64,000 nt of DNA, taken from Onchocerca volvulus. Lineage: Eukaryota; Nematoda; Chromadorea; Rhabditida; Onchocercidae. Under the pieces are notes generated by a model. The model did not search any database, had not been told where the DNA came from, and saw only the letters and a program-made list of their open reading frames with translations. This document shows positions 1-64,000 of the stretch, piece by piece (within the stretch, counting starts at the first letter, position 1; every line of letters begins with the position of its first letter). The stretch spans positions 558,001-622,000 of the forward strand of contig HG738140.1 in assembly GCA_000499405.2 (NCBI GenBank), read 5' to 3'. The translations under genes and the position numbers were made by a program.

Positions 1-2234
1 GTCGTGCTCCGTATAATCCCGAATGTCCCACAAATTTCAAAAAATGTCGACAATTTTAACTTTTCCGATAACTCCAACATTTATTTTAGTTTCAGTAATA
101 CTTTAACTTTTGCTGAACTTGGAAAACGAAGCAAATTCATAGGATTTAATAAATTTTAACATGGAAATCTTTAAAAAACTACAAAACTTAAAGACTACCT
201 TCTTCGCTTCCTTACGTTCGGCACAATTTATGTAAATGCTATCAGCTAGCATCCATACCATAAACCAAAACCGTATCACTGACATAGCGAAATAACCACA
301 TGTAAGAATTCAATCGACGTCCCGTAGTTCCTTTTTCTCGTAATCTTTGATGACAGCTAGGAAATTGCGGCCCGCGTAAATTTTGCCACTTCGAGTGAAC
401 AATGACTTTCGTTGTGCGGATAATAAAGTTTATGCATAAATGATAGGCATGACATCAATGTAAGCAAAATTGAAATTAGGAGGATATTACAGTGGAGATT
501 GATTTATTTGGCTAAAAGTGACCGGATCATGGTTTTACGTTGATTACGTTGATTTTTCAGGCTTAGTGTTAGAATCTGTCAACCCTTGTCTAAGAATTTT
601 AATCCGGTAGCATTCTTCCCTTCATCTTTTTTTGCTTTTAAAATCTTTTAAAAAATAAGAATGGAATAAATTGCAGTGAAGTTTGCATTGTTGTAGGAAG
701 GAAGATGTGCAATTGTTGCCAATTATTTAAATGGCCGCTTAATCATTTTATTATTACTCTTGTTAAAGTGTAGATAGAATGCTTTCTCTTGAAAAGACTA
801 AGAATGAGCGAACAAAATAAAATATTTTATTAGCCAAATGTCCCCTCTTTTGTTGTAATGTTGCTTCATGCATTATTTATACATTTATTTATATTTTAAG
901 GGAAGCAAATTTTTTTCATTTTTAGAATTATTCTAAGAAATTTAAGTAAATTTAAAATGATGGGCTAAAATATATGATTGCAATTCATTAATGCATATTT
1001 ATTATTAGTATATTTGAATTAATGATTTAAATGGTTATAATGATTTGCTTTGTGCTATGAAATGTTTGCAAAATAATCATAACTGATTGATCTGAATGAA
1101 AAACATTGAATGTTGTCGCAAGAGTGATTTTATTTTATTTTATTTATTTATTTATTTATTTTTTTAAGAAATGATTATTGATTTAAATAGTTGTACCTAA
1201 TGAAGCTAAGTCTAAATGAAGTAATGCCTTTAATTGCAATATAAAGACTTTCTAGAAATTCGACATTATGTACGAAATGTTGCATATTAGCTAGCTATCC
1301 GTATTCGAGTCATAAAAAAGTTTTTTTTTGTTTTGCAGTTTTTTTGTTTTGCAAGATCTAAAAAGATAAAATCGTAGTAAATGGCTATAGAATTTTAAAA
1401 TAATTCTCGAGTATAAAATTAGTTTTAAAAAGTTGTGAAAATTGTTGAATAATGGCATTATAGTAATAATGAGGAACATTAAATGAGCACCATATCCATC
1501 ACAATCATTTGATCAGATCATGTATACATTTTCATTTGGTTCTAAGAGAATAGTTTGGCTTTATTAATGAAATATTTATGATGAGAGGAGCAAAAATCAC
1601 TGGATGATGGAGTGTACTACACGAAAAGTGGTGGAGAAAGAGTTGGAAGGTTGAAACATACTTGAAAACAGGTTTTGACAACAAATGCATGATTGTTGTG
1701 AAGAAACCATCGATTCGCTACTGTTCAAAACGGGCAGTTGTGGCAAAAGATTGCAATCAACGCGGGCAGAAATGGCCTTTGCCCTTTGAATTTTTCATCT
1801 TCTTTTTCGTCATTCTGATAACTGATAAATCGTGATAACCATCATCGATTTCATTTTCATCTTCATTAATTGAATAGCTCAATTCGCTCTATTCACATAC
1901 GAGGGTTCATTTGTCGCTCCTCGTCTCCGAATTTGCAATTTTCAGTCATTTAATGATAAAAATGATAGTCATCATTATCATCACCATCATCGCATTATCA
2001 TCATTATTAATATGTCTTTTTTTCATTTGCTCCATTTTGATTTTTGATAAAAACTTTCAGATTTGCTCTAAATGTTGCTGCAATTTATTTATTTGTTGAA
2101 AACTTTCGTATTTACCCCAATTTTTGCTACAACTTGTGTTTCCTGTCCTTTTCCTTTCTTTTTGATTAAAATTTATGCATTATTTTTCCTGAAAAAGAAA
2201 AGAAACTTTCTTCCAGAAATCTCATTTTTATTTC

Positions 2235-2258
2235 AAAAAAAAAAAAAAAAAAAAAAAA
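2235..2258. repeat. A24 homopolymer
   Basis: A run of 24 A residues followed by a purine-rich tail (GAAGG, AAAAAG). Similar T runs occur at about 4,933-4,955, 9,008-9,029, 12,016-12,035 and 24,781-24,796. No retroposon body is visible next to any of them. Confidence 0.9.
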
Positions 2259-5200
2259 GAAGGAAAAAGAAAAAAACCACTTCATTCAGTGAATCGGTTC
2301 CCATCATTGCTACTACAAACTTCTATTTCGATATTTTTCTTATCTATTTTCTCAAAATGTTTCTTTTAATAATTCGTTCACTGACCATGATTTCACAAAG
2401 ACAAAGTACAAATGTTTTATAATAATTATTAGATATGAGTGAACAAAACTCCCATCCATCAGTTAATCCGCTAGCCAATTAGTCAGTTAATGAGTCAACT
2501 AATTTGGATAGATAATTTGAGAAATTAATTTTTCTTATTCTTTAGTTAGCTTAACATACAACTTTCTCTTGAATTTCTTAATGATGAAAACTTCCTCTAC
2601 CATTTAAATTGTGTTTAGAATAACGAAAAAACTGTTGAAAATATTCTATTTAGAATTAATAGCAATTTGTTCTTTGTTAACACTTACAAGTAAGCTATTT
2701 CAATAGTATTTTATAACAATTTAGGAACAATTTATCTAAGAGATCATTAATCAAAGTTACGTAGCGTCGCAATGATCAGATTTGAACAGTCTGTTGCCAA
2801 ATTTTTTCAACGCGAATGAAATAAATAATTTATCAAATTACATTTTAATTTCTTATTTCATCGATATCTAATCTGTGTGTTTGTTTGATCATATAATTAA
2901 ATAAAATACAATATTTGTCTATTACTACTATTTGATAATGCTTTTTTATCATTGATATTATCATTTTAACCATAAATTCACTGATAAATTTGATAGAAAT
3001 CGATTGATTGCAATACTGTAACTGAGTAAATCGGAATCTTGACCGGTGATTTTTTATAGTAAATCTTTAAATTGTTACGAATATTACTGAAATAGTTTTG
3101 AAAAAGGTAACAATGATTGATTTACTATTAATTTTATGAAAATTTAATTCATTGAACATCTCTTTCATTATAATATGGCAATTATAATAGTTGAATATTA
3201 TCAAAGGGAGGACGAATTCTGGAGAATTCTGGAATGATTTTGAGAAATGCTAAGATGATATCATTGCTTTTTCTAGACGTGAACAATCGACAATCATGAA
3301 TGACTAATCGATGCTAAAAAGGAATAGCTATGAAAAATTATTATCATAAGCTTCTTTCGGAAGATAAATATAATTTTTGTAATCATTTCCGGTGATAGAT
3401 AATTGATGGCATTATGATTTATGGCAATTAAATAGGAATTTCAATAAAAACGATTAGACTATTATTTGAATTTTCACGCGTAAAATAATTAATCATATGG
3501 AATAGAATTACTTACATCTTCGAAATTTACCGAAAAAAAAAACAATTGTTACTTATTATATTGTTTTGGGTTGGTGTAACGCATAATTTAAAATTGATGT
3601 TTGTTAAAGACATTTTCTGTTTTTTATTGTTATCAATTTGATTTACTATCACTGATAATCTTATTCTAATTAGTGGTATTTGAAATGCATTAATTGCATG
3701 CTGTCCTGGAACAATAATATCGATAATGAGGTCAAATGCTTGGCATACGTCTAACTCCATGCTGCCTGCTATCTAGGACAACAATAATTTCAGATATCGG
3801 CATTAAAACAATGTATTTTCGATCAATTAGAGAGAAAATGATTAAATGATCATAATAATGGAAATTACTCATTATCATAATTCAATCAGTAAAAAAAATT
3901 CAAATTTCACTTTAATTTATTAATTCTCAAAAAATTCTATGCAATTACTGGGTTTTTTTTTTGAATTTGTTTTGAAGTTTACTATCGTTTTTTTTTCTTC
4001 CTCTTTTGATCTATTTATATTGCAAAGAGAGAGCAAAAAAAGAAGTATTTCATTGCAAACATGTAATGTTCTCAACTTATTTTATCGAAAACGTTTCATT
4101 GTTTCAAAAAATGTTTGCCATTGAACGGTAATGGTTGATTGATTTGATTGGTACTTGTTTGGTTGGTTGATCAGTTAGATTTAATTGGTCAGTTGTTGCA
4201 ACGATTAGTATTATTTGCCACTTTTAATTTTCAATCTTTCAAAAATTTCAAGAAAGAGGGAACAAGGATAGGGAAGAGAAAGATCTAACTGAAGGATTGC
4301 AAAAGAGTATGAATGTTTGATTAATTGGTCATTTTCATCGGGAGAAAACTGGTCTGGTATAAATTAAATTACCATTATTTGGTTATGCCCGCCTAAACCA
4401 TTTAGAACATTTTTCGCTATAATAAAATAAAATTTGATGAAATAAGCAAAAAAAGATAAAATATATTGGCAAATTTTATTTTAATAAATTAGAAGTGAAA
4501 ATTTGAGCAATTATTAATTTGAAAAAAAGAGAAGAAGAGAAAAGTGAAATAAAAAATATGGTAATGGAAAAAATTAATTGAAAAGAATGAAACAATTTTT
4601 TGTAATTAATCTTATCTTTTTAACTGTGTCAATTACTGTGAAGAGGAAATAAGATAAAGGAGTGGATAAAAAGAATGAGGACAAATTTCCTTTCTTAGAA
4701 TTATCTTAAATTGAATTTCTTTTTCATTCATAAAATAGAATGTGAATGATGGCTAATAATTTGAGATTATTGAAATTTTGACCTGAAAGTTTAAGACTTA
4801 GGTTAGTTTTAAAAACAACGTGTTTAAATGCTGCAACTAACAACTTGTTAAAATTATCATTTTAACATATTAAGTTTAATCTAATATATCAGAGTGTTTC
4901 AGAATAAATCAAAAAATTGCGCTTTGATTAGCTTTTTTTTTTTTTTTTTTTTTTTCATATTAGCATCAATATCAATATATTATCTAAAGATTTTTTAAAA
5001 TAAATTTGGAATTTAGCATAGCATAAATTTTACTTGCTTCTTCTTATTTTATTTTATTTTTTTTAAAAGAGGTATTAATATGAATTAGCAACAAAATGAT
5101 AAAAATTACGATATCCAATATAATTGAATTAACTTTCTTTTTCTTGAATGCAATAAAAATTGCAATATTTCGGCTTGATCTTATCAATAATTATATCTAT

Positions 5201-7962
5201 CCTTTCTTGAAATATTAATTGTCCATGTTTATTGTTAAAATCATTATTTCTTACACATTCCTGAATACCGATTACTTTATTATATTTGGAAAACTGTTTA
5301 AATAGGAAAATAGGTAATCTGTCAAAGATAAGAAATTGTTATCAACCACAGATACCAACCAACCAGTTATTGATGATGTTCCATTGTGATGCATAAATGT
5401 TATCATGCATTGATTGAGAGAAAGAAAAAAGAAAGATACCAATTTTGAAATGAAATCACGACTTACATCATTGCAATATCATTTCTGTTACCAAACTTCC
5501 ATGTAATCATTGAATTTTTGAAAAAAGATAAAAAATTAAAAACTGCCAAAAGAATCGTTAAATCAATCATTTCCAATATGAGATAGGATAATTGAGTTTA
5601 GCGTTTGGGTTTTTTTCATTTTGTTTACAGCACTGTGAATAAAATGAACGATATCCGATCTTATTTAATGATACTAATCTCTGTCTTACATATGAAGGAC
5701 TATTTTAAGTTTCTTTTTTTTTTTATCGCCAACTCATTTAAAAATCATTTCTACTCTTCATTCTTCCGTTCTTTGCTCATTTTTTTTTCTGCTCCTCTCA
5801 ACATTAAATTAACCTTTCATTTGTAATAACTGAAAGAAATTCGATTAATTTGATGAAATCATTGAAAGATAACAACTGGATGGTTAATGCGATGGAAGAT
5901 TTCTCTACAAAAAAAAAAAAATAATAATTCTTTCATTAAAATGTTCGTCGTAAAATTGTAAACCAAGAAATTTGGTTGTTTCATGAAAATCTACTGGAAA
6001 ATTTTCTTGAAAAAAAGGAGATCGGGGCAGTGGCAGAAAAAATAGAATGAAAAAAGTAAGGAGAGAAATGATTGCATATTAAAACGGCCTTTCAGTTCTT
6101 AAATTCATCTATTTCACAGATGACGACAACATTCTGCATATACAATTTATGAATCGTTTATTGCGGATCTGAAACAATCAGTTCAAAATTAGACCTTTTC
6201 TTCCTTAAATATTTCTTCATTTTAATATATTATTTCCTTTTCCTTTTCTTTTTTTTTTTTTTTAAGAGCAAGTTCAAAGGTCATTCTATAGGAGAATGGC
6301 AGGAAAAGCAGGCAATCAAAGTTTGAAAAAATATGTAGCGATGCAATTAAGAAATTTTTAATTAAGGTTAATTACCACTTTCCCTTCATTCCTCTTACCA
6401 CCTTTTCGTAAATTTTATAGGAACACCAACTTAGTAAACATAATTTTAAAGAAACTAGTTTGCTTTTTATTTGTTTATTTAACTATTTTTTTCAAATCAA
6501 AATTTGAAAGTATTTCATTTATTGTTAAAAATCTAACATAAATTGATGATTTATGCGAACCGTAAATTTTAACCATAAATATGTATAAAAAAATTTTAAA
6601 AACTTAAAATTCTAACTCTGAAAACATTGCTCAATCAATAATGTAATCTTATAAAAACTGTTCAAAATTAAAATTGAAATTTTGAAAAACTGTAAAAATA
6701 ATTTGCTATAATCACCTTATTTTTTCCCTGCCCTTTTATAATATTTATTACTTTGCCTTCCGTAATCTCTCTTGGAAAGATCAAAGAATATTTGTTTGAA
6801 ATGATACTGGCAATAATTTCAAATTACATATGGCCGGATAGTTATATTTCACATCATTGTGCTCCCTAGCAACAATTCAAACTTCTTTGCACAGTTGTTC
6901 TCCTTGCTCGTCTCTTTCCTCCCTGAAATTCTACGGGAGTTCATTCGGGACATCGATATCCTGTAAAAGACGACGAGTTGAATATGATAATGAAGGTAGA
7001 AATGGGAGAATTGTGCGAAAGAAAAAAAAGTTTCAGTTATTTCAATCATATAAAATTATTTTATGTCGCCCTCTTCCTCCCACTATAGATCATCATATGA
7101 TCGATCCAAAGAGAGAGAGAAAAGAGGATGAAATTTTTTGTTGAAATTATGAACGAAAGGGAAACTGGATCGATGGATGGGTCGGAGGGAACGAAACGAA
7201 TTTGAAAAGAAAATTGTGTCAAAATTTCATTCAATTTATTTACATACTTTAAATGCATATATATTATTCTTTTTTCTTTTACCCACTTATAATAACTTTA
7301 TACCGAAATTTCATTTTCATATTTTTTATACATTTCATGATTTCCATAAATTTTTAAATAAGTTCAAAATTTTTCAACAATTTTGCAACTTTTAGAATTT
7401 TGTCATTTTCTATAAGTTTTATGCATGCATAGATGTTTGATTCGCTATGTTTCTTTCCTTTTTTTTTTTTTTTAACATACAGATATAAAAAAAGAAAAAT
7501 CATCAGAATGAAATAGAACAGTGGTAAGGTTTTGAATGAAAAAAAAAAGAAAGTAACTTTTTGAACTTTACTGTTTTAGGTGATGAATGAATCAAAAACG
7601 ACTACTTGTTATTGCAGAAATTGATGTCATTTAATGATTTTTTTTTTTCTTTCTTAACGATTACAAATGAAGTTACGTATGCGAAACACTGAAATAATCG
7701 AAAATTCTTACATTTCATTTGAAATTCTTGTTCATTAATTAATCAAATTAGCAAAGTAATTATCATAAGCGGAGAGAAATTTCAATTTCATTAAAATAAT
7801 TTTGAACTATTTTGCTCGATTTGAATGATGGATCAATTCATCTCTTTATTTTAAATATTCATTATATCAAATCGCTTTTTTTCTCATAACTACCCTTCTA
7901 ACGATATGTCTTCAATTTTGAAATATTTTGCAATTTCAAGTCCTCTCTTGAGAAATCGCACA

Positions 7963-8010
<48 letters not shown>

Positions 8011-8032
8011 ACACATATACACACATATACAC
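7963..8032. repeat. CA-type microsatellite
   Basis: An uninterrupted AC dinucleotide array followed by degenerate ACACAT units. The short frames on both strands across it (poly-HT on plus, poly-CV on minus) are translations of the repeat, not genes. Confidence 0.95.
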
Positions 8033-10920
8033 GCCAAATGTGGATGAATTCATTAACACTAATTTTTACATTCATCTCTTTCCACTTACGTAATTTCCAT
8101 CGCATTTACTAATATTTTCATTTCTCTGTGATCGAGCATTCAAATAATAAAATGATATGAGATAGAAAAGTTATTATGAAGAAGAAAATCATTAGTAAAG
8201 ATAGATGCTAATTATGAATTTTCATAATTGGAAAGGGAAAAAAAGAAATTTGGAATTTGCATTAAAATTCTTTCTTTCCCTCCATCTAATTATAGAAGAA
8301 TTGCGCGATGTAAACAAAAAAGAAATTGGCTGATAGAGCTAAAATAGCTAAGAAGTAATGGATTTATTTAATTAGATTAAAAACTTAATTAAATGTATGG
8401 ATTGCTAGAATGCTTTCTATTTCATTCCGAAAATTATATATCGATGATTTCAAAGAAACCATTTTTTTTTGTTTTTTTTGGCAATAATCTTGAATATTTT
8501 GAATTTTTTGCATTTTACGTAAAATTTTTTATTCACTTGTGAATAAGTGAATAGCTTTCAATAAGCATTATGATGCATGCGTGATTGCACTCATATTAGA
8601 TGTGATTTTAGGTATTTTTTAATACTTTAAAATTTTATTTAATTAATTTTATTTAGTACTTAAAAAAAATTTTATTTAATTATTTATTTAATTTTTAATA
8701 TCTATTTTAAAACATATTTAAAATAGCTATGATTATAATTTGCTTTCAGTTTCAAATTAATTGGAGAATTTAAAAAAATTGAAGAAGAAAAAAGGTTTAA
8801 TTTTTATTTTTTTCAGATAGTCATATAATTGAATAAAAAAAGACTGATAAACCATAATTCAAAATACCAAAAACAAAGTCGATTTTAGATAATTTTGGAT
8901 TTGATAATTTTTTTGTCGATTTTGCATTTGTTAAACTGACTTTTTGTTGAGTTATCGGTATTAATACGATAAAAATCCATTATTTAGTTGATGTTTTACA
9001 GTTCAACTTTTTTTTTTTTTTTTTTTTTTCAAGAGGAATAAGTACACTAAGAATAGTTAGCTTTTTTATTTCTATCCATTGATTATCGTCAATTTGTAAA
9101 GATTTCCGATGTGAATTTTCTATTTTTCCTCTTTTCTTGCGTGCATCGAGCAGTAGCTATTTCTCAATTTTTTGTTTGCAACAATTAGTTTCAAATTTCA
9201 ATCAATTCATTAAAAGGGTTGACAGAAGGATTCTGATGCTTGCCTGTTTACCTCAAAATGCCTTCAATTCTCTTCTTCGTCACAACAAAATCGGTAGATA
9301 AGTTATGAATAAGTCCATTTTCGAGTCACTTGCAGTGATCTTTCCAATTGTAATAAGTAGTATTTCGTTAAGTTCCGGTTGGAGCAGAGGATTCATCGAT
9401 TTAATCATTCATTTTTTGAAATAATGTTATTTCAGGTTTTGAAAATGATAACAAAATAAGGCATTCTTGTGAGTACTAGCTTATGAAGAAATTCAATAGT
9501 CTAATATAAAAAGAGTCCAATCGACTTAGCAAGAAAAATCCGAAAGCCAAGTTACTATTTGATCGCTTTCTTCCGAAACTGCACTAAGAGCCAAGTAGAT
9601 ATTTCCGATTTTCACAATTTTATTCCGAACAAAATAAAAATTATATTAGATCTGTTTGATCGTTTTATATAATTCAAAAGAGGAATTATTAATTTAAAAG
9701 AAGAAAATAGTGATTTTAAAATTCGAAAATTATTATTAATATATATAGCAACTAATCAAAAACAAGTTCAAAATAACAAAAAATTAAAAGTAATTATTGC
9801 ATAATTGCAGTTATCGATTTATCTCAAAAGCTGAAAATTATGTTTGAAATAATTATAAAAAATTATCAATTTCATTTAGTCGGATAGCACAGATGTGATC
9901 ATTCATTCTTCCTGCATAAAAATCTAAATGATAACATCAATCAACTTCAAAAACCGAAGTGATAACATCATCAACTTCAACTTCCGCCTTCTTTTTCTCT
10001 TCTTTTTCTTCCACTCCAATTTATCATTTTATTAAAATTGAATAAACACTTTCTTTTGCTTTTATTGCCAATAAGATGCTACTGATAACAACGCAATTTA
10101 TATTTGATAGAAAAATATTTGTATTAAAGGCATGAATAATTTGAGTGTTGATCGAATGGATTGAAATGATTATTTTATTACTCTTATCTTATTTGTTAGC
10201 AACGATTTTTTCACCTTCGATGTGATCAATAAATGTCACAAAAAAAAGAAAAAAAAAAGGAAAAAAAAAACAATTACTGAAATATTTTTGAATAACAAAT
10301 TATGCCTTGAAATTTTCAAAATCATGTCTGTTTGAGAAGATAAATATGGAAGTAATTTATATCTTTGTCAGTCTTTCATTTCTAAATTTGAATGGAATAA
10401 TTTAATTTATAATTTTTGTCGTTCTATTAGTTTTCGTATTTTCTTCGTGTCAATACAATCATTAACTGTGTCAAGATTACCGGATTACCAATTTCTTCAT
10501 CCTGTCATATTACGTATAGAAATTAAATAACAAAAATTAAAACTTTCAAATCTATTTCTTCATCGAAGCTGCTGATAATACATTTGGCCTTAATTAATAA
10601 TCAATGCATCACAATATCTCCATAATTCACATCTTTTTTCGTTTTTTCGATAATTTTTCTTTGAAATTTGATAAAATTTTATTTAGTTGAAATATTTTCC
10701 TAAATTTTTCAATCGAATAAAATCAATTAAATTCCAAATAAAAATTACCAAAAGAACGAAAAAAGCTTCATTTCTTTCTTAGTTTGGATTTCAATTTTCC
10801 ATTTAATTTTATTGAGCAATAATAACGCTTGGTTAAATTAAATGAAAAATTGAAATTGGTTCAACTCTTTCAGAGAGATTTAAATTACTAGCTAACAAAC
10901 TAACCCGTTTATAAACATTT

Positions 10921-10954
10921 TACACACATACACATACATACATACACACACATA

Positions 10955-11003
<49 letters not shown>
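10921..11003. repeat. CA/CATA microsatellite
   Basis: Imperfect ACATAC units grade into a pure AC array of about 40 bases. Simple sequence repeat with no gene call. Confidence 0.95.
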
Positions 11004-11004
<1 letters not shown>

Positions 11005-11420
11005 ACATGCAAAAACTAGCTGCTTCATTCGAAAAAAAGAAAAAAGAAATTAAAAAGTAGTAAAGCTCTCAATATAGTAGTATTCCAGTTTCAAAGATTT
11101 AAAAACATTTTAATTACTTTTTTTGCCGTTTCTCTTCACTTTATCACAACGATGATAGATTATCACATTGGAAGCAATCTACCATCATTTGATAAATAAC
11201 AGTTGCCGTGCCCATCCATTTATATTTATTCTCTTTGTCAAGCCATAGAATTCATTGCTATATCTTTTACATAATATCATCTAAATAAAAGTACAATAAT
11301 ACAAAAGATTCTTGAATAGTTTATATTTTGAACAAAAAAAGATTTATACTTTTAAAAACAAAACCAGTTTTTAGAATAGGTTAGTTTAAAAAAAAAAAAA
11401 AATGCATTAATGCTGAAAAG

Positions 11421-11443
11421 AAAGAGGAAGAGAGAGAGGGAGA

Positions 11444-11517
<74 letters not shown>
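11421..11517. repeat. GA microsatellite
   Basis: A purine tract starting as AAAGAGGAAG-like sequence and becoming a pure AG dinucleotide array of more than 60 bases. All-purine on the plus strand, so it could adopt triplex (H-DNA) form. Confidence 0.95.
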
Positions 11518-11518
<1 letters not shown>

Positions 11519-14460
11519 ACTAGTTGAAACAAAGATGGTCATTTTAAAATATTTTTTGAAAATAATCCGAAATATTTCTTGTTAACAGTTATCTTCGTAA
11601 TACTACTAAAATGACTAATATATCATTTATATTGCAAATGAATTTTTCTTCTGCTTTTTTTCCTGTTTACTTTTTTTTTTTTTACCTTTTTTTGTTTTCA
11701 TAAAAATTATATTATTGCTTTGGGTTTTTTGATATTTTACTAATCATTAATTAATCATTCATTAAAATGTAAATGAGTAAGTAATTAGTTATCATTTCTT
11801 TGTTTTATTATTGATAAGATTTTTTGTTTTCATCTAATTCGATCAATTATTTCATTATCTTTTAATAATTAGTTTCATTATCCCATGCATTTACCAATAG
11901 ATATGTATATTCCGAATAAGGAACTAACTATTTTGTTGACATTATTTATCCAGTTTTAATTACAAAAAACAAAAAGAAAAAAAATTCCGGTGACAAATGG
12001 AAGGAAGAATGACAGTTTTTTTTTTTTTTTTTTTTGCATCAGGCGGATTATTTCAATAAACCTTTTTCTTTCTTTCTCTCTCTTTCTCCTTCTTGTTATA
12101 TAGAATATTTTAAGGATTCTTTTCCCTTAGAAGTGAACTTCTTAGCTCTCAGAATTTTGAAGAGCAAATTGTATGCAAAAATAATTGTACAAAAAACTTC
12201 ATAGTGATTTATCTGTATGGAAAACGACGGACAACCGTAAATATAAATTATTGTAATTAATTTATTCTGGTTATATTGAATAATTGGGTTCATTTTTTCC
12301 TCTTAATTATGATTAATATATGAAATGATTGATATGATAGCATAAATTTATTCGAAATTAATTTGTCATTTATTTCACAATTTCATTTTTTTCATAAATA
12401 TTTTTTAAATTTTATAAACAACTAACTTATCGACAAAATAAAAATTATTGGTTCGGAAAATAATTTTGATCAAGGGATTTTAAATGATTCGTTATCTGAG
12501 ATTAACAAATAAATTATCTGTTTGAAACTCTGTTTTTCAATCTTGAGAAAAAAATCAAAAAAAGAAACGAAACAAATAAAACTAGTTTAAATTAAGTTAG
12601 CTATCCAAAAGGATATAATAAATTTCTTCGAATTTACTAATTTTGAAAAAAATTATTTAGTTTAAAATATAAGCCGATAACAGCTTATAATATTTCTTCG
12701 GATGTTTTAGCTAAACAGGTTTTCATCAATCCGGAATTAAGAACAGGATAAATAGCAAATTGTAGCATTAAACAGGTTCAACAAGATATTTTTGTGATTT
12801 TTTTTAATTTAATATTTACTTATGTGAATGATTGTTTGCTAATTGATAGCCGAGGGTTGACTAAAGGATTAGCAATTACTATTATTATTATTATTGCCAT
12901 TATTACAACATTACAAATTTTACAACAGTTTAAACAAAAGTTTAAATTAAGTTTGAAAGAATGATGAGTTATTTATATTTCAATCAATTTATTTAAATGT
13001 GCTCATTTGAAAAATTCTAATTTTCATTCTTTTCTTTATTGTTTTTAAAGATTGTTGGATATAATTGTTTTAGAATTTATTTAATATGATATAAGTTATT
13101 GTTCAATTATTTGAAATTCTTTTATACTTACTAATTTTGAGATATTGTAATATCATTTGTTCAAAAGGAATGAATCAATGAGTTCAAAAAGGATTGAATA
13201 TATCCAATAATTAATATTTTGTCGATCAAACAATGCATCCTCGATTTGGTAAAAAATTTTTATTACTTAATAATCAAATTAAAATCTTCGAAAGTATCAT
13301 TATTTTACAACGATGACTTTGATATCATTATTGAAATATGTTCAGACGTCAAACATGGCTATTTATTGAATTAAATTAAGCTGAAATCAAGTTGTCAGCA
13401 ATCATTTATTTGTCAAATAAAGTATTTTTTGCTAACCTTTATTAATTTGGAAAAAAATTAAAGAATAAAAAGTACGACTAGTATAGAGGATAAATTGTGA
13501 ACAAGAAATTTTATTTAAATTTGAAATAATCGGATTATTAATATCGATGATTTAATAAAAGTATGCAATAAAATAGATATCAATACTTCTAGTAAAACTT
13601 AATTGCTACATTCCAACTTCTGCATTTTTAACAATTATTATTTAATTGTGCAATGTAATAATATATTTAAAGTATTTGAAATTTTGATTAGAAAAAACCA
13701 TATTCGATTATATATATATAATTTTGTTATATTTGAATTGAAAAGAATTGGAAAAAATTCGAATTTGCTATGCATTGTAAAATATTATCGTTAATTTACA
13801 AAATTGATCTACTGGCCTACTTTATCGGTTGTATATCATGCATAATTATCACGGGGAGAAGAAATGATGAGATATGTATCCTGAATTATTTTAACTATTC
13901 ACTGAAACGAAGGATGATATGGTTTGAAGTAGATATGATATGATAAAGATGTGTTTTTTATCATTTTTGATAAATAAGACATCTTACATTTTCATTGATT
14001 CTAATTTTTTTTTTCTCAACAATTCCTTTTTGATTGCAATGCTAACGTATAAATTGATTGAGATATTAATAAAATCTTTGCAATAAAAATGAAAGAATAA
14101 AAAAAGATGAAGTAGAAGGAGAGATATTTTACTCTTTCCTCCTTTTTTTTTCTTTAGTTTTTTTTTTTGAAACATATAATAACAAATTATTGTTGTTATC
14201 GATGCAACCAATATTATTCAAAAATTTAAAAGAATACTTTGAACTGATATTTTAAATTATAACAATTATTTGAATAATAACTGTAATTGAAAATTTTGTC
14301 ATCTTGATCGATTAATTCAAGGACTGTGTGTTATTTCTAATTCAAAAACTATGTGTTAGAATAATATGTCAGTTATTGATTGATTATAATATTTGATTCT
14401 TCTTTCAGATTAATAAGGAAATTTCGGCACAGTTTTCTTTTCTCTTCTTCTCTTTCTATT

Positions 14461-14462
<2 letters not shown>

Positions 14463-14525
<63 letters not shown>
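14463..14525. repeat. CT microsatellite
   Basis: A pure CT dinucleotide array of about 60 bases. It is the pyrimidine counterpart of the GA array at 11,421 and in inverted orientation to it about 3 kb away. Confidence 0.95.
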
Positions 14526-14527
<2 letters not shown>

Positions 14528-15400
14528 TCTTTTATTGATAGATAGGATCATATGATAATTTCCTTAACATTTCGCATGTTTTGAGGTCAAAGTTGCAATG
14601 ATAGTTGTAATCGATGAGAGTAATTTCAAATGAGGGCAATAACTTTCCACCAGGTTGCATACTCCGGTAAGCTAATGTTAAGTTTATCAAGTCAATGTTA
14701 AGATTGTTAACTGTTTCAAGTTAGACAAATCAATGTTAAGATTTGTTAAATCTATTAAATAATCAATTTTAAAACCTTTGGGCAAATCCATTGAGAAGTT
14801 CAATGCTTTAAAAAAATGCTAATCCATTCTAGCTTAAGTTATTCAAGTGATGTACTTATCATTCGACCATAGATCATTCTATAACTATCCCATCAATAAA
14901 TTGTAGATGGTAATGAAATAATCTATAATCGAATTTTCCAATCAGTCTCAGTAAGATTTAAATGGATGACAAGAATAATTAATTAATGGTCCGGTAGCTA
15001 TAATGTTTTATATATTAATAATTCAAGAATATGATTTACAAATATATTATATTTTATGACTGAAAAATTTATAATTTGTGATCTCAATTTCGGATATTAA
15101 TTACATATATAATTTGCAATATGAAAAGAAAAAAAAGAACTCGGAGATTTTTTTATTTTAAAGTTTAAGTAACATTATAATGTATAATTAGAATTATTAA
15201 CTTAATTAGTAAATAGTGTTTTAGATTCAAAATGAATTTAACTAGAAATTTTTCTTTATTTCAAAATAATACATGAAATTTCAATTCACTTTTCGCACGC
15301 ATGCAGGCACACAAGATATTGAAATAATCATTCGACGTGCCTATGTGTTTGTATACGTGTGCATACGTGTCTGGATACATCAGATCCTTAAATATAAAGT

Positions 15401-15530
15401 GAGTTGAAATCTCACGTCTAAAAAATGGGTTGAAATCTCACGTCTGAAAAATGGGTTGAAATCTCACGTCTGAAAAATGGGTTAAAATCTCACGTCTGAA
15501 AAATGAGTTAAAATCTCATGTCTGAAAAAT
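15401..15530. repeat. 26-bp minisatellite, five units
   Basis: Five consecutive 26-bp units, each beginning with a variant of GGGTTGAAATCTCACGTCTG and ending AAAAAT, followed by a decayed partial unit that fades into GAAATTTCGCG. Units differ at only one to three bases. The period is not a multiple of three and all frames contain stops. Confidence 0.9.
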
Positions 15531-15604
15531 GGGTTGAAATTTCGCGAAATCTTACGAAATTTTTTTTTGGAATTGATGACAGATAACGATATTTGGAGTG
15601 TCGA

Positions 15605-15760
15605 TATATTTATATGTGTCTATGTATGTATGTTAATGTGTGTGTAGATTTATGGATGTACGTGTATATATATGTATGTGTGTATGTATGAGTGTGTGTA
15701 CGTATGTGTGTATGTATGAGTGTATGTATGTATGTGTGTATGTATGAGCGTATGTATGTT
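15605..15760. repeat. TATG/TGTG microsatellite
   Basis: Degenerate TATGTATG, TGTGTATG and GAGTGTATG units over about 150 bases. Histidine/threonine-rich frames on the minus strand and M/C/V frames on the plus strand are products of the repeat. Confidence 0.9.
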
Positions 15761-17130
15761 AAAATAAAAGTCAATCTCATAAGGCGGGAGGATTCAAAAT
15801 CAGAGGTCAAACAAAGCCGGGCGACAGATCAAAGCATGTGTGTTGTTTGTACTGTCAGTACGGAGTTATATTCTATCTGTGATCAGTAGTACCATGCATA
15901 CAGTGTTGTCTCAGCTATTCATTTATTTACTTTACTTTTGCTTACGTGATTCACGTGGCTTATTTCTTGTTTTTCAAACGACACACATTCTATGCTGTTC
16001 GCTAATCATCCATTTTTATATGTAATATATTGTAGTTAAATTTAAATATGAAATGAAATTTGTCGAAAATCAAATTAATTACATTTGGTTAGGTATTAAT
16101 TTATCTTTTCATCATTAAATTTTACTTGTTTCTTTACTTTTTTATTTTATTTTTCGAATTAAAATTTTTTCATGTTCGCAATGGTTCTAAACCGATGCAA
16201 GTTAATGGGAAAAAAACATGAACGCTTATTTTATAGAAATTTATCTCTTCAAACCGGATAACTCTCCGAACCGGACACTGACCGGGAAAAGAACCTGAAA
16301 TAAAGGCAACCTTAATATCCGCAAATCACATTCAGTACACAAATGTTTTTTGCGGCAAAATTACCGATTTGAATGAGACGTTTGTCTGTCTGCCGCTCTG
16401 TCTATTTGTCCGTCTGCCTGCTCTCTCGGTATATTGCCGTCACATATTAAATTTTCTCAATGATATATCTTATTTACAAAATTTATCTTCTTCGAAGTAT
16501 ATTCCAAAAGATAACGTGTGGTTTGTTCCGGTTTTGTGTAGTTTGTTTCCGGTTAATAATCAGTCTCCGGGAAATTGGAAAATGTATTTTGTTACTGAAA
16601 ATATCTTTGCTTGTTTCCTAGAATTATAACTACATATATGAAATTAGAAATTTGTCAATAGATTTTATGAATAATCATTTTATTAATAATTAATGATCAG
16701 TATTTTGAATTTTATTGATCAGTTGTTGTTTCACTGTCCATGTAATTGACATCATAAACGTTTGACATTAATTTTCCATAAAACGAAGTATTTAAAGTTG
16801 AAAAACTATTTCTTCTTTTATTCATTTTTTTCCAACTTATTTGACGTGTTACGCGAAATATACTGCATGTTTCTGTTTAAATATTGTTATCACGTTGAAT
16901 ATGCTGCATAAAATGTATCATGCAGCATGCAGTTTGACATAATTATGACTGAAATTTGTCATTAAAATTAGCTGCGCTCTTCATCAAAGTATTATTTCTT
17001 CTTTCGGAGAACTTTCCTTCTTTCCGCAATTTTGCTTTAGCAATCAATTCAACAAAGCAAATTTGAAATAATCGATTGAAAAAATTTATTGTTAAAATTT
17101 TAAAATAATTTCCATAAAATATTTTTGTAC

Positions 17131-17316
17131 TTGCAGTGTGCTAAGCAATAGCCAGTTAGGCAGGGATTTTTGTCTCCGACACGAGGAGGACGGAGGAGAA
17201 CTCACAAATACTAATAGTATTTTGATTTTCTTTGTAAATAGTTGTATATCATATCCAAGCATTCAGTATCGACGACGACAATCAAAAAGCAAGCAATTTA
17301 GCCAGCTGGTCTGAAA
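17131..17316 (+). promoter_or_regulatory. Probable 5' UTR of the CCCH gene with a candidate trans-splice acceptor
   Basis: A TTTTTGTACTTGCAG acceptor-like string ends at 17,136. It is followed by about 180 bases that are richer in GC than the surroundings and run without interruption to the ATG at 17,317. An acceptor with no upstream coding exon is what an SL1 trans-splice site looks like in nematodes, but a cis-spliced 5' UTR exon is equally possible. Confidence 0.35.
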
Positions 17317-20300
17317 ATGTCAACTTTCCGCAGTACCAGTTATCCGGAGTATGTATTTTCATAATTCTATTCGATTTATTAGATTTTTCGGTATGCAAAT
17401 TTTGAGATTTTCATTAGGAATATTGGGGATTTTTATTCATTTATTGCATCCAAATTCGATCTACCTGTTACAGATCTATCTGATTTATAAAACTTTCGAT
17501 ATCTTTGATTTATACAAGTTTTACAAAAAAATAATCTATTAACGACTGGTTTTCATTTATAAAATCCTAATTTTATCGGCCAGTATAAATTCTAGAATAA
17601 TCTTTGTAGTGTCCATTATTCTGATTCTTGCTAGCATGTGTGTGGATTCCACATTTTTGATTCAGGGTTTTCTAGGAAATATGTGTTTTCGAGATCAAAA
17701 AAAAAAAATTCTTTCATGATGAATTTTGCACTTTATCTTTTGTATTGTGAAATATAGTATATAATAACTGAAGCAAAATTTATCCATCACAAAATAATCA
17801 ACATTATCGCAGATTTTCTTATATATATATTTTTTGTTCCATTTATTTGCAGATCGGTAATATATCGCTTTTTTTTTTGAAATGGTAGACGAAAAGGCAA
17901 CTGCTTCGATTATTTATCATATCTTTGTTTGAGCATCCTGTACTTTTCTTTAGATAATAGAAAAGGGAATAATTATTTTTGTTAATTTATGCTTGCTACA
18001 AGTTTTTATCTCATTTTCTTACAGGATATCTGTTAGTTCACATGCATATTTACGTCCACCATCATCGTTAAGTTTGCAATCGAATAGCGGCGATTCCGGT
18101 TTCTTGCCATCAAAATATGGTAGTGCAACTGCTTCAACAACCAATAGTCATGTCGGAATTAGGTAAATGAATATATATATATATATATAATCCACTTTTG
18201 TTTATTCAAATATCTAGATTAGACATTCCATTATATTTCTAATTTCGTTCCATCACTTTTTTTTTTCAAGAAAAAAATTGTGTTAGTGTCAATAAATTAA
18301 AAATCCAGTAAGCGATGTTTTCTTTAATTTTTTAACAAAATGGGTGCTCAAATTGATAGATTATGTACAATTCAAATTAGTTTTAGTTCTATTTCCGGCA
18401 ACACATCCATTGGTTCGTCACCGGTACCAGTTGAACAGGATATTGATCAAGTATTACGTAAAGCAGTAGTCGAACTGTTAACGTTAAGAAACGAGACGCT
18501 TAAGTAATAGTTTGCTCATATATGATAAGAGAATTTTTTTTGAAGTTAATGCATATTTTAATGTTTTTCATAGGAGATAGTGAAATCATTGGCATCACTT
18601 ATGCATCTCCATGTCGCTTTGTAATGAAAAATACAAGCAGATTCTTTTAATTTTAGTGCTAAACTTTTAAAATCTTTTGTCGAAGCTATTCTTGATATAA
18701 ATTTAGGTTTTTTTTGAAATTTTTTTCTCTACAACTATGTTTACTCTTGATATACTATAAGTTTAAGCTACTTATTTAGTTGGGCATATTTCGAAATATG
18801 AATGGTGTAATTTATGAGTTCACCAAGTAGGGAATGTCTCTTTTCACTACCGACAGCTATTTGCGGGTATTCAAAAAATAAAAAGTAATCACCTGAATAG
18901 AAAAGTATTTTGTTGCTAGGATCTTTTGAAACTAAAGTGAAAAGAACGGAAGCAATGAGACTCGATGATAAACAAATGAGAAATGAATATTGGAAATAAA
19001 AGATTTAAAGAAATATTTAAATTGGCAAAGGGAAAGATTGATTGATTTATCAATCGATCATTTAACTGATATTCAAAATAAAATTTGTTTGTCAACTGAT
19101 TGCAGACTTTTCCTCATTATTCTTCGTCGGACATAACTGTTTAAATTTTTATATTTAATAAAAAATTTGAATGAAACAATTTCCTATCCGAAAAGAACAA
19201 ATTCTGCTTCATAGGAAATTCTGCCACATGTCCACCATCCGGAAAATTCATATTGTATTAAAGAGAAGAGGAGTCAAAAGAAGGGAACAAAAAAAGAAAA
19301 AAAAAACTTTTGGCAATAACAAAAAGAGATGATGAATTTAAGTGCTGAGAAGCTGCTTAGAAAATTATGAGTTTTCGAAGGCCAGTGGTGATTGCGGTCG
19401 ATAGGAAAGGTTCAGAATGAGAAAGAGGAAATTGTTTCATTCAAATTTTTTCTTAAATATAAAAATTTAAACAGTTATATCCAGCGAAGAATAATAATGT
19501 ATGAGTAGATTATAAAAGTTCAAACAGCGTTGATATTAATAATTTGTTAACAGTAAAGCAAACAATGAAATAGTAGTAATCGGTTGGTATATCCTTCCAT
19601 GCAACATATATATTTTTATGACTTACAGTTTGTGATACGTAAGTATACTGAGTATCACAAATTGTAAGTCATAAAAAATATATATGAAAAAAAAAGTACT
19701 TTTTTAAATTAAAATTCTTATTTTTCATGAATTCTCCTGATTTAATTTAAGAAAAAGTTTTAGGCTTTAATTAAAATTCTTATTTTTCATGAATCCTCCT
19801 GATTTAATTTAGGAAAAATCTTTAGGCATCCAGTGTTCTTAGAAAAATTTTCTTCTTTACTTTTGATTATATCTTTTGCAGACATACCAGTACTTCATCA
19901 CAGCTTGCCGATGTTCGATACCTTAACAGCATTCCTGGTTTTTACGATTTCAATACAACAAATTCTACAGTAAATGATGTTGCATCATACGAAAAGTTAG
20001 AATTTTATTTTCTTTTTTCATTTTTTTTTCTTTTTTTGAAAGTAATTTTGCTGAAGATACAAATATTATAAATCAATTTTACACGAAAAGATTTGATGAG
20101 AAGAATCAACTTTACCTTATTCATTTCCAATCTGTTCAAACATAGAATATATTTAGAAAATCGATAGGCCGAGAACCTGCTATAACAGGGCTGGGAACTT
20201 CAAGTCATTGTTTTGGGCCAGAACCGCTTTATAATTCTTATTAGAAATTGCAAAGCAAAAATAGAATTTTTGGGATGATAATTTCATCTATTTATCACTT

Positions 20301-22247
20301 TGATTATTGCCTATTTAAAGGAACTAAAGATAGCAAAAAATTTTTTAAATGATATTGCTTTCGTTTTTAAGTGTTTTACGATAATGTTGTATAGTATAGT
20401 TTTTTTTGTCACAACGACCATTGTTCTCACTTTTTTCCCTCATTTTAAACTCTTTTAGACAGCAAACGAATAATCTTCGAGCGAAACGTTCACTACCTTT
20501 TGCGCGTAAATCATCAAAATCAGATAGTTACAAAACGGTAATATATATATTTTTTTTCATTTGTGATGAATTAAAAAAATTTGTTGTTAGTATGGTCTAA
20601 TATAGAGATAAATAGATTACTTCTCGTTCTTACTGAAGAAAAGAAAAATTGAGGGTAATAATATCATATGCCTACTAAGTCTTAACTGACAGTTATGTAT
20701 TGATTTCTTATTTCATATATTGATCAGAATTGAGCGCACTAACTTATTTATTTCTGTGTAAATTTTTGCCTTCAATTTGGTAATATATGAAGGTAAATCT
20801 TTTTTATTATTAGTGAATTGTTCATAGCACTTGTTCGTTATATTCTGTTCTTATCTTTTGATCTTATTTTAACAGATTTTTTTTTATTATTTATTTATAT
20901 TTATGCCATTTTCCTGTTATTTCATGCTTTTTTTCTTATTAAAGGTGATGTGCCAAGCATGGCTCGAGAGTGGAATATGTAATTTCGCGGAGAATTGTCG
21001 TTTTGCTCATGGTGAAGAAGAGTTGCGTCCTTGCAAGTACGTATTTGTTTTAATTTACTATTATTATTAACACTAACATTTATCAGTACAATTTTTAACT
21101 ATTTCATACAATATTCTGTAGATCACCGGCGAAAAATCCTAAATACAAGACAAAATTGTGCGACAAATACACAATGGCTGGTCTTTGTCCATATGGTGAT
21201 CGTTGTCTGTTCATTCACCCAGAGGCGTCGAATGCATCAAATCCATATATACGTCCTGATCGAGTATGTTTCCAAGTTTAGTGCATAATTTGGTCAATCT
21301 TGAAATTATTTACAGGAATATAAACAATTTTCTGAAACTGATTATTTGAAATTAATTTAGAATTAAGATTGATCTATGTAATAATTCAACTTAATAGAGT
21401 TAAATTACCAATGTTGGTTTTTAATTTAACCAATATTAATAATTTAACTCTATTAAACGGAATTATCACATAATATTTTATTAGTAAATTTTAGTATTTG
21501 AAAATGCAACGCGAACGTGCTCTTTTGGCATCCATTAACAATGTCAATTCGGAAGCTCCCGAGATATTATTGTCGAATCACGCGACAAATCGTCCACCGC
21601 CATCTTGGCCGCTTGAGTCACCTGCTTTTTTTTCTGCTCACCGTGATCTGGATCAGATACTTAAATTACAGTTTTTTACTGAAAATGCGAAGCCATTATC
21701 TAAAGATCCAGAAGAAATATTAGGTTAGTAAAAATTTTTTGAGGAATGATATCATTTCTCTTAAAGTGAAATTGATCATAGTAAATTTAGTCACTGTTAG
21801 TGATCTGGATACAATAAATCCGATCATAATAAGAGATTGATTTTAATAAATTCATTTGTTATTAAAATTGATTTCTATCATTTCTGGAAACCGATCATAA
21901 ACTACTTTTATCATGATATGACTGATTCTCCAAATAACTCATTTTTTTTTTAAGCTGCAAAAAATTTGGATCACACACTGGTTCTTAGCGACATTACCAA
22001 TCAGACTATGTTATCAGTTCAGGCAACACCGAATACTGTCTTCTCTGCTAGTAACTCGAAAGTAAATGTTACTACACGCGATAGCCCGGATTCCGGCATT
22101 TCATTTCATGACTATGAGGAACCTATTTTGCGTGGCACTGTTACTCCACAATCAGATGTGCTGATATCGTCGGATTATCCATTTCAATTCGCTATTCATG
22201 CTGATAATCTTGCACGCTCATTGGCATGCGAATTCAAAGTTGATTAA
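17317..22247 (+). CDS. Tandem CCCH zinc-finger RNA-binding protein (TIS11/TTP-like)
   Basis: Nine exons: 17317-17348, 18025-18162, 18387-18503, 19882-19995, 20459-20537, 20945-21036, 21122-21263, 21495-21723 and 21955-22247. The splice phases all agree, giving 411 aa. Two C-x8-C-x5-C-x3-H fingers are visible: C163, C172, C178, H182 and C204, C213, C219, H223. Each has the YKT-x-x-C lead-in typical of the tristetraprolin family (YKTVMC and YKTKLC), with a 21-residue linker. Family members bind AU-rich or related 3' UTR elements in the cytoplasm and control mRNA decay or translation; nematodes use many in germline and early embryo. The N-terminal ~160 residues are Ser/Thr-rich with no recognisable domain. 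The C-terminus carries a PDSGISF stretch that could be a phosphodegron-like site (inference). I cannot tell which C. elegans paralogue is closest. Introns hold two foldback hairpins and a 62-bp tandem repeat. Confidence 0.93.
19605..19686 (+). repeat. Near-perfect hairpin in intron 3 of the CCCH gene
   Basis: Arm 1 (19605-19638) and arm 2 (19652-19686) are reverse complements over 34 bp, with one extra base and one G-T position, separated by a 13-base loop. It could be a MITE remnant or a transcribed hairpin of miRNA-precursor size. No flanking target duplication is evident. Confidence 0.85.
19706..19829. repeat. 62-bp tandem duplication next to the intronic hairpin
   Basis: Two 62-bp units, each containing TTAAAATTCTTATTTTTCAT and ending TTTAGGC. 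They differ at a few positions. They lie 20 bases downstream of the hairpin in the same intron. Confidence 0.85.
21375..21473. repeat. Foldback element in intron 7 of the CCCH gene
   Basis: Arms of about 46 bp (21375-21420 and 21427-21473) are imperfect reverse complements sharing the core AATAGAGTTAAATTA, with a loop of only a few bases. It fills much of a 231-bp intron. Likely a small MITE-like foldback; its sequence is unrelated to the intron 3 hairpin. Confidence 0.75.
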
Positions 22248-25200
22248 GATGATGAGAAACAGTAACGGTCAAAACTATCTACTCTTTCTTGCTAAATGGT
22301 CTTTCGGGTAAGCTTATTTCAAAATCTCGTTATTCATAAGCTACAGTTTATCTCGAAACTGTACTTATAAAGTATAGCTTCAAATTTTAGTCGAAAATTA
22401 TGAATTTTGAATTTTGATTTTTGAATTAAGTATTCAGGGAAAATTTGTTATAGGTTTTCTTCTATTTTTTGTTACATGCTCGATTTTTTTTTTTTGGAAT
22501 TTAATATGATGTGTGCGTATATATGTATTTTCTGTTTTTGTAAACAGGTATTAGAAAACTCTTTACTTGATTGATTTGTATCATATTAAATGGCATGGGT
22601 ATTTACTGATGATGTTTTAGAAACGGGATTGTAGTCTTAAATCAACTCGAAGCAATTTTTTTTTTCTTCATCCCTATTTCCGATTGCTGCATGCAAGTTT
22701 CTCTTACATTATTAATTGAATTACTACTATTGTTGCTATATTATCGTCTCATCACTTTTGATTATCAAAGATAGGAAAGTTATAAAACCAATTCTAAAAA
22801 AAAAAGGAAAAAATAATAAAACTAAATTCTTAAACTTATCCTTTATTGTAATGATTTGAGTTATGTAATACCATGTAGGACTAACCTCTTTCTGATAATA
22901 CTTTAGAATTTATTTGAATACATTTTTATAATATATATTTGAATTATCTTGTCACAGTGACATAACTATTGGAGGACCAAATTATTCATGAATTTAATTT
23001 TATTAGTGATGTTGATAAACCATAATTTGTAATGATTTTTGCCGATATAATTTTGTTTTTATTTCTCTTATTAAATTTTTATCGTTTTCAAATTATTATG
23101 TCCATCATGTTGCTCTTCTACGGGTAAGATAAACTTCAAGGACTAAAATACGGGATATGTAAATTTGATCTGGATCCCGGAAATTAGTTAAAGAATTTGA
23201 AATTAAATTAAAATTTTTTTTCAAAAAATTTTCGGGTTCTTTCCAAATTTTTTGACCGATTTTTGCAAAATTTAAACAAATTGGCATATTTTCTGGAGGG
23301 CATATTTGAGAGGTGCAAATGTTTTTGAAATTGTGTGAAATCATTTCGAATCTATATAAAACGATTTGATGCTAATAAGATGTACAGATGAATTTACTAA
23401 AAGTTTTACACAAATTGTAATAATTTGCCTATTTTTTTCTCTCATCTTTCCTTTTCCTTCCTTTTCCATTGTGTTTCTTTGTGTCACACTATTCTTCATT
23501 GTAAAATTTCAAATTGTGACAATTTTTCCGATGCCTGTGCTTCTGCAAAATTACTTCTTATAAGAAACTTGAATGGTAGGCATAAATAATTAGATGGAAT
23601 AGATGAGAAAAATAAACTGTCATGAGGAGTTACAATGAAAAAAATTTTTTAATGATAGTAGAAAGTTTATCTGGGAGAAATAAATTTCCTTTAAATAGGA
23701 ATTATTAGGGGTTTTAATTATTGCTTTTTCTTGAGATTTCACATTCCAACGATTCTCTCAGAAAAATCGAAACGAAACAGGATGAGATGCAAGATTCTTG
23801 AACTCATTTTTGATTTCAGTTGCCCGTCATAGAGGAGAGAGCGAGGGATTGCTCAAAATTGGATATTATCCGTAAATATATCAATGTCATTTTAAATAAC
23901 TACTCGATTACTACTTATTATCGTTTATGTGAACGCCGAATACATTTATGCCAAATTGCTTTTGAATATAAATTTACGGATAATAGTTATTTAAATTGAC
24001 ATTAATAACGTAGATGGACATCATCGTATTTCATTTCCTCTTTATCGGTGATCCGTGTGAATGACTCCTTCAATTGTTTCACTTAAATACTTTTCTATAC
24101 TGTCAGTTTCAATTATTATGATACTGCCTGTATTTTATGTAATTTGTAAATGAGTTTGAATATTGTAAATTGTATGTGTTCAACTACTTTATAGAAACTT
24201 TTCTATTTTTTCTTTCAATCTTTCCACCTTCTATGGTACTTTTCAAATTTTACTGCAACTGTTACGACCATCAACTTATTGTTTCATGATATTCGTATAT
24301 GGTACATTTTGCATTGGTTATAAAAGAAGATTTATTGAATTTCCGTGAAAATGCTTTTTTCAAACAAAAACAGAATACACATATATACAAACTTGTGAAT
24401 GATAAATGTATTTGATTCGTACGACTAGCCATGTTCAAGTTTTCAAATTCATTGAATCATTTTTGATGGATGAAATTTAGAATTAATTTATTATTATTTG
24501 TACTTGATTTTGTTCCGTTTCATATCATAGCATAATGTATATACATATATTTTTTCTTTATGAAAAATAAGCACTTTTCATACCGAACCTAGAATTACGA
24601 TCAAATTGTAAATTGTTTAATCTAAGCCAATTTTCACTAGAAGAGGAATAATTAGAAAAAAGTAATGATGATTAATCGAGAAAGAATTATAAAATTCCTG
24701 TTACATTTTCTATGAAGAATTGTAGTATCGATTGATATATAAGAAAAATATAAGATCATATTTCACTACATGCAGATAAATTTTTTTTTTTTTTTTCAAA
24801 TGAGATAAATTTTACGGCCAGCTGTTATTTCTAGGTTACATTTCTGAAACTTTACATTCTATAGCTTATGTATTTAGAGGAGTATTCAAGCCAATGACTG
24901 ATTTAAATTTTTTAAAAAAATTTAAAAATGAAAATGGATTTTGAAAAAAAATTATCAGTGAAGTATTCTATATGTATGTATTGTCGGGAAAACCGAAGTT
25001 AATTCCCAGCTAAAACTAATCAATATGGAAAATTACATAACCAAATGGTTAAAAAGTTGTAAAACTTTTCTCCTTATGAGTCATCATCTGTAAAATTATC
25101 TCACATTATATGCTTTGTCCACATCAAAACACTTCTGTTTACAGCTCCTTCTCTAAAAAGGGCTGCAAACAATGAAACAAAGGGCGACAAAAACACATTG

Positions 25201-27738
25201 TGTGCTTTGTCCATGCTCATTTACAACCACATCAAACATTTTTGCTTACAGCTAATAAGGTCATAAATCATGTGCTTGTAAAACTGTCATTGTGTTTAAA
25301 TTCAATTAAACTGCTGTAACATTTTTTCCTTTGTTAACAATTTTTTTTCTCTTAAAATTACCTCAACATCAGTTGTTTTATATCCCAATACGTCCAATTC
25401 TTAACATTGATATACCCCATTAAATTCCAAAAACAAAAACCATTTTTTTTTCACTATTCATTGTTGCAAATTGCTTTCGCTCTGACTAGACGATCTAAAA
25501 CCTCATTGCTATTGTCCAAGCTCCCAATATTTTCCTCCAAAACCCAATTAACATCACTCAAATTACTTCACTTATTTACAATACATTCGTCTGATTTATA
25601 TTGTACTGTTAATTACATATTAATTGATTACTACTATTCTGAATAAAGGAATTAATATAAATCTATTCCTTCCACAACTCAAACCAAATTTTCAACCTTC
25701 CACAACATGTGTGTGTGCATGTGACTTGATGTACGGTATCAGTAATAATGCAAAAATTATCAATACTGAATTTGATTTCTCGAAATCGTTTATGAAAATT
25801 TTGAAAATAAAATTTGAATGGGAATCGATAAAATAATTATCATTGTAAATGAAAACGTTGTAGGGAATGTCTATTATTTAACTGTTCATTGCAAAACGAA
25901 AAATAAGTGTGTCAATGACATCTGTATGTTAATTATTCGAGAAGAATTCCTATAGGTTAACATAGATACCGGGAAAGAAGCAAATTTTTGAAATTTATTG
26001 AATAAACGCATGCCAAAAATTTTTTTAATATTATATCAAAATTGAATCACTGGTTGCTAACTAATATTTGATGTTATTCAGAAAATCAGAGTTGTCCAGA
26101 AGAACTCTTAAAATGGCAAAAAATAATGTTATATGAGTTTAATGTCCAATTTCAAACTGAAAATCTGTGAAATGATTACACAAATACGAAAACGAATGCA
26201 ATTTTGATAATTTTGAAATAAAATCTGACTTGTGACTGCAACTGGAATTTAATTATTTTTAAATTTAAATTTTCTATCCAAATTGTTCTGGATAATTTCC
26301 AGATGTAAATGAAAATTTATAATCAATAATTAGCTATTTTCGGATAGTACTACTTCATCGTAAGCAGTCAAACACAAAATCTATTTCTTCTCTTCTATTC
26401 ATACTTCTATTGTAAATATGGAAAATGTATCATTATCAGTATTTTATTCCATCTTAATAATAAATAAAATGAAATGGAATAATTCAAATGCCAAAAAAAG
26501 GTCAAAAAAAAAATCAAATTTCACTTAAAAATTTGAAATTGTATATTTGCTATGGTATATTTGATTTATAAGAATTAAATTATTACATAATCAGGACAAG
26601 CAGGTATTTTTTTGATAAGTGTAAGCAATTCTTTATTGATTTTTAATATCATTATCTATATAAATTATAATTTTTAGCAGATCTTAAAATTTTTAAAAAT
26701 GATAATTTGACGAAATCTTCCAAGCATTTATTGCAAGTGAAAAACAATGATATAATGTGAATTGATTTAATTCATACCGGTTTCACGTATTGTCTTATAT
26801 AATAATTAATTTGCTAAAATGTATTTCGCGATACGCAATCTTCAGCATTTTGTAACACTTATCATACTAACATGTTGAAATATGACTAACTACTCTGTGA
26901 AAATCATACTTCACAATTAAAAATTAGATTAAGAGATGATTAAATATTGTTAATATACCAACTATGATTTCCTGTTGTGATTGAAATTTCAAAAAAAGGA
27001 AATGAATCACTTTTACTTACTCTCAAAAAATAAATATCTTCTTGCATATTGAATTTGCTAATAATTCTAAATTCAACTAATTGTTTGTGAAAAGTTCACA
27101 TATATATATAATGACAAGTCACATAATTAAAAATTCTGTCTAATCATAATTGCTTTTTTCGTATCAAATTTTTTTCTATGTCTCAACACTCTTTATTAAT
27201 AATTTATTTCCTTTATTTCTCACTTATAAAAGCTAAATCCGTAAATATGAAAAACTCCTCATTAAAATCAGAAATCAAATTATGTTATGTGTTAACCATT
27301 CATCCATCATTCTCTTGCATATTTAATATTCATTTCGTTTAAGGGTTTTTTTTTTTGTCTTTCGAAATTCCGATTATTATTATTTTTTAATGGCATAAAA
27401 GTCACAATCAAATTGTAAGATTAAAAGATTATGACACACACACAAGGTTATGGAAAATGTGGATGATAATAGCTATCAATCATTGAGATAAATTTGATAA
27501 ACATACATTTGTTTTAATTTCAATCAGATTTTTTATTTTAGCGTCAACAAATTATATAAATTTTGCTCAATTTATATGACTGATTATGCTCACAATTGAT
27601 ATCATGGATTATGGAATTTTTATTACTATCTATCATTACTAAGCACTTGTTACTAGCAAAATTGATTTGACTAATTCTAAAATTAAATTAATTCCAGAAC
27701 AAATGGATTTTGTCGCAACACAAAAACTTCAGGCAATG
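22248..27738. other. 3' UTR of the CCCH gene and AT-rich intergenic DNA
   Basis: The first part should be the 3' UTR of the CCCH gene; several AATAAA-like signals are present (for example near 22,815). Beyond it I see no supported exon. A mildly GC-richer patch at about 25,440-25,560 has a 36-codon minus-strand frame but no splice context. An inverted-element pair lies at 23,863-24,004. Confidence 0.55.
23863..24004. repeat. Two interleaved inverted motifs
   Basis: Motif A (ATTATCCGTAAATA, about 23,865) recurs as its reverse complement at about 23,970. Motif B (AATGTCATTTTAAATAACTA, about 23,884) recurs as its imperfect reverse complement at about 23,984. The order A-B-A'-B' rather than A-B-B'-A' means the two stems cannot nest in one simple hairpin. 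Confidence 0.7.
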
Positions 27739-28336
27739 TGTCTCCGTTCTTCTTAACCGTGACAATGATAAGGGTTCCTGTTTCTTATCGTGTTGTTATC
27801 GGATATTTCGCAGTATCTCAAAATTGGGTAATTAAACCTTTATTACAGAAATTTAGATAACACGACAGCGTACGAACAATTACAAATCAATTACATCAAT
27901 AAAACAATGTAAATGACGATTTATTAATATGAGAAAAGGGGATAAAGATACTATTAAGAAAAAAATTGAAATATCCCAGACGGAGGATCCAACCGCATCC
28001 TTCATTAGCCTTTCTTTAACATGATGCACAAAGAAGCATCTCCGTAACATGAGAAAGCTTTTCTTTGTTAACGCATGAGATAGCGCTTTTATGGTATGAT
28101 TTACAACAGTATAAAACAAAGGTTAAAGCATTTATCATAGCCATAAAACAAGCTTAAGCTACTTAAAAAGGCCATAAAACAGAGTCATTTGGTTGAAAAA
28201 AAGAAATAAATTTTTAACAACCATCAAGGGTTACACAAAGAAATAAACTTTTTACAACCATCAACGGTTACAAATTATTTCCTTTAATAACAAAGAAATC
28301 ACATTTCTCTGATCTTCCTCGCTCATTTCAGCTACA
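27739..28336 (-). mobile_element. Solo-LTR-like element R1 with embedded SL1-like 22-mer
   Basis: A 598-bp element with TGTCTC and GCTACA ends, flanked by CAATG on the left and GAATG on the right (5-bp target duplication, one mismatch). It aligns along its whole length with R2 at 62,270. R1 is 38 bp longer because of an internal tandem duplication (AAAGAAATAAA...CAACCATCAA) near 28,200. Read on the minus strand, AATAAA is followed at once by the SL1 leader with one mismatch (27817-27838). No coding capacity; short frames inside it are conserved with R2 only because the repeat is. It lies 375 bp upstream of the E2 gene. Confidence 0.8.
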
Positions 28337-28711
28337 GAATGTGCATTTTTTACTCGTTTCATAGTAATTTTACGGTGGAACATAATTTTTATAAATATCA
28401 AAAGAGAAAGAAAAAAAAAAAAAATGGAACAGAAATCATGCGGTCGATACAAATTACACAAGAAATGTATACATTCTCTATCTCTTAAAAATATGTGAAA
28501 TACGTGAGACAAATTTTTATACTGTTGCAGTAATGAAGTAACATAATTTGAATGTGCTGTTTCATATGTAACAGTATGCATTCAAAAAGAATAAAAAAAT
28601 TTATAATTTAAATATGCAAAATCTGTATGACAAACTATTTAAATCGATAAAAACAGTATAATTCATTCTACTTTAACGAAATAGCAATCAAAGTTGTAAA
28701 CATTGGATAAT
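28337..28711 (+). promoter_or_regulatory. Immediate upstream region of the E2 gene
   Basis: AT-rich DNA between element R1 and the E2 start codon. No TATA-like or other motif can be named with confidence. An A15 run lies near 28,410. Confidence 0.3.
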
Positions 28712-30313
28712 ATGGCAACGACAAAAGCGCCAGAACCTGCTCCGGAACAGGCACCAATTATTGCTAATCTAAGAATTCAGAAAGTATGCATTTGCTTGCA
28801 ATTTATTATCTTTCCTCATTCAGAAACTTAATAAAAAACTGATGTCATTGGAAGTCATATCAATTTCTTCGGATATTATTGATGATATTAAGGAACAAGC
28901 GCAATTAGCACGTTCAAAACCAACATATATTCATGAAATAACCGTGCAAAATGATAATCAAAAACAGTGGGACATACTGCTTTTACCGGTAAATCAGAAA
29001 TTTCATCAATTTGATTCGTTTTCCAAACACATCATTAGACTCTAATTATTCAATAGTTTGTTTGTTGGAAGTGACATAATATATTTAAATACGACTAGAA
29101 ATCAATTTTTCGATACTGCTTTTTAGAAGCAAAGCCAAACTATTCGATTCGATTCATCTATTGATGATCATCACTCTACCTTGTTTTATCTGATTTAGCA
29201 ATAAATTTTTTAGAAATTTTTGTAGCTTTTGGATGCCTTGTATGTTCTCAACTGTTGCTACTTCTACCATTTCCATTGATATTATCAATTTCAATAAAGC
29301 AATTTCAAATTTTAATCAAAATTTTTGAATTCTTAGCCACGACCACCATATAATGCTGGTATGTTTCGGTTACGGATAACTTTCCCTAGCGATTATCCAT
29401 TCAAACCACCTCATTTACGCTTTGTCACACCAATTTATCATCCAAATATCGATGAAAAGGGGCAAATGTGCTTGGCGATTTTGCAGTGCGATAACTGGAA
29501 ACCGGGAACAAACATTGAGAGCAGTTCGTTTAGCATATTTAATTTCGATATACTTAAACAAATTTCACTGAAAATTTGAAGGATTTACTTTGAACTAAAA
29601 TTATCAAAATCACTCGGTTAACGGTTACATCATGTTCTTCATCAATACGCAACATCGAACATTACTTGGCGTATAATTCCCCTAAATACTAAAAAATAAT
29701 CTTCGCATAAATCCTACAACCTAAAATAGAATTTCTCAAATAAATTAAGTAATAAACAAAAAATGAAACTTTCAAGATTGCAAAACCTTCAAATACAAAT
29801 CGTTAATCTGACAACTTCTCCCGTAGCTATGTTTTCTCATAACTTAAAACGTTATAAAAGCCCAGAAACTTTTACTTTTCAGTAATTCAATCTCTGATAT
29901 TCCTACTCAACGATCCAGAACCTGAACGCCCACTTCGTTATCAAATAGCTGAACAAATCTATAAGGTAATATATTGTGCAAAGCATACCCTCCACTCTGA
30001 TTTCTCCAAAAAATGTCAGTTTGCAGCACTTCTATCAAATCATCGGAGATATTCGGTTGAAATTTATTTAATTCCCACCGAAACACAAACAAAAGGATAA
30101 ATATTTTTAGTTCCAGAATATACATGAAAAAGTCAAGATATTTTTCAATTTCTTACATCAAGAAAACATGGCACGACTTTTATTAAATCAAGAAAATATA
30201 TGATTTTTAGAATAATGATGACATCCATGCTTCAGGATAAACAAAGATTTATAAATGAGGCCATCGAGCATACCAAGAAACACGCAGAAAAAAAACCCAT
30301 GATAAACATTTGA
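28712..30313 (+). CDS. Ubiquitin-conjugating enzyme E2, UBE2L3/UBC-18-like
   Basis: Five exons: 28712-28783, 28824-28988, 29337-29523, 29883-29965 and 30236-30313, giving 194 aa with consistent phases. The UBC fold is clear: YPFKPP (residues 99-104), the HPN motif (114-116), catalytic Cys124 in [11 protein letters not shown], then NWKPGT and a helix with [32 protein letters not shown] and the IQSL...NDP pattern match the UBE2L3 (UbcH7/UBC-18) class. These E2s pass ubiquitin to HECT and RBR ligases rather than directly to lysine. The N-terminus is about 40 residues longer than UBE2L3 and rich in A, P, E and K. The exon 3 donor is GTTCGT, a weak site, but the phase and the alignment through it fit. 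The sequence is quite diverged from human UBE2L3, so it may be a derived paralogue. Confidence 0.92.
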
Positions 30314-31270
30314 ATGAAAAGAAAACGCTGCCACTAATAAACAACATCAGTGATGCATGAGAATTCATCTCCTAACTACTTCATAAATACCAGAAGACTG
30401 AACAAAATAATCTTCATTCTCTACAATTAGTTTTTCTGTTACGAACGAAGGCTTGTATACTTAACCTTGTTTTCATATATCTTATCTATTTGATCTTTAA
30501 TTTATACTATTAATATGTAAAAGGAAATCCCAGAAATGAAAACTTCGGATTTATCAAAAATAAGTTTAGAAAAGTACTCTCAAATGAAATATTCCACAGA
30601 AATATGAAATTAAAGTATTTGGAAAAAAAAAATAGAAATAGCTCTTCCTAATATGATTAAACCTGAATGATCAATAACATATGACGAAACCTCCATCTCA
30701 TCCCAACTTATACTTAGGTTCAGAATTTCAGTGAAATAAAATCTAGAGCAATTGCAACCAAGGAATCTTCAAAATTGTTCATTTTTCAAAAAACCCTGTA
30801 ATATGTCATCATACCGATATATGCAATGATTATTTTCTGATTGCTTAATTTCCTTGAAGCATGAGTGTGTAGACAAACATCAATGTAGCTAACAGAAATA
30901 ACATTTCCAGTCTTCAATCTTTGTATTTAGCTTCATATAATTATATGCAAATATTCAGTGGATCGCGACACAATAGGAAGAATAAAACTTTTCATCTTAC
31001 CATCAATCTGCCCAATTCATTTTATATATTACTTACATTATTCAACAATCTGCATGCGAAAACAAAATTTTTTGGCCAGCAACTGGAAATGAATAAGAGA
31101 ACTGATCGATGCAAATAGCACAGAGACTGGATATAACTTGTATTTTGAAATAAATTTTTAAAGCTATAAAAACATGCATATAAAATAAAATCTGTCAAAA
31201 AAATCAAATGCATAAATCAAAGGCAATAAGGATTGTGAATATAATGGAAATTTCATCACTTGCTTGAAAG
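30314..31270. other. Intergenic DNA between convergent E2 and RPA2 genes
   Basis: Contains the two 3' UTRs. I see no further exon; short frames are low-complexity. Confidence 0.6.
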
Positions 31271-33823
31271 TTATGCATTGGCGGCATAATGATCATCATC
31301 TGAGGTAGCATAAATCAGACCTTCGGAAGCCAAATATTCAATATCCGAAGAAAATGTAACTGGATTGAAGAGATTTCTCGGGATGCCAGTGCGTATATCA
31401 TCAATACTAGCGCCAATAACCGGATCACCATTACTACGCAAATATTTAAATATCTGAAAGTTCAAGTAAAAAATTCAAATATTTGAAAAATCAAGTAGTG
31501 GGTAATCAATAGACTTCAAATAAAATAAGGAATATTAAATTTGTAATTCCAAACAGTCTACCTCAGCTTTTTGACCAATTAATCCTCGGCAACCATTATC
31601 AGGAACTGAACGTGATGCATTTTGTTGAATTGCATTACTGATTACTTTCGGATTAGATCCTACACTGCTGCTCCAATCTCTTGCTGGTCTAGTTTGTCCT
31701 CCGCTTTCGTCATTCATACGTAACATTGTACCCTCAGATATAGTTGCCCATTTTTCTGATAAAGCAATATCCGGCACATCCTAAGAGGATTTAAAATTTT
31801 CAGGAAAATATCAATTTGTGTTGCAAACTTACTAATATTGAAGAAAAAAAATTGTAGAAAAACCCTACTAGGATCTGAGACATGAAATATATCGGTTTTG
31901 GGAAGGGAGATAATTGCAGTGGTAGTACTCAAAACGATCGAGATAATAATAAAGAAAATGGAGAAGACAGATTTACTGAAAACTGTAGATAAATTTTCTT
32001 AACTAATAGATCTTTAACAAATTACAGAAGTCTAAGAGTTCGGGAAGTTCGCTTCCCATTCAAAATAGAAACTTTAGTGTCTTTTATATTTGAAAAAATC
32101 AAAACATACTTTAGTATAGAAAAGCCGCGCAAGTCGAGCTTCTAAATGAAAAGCATCAATCTCTCTCTTGTCTTCAATTTCTCGAACCTGAATTTGCTGT
32201 ACTAAATATCGTTGTAAGTAATGATAAACTTGCTCATTATTTGCCGAGTATCCCTATTATTTTCAGCGAGTCGAAAGTTTTTTTTGTTTTTTTTCGTAGA
32301 AAGAAGGAAAGAACAACAAGTATTCTCTTAAAAAATGATAACAGAGCAATAAATGCAGCTAGTAGAATTTCCCAAAGCTTACTTACATCAAAAGCAACAA
32401 TACAAAGTCGTTCACTAAAACTTCGTAATTTCCCCACAACAGATACATCCGTTCCCTCAACTACCGCCTCTGAATTTGTCGCAGCACTTGCAAGCTAAAA
32501 TATAAATATTTTTGAAAAAACTTTTTTAATATCATAAAATACTGAAAATTAAAAGATGATTAAAATAATGAATCTTATTTCATCAAGGTCATAGTTTCAG
32601 AAATGGTATACAATACAGATATCTACCTGAATAACTTCTGCAATCCAGCTATTATGAATAATTCTGCATACATTAAAAAGCACAAGAACCAGCTTCTCGA
32701 CGAAAACTTACGCACAACATAAGCCATTTATTGACTTAAGTCAACTCAACAATAGAAGTATTACAGTCCAAACTAAAATCAAAAATCCTTACCAAGTAAA
32801 CAATTAGTGGCAGTATCCTCTCTACATAAAGTTTCCAAAATTTATAGTACCATCATGTGTTGAATTTAATCTTAACAATTTTCAGCAGCACATTAAGATA
32901 AGATCAGATTTTATAGATGAACAGTCAATAAAATAAAAACTACCACGCCTTTATAGTGAATGATGAGGAATGTAGCATTCGTGTCATGATAATCAGATAA
33001 CATATACTCGATAGATTGCCCTCCATCGGTTTGTAATGATTCTTTCACACGACCAACAACTCGAATCTTAAAATAGACATTTGTAGAACTTGTCCCCAAG
33101 TCAGTAGTCCTGTTCAATCGTTAAGGGAGCATGTCTTTTACCAGCGCCATTTTAACTTACCACCTCGTGATAATAAATCTTAAGTGAATCATAACTAGTA
33201 AATGAAACAGACAACATTAACATACAACAATAATTAGCATTAATTAGAGATATTAAAAGAGAATAAACGAAGAAATTGCCTCACTAATTTCTACATTCTA
33301 CTATTGTTTTGAGAAACCCGAGCAATAATACTCCAAAACCGGCATGGAATATCTAGTGGGATTTGTAAGAGATGATAAGAAATATGGAATATTCTTCCTT
33401 CTTCATTATTCTCTCTTTTTGCTTTTCTTTTTCTTGTTAATTAATTTCAATTCTATAATTTCGCCAGAGACCAGATAAGATGATGCAAAAATCTCGCTCT
33501 AAAATAAATGACAATGAAAAAGTACGTTTTGCTGTAAAGTAACATTCTTAACAGAATCAGTTCACCGGATTAATTATATTTTTACAACTGATTTACCATA
33601 CTACAAATGCCACGTAGCTTACCGTGCTGAAACTATATTTACCAGCTGTCATTTTTTCTTCACTGTTTGCTAACTGACTAAGATCTTTGACTGTAGCTGG
33701 AAACGGTACTTTTTCGGTATGTTTGCTTTCTTTGAATTCATCAGTTTCCACAAACGATGCCTCACCCCAACCACCAGCAACTCCCGCATCGTAACTTTCT
33801 TCACCCCATCCAATTCCATCCAT
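31271..33823 (-). CDS. rpa-2: Replication protein A 32-kDa subunit (RPA2)
   Basis: Six exons on the minus strand: 33823-33623, 33066-32944, 32494-32387, 32187-32110, 31780-31562 and 31453-31271. All introns are phase 0, giving 303 aa. The N-terminus is Gly/Trp/Glu-rich (GWGEESYDAG, GGWGEASF), like the flexible phosphorylated N-terminus of RPA2. The OB fold follows: KYSFST-IRVVGRV aligns without gaps to the human VEISQ-VTIVGIIR strand, and VVGKLRSF...LCIVAFD matches the KVAGHLRSF...SLVAFK strands. A ~75-residue linker leads to a winged helix ending FLASEGLIYATSDDDHYAANA-like sequence (human ...FLSNEGHIYSTVDDDHFK). RPA2 works in the RPA heterotrimer on single-stranded DNA in replication and repair. 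ATTTGTAG lies two bases upstream of the ATG on the minus strand and could be a trans-splice acceptor. Confidence 0.92.
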
Positions 33824-34546
33824 CTCTACAAATCCCTTCAAAATATGAGCACATTTCTTATGTTCTCTATAAATTATGTTAAAAACGTAATACAAAACAC
33901 AGATATTACAAAACCATGGTGTAACAAGAGGTATACTGTAATATGCGCATCATTATGAAATGCAAAAGATGGACTGTATTGTGATAAAATGTTATATTAT
34001 AAATTTATAAATACTGCAATCTAGAGGATGCAACATAATTCACAAATCGTACCAGAACATTATTGTTGTGCTCATTAATTGCAGCAATTAGTACTATGCA
34101 AGGAGATACTGTAATTTACACCTCGAAAATGTGCAAAAAGCAGGGACTGCGAGAACTTAATGTATAATAATTGGGCATACTCTAATATGCATACCACAAT
34201 AAATAATTTTAATCTTCTGTCGAGAGAACCCCCCCCCCCCTCTGAAAAAATGAAAAAAGGCAAATCCGCCACATCAAATAAAGCATTTGCGCGCTAAAAG
34301 AAAAAAACCACCGTATAGTGACATTCCATATAGGACCGTGTTTCATTTCTAGTAACTTGGAGAATAATGCATAGAAACATCGTTGAAATTTATTTGATTT
34401 ATTTTGGTTGGGATGCATATATGTAAGGGCAAGTATATGTTTCTTTTTCAGTTTCTTCTTTTCTGAAAGTTTTTATTCTCGTATTTTTCACGTATTCATT
34501 TCAAAATTTCATTATTCACGTTAATGTCGAAGAAAGAGATAAGAAG
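33824..34546. promoter_or_regulatory. Divergent intergenic region between RPA2 and L50
   Basis: About 720 bp between two divergent genes, so it should hold both promoters. Segmental-duplication unit 1 begins within it at about 34,024. A C12 run lies at 34,229-34,240. No specific factor site is recognisable. Confidence 0.45.
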
Positions 34547-37053
34547 ATGAATTGTTCTCGTATATGTCGAGTGCGATGGCGAAACATATTGTCACAGTTA
34601 CGTCCCGATCAGATGTCATCAAGTCAGAAAATGAGATCAGAAATGGATGAAAGGATGGCACTAAGTGATGAAGCGGAGGTTAGTCCAATAGTATTATTCA
34701 ATGATTGTTATATAGAAAGTAACAGTGAATGCGAATGGATAAATGGTCAAAATGAAAAAGTTATTGATTGTTGAGATGGCATTCCTGATCCACAATAGTG
34801 ATAATTATCATGTTAACTGGATCGATTTTTCAAATTAATCAATTTTTGATCGGACATATCTTAATGTGTTCTAATATGCGTATAAAAAACTTAGAAAACT
34901 TGTGACATGTGATTGAAACTTGTGATCATCATTTCAAGCGTCTTATGACTGGTTGCAAATAATATGTATTAATATTCAAGTGTGGAATTAAAGATTTCAT
35001 TAAAATATCGAAACTTTAGTAGCTTTGAGTAAATAGTTCGGTTATAGTTGAAGTGATAAACACAAATGCTCAGATATCAGAATATCTTGATGTAAGTTTA
35101 ATAATAAGTACAAGAATCAAAATGTTCAGGAGTTGGTTCAGTAGTAAGTTCAAGTATTCTATAATCTTATTGTCGGTTAATAATACTTTCAAGTACTTAA
35201 TTGTAATTCAATAATGAATTCAGTTACGCAATCAGAAATGCATGGAGTATTCTAGCTATACTTTATTTAAATATATATTTCTTTTTTAGAATATGTTGAA
35301 AAAAATGTTACCATCGTTGAAATCAGGCGATGAACCACCAAAACAGAATCATTCAGAGGATGATGAATTTCTGAATGTTGCATCGAAGGAAAAAATTGAT
35401 ATAGATTCAATCCGAGCTAGAGGGTTTGTTTTACATTGTTTTGTTTTATATTATTAAACTGTTTTGAGACCAGAATTTCTAATTCCAAGATAGACTGTCA
35501 GTTCCAAAGCAGATATCTGTATATATTCACTTTCATTTTTTTGCAAGCTGTCAAAACTTGTTTTATCAATTTCATGAACTTTCTGAGAATTTTTCAGATA
35601 ATTGAGAATTCTATAGTTAAGATTAACTGCATTTAATGGTTAAACAAGAAAATCTAAATATAAGGGGAATATTTTGTAGCCTGAATTCTTAAGTTTTTAC
35701 TGCAAACTTCATGATCATTTTTTTTTTTTTTACTGTATACTTTATAATCATTTTTTTGCTAACTTCAGTAATTGGATTTCAACATTTTATTGTATGTGAA
35801 GGAAAAAGTTTTGTTCTTTTCTTTTTTTCATTTATTTTTTATTTTTTATTTTTTTGTTTTAACCATCACTTCAGGTTCTTAAAGTATCGGTACAACTATC
35901 AGCCACCAGATGATCTTGAGAATCAAGTGAAAGAAGCTATAAATAAATTTCTTGCTGATGTAAATGACGATATACGAAGCATCGATCTTACAAAAAATCG
36001 GCGTTTAAAATTCCAGGTTTGCTTTGCTCACTATTCTTGGAGCTTCTTTTCTGTGAGATGTTAACTGAATTTTATCGAATAAAAATCAATTAAACTACCA
36101 CAATATCAATATGATTTTATATTATTCCTGTCGGTTTGTATTGTTTCAGCTGCTCGATTTGTTAGGTGAAAGACTGTGTCATGTAGTTCCCAATTCCGAA
36201 TTACATCAAATGAAAACAGTTGGTAATTTGATTGACTTTTACGAGCGTCCATTCCGCAATCTTACTGAATATGCACAAATGGCTCGTGATAACAAACAGA
36301 CATTACCGAAGAATTTACATATTATGGAACATCCATTCCGTTTTCATCCTGAAGATATTCATTCTTATCATGGAGGTAAACAACTTTATCTTAATAGAAT
36401 ATGTATGTGTTTTCCCACACAAAAAAAATAACTGTAACTACTTTCGCAACATAATTCTATAATATTGAATGAAAATAAAGTAGTTAACGTGTTGGCATAG
36501 TTTTGAAAATATTCATGCTTAGCTTGCTCTCTATTTCTTAAAAATGATCATATTAATGGATGAATGTAAATTTAAGATTACAGATACGTAATAAATCATT
36601 CTCAAACATGACAGATAAAGTTTCAAACTCAAGCTTGGATACTTTTAAGTACATAGACATTACGTTAAATCGTTTATCTACTCCATCCATTAGAATGATA
36701 TAATTGGAATTGTTTTCATTGTCGTTGAATCTGTAATTCTGTAAAAATGTTTCGGTTTGCGAAAACTTTTTTCTTTTTCCACGCCACTTCAATAAACTAT
36801 TATCTGCATATCTTTATTAATTATAGGTGAAACAGCTTTTCCCGGGAAAGGAGGCGAAGTGTTCAGCTTACGAAACAAGAGATTATATCGACAGTTTAAA
36901 CCAAAAAAAGATTGGTTCGATTTTGAAGAGGAATCATTTGATTACACTCATCAAGATGAGGGAATGCCTTGGGATCCAGAAATTGCGGAACGTATGGATC
37001 GGTATCCAACGAAAAGATATAATTTGAAAACAAAAAGATTCAGGAATACATGA
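34547..37053 (+). CDS. mrpl-50: Mitochondrial large-subunit ribosomal protein mL50
   Basis: Five exons: 34547-34678, 35290-35423, 35875-36016, 36150-36375 and 36827-37053, giving 286 aa with consistent phases. The N-terminus (MNCSRICRVRWRNILSQLRP) is Arg-rich, non-acidic and suited to be a mitochondrial targeting signal. Exon 4 holds the diagnostic segment LGERLCHVVPNSELHQM...DLIDFYERPF-type sequence: mL50 proteins share a HxVPNSxLHxM...DxxDFYxxP pattern. Exon 5 adds a charged C-terminal extension of about 75 residues (FDFEEESFDYTHQDEGMPWD). The family sits on the large subunit of the mitoribosome. It lies in unit 1 of the tandem duplication; a partial copy is at 44,775. A 57-bp tandem duplication spans its last codons and stop. 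Confidence 0.85.
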
Positions 37054-37147
37054 TTCTTGGGTTATTGTTAGTGATTTTATCTAATGAAATAAAGATTCAG
37101 GAATACATGATTCTTGGGTTATTGTTAGTGATTTTATCTAATGAAAT
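37034..37147. repeat. 57-bp tandem duplication across the L50 stop codon
   Basis: Two identical 57-bp units starting AAAGATTCAGGAATACATGA. The first holds the last codons and the TGA of L50; the second is therefore untranslated and duplicates the coding end plus start of the 3' UTR. AAATAAA follows the second unit. The period is a multiple of three, but the stop in unit 1 keeps the protein unchanged. Confidence 0.92.
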
Positions 37148-39902
37148 AAATATATTTATCTTCTATAATAAAAACATATTGTTCAAAAATGGAGTGCGTT
37201 CCATTTTGTTGAACTCTAGCTCCTAAAAAAAAGTCTATGTTATTGTTATTAATTTTGGATATATTGGTCATGAATTGATTTTTGAATCAGTTTACAATAA
37301 AATAATTAAATTTTTTAAAGGCTTATTTCTTTTGGTTATTCTGATTTCAGTGAAATACAAAGTTGCTTAGGTTTAGGAAATGCATCATCTTAGTGAATAT
37401 TGTCTCGAATAAAACAAAAGAAATTTTTTTTGATCAGTGTTTCTGTGTTCATAATTTCTATTCAAATTTTCTCATATTGGAATTGTAAATTTTCGGGCCG
37501 GTAGATTTGCTTTTAATTTTTTTCATGCTGTAAACGAAATAAATTTTATTTTGTTCTTAAATTTTTTCGTCCTGTAAAAAACTATTTATAATATTAGAAT
37601 ACAGTTTATGTATTTCTGGAAAATCGTGTTTCTTTTGAATCACTAAGATATACTGGACAATTTTCTATTAATAGATCAGTGAATCAAAGATAATATGATA
37701 AAAATACAATAACCAAGTATACTGCTTTTCGATTACAAAGAAAATTATGCTGAAACTATTTTTCTGATTAAGAGTTGCGTTTTGCGTGTCATGGAAGTAT
37801 TTAATGATTTCAAACTTTTAGACGAAAAATTCAAAAGTTTTTTTAAGCGATAATGAAAAAAAAAGACGAAAGTCATACAAAAGACGAAGATTATATAAAT
37901 GATGAGAATGATTATGTAACTAAAGGAAAATTCCTTTAGTTGAAAATGATGACAGGTAAGTCGTTTCGATCTTTTAATAATTTAAACTCCTTATTTTTGT
38001 AAACACTTCTGAAGTAATCCCCGCTTTTCTGTATTATCATCAAAACTCTATGAGTTTTCTCATTCATCTTATAGCACTGTTTGCTACATTTTCAGATTTT
38101 CGTGAAAATTTATAGCTTTCCCTCACTTAAATATAATTCAGAAAAGTGACTTTTCGAATTGATGCTAAATGATTTCCATTAAGGATTGATCTATTGTGTT
38201 TCAACTCAGTCTGTTGGAGACTAAAACATTGTGAATCACGGTCATAGTGCATACTGAAATCACATCAGTCGTGGATGTAAGATGTTTCGATCATTCTTAC
38301 AGAGAAACAAATTAGAATATGAATTAGATAAGATTCATAATTTTCGGTAATCATAAAGATTTTCAAAAAAAACAAAGTTCTCTTAGCAAGATTTTGTTTT
38401 AGAAAAAGGGGGTTTGTTTTCTGCGAATCAAACAAGCATGCTTGCATTATCGAACGGAAAGCGGTAACAAGTTGAAATATTCGCACTCCTCATTTTTCTG
38501 TTATGTCTTTCGATTTAATTCCTTCTACCATCAATATTTAATAAAATTTGTTGTGCTCCGACTTCTCTTAAATATAATCTGTTGCATCACATAATATGTA
38601 AGCATATAAGAATGGAGGTGACGGCGATAATTTAAATTAAATAAACAAGTAATCAGCTCTTTTATCAATGGATATCAATGATAATGCCAAAGAAAAAAGT
38701 ATCCATTTTTCAGTGCATAACGATTCAAACAGTGAACTTATGTCAAACGAATAAATTAATAGACTAGTTATTTTTTCGTATTTACAACCTTCCTTCTTCC
38801 TCATTTCTCTTTTGTTTACTTGAAAATGACCATTTGTTGTGTTTTTTGTTTAATTCGATTAGTAAAGTTCAATTCTAGTTTTCACACAAAACATTTGAGA
38901 ATAAAAAACGATAAATTTTGATTGAATTCAAAACTGGATGTGTTATTAGCAGTATTTTAATGCGAACGTATATTCTGAAATTGGAAAAGAATTTTATTAC
39001 AGTAGGATAGCATAGTTCAATAAGACTGATATCGGTGGCTGAACTTACTTATTCCTTCCAGTGCAATTAGAAATGTAAAATATTGCTGTGTAGTTTACGT
39101 TTTATCCATTATTCACTGAATGATATTATTTGATGGATAGAAAATAGTATGCAGTATATGAGAACGTTTATTATTTTAATTATTTATGTTAATTGAGGCT
39201 TTGAAAATTATTACATCGCTGAAATGGAGACATAACTCGATTGGTTGCCTTTACAGTAAATGGTTAATTCTTCTCTGAAAAATATTTTTTATTTACATAA
39301 CATTCTACATGCGTCTGAGAAGAAGTTCGTAGATTTAAATCCATAACAAAGTGAATAAGTAAGTGTAATCCTAATTTCATATTTTAAATTGAAGAAACCG
39401 ATGTTTTGCTACCGGCTGCAAAACTTTTGTAGAAAATTCGGGCCGTCATATCTTATTTCTAATTATTATCAAAAGTTGCATTGCTAAAGTGAATATTTCT
39501 TTCATGTCATAACTGGCTGGTTGTTTTCAATTAATTTTGCTTTATATCGTCATAAGCTGATTATTTCTGAAAAACTTACTTTTTAAGAAAGAAAAGAAAT
39601 TACGATACAAATTGATTAGTTAGGATTGACGTCAATAAGTTGTACAATGAATTCATAAAACGGCAATCTAAATATTTCATCCAATGAATGAAAGCAGTGA
39701 AATTACCATTAATAGTTTCTATGACAGTTGCAAAAGAAATGGAAATCTTATTTCGCGATCTAATTATTATTGCTTCTTAGATATTAATATATCTTCATTA
39801 TCGCCACATTTGCTATTTTGACATTTTGACAGTTTGCATTTCAAGCATTGAAATTTCTTCCTTCCTATCTCTTGAAATTTACGAAATTAATCAGTTAAGA
39901 AA
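37148..39902. other. Intergenic DNA between L50 and the receptor
   Basis: AT-rich and without a supported gene. One 28-codon frame at 37853-37939 encodes a lysine/aspartate-rich peptide and overlaps a 20-bp palindrome (37920-37939, CTAAAGGAA and its complement). I do not call it a gene. The part after 39,463 is repeated before the second receptor copy. Confidence 0.5.
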
Positions 39903-42900
39903 ATGCTGGCTCATTCTTTCAACATTATTGTATTATTTCTAGTATTACCCTCTACCTATCAGGAAAAAAATACGACAAATGTGCTAGACATAAGAGAAGA
40001 GCAGTATGTAAAATACATAACATTTCTACTTTTTACTGCTTTGTTGCTATACGGTATTATCAGTAATATGCTAATGGGTACTGTATTATTCTGTGGAGGA
40101 AAGGACAATTCTTACAATCGCGCATTTATTCTTATTGCATCACAGCTAATTATTTCTAATTTGCTGGCTCTTCTCCCACAACTGACTGTTGTATTGCCTG
40201 AAATGTTGCAAACTACAAACACTACATATAGTAAGTTGTTTTATCTACATTCCGCAGATATATTTACTGTGAAATAAAATTTCGCTAATTCAGTTAAATT
40301 GTTTTAATTAATTCTTTTAAAAAATGATGTTGCGAAGAACAAAGGGACTGTAAGAAACAAATATATTCGATATTTAAAGCAGTTTATATGTTTACTGCTT
40401 TCAAATTGAAATTTTCCTCGAGAAACAGAAACTAAAACTTTCTTATCTTGTTAATAACAGGTGAAAAATCCAGTTTCTCTACTGCGTAAGTTATATCAAA
40501 TGTCTTCTAACAAATTTAGAATTTTTTCTAAATTTGTCAAATTTTTGATTTTTAAAAATTTTTGTTTTCTTTTTTTTGGAGCATTTCACAAATTTTTGAG
40601 AGCAAATTTAGAGCGCAGAATTCAACTGTCATCAAAATTAAAAATTCGAAATATTAAAGTGGAATTTTTTGAATATGGGTTTCATGGCGTCTTTTAGCAA
40701 AAGCACTTTTTTCTTCTTTGAAGTCTGCTGAGTCAAAATATTCAAAAAGTGAAAAAAAAAATCTTTTTTTCAAATAATTAATTTTTATGTGTTTTAGTGA
40801 ATCAAACAACATGGATTAACCATAAATCTTCAAGCTTATTTTCTTATGCATACTTATCCGTACTCCATTTTTCATTACTGCTGACATGGAATCGCTTTGT
40901 GGCGTTTGTCTTACCAAAATACAACGCTTTTTTCGAGTCAACAAGGCTGTATTTTCTAATTGCTTTCGTGTGGCTGTCAGTTTTAGGTATGATTCGTTGA
41001 TATGCTCAAAGAGTGATCAGAATGATTTCTTTCAAACAATAATTGTTATTCTTTAAATAATATATGAATAGGTGTCCTATATTCAACATTCGTCAAAGCA
41101 GAGATTCCGGAAAAATATTTTACCATCTTTGAATGCTATTCAATTCTGCCATTGTTGTGCTGTAGTAACTCTCATGACACCAGATTCTGGAAATCCGATT
41201 TTAACAGTCGATTAAAGCCTGAATTTCTTTAATTTTCATCTGTTTTCTAATGAATTTTGTCAATTTTATCAGTATTTTACTCATAATAAGCTAAATTTTC
41301 AGCAATCGCAATTGCTGATCCTCATTATTGCGACAGAAGATTCCTTATTTGGAACTTCGATTGGGAAGTGACATGTGAAAAGGCAAATGGAAGAGGAAAT
41401 ATTTGGTGGAGGTTATCTTTCAAGCCATTTTATTCAATTTTTCAACGAATTTTGAATCTAAGCTTAGAATTAATAGACTCCAAAACTTGAAACGCAGGCA
41501 TCTGAATTTGTATTACTTCAAACTATCGTTCGATTTCTAAATATATTTTAAAAATTTTAAATCCAACCAAAAATTTTTATGTTACAATAGCCAATGTTGT
41601 AAAAATAGTTTGTTGATGCCCAAAATGGTTTATTCGAAATATAGACAATATTGAATAGATTGACAGTACTGACAGTTGAAAAATATTCAATTAAAAATGA
41701 TTGTATACAACTGAAGATTGTAGACGATTGACTTCGTAGACGATTGAAGAAGATATACATATATATTAAAAAAAATTTCGAGAAATGTTACATGTAGGTA
41801 TTATTTGAAGATGGGAGTTGTATACAACTGAAGATTGTAGACGATTGACTTCGTAGACGATTGAAGAAGATATACATATATATTAAAAAAAATTCGAGAA
41901 ATGTTACATGTAGGTATTATTTGAAGATGGGAGTTGTATACAACTGAAGATTGTAGACGATTGACTTCGTAGACGATTGAAGAAGATATACATATATATA
42001 AAAAAGATTCGAAAAGTGTTACATATATATTATTTGAAGGAGGAAGTGATTTTGGCTAATTTATAACGACCACAAATGCCGAAAAGACACTAGATTTATA
42101 ATTAGCACAATGATCAAAAAGATTGAGGAGATGGAATTTGATACATAATTAGCAGGAAGACCAAAATGATAGCAGAAAAGAAATTAGATATATAAGCGCA
42201 AGGACGAAAAAGGATTGAGAAAAAATTTTAAATTCAAAGTATAATCAGTGGAAGATGAAAAGAATTTGATAATATTTTAGGCAATTATGTGAATTAACAC
42301 TTATATTATAAAATAATTTTGTATTAGAGAGAAGTTCGGGTTTTCCGATAGTCAATTCCTTTCCACTGCTGCAATAAGTTTCGGCAAAAAAATGTTTTTT
42401 AATGATCATTTGCTTATATTTTAGGATTCGTTTAGCTTGGGCATTATTCATACCCATTATAATGTTCATTATGTATATCGCAATATTCTACAGTATCCGC
42501 CGTAAAAATCGATTCGCAGTAAATATCAATCAAAATCAAAGTTTGCACCACCATATGGTTTTATTATTTATTTATTTTCTGCATAACAAGACTGACCATT
42601 TCAAATTAATTTTAAAAATTTATTAAATTATTAAACGATCTCTTCTATTTTATCTATTTCATCGCTAAAATAAGAAATATATCTAGGAATTGAGAAAACG
42701 TCTGCTGAAACAAAGGCAGCAAGAACTTATCGTTATGAATGGTCGATGTTAATTCAGGCTGCATGGAATTGCGGTGTAATCGAAGTTGGATATATTATTT
42801 TTAACGCTCTGTTACCATTTCTCGTCAAAATTTTCGGCAAAGAAATCAATATTCTGTTAGTGAAGATTTTCGCAAATAGCTATGCCATTTTCGTTTGCTC

Positions 42901-43045
42901 CATATTGCCATCTGTTCATTTCATTTACAGTAAGGGAGCACATAATATCATGAAACATCATTTGAATAATTTACATTCGAGAATAGCATGCTTGAAAAAT
43001 AAAATCACTATTATTGGTGTTAGAATACATGCAGGACAGCAGTAG
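39903..43045 (+). CDS. Serpentine 7-TM chemoreceptor, Srx-like (copy 1, intact)
   Basis: Five exons: 39903-40230, 40798-40986, 41303-41411, 42425-42540 and 42687-43045. Phases agree and the sum is 1,101 nt, giving 366 aa. A hydrophobic N-terminus (LFLVLP) and NTT glycosylation sites precede seven hydrophobic segments: TM1 about 40-64 (GIISNMLMG), TM2 73-98, TM3 125-149 ending NRFVAFVLPKYNAFF in the DRY position, TM4 160-177, TM5 213-235, TM6 266-291 and TM7 302-326. C182 and C197 lie in the second extracellular loop. The N-R-F...P-x-Y motif after TM3 and the loop architecture resemble nematode Srx/serpentine receptors, which are membrane chemosensory GPCRs; the exact subfamily needs a profile search. 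Three related copies lie downstream, all damaged, so this is the only fully intact copy in the window. Confidence 0.85.
41702..42045. repeat. 116-117-bp VNTR in receptor intron 3
   Basis: Three units starting TGTATACAACTGAAGATTG at 41702, 41819 and 41935. Units 1 and 2 are nearly identical; the third diverges at its end. The equivalent intron of copy 2 (52314-52540) has two units, so the array length changed after the duplication. Confidence 0.9.
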
Positions 43046-43209
43046 ATATTGGTACCCTGAAACTATACGGTAATTTGTCAAATTATTGCATAATTTTCCT
43101 GAAATTTAACGACTTCGATGAAGCTTATGAACTTAACTGTGAAATTGTTTCGTTTAAAATTTCAATATCTTTTGGTCAAAATATGACTATATGTGTATCT
43201 GCTCCCTTT

Positions 43210-43739
43210 TGTCAGAACAATTGAATAACGGAAAATGATTTTTTGCTTGTAATGCAAATTAGGAGTAACATTTCTGCAGCTGCATTCATTTTTTTTGATT
43301 TTGTAACCTAATTTGCATTTAAATAAACTTAAAAAAACCCAGCTGCATTACGCTGACAAAGGACCAGCTGCTAACAAAAGCTGACTGAATTGTCATATGG
43401 ATGCATTATCAATCCTTTCTTTTTACCATTTATCAAAATCAACCATGCCAAGGAGTAGCTGGTATCTACATCCCAATCATCGAAATCTTGCTTACTACTC
43501 TTTTTATTATTTTTTTATCATATTTTTCCTTTATTATATTATATTATTATAGTATATTATATTAGTAATTTCACCACTAATTTTATCATGTTTTATTGAT
43601 ACGATATTTGTAATAATCATGCTTTACTGATGCAATGTTTGTGATTGTCGTGTTTTGCTTTATCAAGTTTTTCTTATGATAAAAGGTTTAATTACCCAAG
43701 TTTGAAATTCTACGTACCACGCGACAAAATCTTCCGACA
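43210..43739 (+). mobile_element. Solo-LTR-like element R4 at the duplication junction
   Basis: Starts TGTCAGAAC and ends AAATCTTCCGACA, matching the 3' end of R2 read on its own strand (GAAGATCGGCGACA). On the plus strand GATAAAA is followed by the SL1 leader with only its last base changed (43685-43706). Unit 1 homology stops at 43,209 and unit 2 homology starts at 43,740, so the element exactly fills the junction. The 5-bp flanks (CCTTT, GAGAA) do not match. No coding capacity. Confidence 0.7.
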
Positions 43740-43915
43740 GAGAATGCAACGTAATTCACAAATCGTACCAGAACATTATTGTTGTGCTCATTACTTGTAG
43801 CAATTAGTGCTATGCAAGGAGACACTGTAATTTACACCTCGAAAATGTGCAAGAAGCAGGGACTGCGAGAACTTAATTTTAGTAATTGGGCATACTGTAA
43901 TATGCGTAACATCTA

Positions 43916-44756
43916 CATAAATAAAAGTGTAAATGCTCCTTGTTACTTACCATGGATCTCCTGGAAGTTCTCCACCGATTGTTTTCAAATTTTGATACAA
44001 CCTTGTACTCTAACAGACTTTCTTAATGAGTAAACATACTTACTTTTTTTTCACGTGTCACGTCCGTGACAACTGAAAATAGGTGAAGAGATGGAGTTGA
44101 CTGACTCCGCCTACCTTTTTTTCTGTCATTCTCCTTTTTCCTCCCATCTCTCTCCCCTCTTTTTGAGTAAAAGATACGATTAACAATAATAATAGAAACT
44201 AATCAATAATAAAAACAATAATTAATAATAATAGTAATAGTGGTGATGATGATAAAAGTAATAATAAAGAATAATAGACAGTAATAAATTATAACAAATA
44301 AATAATAAATAATGATGAATAGTAATAAAGAATGCTGAATAATAATAGATAATAATAAACAATAAATACTGAATAATAATAAATAATTAGCTAGTCCTTT
44401 GTAACCCTCAACTAGGGTCAATATCGATTACCCTAGCGCGCCAACAAAGGCACGTCACCATCACGCGCTAACAAAGGCGCCCTTTTCTATCATTTTATAC
44501 AGGGATTTCAACGACAGTGGTTTAATGCACCTTTATCTCGTTTTCTCCTTTTTTATTTAATAGATTTATCAAGAGATTTGTTTTATTGATATTATCGATT
44601 TTTTACTCTTGCGCAGTAAAGAATTATTGATCATTTCTTTGTAACCCTCAACTAGGATCAATGTCGATGACCCTCGCGCTCCAGCAAAAACGCATCATCA
44701 TAATGCGCTAACAAAGGCGCCCTTTCTTTCATTTTACATAGGAGACATTTTTAAAT
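43916..44756 (-). repeat. Left arm of an inverted repeat cluster
   Basis: Contains, in minus orientation, a ~190-bp block (TTCACGTGTCACGTCCGTGAC and a TGTTAC...TCTCC region), a purine-rich block (TTTACTCAAGAAG... on the minus strand) and two units with the signature ACCCTAGTTGAGGGTTACAA plus GGCGCC near TTTGTTAGCGCG. The same blocks occur in plus orientation at 46,990-48,965. ATT-rich trinucleotide tracts separate them. Transposon class unresolved. Confidence 0.75.
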
Positions 44757-44774
44757 ATATATTTCATTTTTCAG

Positions 44775-45854
44775 AATATGCTGAAAAAAATGTTACGATC
44801 GTTGAATGTTACCATGGTTGATGAACCAACAAAACAGAATCATTCAGAGGATGATGAATTTCTGAATGTTGCATTGAAGGAAAAAATTGATATAGATTCA
44901 ATCCGAGCTAGAGGGTTTGTTTTACATTGTTTTGTTTTATATTATTAAACTGTTTTGAGATCAGAATGCTAATTCCAAGATAGACTGTCAGTTCCAAAGC
45001 AGATATCTGTATATATTCACTTTCATTTTTTTGCAAGCTGTCAAAACTTGTTTTATCAATTTCATGAACTTTCTGAGAATTTTTCAGATAATTGAGAATT
45101 CTATAGTTAAGATTAACTGCATTTAATGGTTAAACAAGAAAATCTAAATATAAGGGGAAGATTTTGTAGCCTGAATTCTTAAGTTTTTACTACAAACTTC
45201 ATGATCATTTTTTTTTTTTACTGCATACTTTATAATCATTTATTTGCTAACTTCAGTAATTGGATTTCAACATTTTATTGTATGTGAAGGAAAACGTTTT
45301 GTTCTTTTCTTTTTTTTATTTATTTTTTATTTTTTTATTTTTTGTTCCAACTATTACTTCAGGTTCTTAAAATATCGGTACAACTATCAGCCACCAGATG
45401 ATCTTGAAAATCAAGTGAAAGAAGCTATAAATAAATTTCTTGTTGATGTAAATGATGCTATCGATCTTACAAAAAATCGGCGTTCAAAATTTGAGGTTTG
45501 CTTTGCTCACTGTTCTTGGAGCTTCTTTTCTGTGAGATGTTAACTGAATTTTATCGAATAAAAATCAATTAAACTGCCGCAATATCAATATGATTTTATA
45601 TTATTCCTGTCGGTTTGTATTGTTTCAGCTGCTCGATTTGTTAGGTGAAAGACTGTGTCATGTAGTTCCCAATTCCGAATTACATCAAATGAAAACAGTT
45701 GGTGATTTGATTGACTTTTACGAGCGTCCATTCCGCAATCTTACTGAATATGCACAAATGGCTCGTGATAACAAACAGACATTACCGAAGAATTTACATA
45801 TTATGGAACATCCATTCCGTTTTCATCCTGAAGATATTCATTCTTATCATGGAG
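44775..45854 (+). pseudogene. Partial duplicate of mL50 (exons 2-4 only)
   Basis: Exons 44775-44914, 45363-45495 and 45629-45854 match L50 exons 2-4. Splice sites are intact and frames open. Length changes are in frame: +6 nt in exon 2 and -9 nt in exon 3 (loss of three residues of DDIRSI). The mitochondrial targeting exon 1 is replaced by the repeat cluster on the left. Exon 5 is absent before the assembly gap at 45,968. As assembled it cannot make a complete imported protein, so I call it a pseudogene. The clean reading frame means it is young, or that the missing ends are an assembly problem. Confidence 0.75.
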
Positions 45855-45967
45855 GTAAATAACTTTATCTCTATAGAATATGTATGTTTTTTCCCACACA
45901 AAAAAAATAACTGTAACTACTTTCGCAACATAATTCTATAATATTGAATGAAAATAAGGTAGTTAAC

Positions 45968-45972
45968 NNNNN
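45968..45972. other. Assembly gap (five N)
   Basis: Five N bases break the sequence inside the duplicated L50 copy, just after homology to L50 intron 4. True gap size unknown. Sequence to the right (TCTAGTGAATAACGACC...) has no counterpart in unit 1, so order or copy number here may be wrong. Confidence 0.98.
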
Positions 45973-46039
45973 TCTAGTGAATAACGACCTGAACTTATGA
46001 CAATCAAATTCTATCATTGTGTATGATTTTATTACGATA

Positions 46040-46345
46040 CTAGCTGGCCTGACCATGCTCCGCATGGCCGATCCAGCTATCTATGGAGGCCGACCACGCT
46101 TCGCGTGTCCAGCTTCAGCTAATCTATATAAATAGAAATGTCAATGTTCGTTTGTTCAAAATTTTAAACTTCCGTAAGTTCTTAAATACGCACTTTATCC
46201 ATATTCAAAATCTTAAATATCGGAAAGTCCTTAATCTATTGCTTTGAAATTTTGATACAAAGTTGCAGTCGAATAAGCGGATGTTTTTAAATATTCATCG
46301 ATTGATTTCAAATTTTGATACGCGTTGCATTCCAATGGGTAAATG
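46040..46345 (+). mobile_element. Repeat with GC-rich hairpins, probable transposon end
   Basis: Begins ACTAGCTGGCCTGACCATG and contains two tight perfect hairpins, CCATGC-TCC-GCATGG and CACGC-TTC-GCGTG, then CTATATAAATAGAAATGTC and three AAATTTTGATAC-type segments. The GC-rich, palindromic start stands out in this genome. A short-hairpin terminus suggests a transposon end; the class is not determined. Confidence 0.5.
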
Positions 46346-46989
46346 TTTTTAAATAATTAAGGCAAGCAATCCAAGCTTTTCGTTTGTTTTTTGCTTTTTG
46401 AGAATGTGATTCGTTTATTCTTTGATTTACGGGGGATTTAGTTGCGTTGCACTAATGTCGACGTAAGGATAGTGTATTATCAATTGTTTCGTTCAAGCAA
46501 TTTAAGGATTATCTCTCTGACTTCTATTGTTAGATTGTGTTTTGAATTGTCTCTTTTCGAAATTTTACCCATTGATCTAAACCGTACAACTGTAAGGATT
46601 TCTCTGAGCTTCGTTGAGCCTGAATGCAAACGTCTGTCAAACTGGGAATTGCAGTCTCTTAAATTGAAATAACGTATCCATTGGAACTCATCTATTGGAA
46701 ATTACGTATCCATTGGAATCCAAGATACGACCTAATATTAGAAGTAATATCAGCCCACTATGAGAAAAGATAATTCACAAATTGCTTGAAGGAAACATTT
46801 CATTATACATTATCATGATCCCGACATTTGTGTGACGCAACCAAACTCCCATAAAGCAAAAAATAAACGAAAAGCTCAAACTACTGGCCTTCTTTATTTA
46901 AAAACACGCTCTTATTTGAAGACAACGAGGCAGAGAGAAGGCGTCAATGCAGAAAGAAGGCGCGGTTCAATAAATTCTATCCGCTCATG
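46346..46989. other. Unclassified interval inside the repeat cluster
   Basis: Holds a 76-codon plus-strand frame at 46442-46672 without recognisable motifs and a short duplication of ACGTATCCATTGGAA around 46,670-46,720. It may be degenerate transposon coding sequence, since it lies between two repeat blocks, but no helicase, transposase or reverse transcriptase motif is legible. Confidence 0.35.
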
Positions 46990-48968
46990 AAGATGCGGAA
47001 CGGGCAGAGTCAAATAATTTCTTATTATTTATTAATAATTATTATTTATTATTTTTCATTATTATTAATTATTATTTATTACACAGCAGCGGAAAATCAA
47101 TAATATCAATAAAATAAATTTAATAATAAATTTATAAAATAAAAAAGGAGAAAACGATTAAAGGGGAAAAAACCCGAGTCGAAACATCGAACTGCTCTCA
47201 TTGAAATCCCTATTTAAAATGATAGAAAAGGGTGCCCTTGTTAGTGCATGTTGATGATGCGTTTTTGTTGGCGCGACGGTCATCGACATTGAACCTAGTT
47301 GAGAGGGTTACAAAGAAATGATCAAAAATTATTTATTGCGTAAGAGTGAAAAATCAATAATATCAATAAAACATATCCAATGATAAATTTATTAAATAAA
47401 AAAGAAGAAAACGACATAAAGGGGAAAAAACCCGAGTTGGTATATTAAATCACTATCGCTGAAATTCCTATATAAAATGATAGAAAAGGGTGCCTTTGTT
47501 GGCGCGCTAGGGTAATCAACATTGACCCTAGTTGAGGGTTACAAAGGATTAGCTAATCATTTATTATTATTCAGTATTTATTGTTTATTATTATTTGTTA
47601 TTATTTAGCATTCTGTATTATTATTCCTTACTATTTATTAGTTATAATTTATCACTATAATTCATTACTATCATTATTTAATATTAATTATTATTTATAA
47701 AGCAACAGTAAAAAATCAACAATATTAGTAAAACAAATCTAATGATAAATTTATAAAATAAAAAAGAAGAAAACGACTAAAAGAGAAAACTAAAAAAAAA
47801 ACCCGAGTCGGAGCATTAAACCGCTCTCGTTGACTTTCCTATACAAAATGATAGAAAGTGGCCTTTGTTAGCGCGCGATGACGATGCGCACTTATTTGCG
47901 CGCAACGGTCATCGCATTGAACCCAGTTTAATTTCCATTATTATTGCTAACCGCATCTTTTACCCAAGAAGAAGAGAGAGAGGTGGGGGGAAAAAGGAGA
48001 ATGGCAGAAAAAAAGATAAACGGAGGCTAACCGTATCTTTTACTCAAGAAGAAAGATGGAAGAAAAAAGGAGAATAACAGAAAAAAAGGTAGGCGGATCC
48101 AACAAACTCCACCTACTCACCTATTTTCAGTTGTCACGGACGTGACACGTGAAAAAACGTAACCATATCCACTCATGAAGAAAGTTGGTTGGAGTGCAAG
48201 GTTGTGCCAAAATTTGAAAAAAATCGGTTGAGAATTTACCGGAGATCGGGCGTAGGTAACAGGTAGCATTTACATTTTTATTTATATATAGATGATAGAA
48301 AAGGGCGCCATTGTTAGCGCGTGATGCGATGCGCATTTGTTAGCGCGCGAGGGTTATTGAACCTAGTTGAGGGTTAGATCAATAATTATCTATTTTTATT
48401 ATTTGTTAGGCAACAACCTGAGTCGGAACATCAAACTGCTCCCGTTAGGGCGCCTTTGTTAGCGAGTGATGGTGGTTCATCTTTGTTGGTGCGTTAGAAT
48501 AATCGACATTGACCCTAGTTGAAGGTTATAAAGGATTGGCGAATTATTTATTATTATTCAGCGTTCCTTATTATTATTCATTATTATTTATTATTATTTA
48601 TCATTTATTTGTTAGAATTTATTGCTGTTCGTTATTCTTTATTATTATTTTTATCATTAATTTTTGTTTTTATTTTTGATTAATTTCTATTATTATTGCT
48701 AACCGTCTCTTTTACTCAAGAAGAAGAGAGAGAGAGAAATGCGAAGAGAAAGGAGAATGACAAAAAAAGGTAGGCGGAGCCAATAAACTCCGCCTCCCCA
48801 CCTATTTTCAGAGCTCACGGACGTGACACGGAAAAAAAGTAACCATATTTATTCATAAAGAAAGTCTGTTGGAGTACAAGGTTGTGTCAAAATTTGAAAA
48901 CAATCGGTGAAGAACTTCCCGTAGATCCGTGATTAGTAACGGGTAGCATTTACATTTTTATTCATACA
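46990..48968 (+). repeat. Right arm of the inverted repeat cluster, multi-unit
   Basis: At least five units (about 47,160, 47,400, 47,740, 48,290 and 48,440) share ACCCGAGT, AAAATGATAGAAA, GCCTTTGTTAGCGCG and TTGAACCTAGTTGAGGGTT. Two ~190-bp blocks (about 48,085-48,295 and 48,770-48,965) with GTCACGGACGTGACACG and AACGGGTAGCATTTACATTT are direct copies of each other and inverted copies of 43,916-44,110. ATT-rich tracts lie between. No coding frame is supported. Confidence 0.75.
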
Positions 48969-49488
48969 GATTATTATCAGAAGTTGCATTGCTAAAGTGA
49001 ATATTTCTTTTATAGCATAACTGGCTGGTTGTTTTCAATTAATTCTGCTTTATATCGTCATAAGCTGATTATTTCTGAAAGACTTCAGAAATACAAGAAA
49101 TTGCTATGGAAACTGAGTTAGTTAGAACTGAAGTCAATAAGTTGTACAATGAATTCATAAAACGGCAATCTAAATATTTCATCCAATGAATGAAAGCAGT
49201 GAAATTACCATTAATAGTTTCTATGACAGTTGCAAAAGAAATGAAAGTCTTATTTCGCGATCTAATTATTATTGCTTCTTAGATATTAATATATCCACAT
49301 TAACACTACATTTGCTATTTATAAATTCTTGACAATTTCAAGCATTGAAATTTCTTACTTCCTATCTCTTGAAATTTACGAAATTAATCAGTTAAGAAAA
49401 TGCTGGCTCATTCTTTCAACATTATTGTATTATTTCTAGTATTACCCTCTACCTATCAGGAAAAAAATACGACAAATGTGCTAGACAT

Positions 49489-49564
49489 AAGAGAAGAGCA
49501 GTATGTAAAATACATGACATTTCTACAAGAGAAGAGCAGTATGTAAAATACATAACATTTCTAC
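49489..49564. repeat. 38-bp tandem duplication in receptor copy 2 exon 1
   Basis: Two 38-bp units starting AAGAGAAGAGCAGTATGTAA, differing at one base (ACATGACAT versus ACATAACAT). Copy 1 has a single unit. 38 is not a multiple of three, so it disables the reading frame. Confidence 0.95.
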
Positions 49565-49996
49565 TTTTTACTGCTTTGTTGCTATACGGTATTATCAGTA
49601 ATATGCTAATGGGTATTGTATTATTCTGTGGAGGAAAGGACAATTCTTACAATCACGCATTTATTCTTATTGCATCACAGCTAATTATTTCTAATTTGCT
49701 GGCTCTTCTCCCACAACTGACTGTTGTATTGCCTGAAATGTTGCAAACTACAAACACTACATATAGTAAGTTGTTTTATCTACATTCCGCAGATATATTT
49801 ACTGTGGAACAAAATTTCGCTGATTCAGTTAAATTGTTTAAAAAAAAATCCTGTTAAAACATGATGTTTCGAATTACGAAGGTGTTGTAAGAAATAAATA
49901 TGTTCGATATCTCAACCAGTTTATGTGTTAACAGCTTTCAATTTGATATTTTCCTCGAAAAACAGAAATTAATACTTGCTTGGTTTATTAATAAGG

Positions 49997-50691
49997 TGTC
50001 GAAAAATTTGGGTTTGTTAGATAAGGGTGTTCACAGCACTAATTAATTTAACTGTTTTATTAGGTAAAGTACGTTTAATATAACGCATGAGGTGTCGTCC
50101 AGTATTAGCGGACGCAAAACACAATATGTAACAAATATAGAAGGATATAGTATAAGAAATAGAAAGAAAAAAGAGAGATGGTGGTTCACGGCTGTTGGGT
50201 CGATCGTCGTCCGGTTGATTGTAACTGATAATTTGAATTGTCGCTGTTGCTTATATTCCGTTTTTTGTCCACCTCCTGTCTCTGTCTGGGTGTCATTAAT
50301 CAAAGACGGATTTCATTAATTGCGTGCGCAGACATTAATAATTGCTTCTTTTCTTGTCGATGATATGTCTTTAGACTTTATAATTAAACCCTCATTGAAG
50401 GTCATTATTCCATTAGGGAAAAACCAATTAAATTTAACCAATATGAGCTTCAGTAGATTTGAAATTACATTTGAACTTTAGTCCTTACAACTTGCTTACC
50501 CAATTACTCAACAATTTTAACTACCATTACATTTACGAAATAAGGTGAACAAATAAAAGATAGAATTAGTTTAATTACACCAAATATATGAATTACCTTT
50601 TATTCGGTTACTCCGACATGAGCAATCAAAAGGTAGAATTATTTAATTACACCAGTATATGAATTACTTTTATTCGGTTATTCCGGCAACA
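49997..50691 (-). mobile_element. LTR-like insertion R5 in receptor copy 2 intron 1
   Basis: About 0.7 kb absent from copy 1. Read on the minus strand it starts TGTTGCCGG and ends TTTTTCGACA, with CCTAATAAAACAG inside, echoing the R1-R4 layout (polyadenylation-like signal followed by a 3' part ending CGACA). It has no SL1 match. A ~70-bp imperfect tandem repeat (TTTAATTACACCA...TTATTCGGTTA) lies at its 50,566-50,690 end. Flanks show no matching target duplication, so the boundaries are tentative. Confidence 0.4.
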
Positions 50692-51597
50692 GCTGATTAA
50701 TTTAGTTTCTATATTGCATAAGTTATATCAAATTTCTTCTGATGGCAAATTTAGAACGCAGAATTAACTGTTAACAAAATTAAAAATTCGAAATTTAAAA
50801 GTGGAATTTTTTAAATATGGGTTTCATAGCGTCTTTTAGCAAAAGCACTTTTTTCTTCTTTGAAGTCTGCTGGATCAAAATATTCAAAAAGTGAAGAAAA
50901 AATTTTTCTTCAAAGTAATTAATTTGTATGTGTTTTAGAGAATCAAACGACATGGATTAACCATAAATCTTTAAGCTTATTTTCTTATTCATATGTATCC
51001 GTACTCCAATTTTCATTTCTGCTGACACTGAATCGCTTTGTGACGTTTGTTTTACCAAAATACAACGCTTTTTTCAAGTCAACAAGGCTGCATTTTTTAA
51101 TTGCTTTCGCGCGGTTGTCAGTGTTCGGTATGATTCGTTGATATGCTCAAAAAGTGATCGGAATGATTTCTTTCAAACAATAATTGTTATTCTTTAAATA
51201 ATATATGAATAGATGTCTTATATTCAGAATTCGTCAAAGAGATTCCGGAATAACACTTTGTCCTCTTTAAATACTATTCAAATTATATCACTGTTATGCT
51301 TCATTAACTGACACCAAATTCTGGAAAGCCGATTTTATCAAAATAGGCCGATTTAAACCTAAAATTCTTAAATCTTTATCTATTTTCTAATGACTTTTAC
51401 CTATTTCATCAGTATTTTACTCATAATTGGTTGAATTTCCAGCGATCGCAGTTGTCGATTCTCATTTTTGCAAGAGAAGATTCCTTATTTGGTACTTAGC
51501 TTGGGAGGCAATATGTGTAGAACCAAATGGAAGAAGAAATATTTGGTGGAGGTTATTTTTCAAGCCATTTTATTCAATTTCCAACGAATTTGAATCT

Positions 51598-52110
51598 TGT
51601 CGCTTTTTCTTTCCTATCGTGACAAAATAACATGTTGAATTCTGTTCTTTAGTTCTCACAGTTTCTTCAATTTCGTTGGTTACTCATTGGAAATGAACCT
51701 CAAACTTGGGTAATTAAATCTTTATTATGATTAATTTGTTAATCAACGGACGCAGCAGCTATATCAACAATTACATCAACAATACAATTTCGGAGTACAA
51801 TTAATATCAAAAAATAACTTTCATGAAGTAACTTTAATACAAAAAAAAAGGGAATATAGGGTTACTCAAAGATGAAAAATACGACGAGCTGGACCATCCG
51901 ACCGAGCTCATGGCAACTTGTTGGTTGAAATGATTTTTGTAGAGATAAGAAAGATCCTTTGTTGTCTCGGAAGCATGCGCCTTTGGTACGCAGGAGATTG
52001 TGCTGGGGTTACCGCAAGATGAAAGAGAGCTTTTTTCAGCAAATATGCAGTGTCAAATTTAAAACAAAAAATCACTAATTTTCTTCTTTTATTCTCTCGA
52101 TTTCAGCGAA
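51598..52110 (-). mobile_element. Solo-LTR-like element R3 in receptor copy 2 intron 3
   Basis: Absent from copy 1 and flanked by AATCT on both sides (51593-51597 and 52111-52115), a perfect 5-bp target duplication. On the minus strand it starts near TTCGCTGAAAT (R2: TGTCGCTGAAAT) and ends AAAAAGCGACA. AATAAA is followed by the SL1 leader with one mismatch (51699-51720). Internal sequence is diverged from R1 and R2, so it is a different subfamily. No coding capacity. Confidence 0.8.
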
Positions 52111-53710
52111 AATCTAAGCTTAAAATCACTAGACTGCAAAACTTCAAACGCAAGCTTCTGAATTGGCGCTATTTCAAAATATCAATCGATTCTTAAAGAT
52201 ATCCAGTGTCGTGAAAATAGTTTGCTAACGCCCAAAATGATTTATTCGAATTATAGACAATATTGAATAGATTGACAATATCGATAGTTGAAAAACATTC
52301 AATTAAAAATGATTGTATACGAATGAAAATTGTAGAAGATTGAACTGCAGACGACTAAAGAAGATGCACATATATATTAAAAAAAATTCGAGAAATGTTA
52401 CATGTAGGTATTATTTGAAGATGGGAGTTGTATACAACTGAAGATTGTAGACGATTAACTTCGTAGACGATTGAAGAAGATATACATATATATTAAAAAG
52501 ATTCGAAAAGTGTTACATATATATTATTTGAAGGAGGAAGTGATTTTGGCTAATTTATAACGACCACAAATGCCGAAAAGACACTAGATTTATAATTAGC
52601 ACAATGATCAAAAAGATTGAGGAGATGGAATTTGATACATAATTAGCAGGAAGACTAAAAGGTTTGCCGAAAAGAGATTTGATACACAAGCACAAGGACC
52701 AAAAAGGATAAAGAAGAAATTCTAAATTTAAAATATAATAAGCTGAAGATTAAAGGAATTTGATAATATTTTAAGCAGTTATATGAATTAACATTTTATA
52801 TTATAAAATAATTTTGTATTAGAGAGATGCTCGGGTTTTCCGACAGCCAATTCCTTTCCACTGCAATAAGCTGAAAAGTATATTTTAATGATCATTTATT
52901 TATTATATTTTAGGATTCGTTTTGTTTGGGTAATATTCTTGCCCAATATAATGTTCATTATGTATGCAGCGATATTCTACAGTATCCGCCGTAAAAATCG
53001 ATTCGCAGGAAATACCAATAAAAATCAAAGTTTGCATCACCAAATTGTTTTATTATTTATTTATTTTCTGCATAACAAGACTGACCATTTCAAATTAATT
53101 TTAAAAAGTCACTAAGAAATTTATTAAATTATTAAACGATCTCTTCTATTTTATCTATTTCATCGCTAAAATAAGAAATATATCTAGGAATTGAGAAAAC
53201 GTCTGCTGAAACAAAGGCAGCAAGAACTTATCGTTATGAATGGTCGATGTTAATTCAGGCTGCATGGAATTACGGAGGATTGGAAGTTGGATTTATTCTT
53301 TTTAACGCTCTGTTACCATTTCTGGTTAGAATTTCCGGCAAAGGAATCAATGTTCTGTTAGTGAATATTTTCGCAAATAGCTATGCCATTTTCTCTCTCT
53401 CCATATTGCCATCTGTTCATTTCATTTACAGTAAGAGAGCACATAATATCATGAAACATCATTTGAATAATTTGCATTCGAGAATAGCATACTTGAAAAA
53501 TAAAATCACTATTATTGGTGTTAGAATACATGCAGGACAGCAGTAGATATTGGTACCCTGAAACTTTACGGTAATTTGTCAAATTATTGCATAATTTTCC
53601 TGAAATTTAACGACTTCGATGAAGCTTATGAACTTAACTGTGAAATGGTTTCGTTTATAATTTCAATATCTTTTGGTCAAAATATGACTATGTATGTATT
53701 TGCTCCCTTT

Positions 53711-55686
53711 AAACCTTTGGTATATTAATGATGTTCATGTTGTTCAATTCCATATCCATAAGATAAAATTTTAATGGAACTTGGCAAAAAAACTATTTAA
53801 ATTCTATTTACATTCGTCGATATTATCAGTTTGATTTTGAGGAATTTTTCTGCAAAAATTTATTAAGCTTCAAAAAATTAAACCAATTTTAGCAGTCTCA
53901 AAATTTTGAAGTATTCCTTATTTAAAAACATTGTGTTTATTCTCACTACTGGCCTCTAATTAAGTTAAACTGTCTTTTGTTTGTTCTCGCTACTTACCCT
54001 TAATTAGAAAAAATTTTTTTTACCGTAAATTTCATGTAGTTGCACGTATCAGTGACATCAAATTTGTATGTATTGATTGAATAAAAAATAAATGAATCGA
54101 TTCGACATGATCAGCAAAATCTGATTTTGGCCAATTATCAAATTGATTTGTAACTCTGATCTGATTATTTTTCTACTTCTGACAACATCTTCAGTTTTAA
54201 TTAAGAAATGGTAGATTTTTGAAATTCCGCAAAAGCGTAATTTGTTAAATTTTCAAAGATAATTAAGAATCAGTACTATTAATGTTAATAATATCTGCGC
54301 CGAATTTATAAAATTCATTGAAATGGATAAGAATTGAAAGTTAATGAATAAGCGAGAACAATCCAAGATATAGATGAAATTCCGATGCATTTTCTGCCTT
54401 GATCGCTGAAGTTTTTTAATCTTTAATTAATTATCCACACATCATACTCACATGTAACGTTTGATATTATCGCTCCGTTAATGAAATGAGCAATTCTATA
54501 ATACTAATCAAGCAAATTAAAATGCAACCATTATTACAATTCGTGGTTTAATAAATTGGAAACTAATGAAACTGAAACTCGAAACGGTTGATTGTTGATG
54601 CCTCCTGTGGACAACAATTATTCTGCTAAAGAACAAATTTGAATAAATTCAGTAATGTACAAAATACAGAAAATGATATTACAAGGATACACTTATTTCG
54701 CTTAAAAAATGATTCCACGATTGCTTTTCTTTACATTGTTAAGATAAATTTCAATATTAATCTTCCTTCATTTAAAATTTCCTGAAATACAAAGTACTTG
54801 TAGTATTATAATATGTTACTGAAAGGCTTTATACCATGACTCCAAGTTTTAGTGCATATTTATCAGAAGTACCACACTAATTTGATCGATTATAGCTATA
54901 AATGGTTATAACTGCAATACAAATGAAAAAATATTTCTTATAAATGTAAAAAATGAATCAGCAAATCTCCTTATATTTATCATTTTGTCATTTTATTCAA
55001 TTCATTTCGGATTTGAGAAATTTCTAGATAACATTTTTTTTAAAGTGTTGTCGAATAATTCCTAGCAATATGCGCAGGATTGATTTCTTAAAGATGAAAA
55101 ACATTTTAGTAGAAATATAACTAATACAATTAATTAAGAATCCGCTTTCTAAATGCCAACATTCAGTAGAAATAGAATTAATACAATTAATTAAGAATCC
55201 GCTTTTTAAATGTCAACATAACCAGTAGAAATTAGAAATTAGTGTTGATATGTGCTAATAATTCGTTGTTTGCATGATTTTCCGATAATGACCTGATATT
55301 TCAGAATTTTTTCAACTTTGTTGTATTACTTGCATTGACTCGTTTTCATCATGAAGTTGTTGATATGAAAACAGAACGAAAGAAATTTGCTAAGCTACAG
55401 AAAGACTGAACAATTATTCTGAAACCGTTTCTAACATATCTCTATGATTTCATTTCGATAAAACAATGCCCTTATATTTTAAACAGAATTAGATTTTTAT
55501 AATATTTTACAAAACATAATTGCACACATACAGAAACAAAAGAATTGATTTTAGATTTCAAAAGAGTCATACATACATCTTCGCAATTCTATAAAAAACT
55601 ATTATAAGCATCTGAAACGTAACGAAATTGACGAAGAATTCCCAAAAGGATCTAAAAGTCTTTCGAGAGTTTTATGAACAGTATCT
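53711..55686. other. Intergenic DNA between the duplication and receptor copy 3
   Basis: AT-rich, without supported exons. A 57-bp tandem repeat lies at 55108-55233. The two flanking receptors converge here. Confidence 0.55.
55108..55233. repeat. 57-bp tandem repeat
   Basis: Two full units and the start of a third, each beginning AGTAGAAAT and containing AATTAAGAATCCGCTTT. Units differ at a few bases. Confidence 0.85.
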
Positions 55687-57734
55687 TCATCCAACTTGTC
55701 TTTTAAAAAATTGTGTACTTCTTACGACTTGACCCCTCAGACTTGAGGACAGATACTTAAGAGCTTGTTTGTTGTATATTAAAAGGACAATAGGCAATAT
55801 ACTATGGCATAAAATGAGATAAGAATTGATGAAAATGTTCATTGGAATTAAGATTTCTTGACCAAAAAGTTTTATCAAAAGTTTTGGCAGAAAATTGACT
55901 ATAACGATTCCAATTAAAAACAAGCCACAGGTCAATGCTGCTTGAATTAGCACCGATCGTTCGTATTTGGCAATTTCTAGCGTTTCCGTTCCTTGCCTTT
56001 CATTCATTGTTGAAGTTTCTATAATTTCATGTTTCATTTGTGAGAAGCAATAAAATAAAAGTATTAGCAAATTCGAAAGAAGTTTATTATTTTTAAAAAG
56101 CTTTATAATCAATTTTAGCATCAAATTCGTTTCCAACATAACAGAGAAATGCAGAAATTTGCGGAATCATTTGATTGCACGAGAAAAAGAAAATTCATTT
56201 ATTGGCACCAACTTTGTGTTTCGTTTGTAACTGAAGCAAAACGATTGCGTATTTTCCAAATTATTGCCAAGTACATAGTAAATATTACAATAGGTATAGA
56301 TATAATCCATATATGGCGCAAACTGAAAACTAATAAGAGGTAATTAATGAATTTTAACTGGTCCAATACGATTTCGTCACATGATTATGAAATAGAAATG
56401 TAATTTGTTGTTATATTTACATCGAAAGAGAATGATAGACATCCTTATTATATTGTTTTTTATAATAATATGAAATTTTTTATAATATGAAACAATGTGA
56501 AATTTTACTGGTCAAATTGCAAACTGAAATTGAATTATGAAATTTTTAAGAAATATTTTAAAAAGGTAAAACAAAATGTTTAAATTTAACTTAAAAAAAA
56601 TTTCCCGCCATTATGCAGTTGTTTTGTACAGTCTAATGTCCAGGACAAAGTCGAGATTTGAAAACTTCTTGTGCAGTAATAAAAATCCGAAAATGAAATT
56701 GCTGAAAATTACAAAAATAATATAAATAAAGAGGTTATGAATTTAGAATATGTTTATAATGATAACAGTGAAATGGTAGCAAATTATTAAATAGAGATTT
56801 TTAGCGAAATTTTCAAGATTCTAATAAAGAAGATAGTAACCAAAATTATCACATTTCATGATTAATTAGCTAGTCATCACAAGTTATTGTTTGCGAATGA
56901 AATAATTGTTTGAGATATTGCAAAAAGTTGATATATCATACCAAAAGCTGTTAGCCATACGAAGAGAAGCAGAAAATACAATTTTTTCGATTCGAAAAAT
57001 GCATTGTATTTCGGTAAAATTATAGCCAAGAAGCGATTCAACGTCCATAAAAATGCAAAATGTAGCAGGGCGTAAAATGAAAACGTGTTGATTGTCGCGA
57101 ACGTACGGTTAATCCATCTTGTTTCGTCGGCTAGAAAATAAAGCAAATTGATATTTTAAATAAATTTAAAAATTGAAAATTGGCTATCACACATGTTACG
57201 GATATCTGTAAGAAAATATTCAGACTGGTCATGAGTTTGAACATCAGAGGTTTCACTTCCATTTAGATTAATAAAACATCCGCTTGTAGCATATGTATTG
57301 CTGAATTTTTAAATCAGATGCATTTTTCATAATCTTTTCGTTCTTTTTAATATATTTTTTAAATAATTATATAAATAAGGCAACCTACCATATGAATTGT
57401 TTTTAGCTTGTAATATTTCAGGTAAAGGAACAAATATTTGTGGAATAAAACTTATTAAATTGCAAATAATCAGTTGATATGTGATAAGGATGAATGCGCG
57501 ACTGTAGTGGTTGTCTCGTCTAACATACAGTATAACAGCTATCAGTGCATTGCTGATAATGCCGTGCAGTAAGAAGAGAGAAAACAATACAACTACTGTA
57601 TATTTTGTAACCATATGCTTCTCGTCTCTTATGTCAAACACACTGTCATTTAGGAAATTTGTCGCATTTTCTTCATAGCAGTTTAAAGGTAATATTAGAA
57701 ATAATGCAGTAATATAGTAAGAATAAGCGAACAT
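55687..57734 (-). CDS. Srx-like receptor copy 3, with an apparent one-base frameshift
   Basis: Five exons on the minus strand: 57734-57389, 57130-56942, 56701-56591, 56322-56213 and 56018-55687, matching the architecture of copy 1. The protein is clearly diverged from copies 1 and 2 (exon 2 keeps TLNRFLAIILPKYNAFFES; exon 5 keeps the YERSVLIQAAL and NSYLILCHSILP segments). Exons 1, 2, 4 and 5 join in frame. Exon 3 (YYC...DC loop) is 111 nt, which leaves it one base short of the frame needed by exon 4. The discrepancy maps to a run of eight A at 56593-56600, next to the donor. One more base there would give 362 aa. It is either a homopolymer sequencing error or an inactivating mutation; I cannot tell which. 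Confidence 0.7.
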
Positions 57735-58107
57735 ATTGCCGATAAATCTAAAAATATATTTTTATTTTGTCCCAATTTGGATATTGTTATTAAAAGTTTC
57801 ATGCTTGAAATGTCAATACTGAAAAATGCTATGAGTTGGAATTCTCGATAAAGCGAAATATTTTATAGCATAAATAAAATGGAATGATCCATCAGACAAA
57901 TGAATCATTATCTATAACTGAGTACAAAGGCCTTATTCTCACATCTTCCGATTTGCTATTAGAGCTTATGAGGATCGTGAGAAGTTTTGAGATGTTAACT
58001 GCCAGAAATGTTACAAAAGACTGAAGTTTGTGAGAATTGTCTTCTTCTTCCTAGTCTTTATATCCAATTTTTTGTATGATTAATCTGTTGCGAGCCTCCG
58101 CCCTATC
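57735..58107. other. Upstream region of receptor copy 3
   Basis: The first ~105 bp (57735-57840) also occur upstream of copy 4 (59665-59775), so the shared block includes promoter-proximal DNA. The rest is AT-rich and featureless. Confidence 0.6.
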
Positions 58108-58280
58108 TTATACCAAGAATAAACCATACAAAAAGGGAGTTTTTGGGGCAAGATCAGTGACGTCAACATTGATGACTTCAACACAAGCTTTCGCGTCTTC
58201 AATGTCATCAGTTTTTTCAACATCGGTATTTTTAACGAGAGAAGTTGTTTCAATAGCGATTTTTTCAACATCAGTTTCAG
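58108..58280 (-). CDS. Possible orphan exon with repeated TDVEK motif
   Basis: A minus-strand frame follows an acceptor-like GAATTGTAG and reads about 57 codons to a stop at 58,108. It has acidic, coding-like composition and two TDVEK motifs (ETDVEKIAIETT and NTDVEKTDDIED), and it ends FLYGLFLV. No upstream exon can be joined to it. It could be the last exon of an unrecognised gene, or a fragment. I do not know its function. Confidence 0.25.
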
Positions 58281-58596
58281 CTACAATTCACCTCCAATCC
58301 AATATCAAAAACGATTTCAGCGATAGCGCAAGTGGCATTTCAGCAGGAGATGACTGTTAGTACCGTTTATATTAACTGCATATTGTTCATTTATTTCTAA
58401 TTATTGTATAAGGGCGATATTGTGTACAATATCGTATAAACTCAAGAAAGCCTTTTGCTGACCCAATAGAGTTACAATAGCAAGAAACAATTTCCAGTCC
58501 AACAAATCTACAATCCAAATTACAAATCGATCAGATTTTTTACCTCAGTACGAGTTGCAGCACAATAAGAGGATGCAGTAAAGAAAAATATTAATT

Positions 58597-58897
58597 TAAT
58601 TATGAAATTAAGTAATTAGTTCTATGCTGCACAAATCGATTCTGCTTCATTTCTTTATCTCAATAAAAAAAGATTAAATTAAATAAAACTAGTGCTAAAT
58701 AAGAAATTTAAAATAAGCTAAATTTGATACTCTCACAGATCCTTGAACTCTAAAATTATTTGTGATAGAAAGAAAGAAAACATCTTATTCAACATCATGC
58801 AAGCATACAATCTCTCTTGACTATTCTCATAAATAAACTAATTAACTTATTCATTTGACTGCATGCAATTATGTTTTCGTCAATGTTATCAGTAATT
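58597..58897. repeat. Direct repeat, left copy, flanking receptor copy 4
   Basis: About 300 bp aligning imperfectly with 59808-60126, sharing ATCTCAATAAAAAA, GAAAGAAAGAA, ATCATGCAAGCAT and a common end TTATCAGTAATTGAAT. The left copy ends exactly where the receptor copy 4 fragment begins. Confidence 0.75.
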
Positions 58898-59664
58898 GAA
58901 TACAATTTTTTCGATTCGAAAAATGCATTGTATTTCGGTAAAATTATAGCCAAGAAGCGATTCAACGTCCATAAAATTGCAAAATGTAGCAGGGCGTAAA
59001 ATGAAAACGTGTTGATTGCCGCGAACGTACGGTTAATCCATTCTGTTTCGTAGGCTAGAAAATAAAGCAAATTTTAAATAAATTTAAAAATTGAAAATTG
59101 GCTATCACATATGTTACGGATATCTGTAAGGAAATATTCAAACTGGTAATGAGTTTGAATATCAGTGGTTTCACTTCCAATTAGATTAATAAAATGTCTA
59201 CTTGTAACAGATATATCGCTGAATTTTAAAATGATATTAAAAAATCGAATGCATTTTCCATAATCTTTTCGTTCTTCTCAATATATTTTTCAAATAATTA
59301 TTTAATAAAGCAACCCACAATATGAATTGTTTTTAGCTTGTAATATTTCAGGTAAAGGAACAAATATTTGTGGAATAAAACTTATTAAATTGCAAATAAT
59401 CAGTTGATATGTGATAAGGATGAATGCGCGACTGTAGTGGTTGTCTCGTTTAAGATACAGTATGACAGTTATCAGTCCATTGCTGATAATGCCATGCAGC
59501 AAAAAGAGATTAAACAATACAACTACTGTATATTTTGTAACCATATGCTGTTCGTCTCTTATGTCAAACACACTGTCATTTAGGAAATTTGTCGCATTTT
59601 CTTCATAGCAGTTTAAAGGTAATATTAGAAATAATGCAATAATACAGTAAGAATAAGCCAACAT
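58898..59664 (-). pseudogene. Truncated Srx-like receptor copy 4 (exon 1 and most of exon 2)
   Basis: Exon 1 (59664-59319) has the same length as in copy 3 and encodes nearly the same N-terminus through TM2. Its donor is GTGGGT instead of GTAGGT. Exon 2 starts at 59054 and follows copy 3 through KYNAFFESKKLY, then homology stops abruptly at about 58,900, before TM4. Beyond the break the frame reads unrelated sequence from the flanking direct repeat. TM4-TM7 are missing, so it is not a working receptor. It is closest to copy 3 and shares about 105 bp of upstream sequence with it. Confidence 0.85.
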
Positions 59665-59807
59665 ATTGCCGATAAATAATTCTAAAAATATTTTTTTATT
59701 TTGTCCCAATTTGGATATTGTTATTAAAAGTTTCATGCTTGAAATGTCAGTACTGAGAAATGCTATGAGCTCAAATTGCAATACAACAAGAAAATGCAGT
59801 AGTGAAA

Positions 59808-60126
59808 GTTATTAATTTAGCTGCGAAATTAAATAATTCTATGAGTATTAATCAAATCTGCTTTACTCCTTTATCTCAATAAAAAAGATTAAATTAGATA
59901 AAAGTCAAAGCTGAATTTGAAACTTAAAATGGACTAAATTCGATATTTTTCTTGCAAATTTCTGAAATCTAAAACTATTTTTGAAAGAAAGAAAGAATTC
60001 GGCATTTTATTCAATATCATGCAAGCATGTAACTTGATCTCTCTCTTGACTATTGCAAATAAATAATAAAGTCATTCATTTGACTACATATAGTTATGTT
60101 TCCGTCAGTATTATCAGTAATTGAAT
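59808..60126. repeat. Direct repeat, right copy, flanking receptor copy 4
   Basis: Right-hand partner of 58597-58897. Divergence between the two is greater than between receptor copies 3 and 4, judging by eye. Confidence 0.75.
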
Positions 60127-61992
60127 CACGCGCAGAATTTAAAAGCAATTATTTATTGAAATGATATTGCAGGGATTCTTTCATTTCATATAAAAGTTGA
60201 TTTCACAATCATTTTTCTTTGCTTTGTGAAAATTACTTGAAGATTGAGATAAAACAATTATGATATAAATCTTTTTTCACTCAAAAACCTGAAGCGCGGT
60301 ATCTTACCTTAGTTTCATCAAAGTAGGAATAAATTTACGCGAAAAGTTGAATTGGCTTTGAAAAAGATTTTAAACATCAATAAACGATGTTTATACTGAC
60401 ATGGATTAATTAATGAATATTATGTTGTTAGGAAAATGTAATCTTGGTTTTTGTTTGTCAATCTTTCATTGGATTCTGAATAAATTGCAATAGCTTGAAT
60501 TCGCATTGCATAATTAAAATGAATTGCAAATACTCATCAGTTAGATTAAATTTTTAATGTAAAAAAAATTTTTCGTTTTGACAACGAATTTGCAGATACT
60601 TCGCAGTTACCAACAGATTTTTAATTAAATTTCTAATATTATTTTAAATTTCGATGTGATATTTTTTTGTTCAAAAAAAAAAAAATCCCAATAATAGAAG
60701 GAGGAGGAGATTTCAATTGATATGAAGTTTCAATGCCCAAAATATAAGCCTCCAAGATTCTCAAGTTTGAATCCCAAAATAAGAAATGTTGTATTAATAC
60801 TAGGAAAAAAAAACAAAAATTTCATTCTGATAAAAATTTTTTTAATTTAATGCCACATGGAATACTATCAGCAGTTTTTTAATTTAATGCCACATGGAAT
60901 ACTATCAGCAGTACTACTTCTGTTATTTAATTTAATTGATTCATGATTTTTGGGAATTCAACTAATTTACGATGTGGAATGATCGATCTCAAAAAACGTA
61001 GTGATAAAGCAATTAGAAAAATGATCGTGTAATTGGGATCATGAAACTATAATTTGTTGGAATGTCGTTTTTTTCAATTTCCTTTCTTCTTTTTTTTTCT
61101 TCAATTTCGACAGTTTCATCTCTTTAAGCCCATCATATTTTTTAAATACAAAAGTAGTTCGTTTTATTATTTTCATACGAATCTGAATTTAAAAAAAAAA
61201 GCACGAAAATTCGCGTATATTAGTAAAATTAAAAATATATTTAAGGGAATATTTACAAGTATTATTTCATATTCATTAAATTACAACTAATTTCCAACAT
61301 TTACTTTGCAGATGTTTACTTCAATTTCAAATACAACTTTTAATAGAGGTTCTATTTTTTCCTGTTTAATACCTTTTTAAATGACAACAGGCATGTTGAA
61401 TGTAATGTCAACAAGGCCATTATTCGAAGATCATTACTCTTAATATATGTACTTGCATTTAATTCATATACTAAATTTATATTTTCACTCTTTTACATTG
61501 TGATGTCACAATATGTCCTTACCTGATATGGATGTGATGTACACATTATATAGACATACATCGACTCCAAATTTGAACATAATCATGTCCTCGTATTAGA
61601 ATAGAACAATTGTTAATTAGGAAAACAGGAAATTTCTCTAAAACACATGTGCTCTCTCAAATTTGGTCACATTGAAAAGATGGAAAGTGTCACTGAACGA
61701 AAAACCTTTCCGTCCTTCCCTCCGGCTATCCTGCGCTGATTTACCTTCTCTCCTCTCCGCACCACTATTTCCATCTTATTTTATCCTCTATTCAATTTAT
61801 TATGAAAACTTGCACAGATGTATAAAAGCTGAAGATATAATTGTTATCACTTCTCATTTGAGTATTCACCTTAACACATACATCAGTAACTTCTTCGTTC
61901 TAACTTGATTATCAGTCCACAATTGAAAGAATGAAGCTTCCTTATTATTCAACTAATCATCCGTATCAATACCATTCATTGTTATAATCATC
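60127..61992. other. Intergenic DNA upstream of the PAN-domain gene
   Basis: AT-rich; no supported exon. A 37-bp tandem duplication lies at 60,838-60,911 (TTTAATTTAATGCCACATGG repeated). The last few hundred bases should include the promoter of the PAN-domain gene, but no motif is clear. Confidence 0.5.
60838..60911. repeat. 37-bp tandem duplication
   Basis: Two nearly identical units of TTTAATTTAATGCCACATGG followed by AATACTATCAGCAG. Confidence 0.9.
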
Positions 61993-64000
61993 ATGGTTCT
62001 AATTCCTCTGTTATTATCGGTCACACTATTCATTTTTACGTAAGTTTATCAAAACGAACAATCATTTTCATGCAGGTTTATTAAATGAATTTATGTTAGA
62101 CAAGTTTGAATGATATGATGTCTTCTCTAAGTATTATGATGAAATTTAATATCAGCAAGAAAAAAATTTAGATTACGCAATTAGAAAGAATGAAATACAA
62201 TTTAAAAGCAATAATAAGTAAAAAAAGAATAATGAATGAATTTATTCAATATTTGTTGAAAATACATGTTGTCGCCGATCTTCTTAACCGTGACAATGAT
62301 AAGGGTTCTTGTTTTTTATCGTGTTATTATCGAATATTTTGCGGTATCTCAAACTTGGGTAATTAAACCTTTATTGCAGAAACTTAGATAACACGACAAC
62401 GTACGAACAATTACAAATCAATTACATCAATAAAACAATGTAAATGACGATTTATTAATATGAGAAAAAGGGATAAAGATACTATTAAGAAAAAAATTGA
62501 AATATACCGGACGGAGGATCCAACCGCATCCTTCATTAGCCTTTCTTTAAAATGATGCACAAGGAAGCATCTCCGTAACATGGGAAAGCTTTTCTTTGTT
62601 AACGCATGAGATAGCGCTTTTATGGTATGATTTACAACAGTATAAAACAAAGGTTAAAGCATTTGACGCAGCCACAAAAAAGCTTAAGCTACTTAACAAG
62701 GCCATAAAACAGGGTCATTTGTTTGAAACAAAGAAATAAACTTTTTACAACCATCAACGGTTACAAATTATTTCCTTTAAAAACAAAGAAATCACATTTC
62801 TCTGATCTTCCTCGCTCATTTCAGCGACACATGTGTTAAGCACATATAATTGTGCATGAATCATTCGTTATTAGAGCATTCTTTTTCACCATTGATTACT
62901 GCAATTTCTCTATCATTTAATATCTATGATGATGGTTCAACAATATACAGCAGTAATATCTTTACCATAACTATTAACTTGGTCGGATCAAAAATTTAGA
63001 TTTTCCAATCTCTCCTTTCAGCATTTGGCTTCGAACAGCACCAGCTGCCGTGCTGAAATGTTTCAAACACTATCCAAATTATTATCTTTTTAAGAATGGA
63101 AATTTGGTTGTTGTAAATATTTCCAGTATCAATTCTTGCTTGGATCATTGTTTAAAGGTTGTCTCATTTGAAAGTTTGACTTTTAAAACGATTTTGTTAT
63201 TTTGCGGATTGTTAAATTTTTCACTCGCAATATTTCATACGAATTGTAAAAATTTCTTCATTAATTGATAACTAATATTCCTGCAGAATTTTATTTTTCA
63301 TTTTCTTATGGTTAATAATATTTTTTGGAAAATTTTCTTCTTTCTTGCCAAATTAGCAAATGGAAATATATTAATATTATTTCATTCTGAAATATAGGAC
63401 AAAATTTTATTACAGTCGCAGTTACTTTATGAATTCATTTGTCGATCAGTTATGATAAATAAAAGACAAAGAGAATGCGTGCTGAGTAAATGGAGTCCAA
63501 ATTTGGCCACATTTCGATATCAATCAAAAGCTGTATATACAGATTTTTATCAGAATATTTGCTTGTCTCCATGGGATCAGGTTATTTGAAATGATTAATA
63601 TTTGATTATTTCGAATACAAAACATCCAATTTTTTCAAATGATTGAGAAATTTGAAAGCGAATTTTGAAATTTAATAAATAATATATCCGTAATAGCTAC
63701 GTTGAAAGTTTAATTTCAAAATATAATTTATAACTTATCTTTCAGATTCAACATTTTACGGTTGCACCACCTAGAACAACATTCTCAGTACCGATTTTAA
63801 ATAAACGATTATTAATATCAAATTCTGATAATCGTGGCATCAAAAATCACAAATCAGTCAATAGTCCATCTGATATTGCCGTTAATAGAGAAAATAAAAA
63901 AAAGCCATCGTTTGAAATGGTATTTCATAGCACACAAATTGCTCCTTTACCAAATACTGCCAATGAATCCATCCACAGGTTTGGCTTTATTTGTAAGCAC
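61993..64000 (+). CDS. Secreted PAN/Apple-domain protein, 5' part (runs off the window)
   Basis: Exons 61993-62039, 63022-63157, 63416-63580 and 63746 to about 63,978 or 63,992 (GTTTGG or GTAAGC donor), phases consistent. The first exon encodes a signal peptide (MVLIPLLLSVTLFIFT). A PAN domain follows with six cysteines at 29, 55, 59, 70, 82 and 110: KCF, SCLDHCL, FICRS, ECVLSKW and FYQNIC, the usual nematode PAN spacing. The residues after about 117 are Ser/Asn/Lys-rich and look unstructured. PAN domains mediate protein or carbohydrate binding outside the cell; in nematodes they often occur in apical-matrix or cuticle proteins, but the rest of this protein is outside the window, so its class is open. 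Intron 1 (62040-63021) contains element R2. Confidence 0.85.
62270..62829 (-). mobile_element. Solo-LTR-like element R2 with an exact SL1 22-mer
   Basis: A 560-bp element with TGTCGCCG...CAGCGACA ends, flanked by a perfect 5-bp duplication CATGT (62265-62269 and 62830-62834). On the minus strand it starts TGTCGCTGAAATGAG; AATAAA is directly followed by a perfect copy of the nematode SL1 leader (62348-62369), and 78 bp remain to the end of the element. Near-identical to R1. It sits in intron 1 of the PAN-domain gene, antisense to it. No coding capacity. Confidence 0.85.

Follow-up and report, generated by a model that had tools for sequence, protein, structure and literature searches.

The LTRs of BEL/Pao elements of Onchocerca volvulus probably employ the spliced leader of the host, SL1, as their R region; the SL1 at the 5' end of the element RNA would be acquired by trans-splicing, and the SL1 copy encoded behind an AATAAA signal would serve as R at the 3' end. 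LTR elements need the same sequence at both ends of their RNA, and hosts with trans-splicing replace the 5' ends; the conflict between RNA-end identity and 5' replacement seems to be solved by encoding the leader itself. The interpretation of SL1 as R, put forward in an earlier sequence-only reading of a 64,000-nucleotide stretch (the window; contig HG738140.1, positions 558,001 to 622,000), is supported at the level of genomic sequence by scars of alternative AG usage, by the purine following SL1, by a few U3/U5 chimeras, by changes of SL1 that are seldom inherited and by the placement of SL1 in both LTRs.

Transcription would begin upstream, in U3 of the 5' LTR, and the host would trans-splice SL1 onto the AG ending the encoded SL1 (TTTGAG/R), by which the U3 outron and AATAAA would be removed. 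In L031, an element described below, TATATATAA at some 160 nt ahead of SL1 may mark such a start in U3; the other LTRs read show no clear box. As judged from the spacing, the AATAAA of the 3' LTR would set the poly(A) site within or just past SL1, and the RNA would end in SL1. Minus-strand strong-stop DNA, ending in the complement of SL1, would jump to the 3' SL1, and the R of both new LTRs would be re-copied from host SL RNA in each cycle. If this is true, trans-splicing becomes part of a replication cycle, and a retroelement lineage has given the 5' end of its RNA to the SL RNA of the host. The acceptors in use at SL1, GAG and AAG, count against the proposed trans-splicing; the nematode acceptor consensus is UUUUCAG, and GAG and AAG are weaker.

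The window contains four SL1 copies when up to three mismatches are allowed, one in each of four LTRs, and a chance origin was rejected, as 100 dinucleotide shuffles of the window gave no match at the same threshold. The solo LTR R2 (62270-62829, minus strand; 560 bp), of a BEL/Pao-type family, is bounded by TGTC...GACA and flanked by the target duplication ACATG/ACATG. Its SL1 22-mer, the proposed R and 3' splice site, is exact (62348-62369, minus strand), begins 460 bp into the LTR and lies right behind the AATAAA poly(A) signal (62370-62375, minus strand), and the U5 of 78 bp that follows it (62270-62347, minus strand) has A as its first base (AG/A). R1 (27739-28336, minus strand; TGTA...GACA) belongs to the same family, as evident from its 93.6% identity to R2 over 501 bp, and its flanks, CATTC/CATTG, agree at four of five bases, an imperfect target duplication. 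R3 (51598-52110, minus strand; 513 bp), represents a second LTR family, its match to R2 being confined to 28 bp around SL1; it starts with TTCGC instead of TGTC, its first bases having decayed, and is flanked by AGATT/AGATT. R4 (43210-43739, plus strand; TGTC...GACA), of a third family, lacks a target duplication and aligns with R2 over 93 columns at 77%. The SL1 copies of R1 (27817-27838, minus strand), R3 (51699-51720, minus strand) and R4 (43685-43706, plus strand) bear the changes G16T, G2A and G22A, respectively, and the bases run before SL1 are AATAAA in R1, R2 and R3 and GATAAAA in R4. The sequence-only reading was thus correct in ascribing a perfect SL1 to R2 and one different mismatch to each of the others, an ATAAA signal straight before SL1 to all four and perfect 5-bp target duplications to R2 and R3, whereas the TGTC...GACA ends that it gave to all four hold for R2 and R4 and fail for R1 and R3. 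R1 to R4 are LTRs without an inside, and their tie to Pao is through LTR resemblance, not through domains of their own.

Seven stretches, picked for Pao domains and mostly also for a nearby SL1, were fetched from the genome, and two of these (L031 and L034) were resolved as two-LTR elements carrying SL1 in both LTRs, at the same offset in the two LTRs of each, which is what the sequence-only reading had proposed to check. The LTRs of L034 are of 448 bp, with 98.0% identity over a 450-bp repeat and a target duplication ACGCG read by eye; SL1 is placed 396 bp from the start of each, and that of the 5' LTR has lost its final G. The repeats of L031 (545 and 563 bp; target duplication GACTA, also read by eye) are 92.5% identical, and SL1, 34 bp from the end of each, is perfect in both despite the 7.5% divergence and unequal length of the LTRs. 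The first ATG, 57 and 60 nt past SL1 in this pair of elements, is probably the start of gag. The stretch TGGTGCCAC is found next to the 5' LTR in both, and no tRNA match to this candidate primer-binding stretch was obtained with a search pattern that included the CCA bases and was hence unable to show one. Separate open frames of L031 encode DUF1759, DUF1758, RVT_1, Peptidase_A17, Integrase_H2C2 and DUF5641, the BEL/Pao set; L034 displays DUF1758 and Integrase_H2C2, with an A17 hit between its LTRs. L032, L033, L035 and L037 contain exact SL1 copies with no clear LTR pair, and the end repeats of L032 were rejected as LTRs, being coding-like by eye. L160 and L161 (contig 4, 6300491 and 6301640) are LTRs of the same family on one strand, 1.15 kb apart, each with an exact SL1 and with a primer-site-like stretch after the upstream LTR; they are likely an internally deleted element, with SL1 exact in both LTRs.

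TGTC...GACA ends together with a 5-bp target duplication were recorded for R2, L032, L035, L037, L041, L044, L063, L065, L067 and others, and many other copies in the same LTR survey have no such duplication or bounds that are not settled. The LTR upstream of SL1 measures 335-626 bp in the TGTC...GACA copies with a target duplication. These copies do not have the form of retroposed SL-bearing mRNAs of the dinoflagellate type, in which the SL stands at the 5' end of a gene copy with no LTR ahead of it; the LTR sequence upstream of SL1, the target duplications, the LTR structure and the BEL/Pao domains all point to LTR elements, as the earlier reading had assumed. The trait is not universal among the Pao LTRs of this genome, since L036 contains a pair of direct repeats (L036:2478-2953 and 5161-5687, minus strand; approximately 400-500 bp) that encloses a Pao peptidase hit and is LTR-like, with a GACA end and AATAAA, and in this pair no SL1 was detected within six mismatches; L036 seems to be a Pao-linked LTR family doing without the leader.

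The examined genome (94.7 Mb, 115 contigs) contains 434 exact SL1 copies, 144 exact AATAAA+SL1 sites and 226 sites at which SL1 is followed by the SL RNA gene continuation (up to two mismatches); a tandem array on contig 1 holds most of the 100 listed of these 226. SL1-LTR sites as copies of SL RNA genes were rejected, because in the array copies that were read SL1 runs on into GTAATTGAA and has no AATAAA before it, and because the contig 1 array includes none of the AATAAA+SL1 sites that were listed (100 of 144). L163 to L165 (contig 1, 212-242 kb and 1.99 Mb) are SL RNA-like genes in a 313-bp tandem array, a few units of which have an altered SL1 (L163, L164).

Trans-splicing at an AG upstream of the one that ends the encoded SL1 would leave a defined remnant behind the new SL1. 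AATAAA plus encoded SL1 offers three AGs, namely AATAAAG/G, in which the AG spans the border of signal and leader, CCCAAG/ and TTTGAG/. The arrangement SL1+TTTGAG+U5 occurs in eight LTRs, seven exact genome-wide and one with a decayed SL1, amounting to seven events in three families when the scars of L068 and L069 (inverted, 18 kb apart) are counted as one; it is as expected from SL1 spliced onto the internal AG of an encoded SL1, which the sequences suggest to have happened. The R2-like family has five scarred copies, which fall on separate branches of a 43-copy tree built without SL1, from 40 R2-like LTRs chosen by U3 similarity, not by SL1, and three scar copies. The scarred L070 is at tree distance 0 to L104 and L111, both of which lack the scar; different target duplications in L070 (GTATG) and L111 (AGAAA) mark these two as separate insertions, and the flanks of L104 do not match. 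The scars thus arose independently of descent, in accord with host SL1 as the proposed R. L203 (contig 4, 12310661), with SL1, then SL1 from nucleotide 2 onward, then U5, fits a second type of scar, arising at the AG formed between AATAAA and SL1. Other SL1 suffixes of at least 4 nt after SL1 were absent from 154 distinct contexts in a test that missed L203, whose remnant has two changes. Slippage as the source of TTTGAG is disfavoured, as the hexamer arose on five branches, and exact tandem duplication accounts for just a T run among the seven private flank insertions of at least 4 nt in the tree copies. Slippage may nevertheless have acted, as tandem duplications of other origin exist, namely AATTA within SL1 of L106, an inexact one in L097 and one of 15 bp that is passed on in the U5 of an R2 subfamily. 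The genomic scars would be a record of past trans-splicing choices.

SL1 or the scar is followed by a purine in all but one of 154 contexts (153), which were not selected for the following base and, their families being related, are not independent cases; a purine directly follows SL1 in 146, seven have a TTTGAG scar and then a purine, and the single exception (L196) has a broken SL1 end. Sixty of the 61 distinct following 8-mers are purine-first, and A+G make up about 0.58 of the bases further on. The purine after SL1 appears as at AG/R acceptors. AATAAA precedes SL1 in 134 of the 154 contexts, a count that is biased because many were fetched via the exact AATAAA+SL1 pattern.

The pattern of change in SL1 was monitored on the 43-copy tree. 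The ratio of clade-inherited to private changes is 1:32 for SL1, 97:310 for U3 and 31:160 for U5, and SL1 differs from the combined flanks (128:470) with p=0.007 in Fisher's test; per site, SL1 has fewer private changes (1.45) than U5 (2.11) or U3 (2.14). Plain parsimony gave the same direction less sharply, with internal to terminal changes of 3:22 for SL1 (the three copies having 5-6 SL1 mismatches left aside in this row), 110:254 for U3 and 37:132 for U5. SL1 is exact in 22 of the 40 R2-like copies picked by U3. SL1 decays after insertion yet is rarely inherited in changed form, a pattern compatible with refreshment by host SL RNA as well as with strict selection. Of the 40 hits to the second family, 35 were read; SL1 is altered in 19 of these, for the most part differently. 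Shared changes are A21T in L190 and L191, which are identical over the read stretch, and C11T in L184 and L189, and some SL1 variants of this family may be inherited or duplicated. Hypermutation of SL1 in this family was not upheld, as singletons occupy 12 of 770 SL1 cells vs 66 of 5156 elsewhere; shared minority cells are 11 of 770 in SL1 vs 125 of 5156 elsewhere. C11T was found in 27 exact copies genome-wide, in several LTR families among those read (examples are L083, L087, L096, L184, L189 and L203), and this recurrence runs against a perfect refreshment of SL1. Variants of host SL RNA are disfavoured as the source of SL1 variants, since none of the 27 C11T copies is on contig 1, which carries the SL array (100 of the 226 SL RNA-like sites being listed); candidate readings of C11T are a mutational hotspot, an error in copying or a variant SL RNA that escaped notice.

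With SL1 as the only common R, strand transfer between families would join a foreign U3 and U5 at SL1, and such swapping would be possible because these Pao families end in the same 22 nt. Chimera-like contexts number three among 141 (L174, L120 and L049), and direct pairs were used to find them because tables of U5 clusters are confounded by the genomic flank after short U5s. L174 agrees with L150 at 136 of 140 bases in U5 (0.97) and at 91 of 146 in U3 (0.62, background), and no donor family was found for its U3; L120 agrees with L134 at 144 of 149 bases in U3 (0.97) and 89 of 140 in U5 (0.64); and L049 is nearest to one group in U3 and to another in U5. L151 is suggestive only, since the U5s of its family vary, and other discordant pairs among the 141 contexts include L172 and L122. 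The discordant pairs of L082, L102 and L169 were not counted as chimeras, as they look like nested insertions or deletions on reading. L169 (contig 5, 8372845) is an R2-like LTR with an early end of U3 and an SL1 behind a new AATAAA near AAAGAAAGG, an arrangement suggestive of a deletion or of strand transfer to an incorrect GG. A tentative extension, whose chances appear nearly balanced, is that R is rewritten from a host gene in each cycle and cannot drift, and that SL1 is a universal socket for U3/U5 swaps among Pao families by heterologous strand transfer.

R may also be SL1 with the SL RNA uninvolved, if transcription by RNA polymerase II is initiated at the GG with which an encoded, leader-mimicking SL1 begins. 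Such mimicry accounts for the fixed place behind AATAAA, for SL1 in both LTRs and for chimeras at SL1; it leaves unexplained the scars starting exactly past an AG, the purine after SL1 and the mostly private nature of the SL1 changes, and is considered unlikely. SL1 is preceded by A in 121 of 130 contexts (a biased set, many having been fetched by AATAAA+SL1), and A before the start makes a poor initiator for polymerase II. Furthermore, the distance from TATATATAA to the SL1 downstream of it in L031 is about 160 nt instead of 30.

In another filarial worm, Brugia malayi, 120 SL1 copies are reported outside the SL arrays, 60 of these no more than 1 kb from a Pao element, and SL1 occasionally stands on both sides of a Pao element on one strand (PMC7181701); the caution of the sequence-only reading that something similar might already have been reported was therefore apt. 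The accessible text of that paper takes the SL to have been joined to Pao transcripts and to have entered the genome along with these (PMC7181701), and on this account SL1 is a passenger with no role in replication. A passenger agrees with the L036 pair devoid of SL1 and with the presence of SL1 near Pao domains: 9 of 51 A17 hits (of 141 genome matches to the Pao peptidase, PF05380) lie within 6 kb of an exact AATAAA+SL1 on their own strand vs a random mean of 0.31, as counted against the 100 listed of the 144 sites. Yet SL1 is located within both LTRs, with U3 before it and a spacing to the LTR end that is constant in each family, and is kept across several LTR families sharing little else; a passenger would be expected to decay, and more than half of the R2-like copies picked by U3 have it intact. 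This account is thus highly improbable, and host SL1 as R offers an explanation for the SL1-Pao link of B. malayi. The available part of the B. malayi account resembles the present case in the filarial host and in SL1 beside Pao elements, and differs in being without a placement at the U3/R border, a role as R, scars or U3/U5 exchange (PMC7181701).

If SL1 were kept mainly as a trans-splice acceptor or processing signal, with R elsewhere, e.g. further into U5, the AG/purine rule and the scars would also follow. This can be given hardly any credence, since the AATAAA adjoining SL1 at the 144 exact sites places polyadenylation at SL1, all 22 nt are kept with the 5' GG among them, and the LTR chimeras join at SL1.

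Parts of the present observations have counterparts in other systems, each cited here for the accessible portion of its source. Dinoflagellate retrogenes display the same kind of scar, a new SL joined to an AG inside the old SL with a truncated relict downstream, but these are recycled mRNAs and not LTR elements, and the SL is a by-product, not R (PMC3229502, PMC6050394). In flatworms, 597 mobile-element loci of LTR and LINE type have a partial SL, for which an origin in trans-spliced retrotransposon RNA was proposed, but the loci were discarded from that study, and its available text does not give an LTR placement or mechanism (PMC12582326). In Hydra, 29.7-30.9% of the Iso-Seq reads from transposons start with SL; this is evidence from RNA only, and genomic SL in LTRs is not described in the accessible text (PMC12220107). 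Cer1 of C. elegans, an LTR element of the Gypsy type, likewise yields an mRNA spliced to SL1 in a nematode, but SL1 is present only on the 2.4-kb mRNA, and the 8-kb GAG+POL RNA is not trans-spliced at that site; a full-length RNA without SL1 trans-splicing counts against the mechanism proposed here (PMC3315495). The SL1-Pao link in a filarial worm, flatworm SL remnants and SL-bearing transposon RNAs of Hydra are thus already published (PMC7181701, PMC12582326, PMC12220107). SL1 as an R region, LTR scars of alternative AG usage and LTR exchange at SL1 were not found in the open-licence literature, most subscription papers lying outside it. The same design is predicted in other SL-using animals.

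L076, L077 and L079 (also L052 and L063) have a complete SL1 followed, at a distance of about 60 bp, by a further SL1-like remnant (AAGTTTGAG or similar). This remnant precedes the U5 of another family, and the intervening stretch resembles a U5 end and a primer-binding-like piece, giving a composite LTR. An exact SL1 without a preceding AATAAA was recorded in L167 (contig 1, 2660701), with a GCGACA end 17 bases on, which may be another type of LTR or a retroposed leader.
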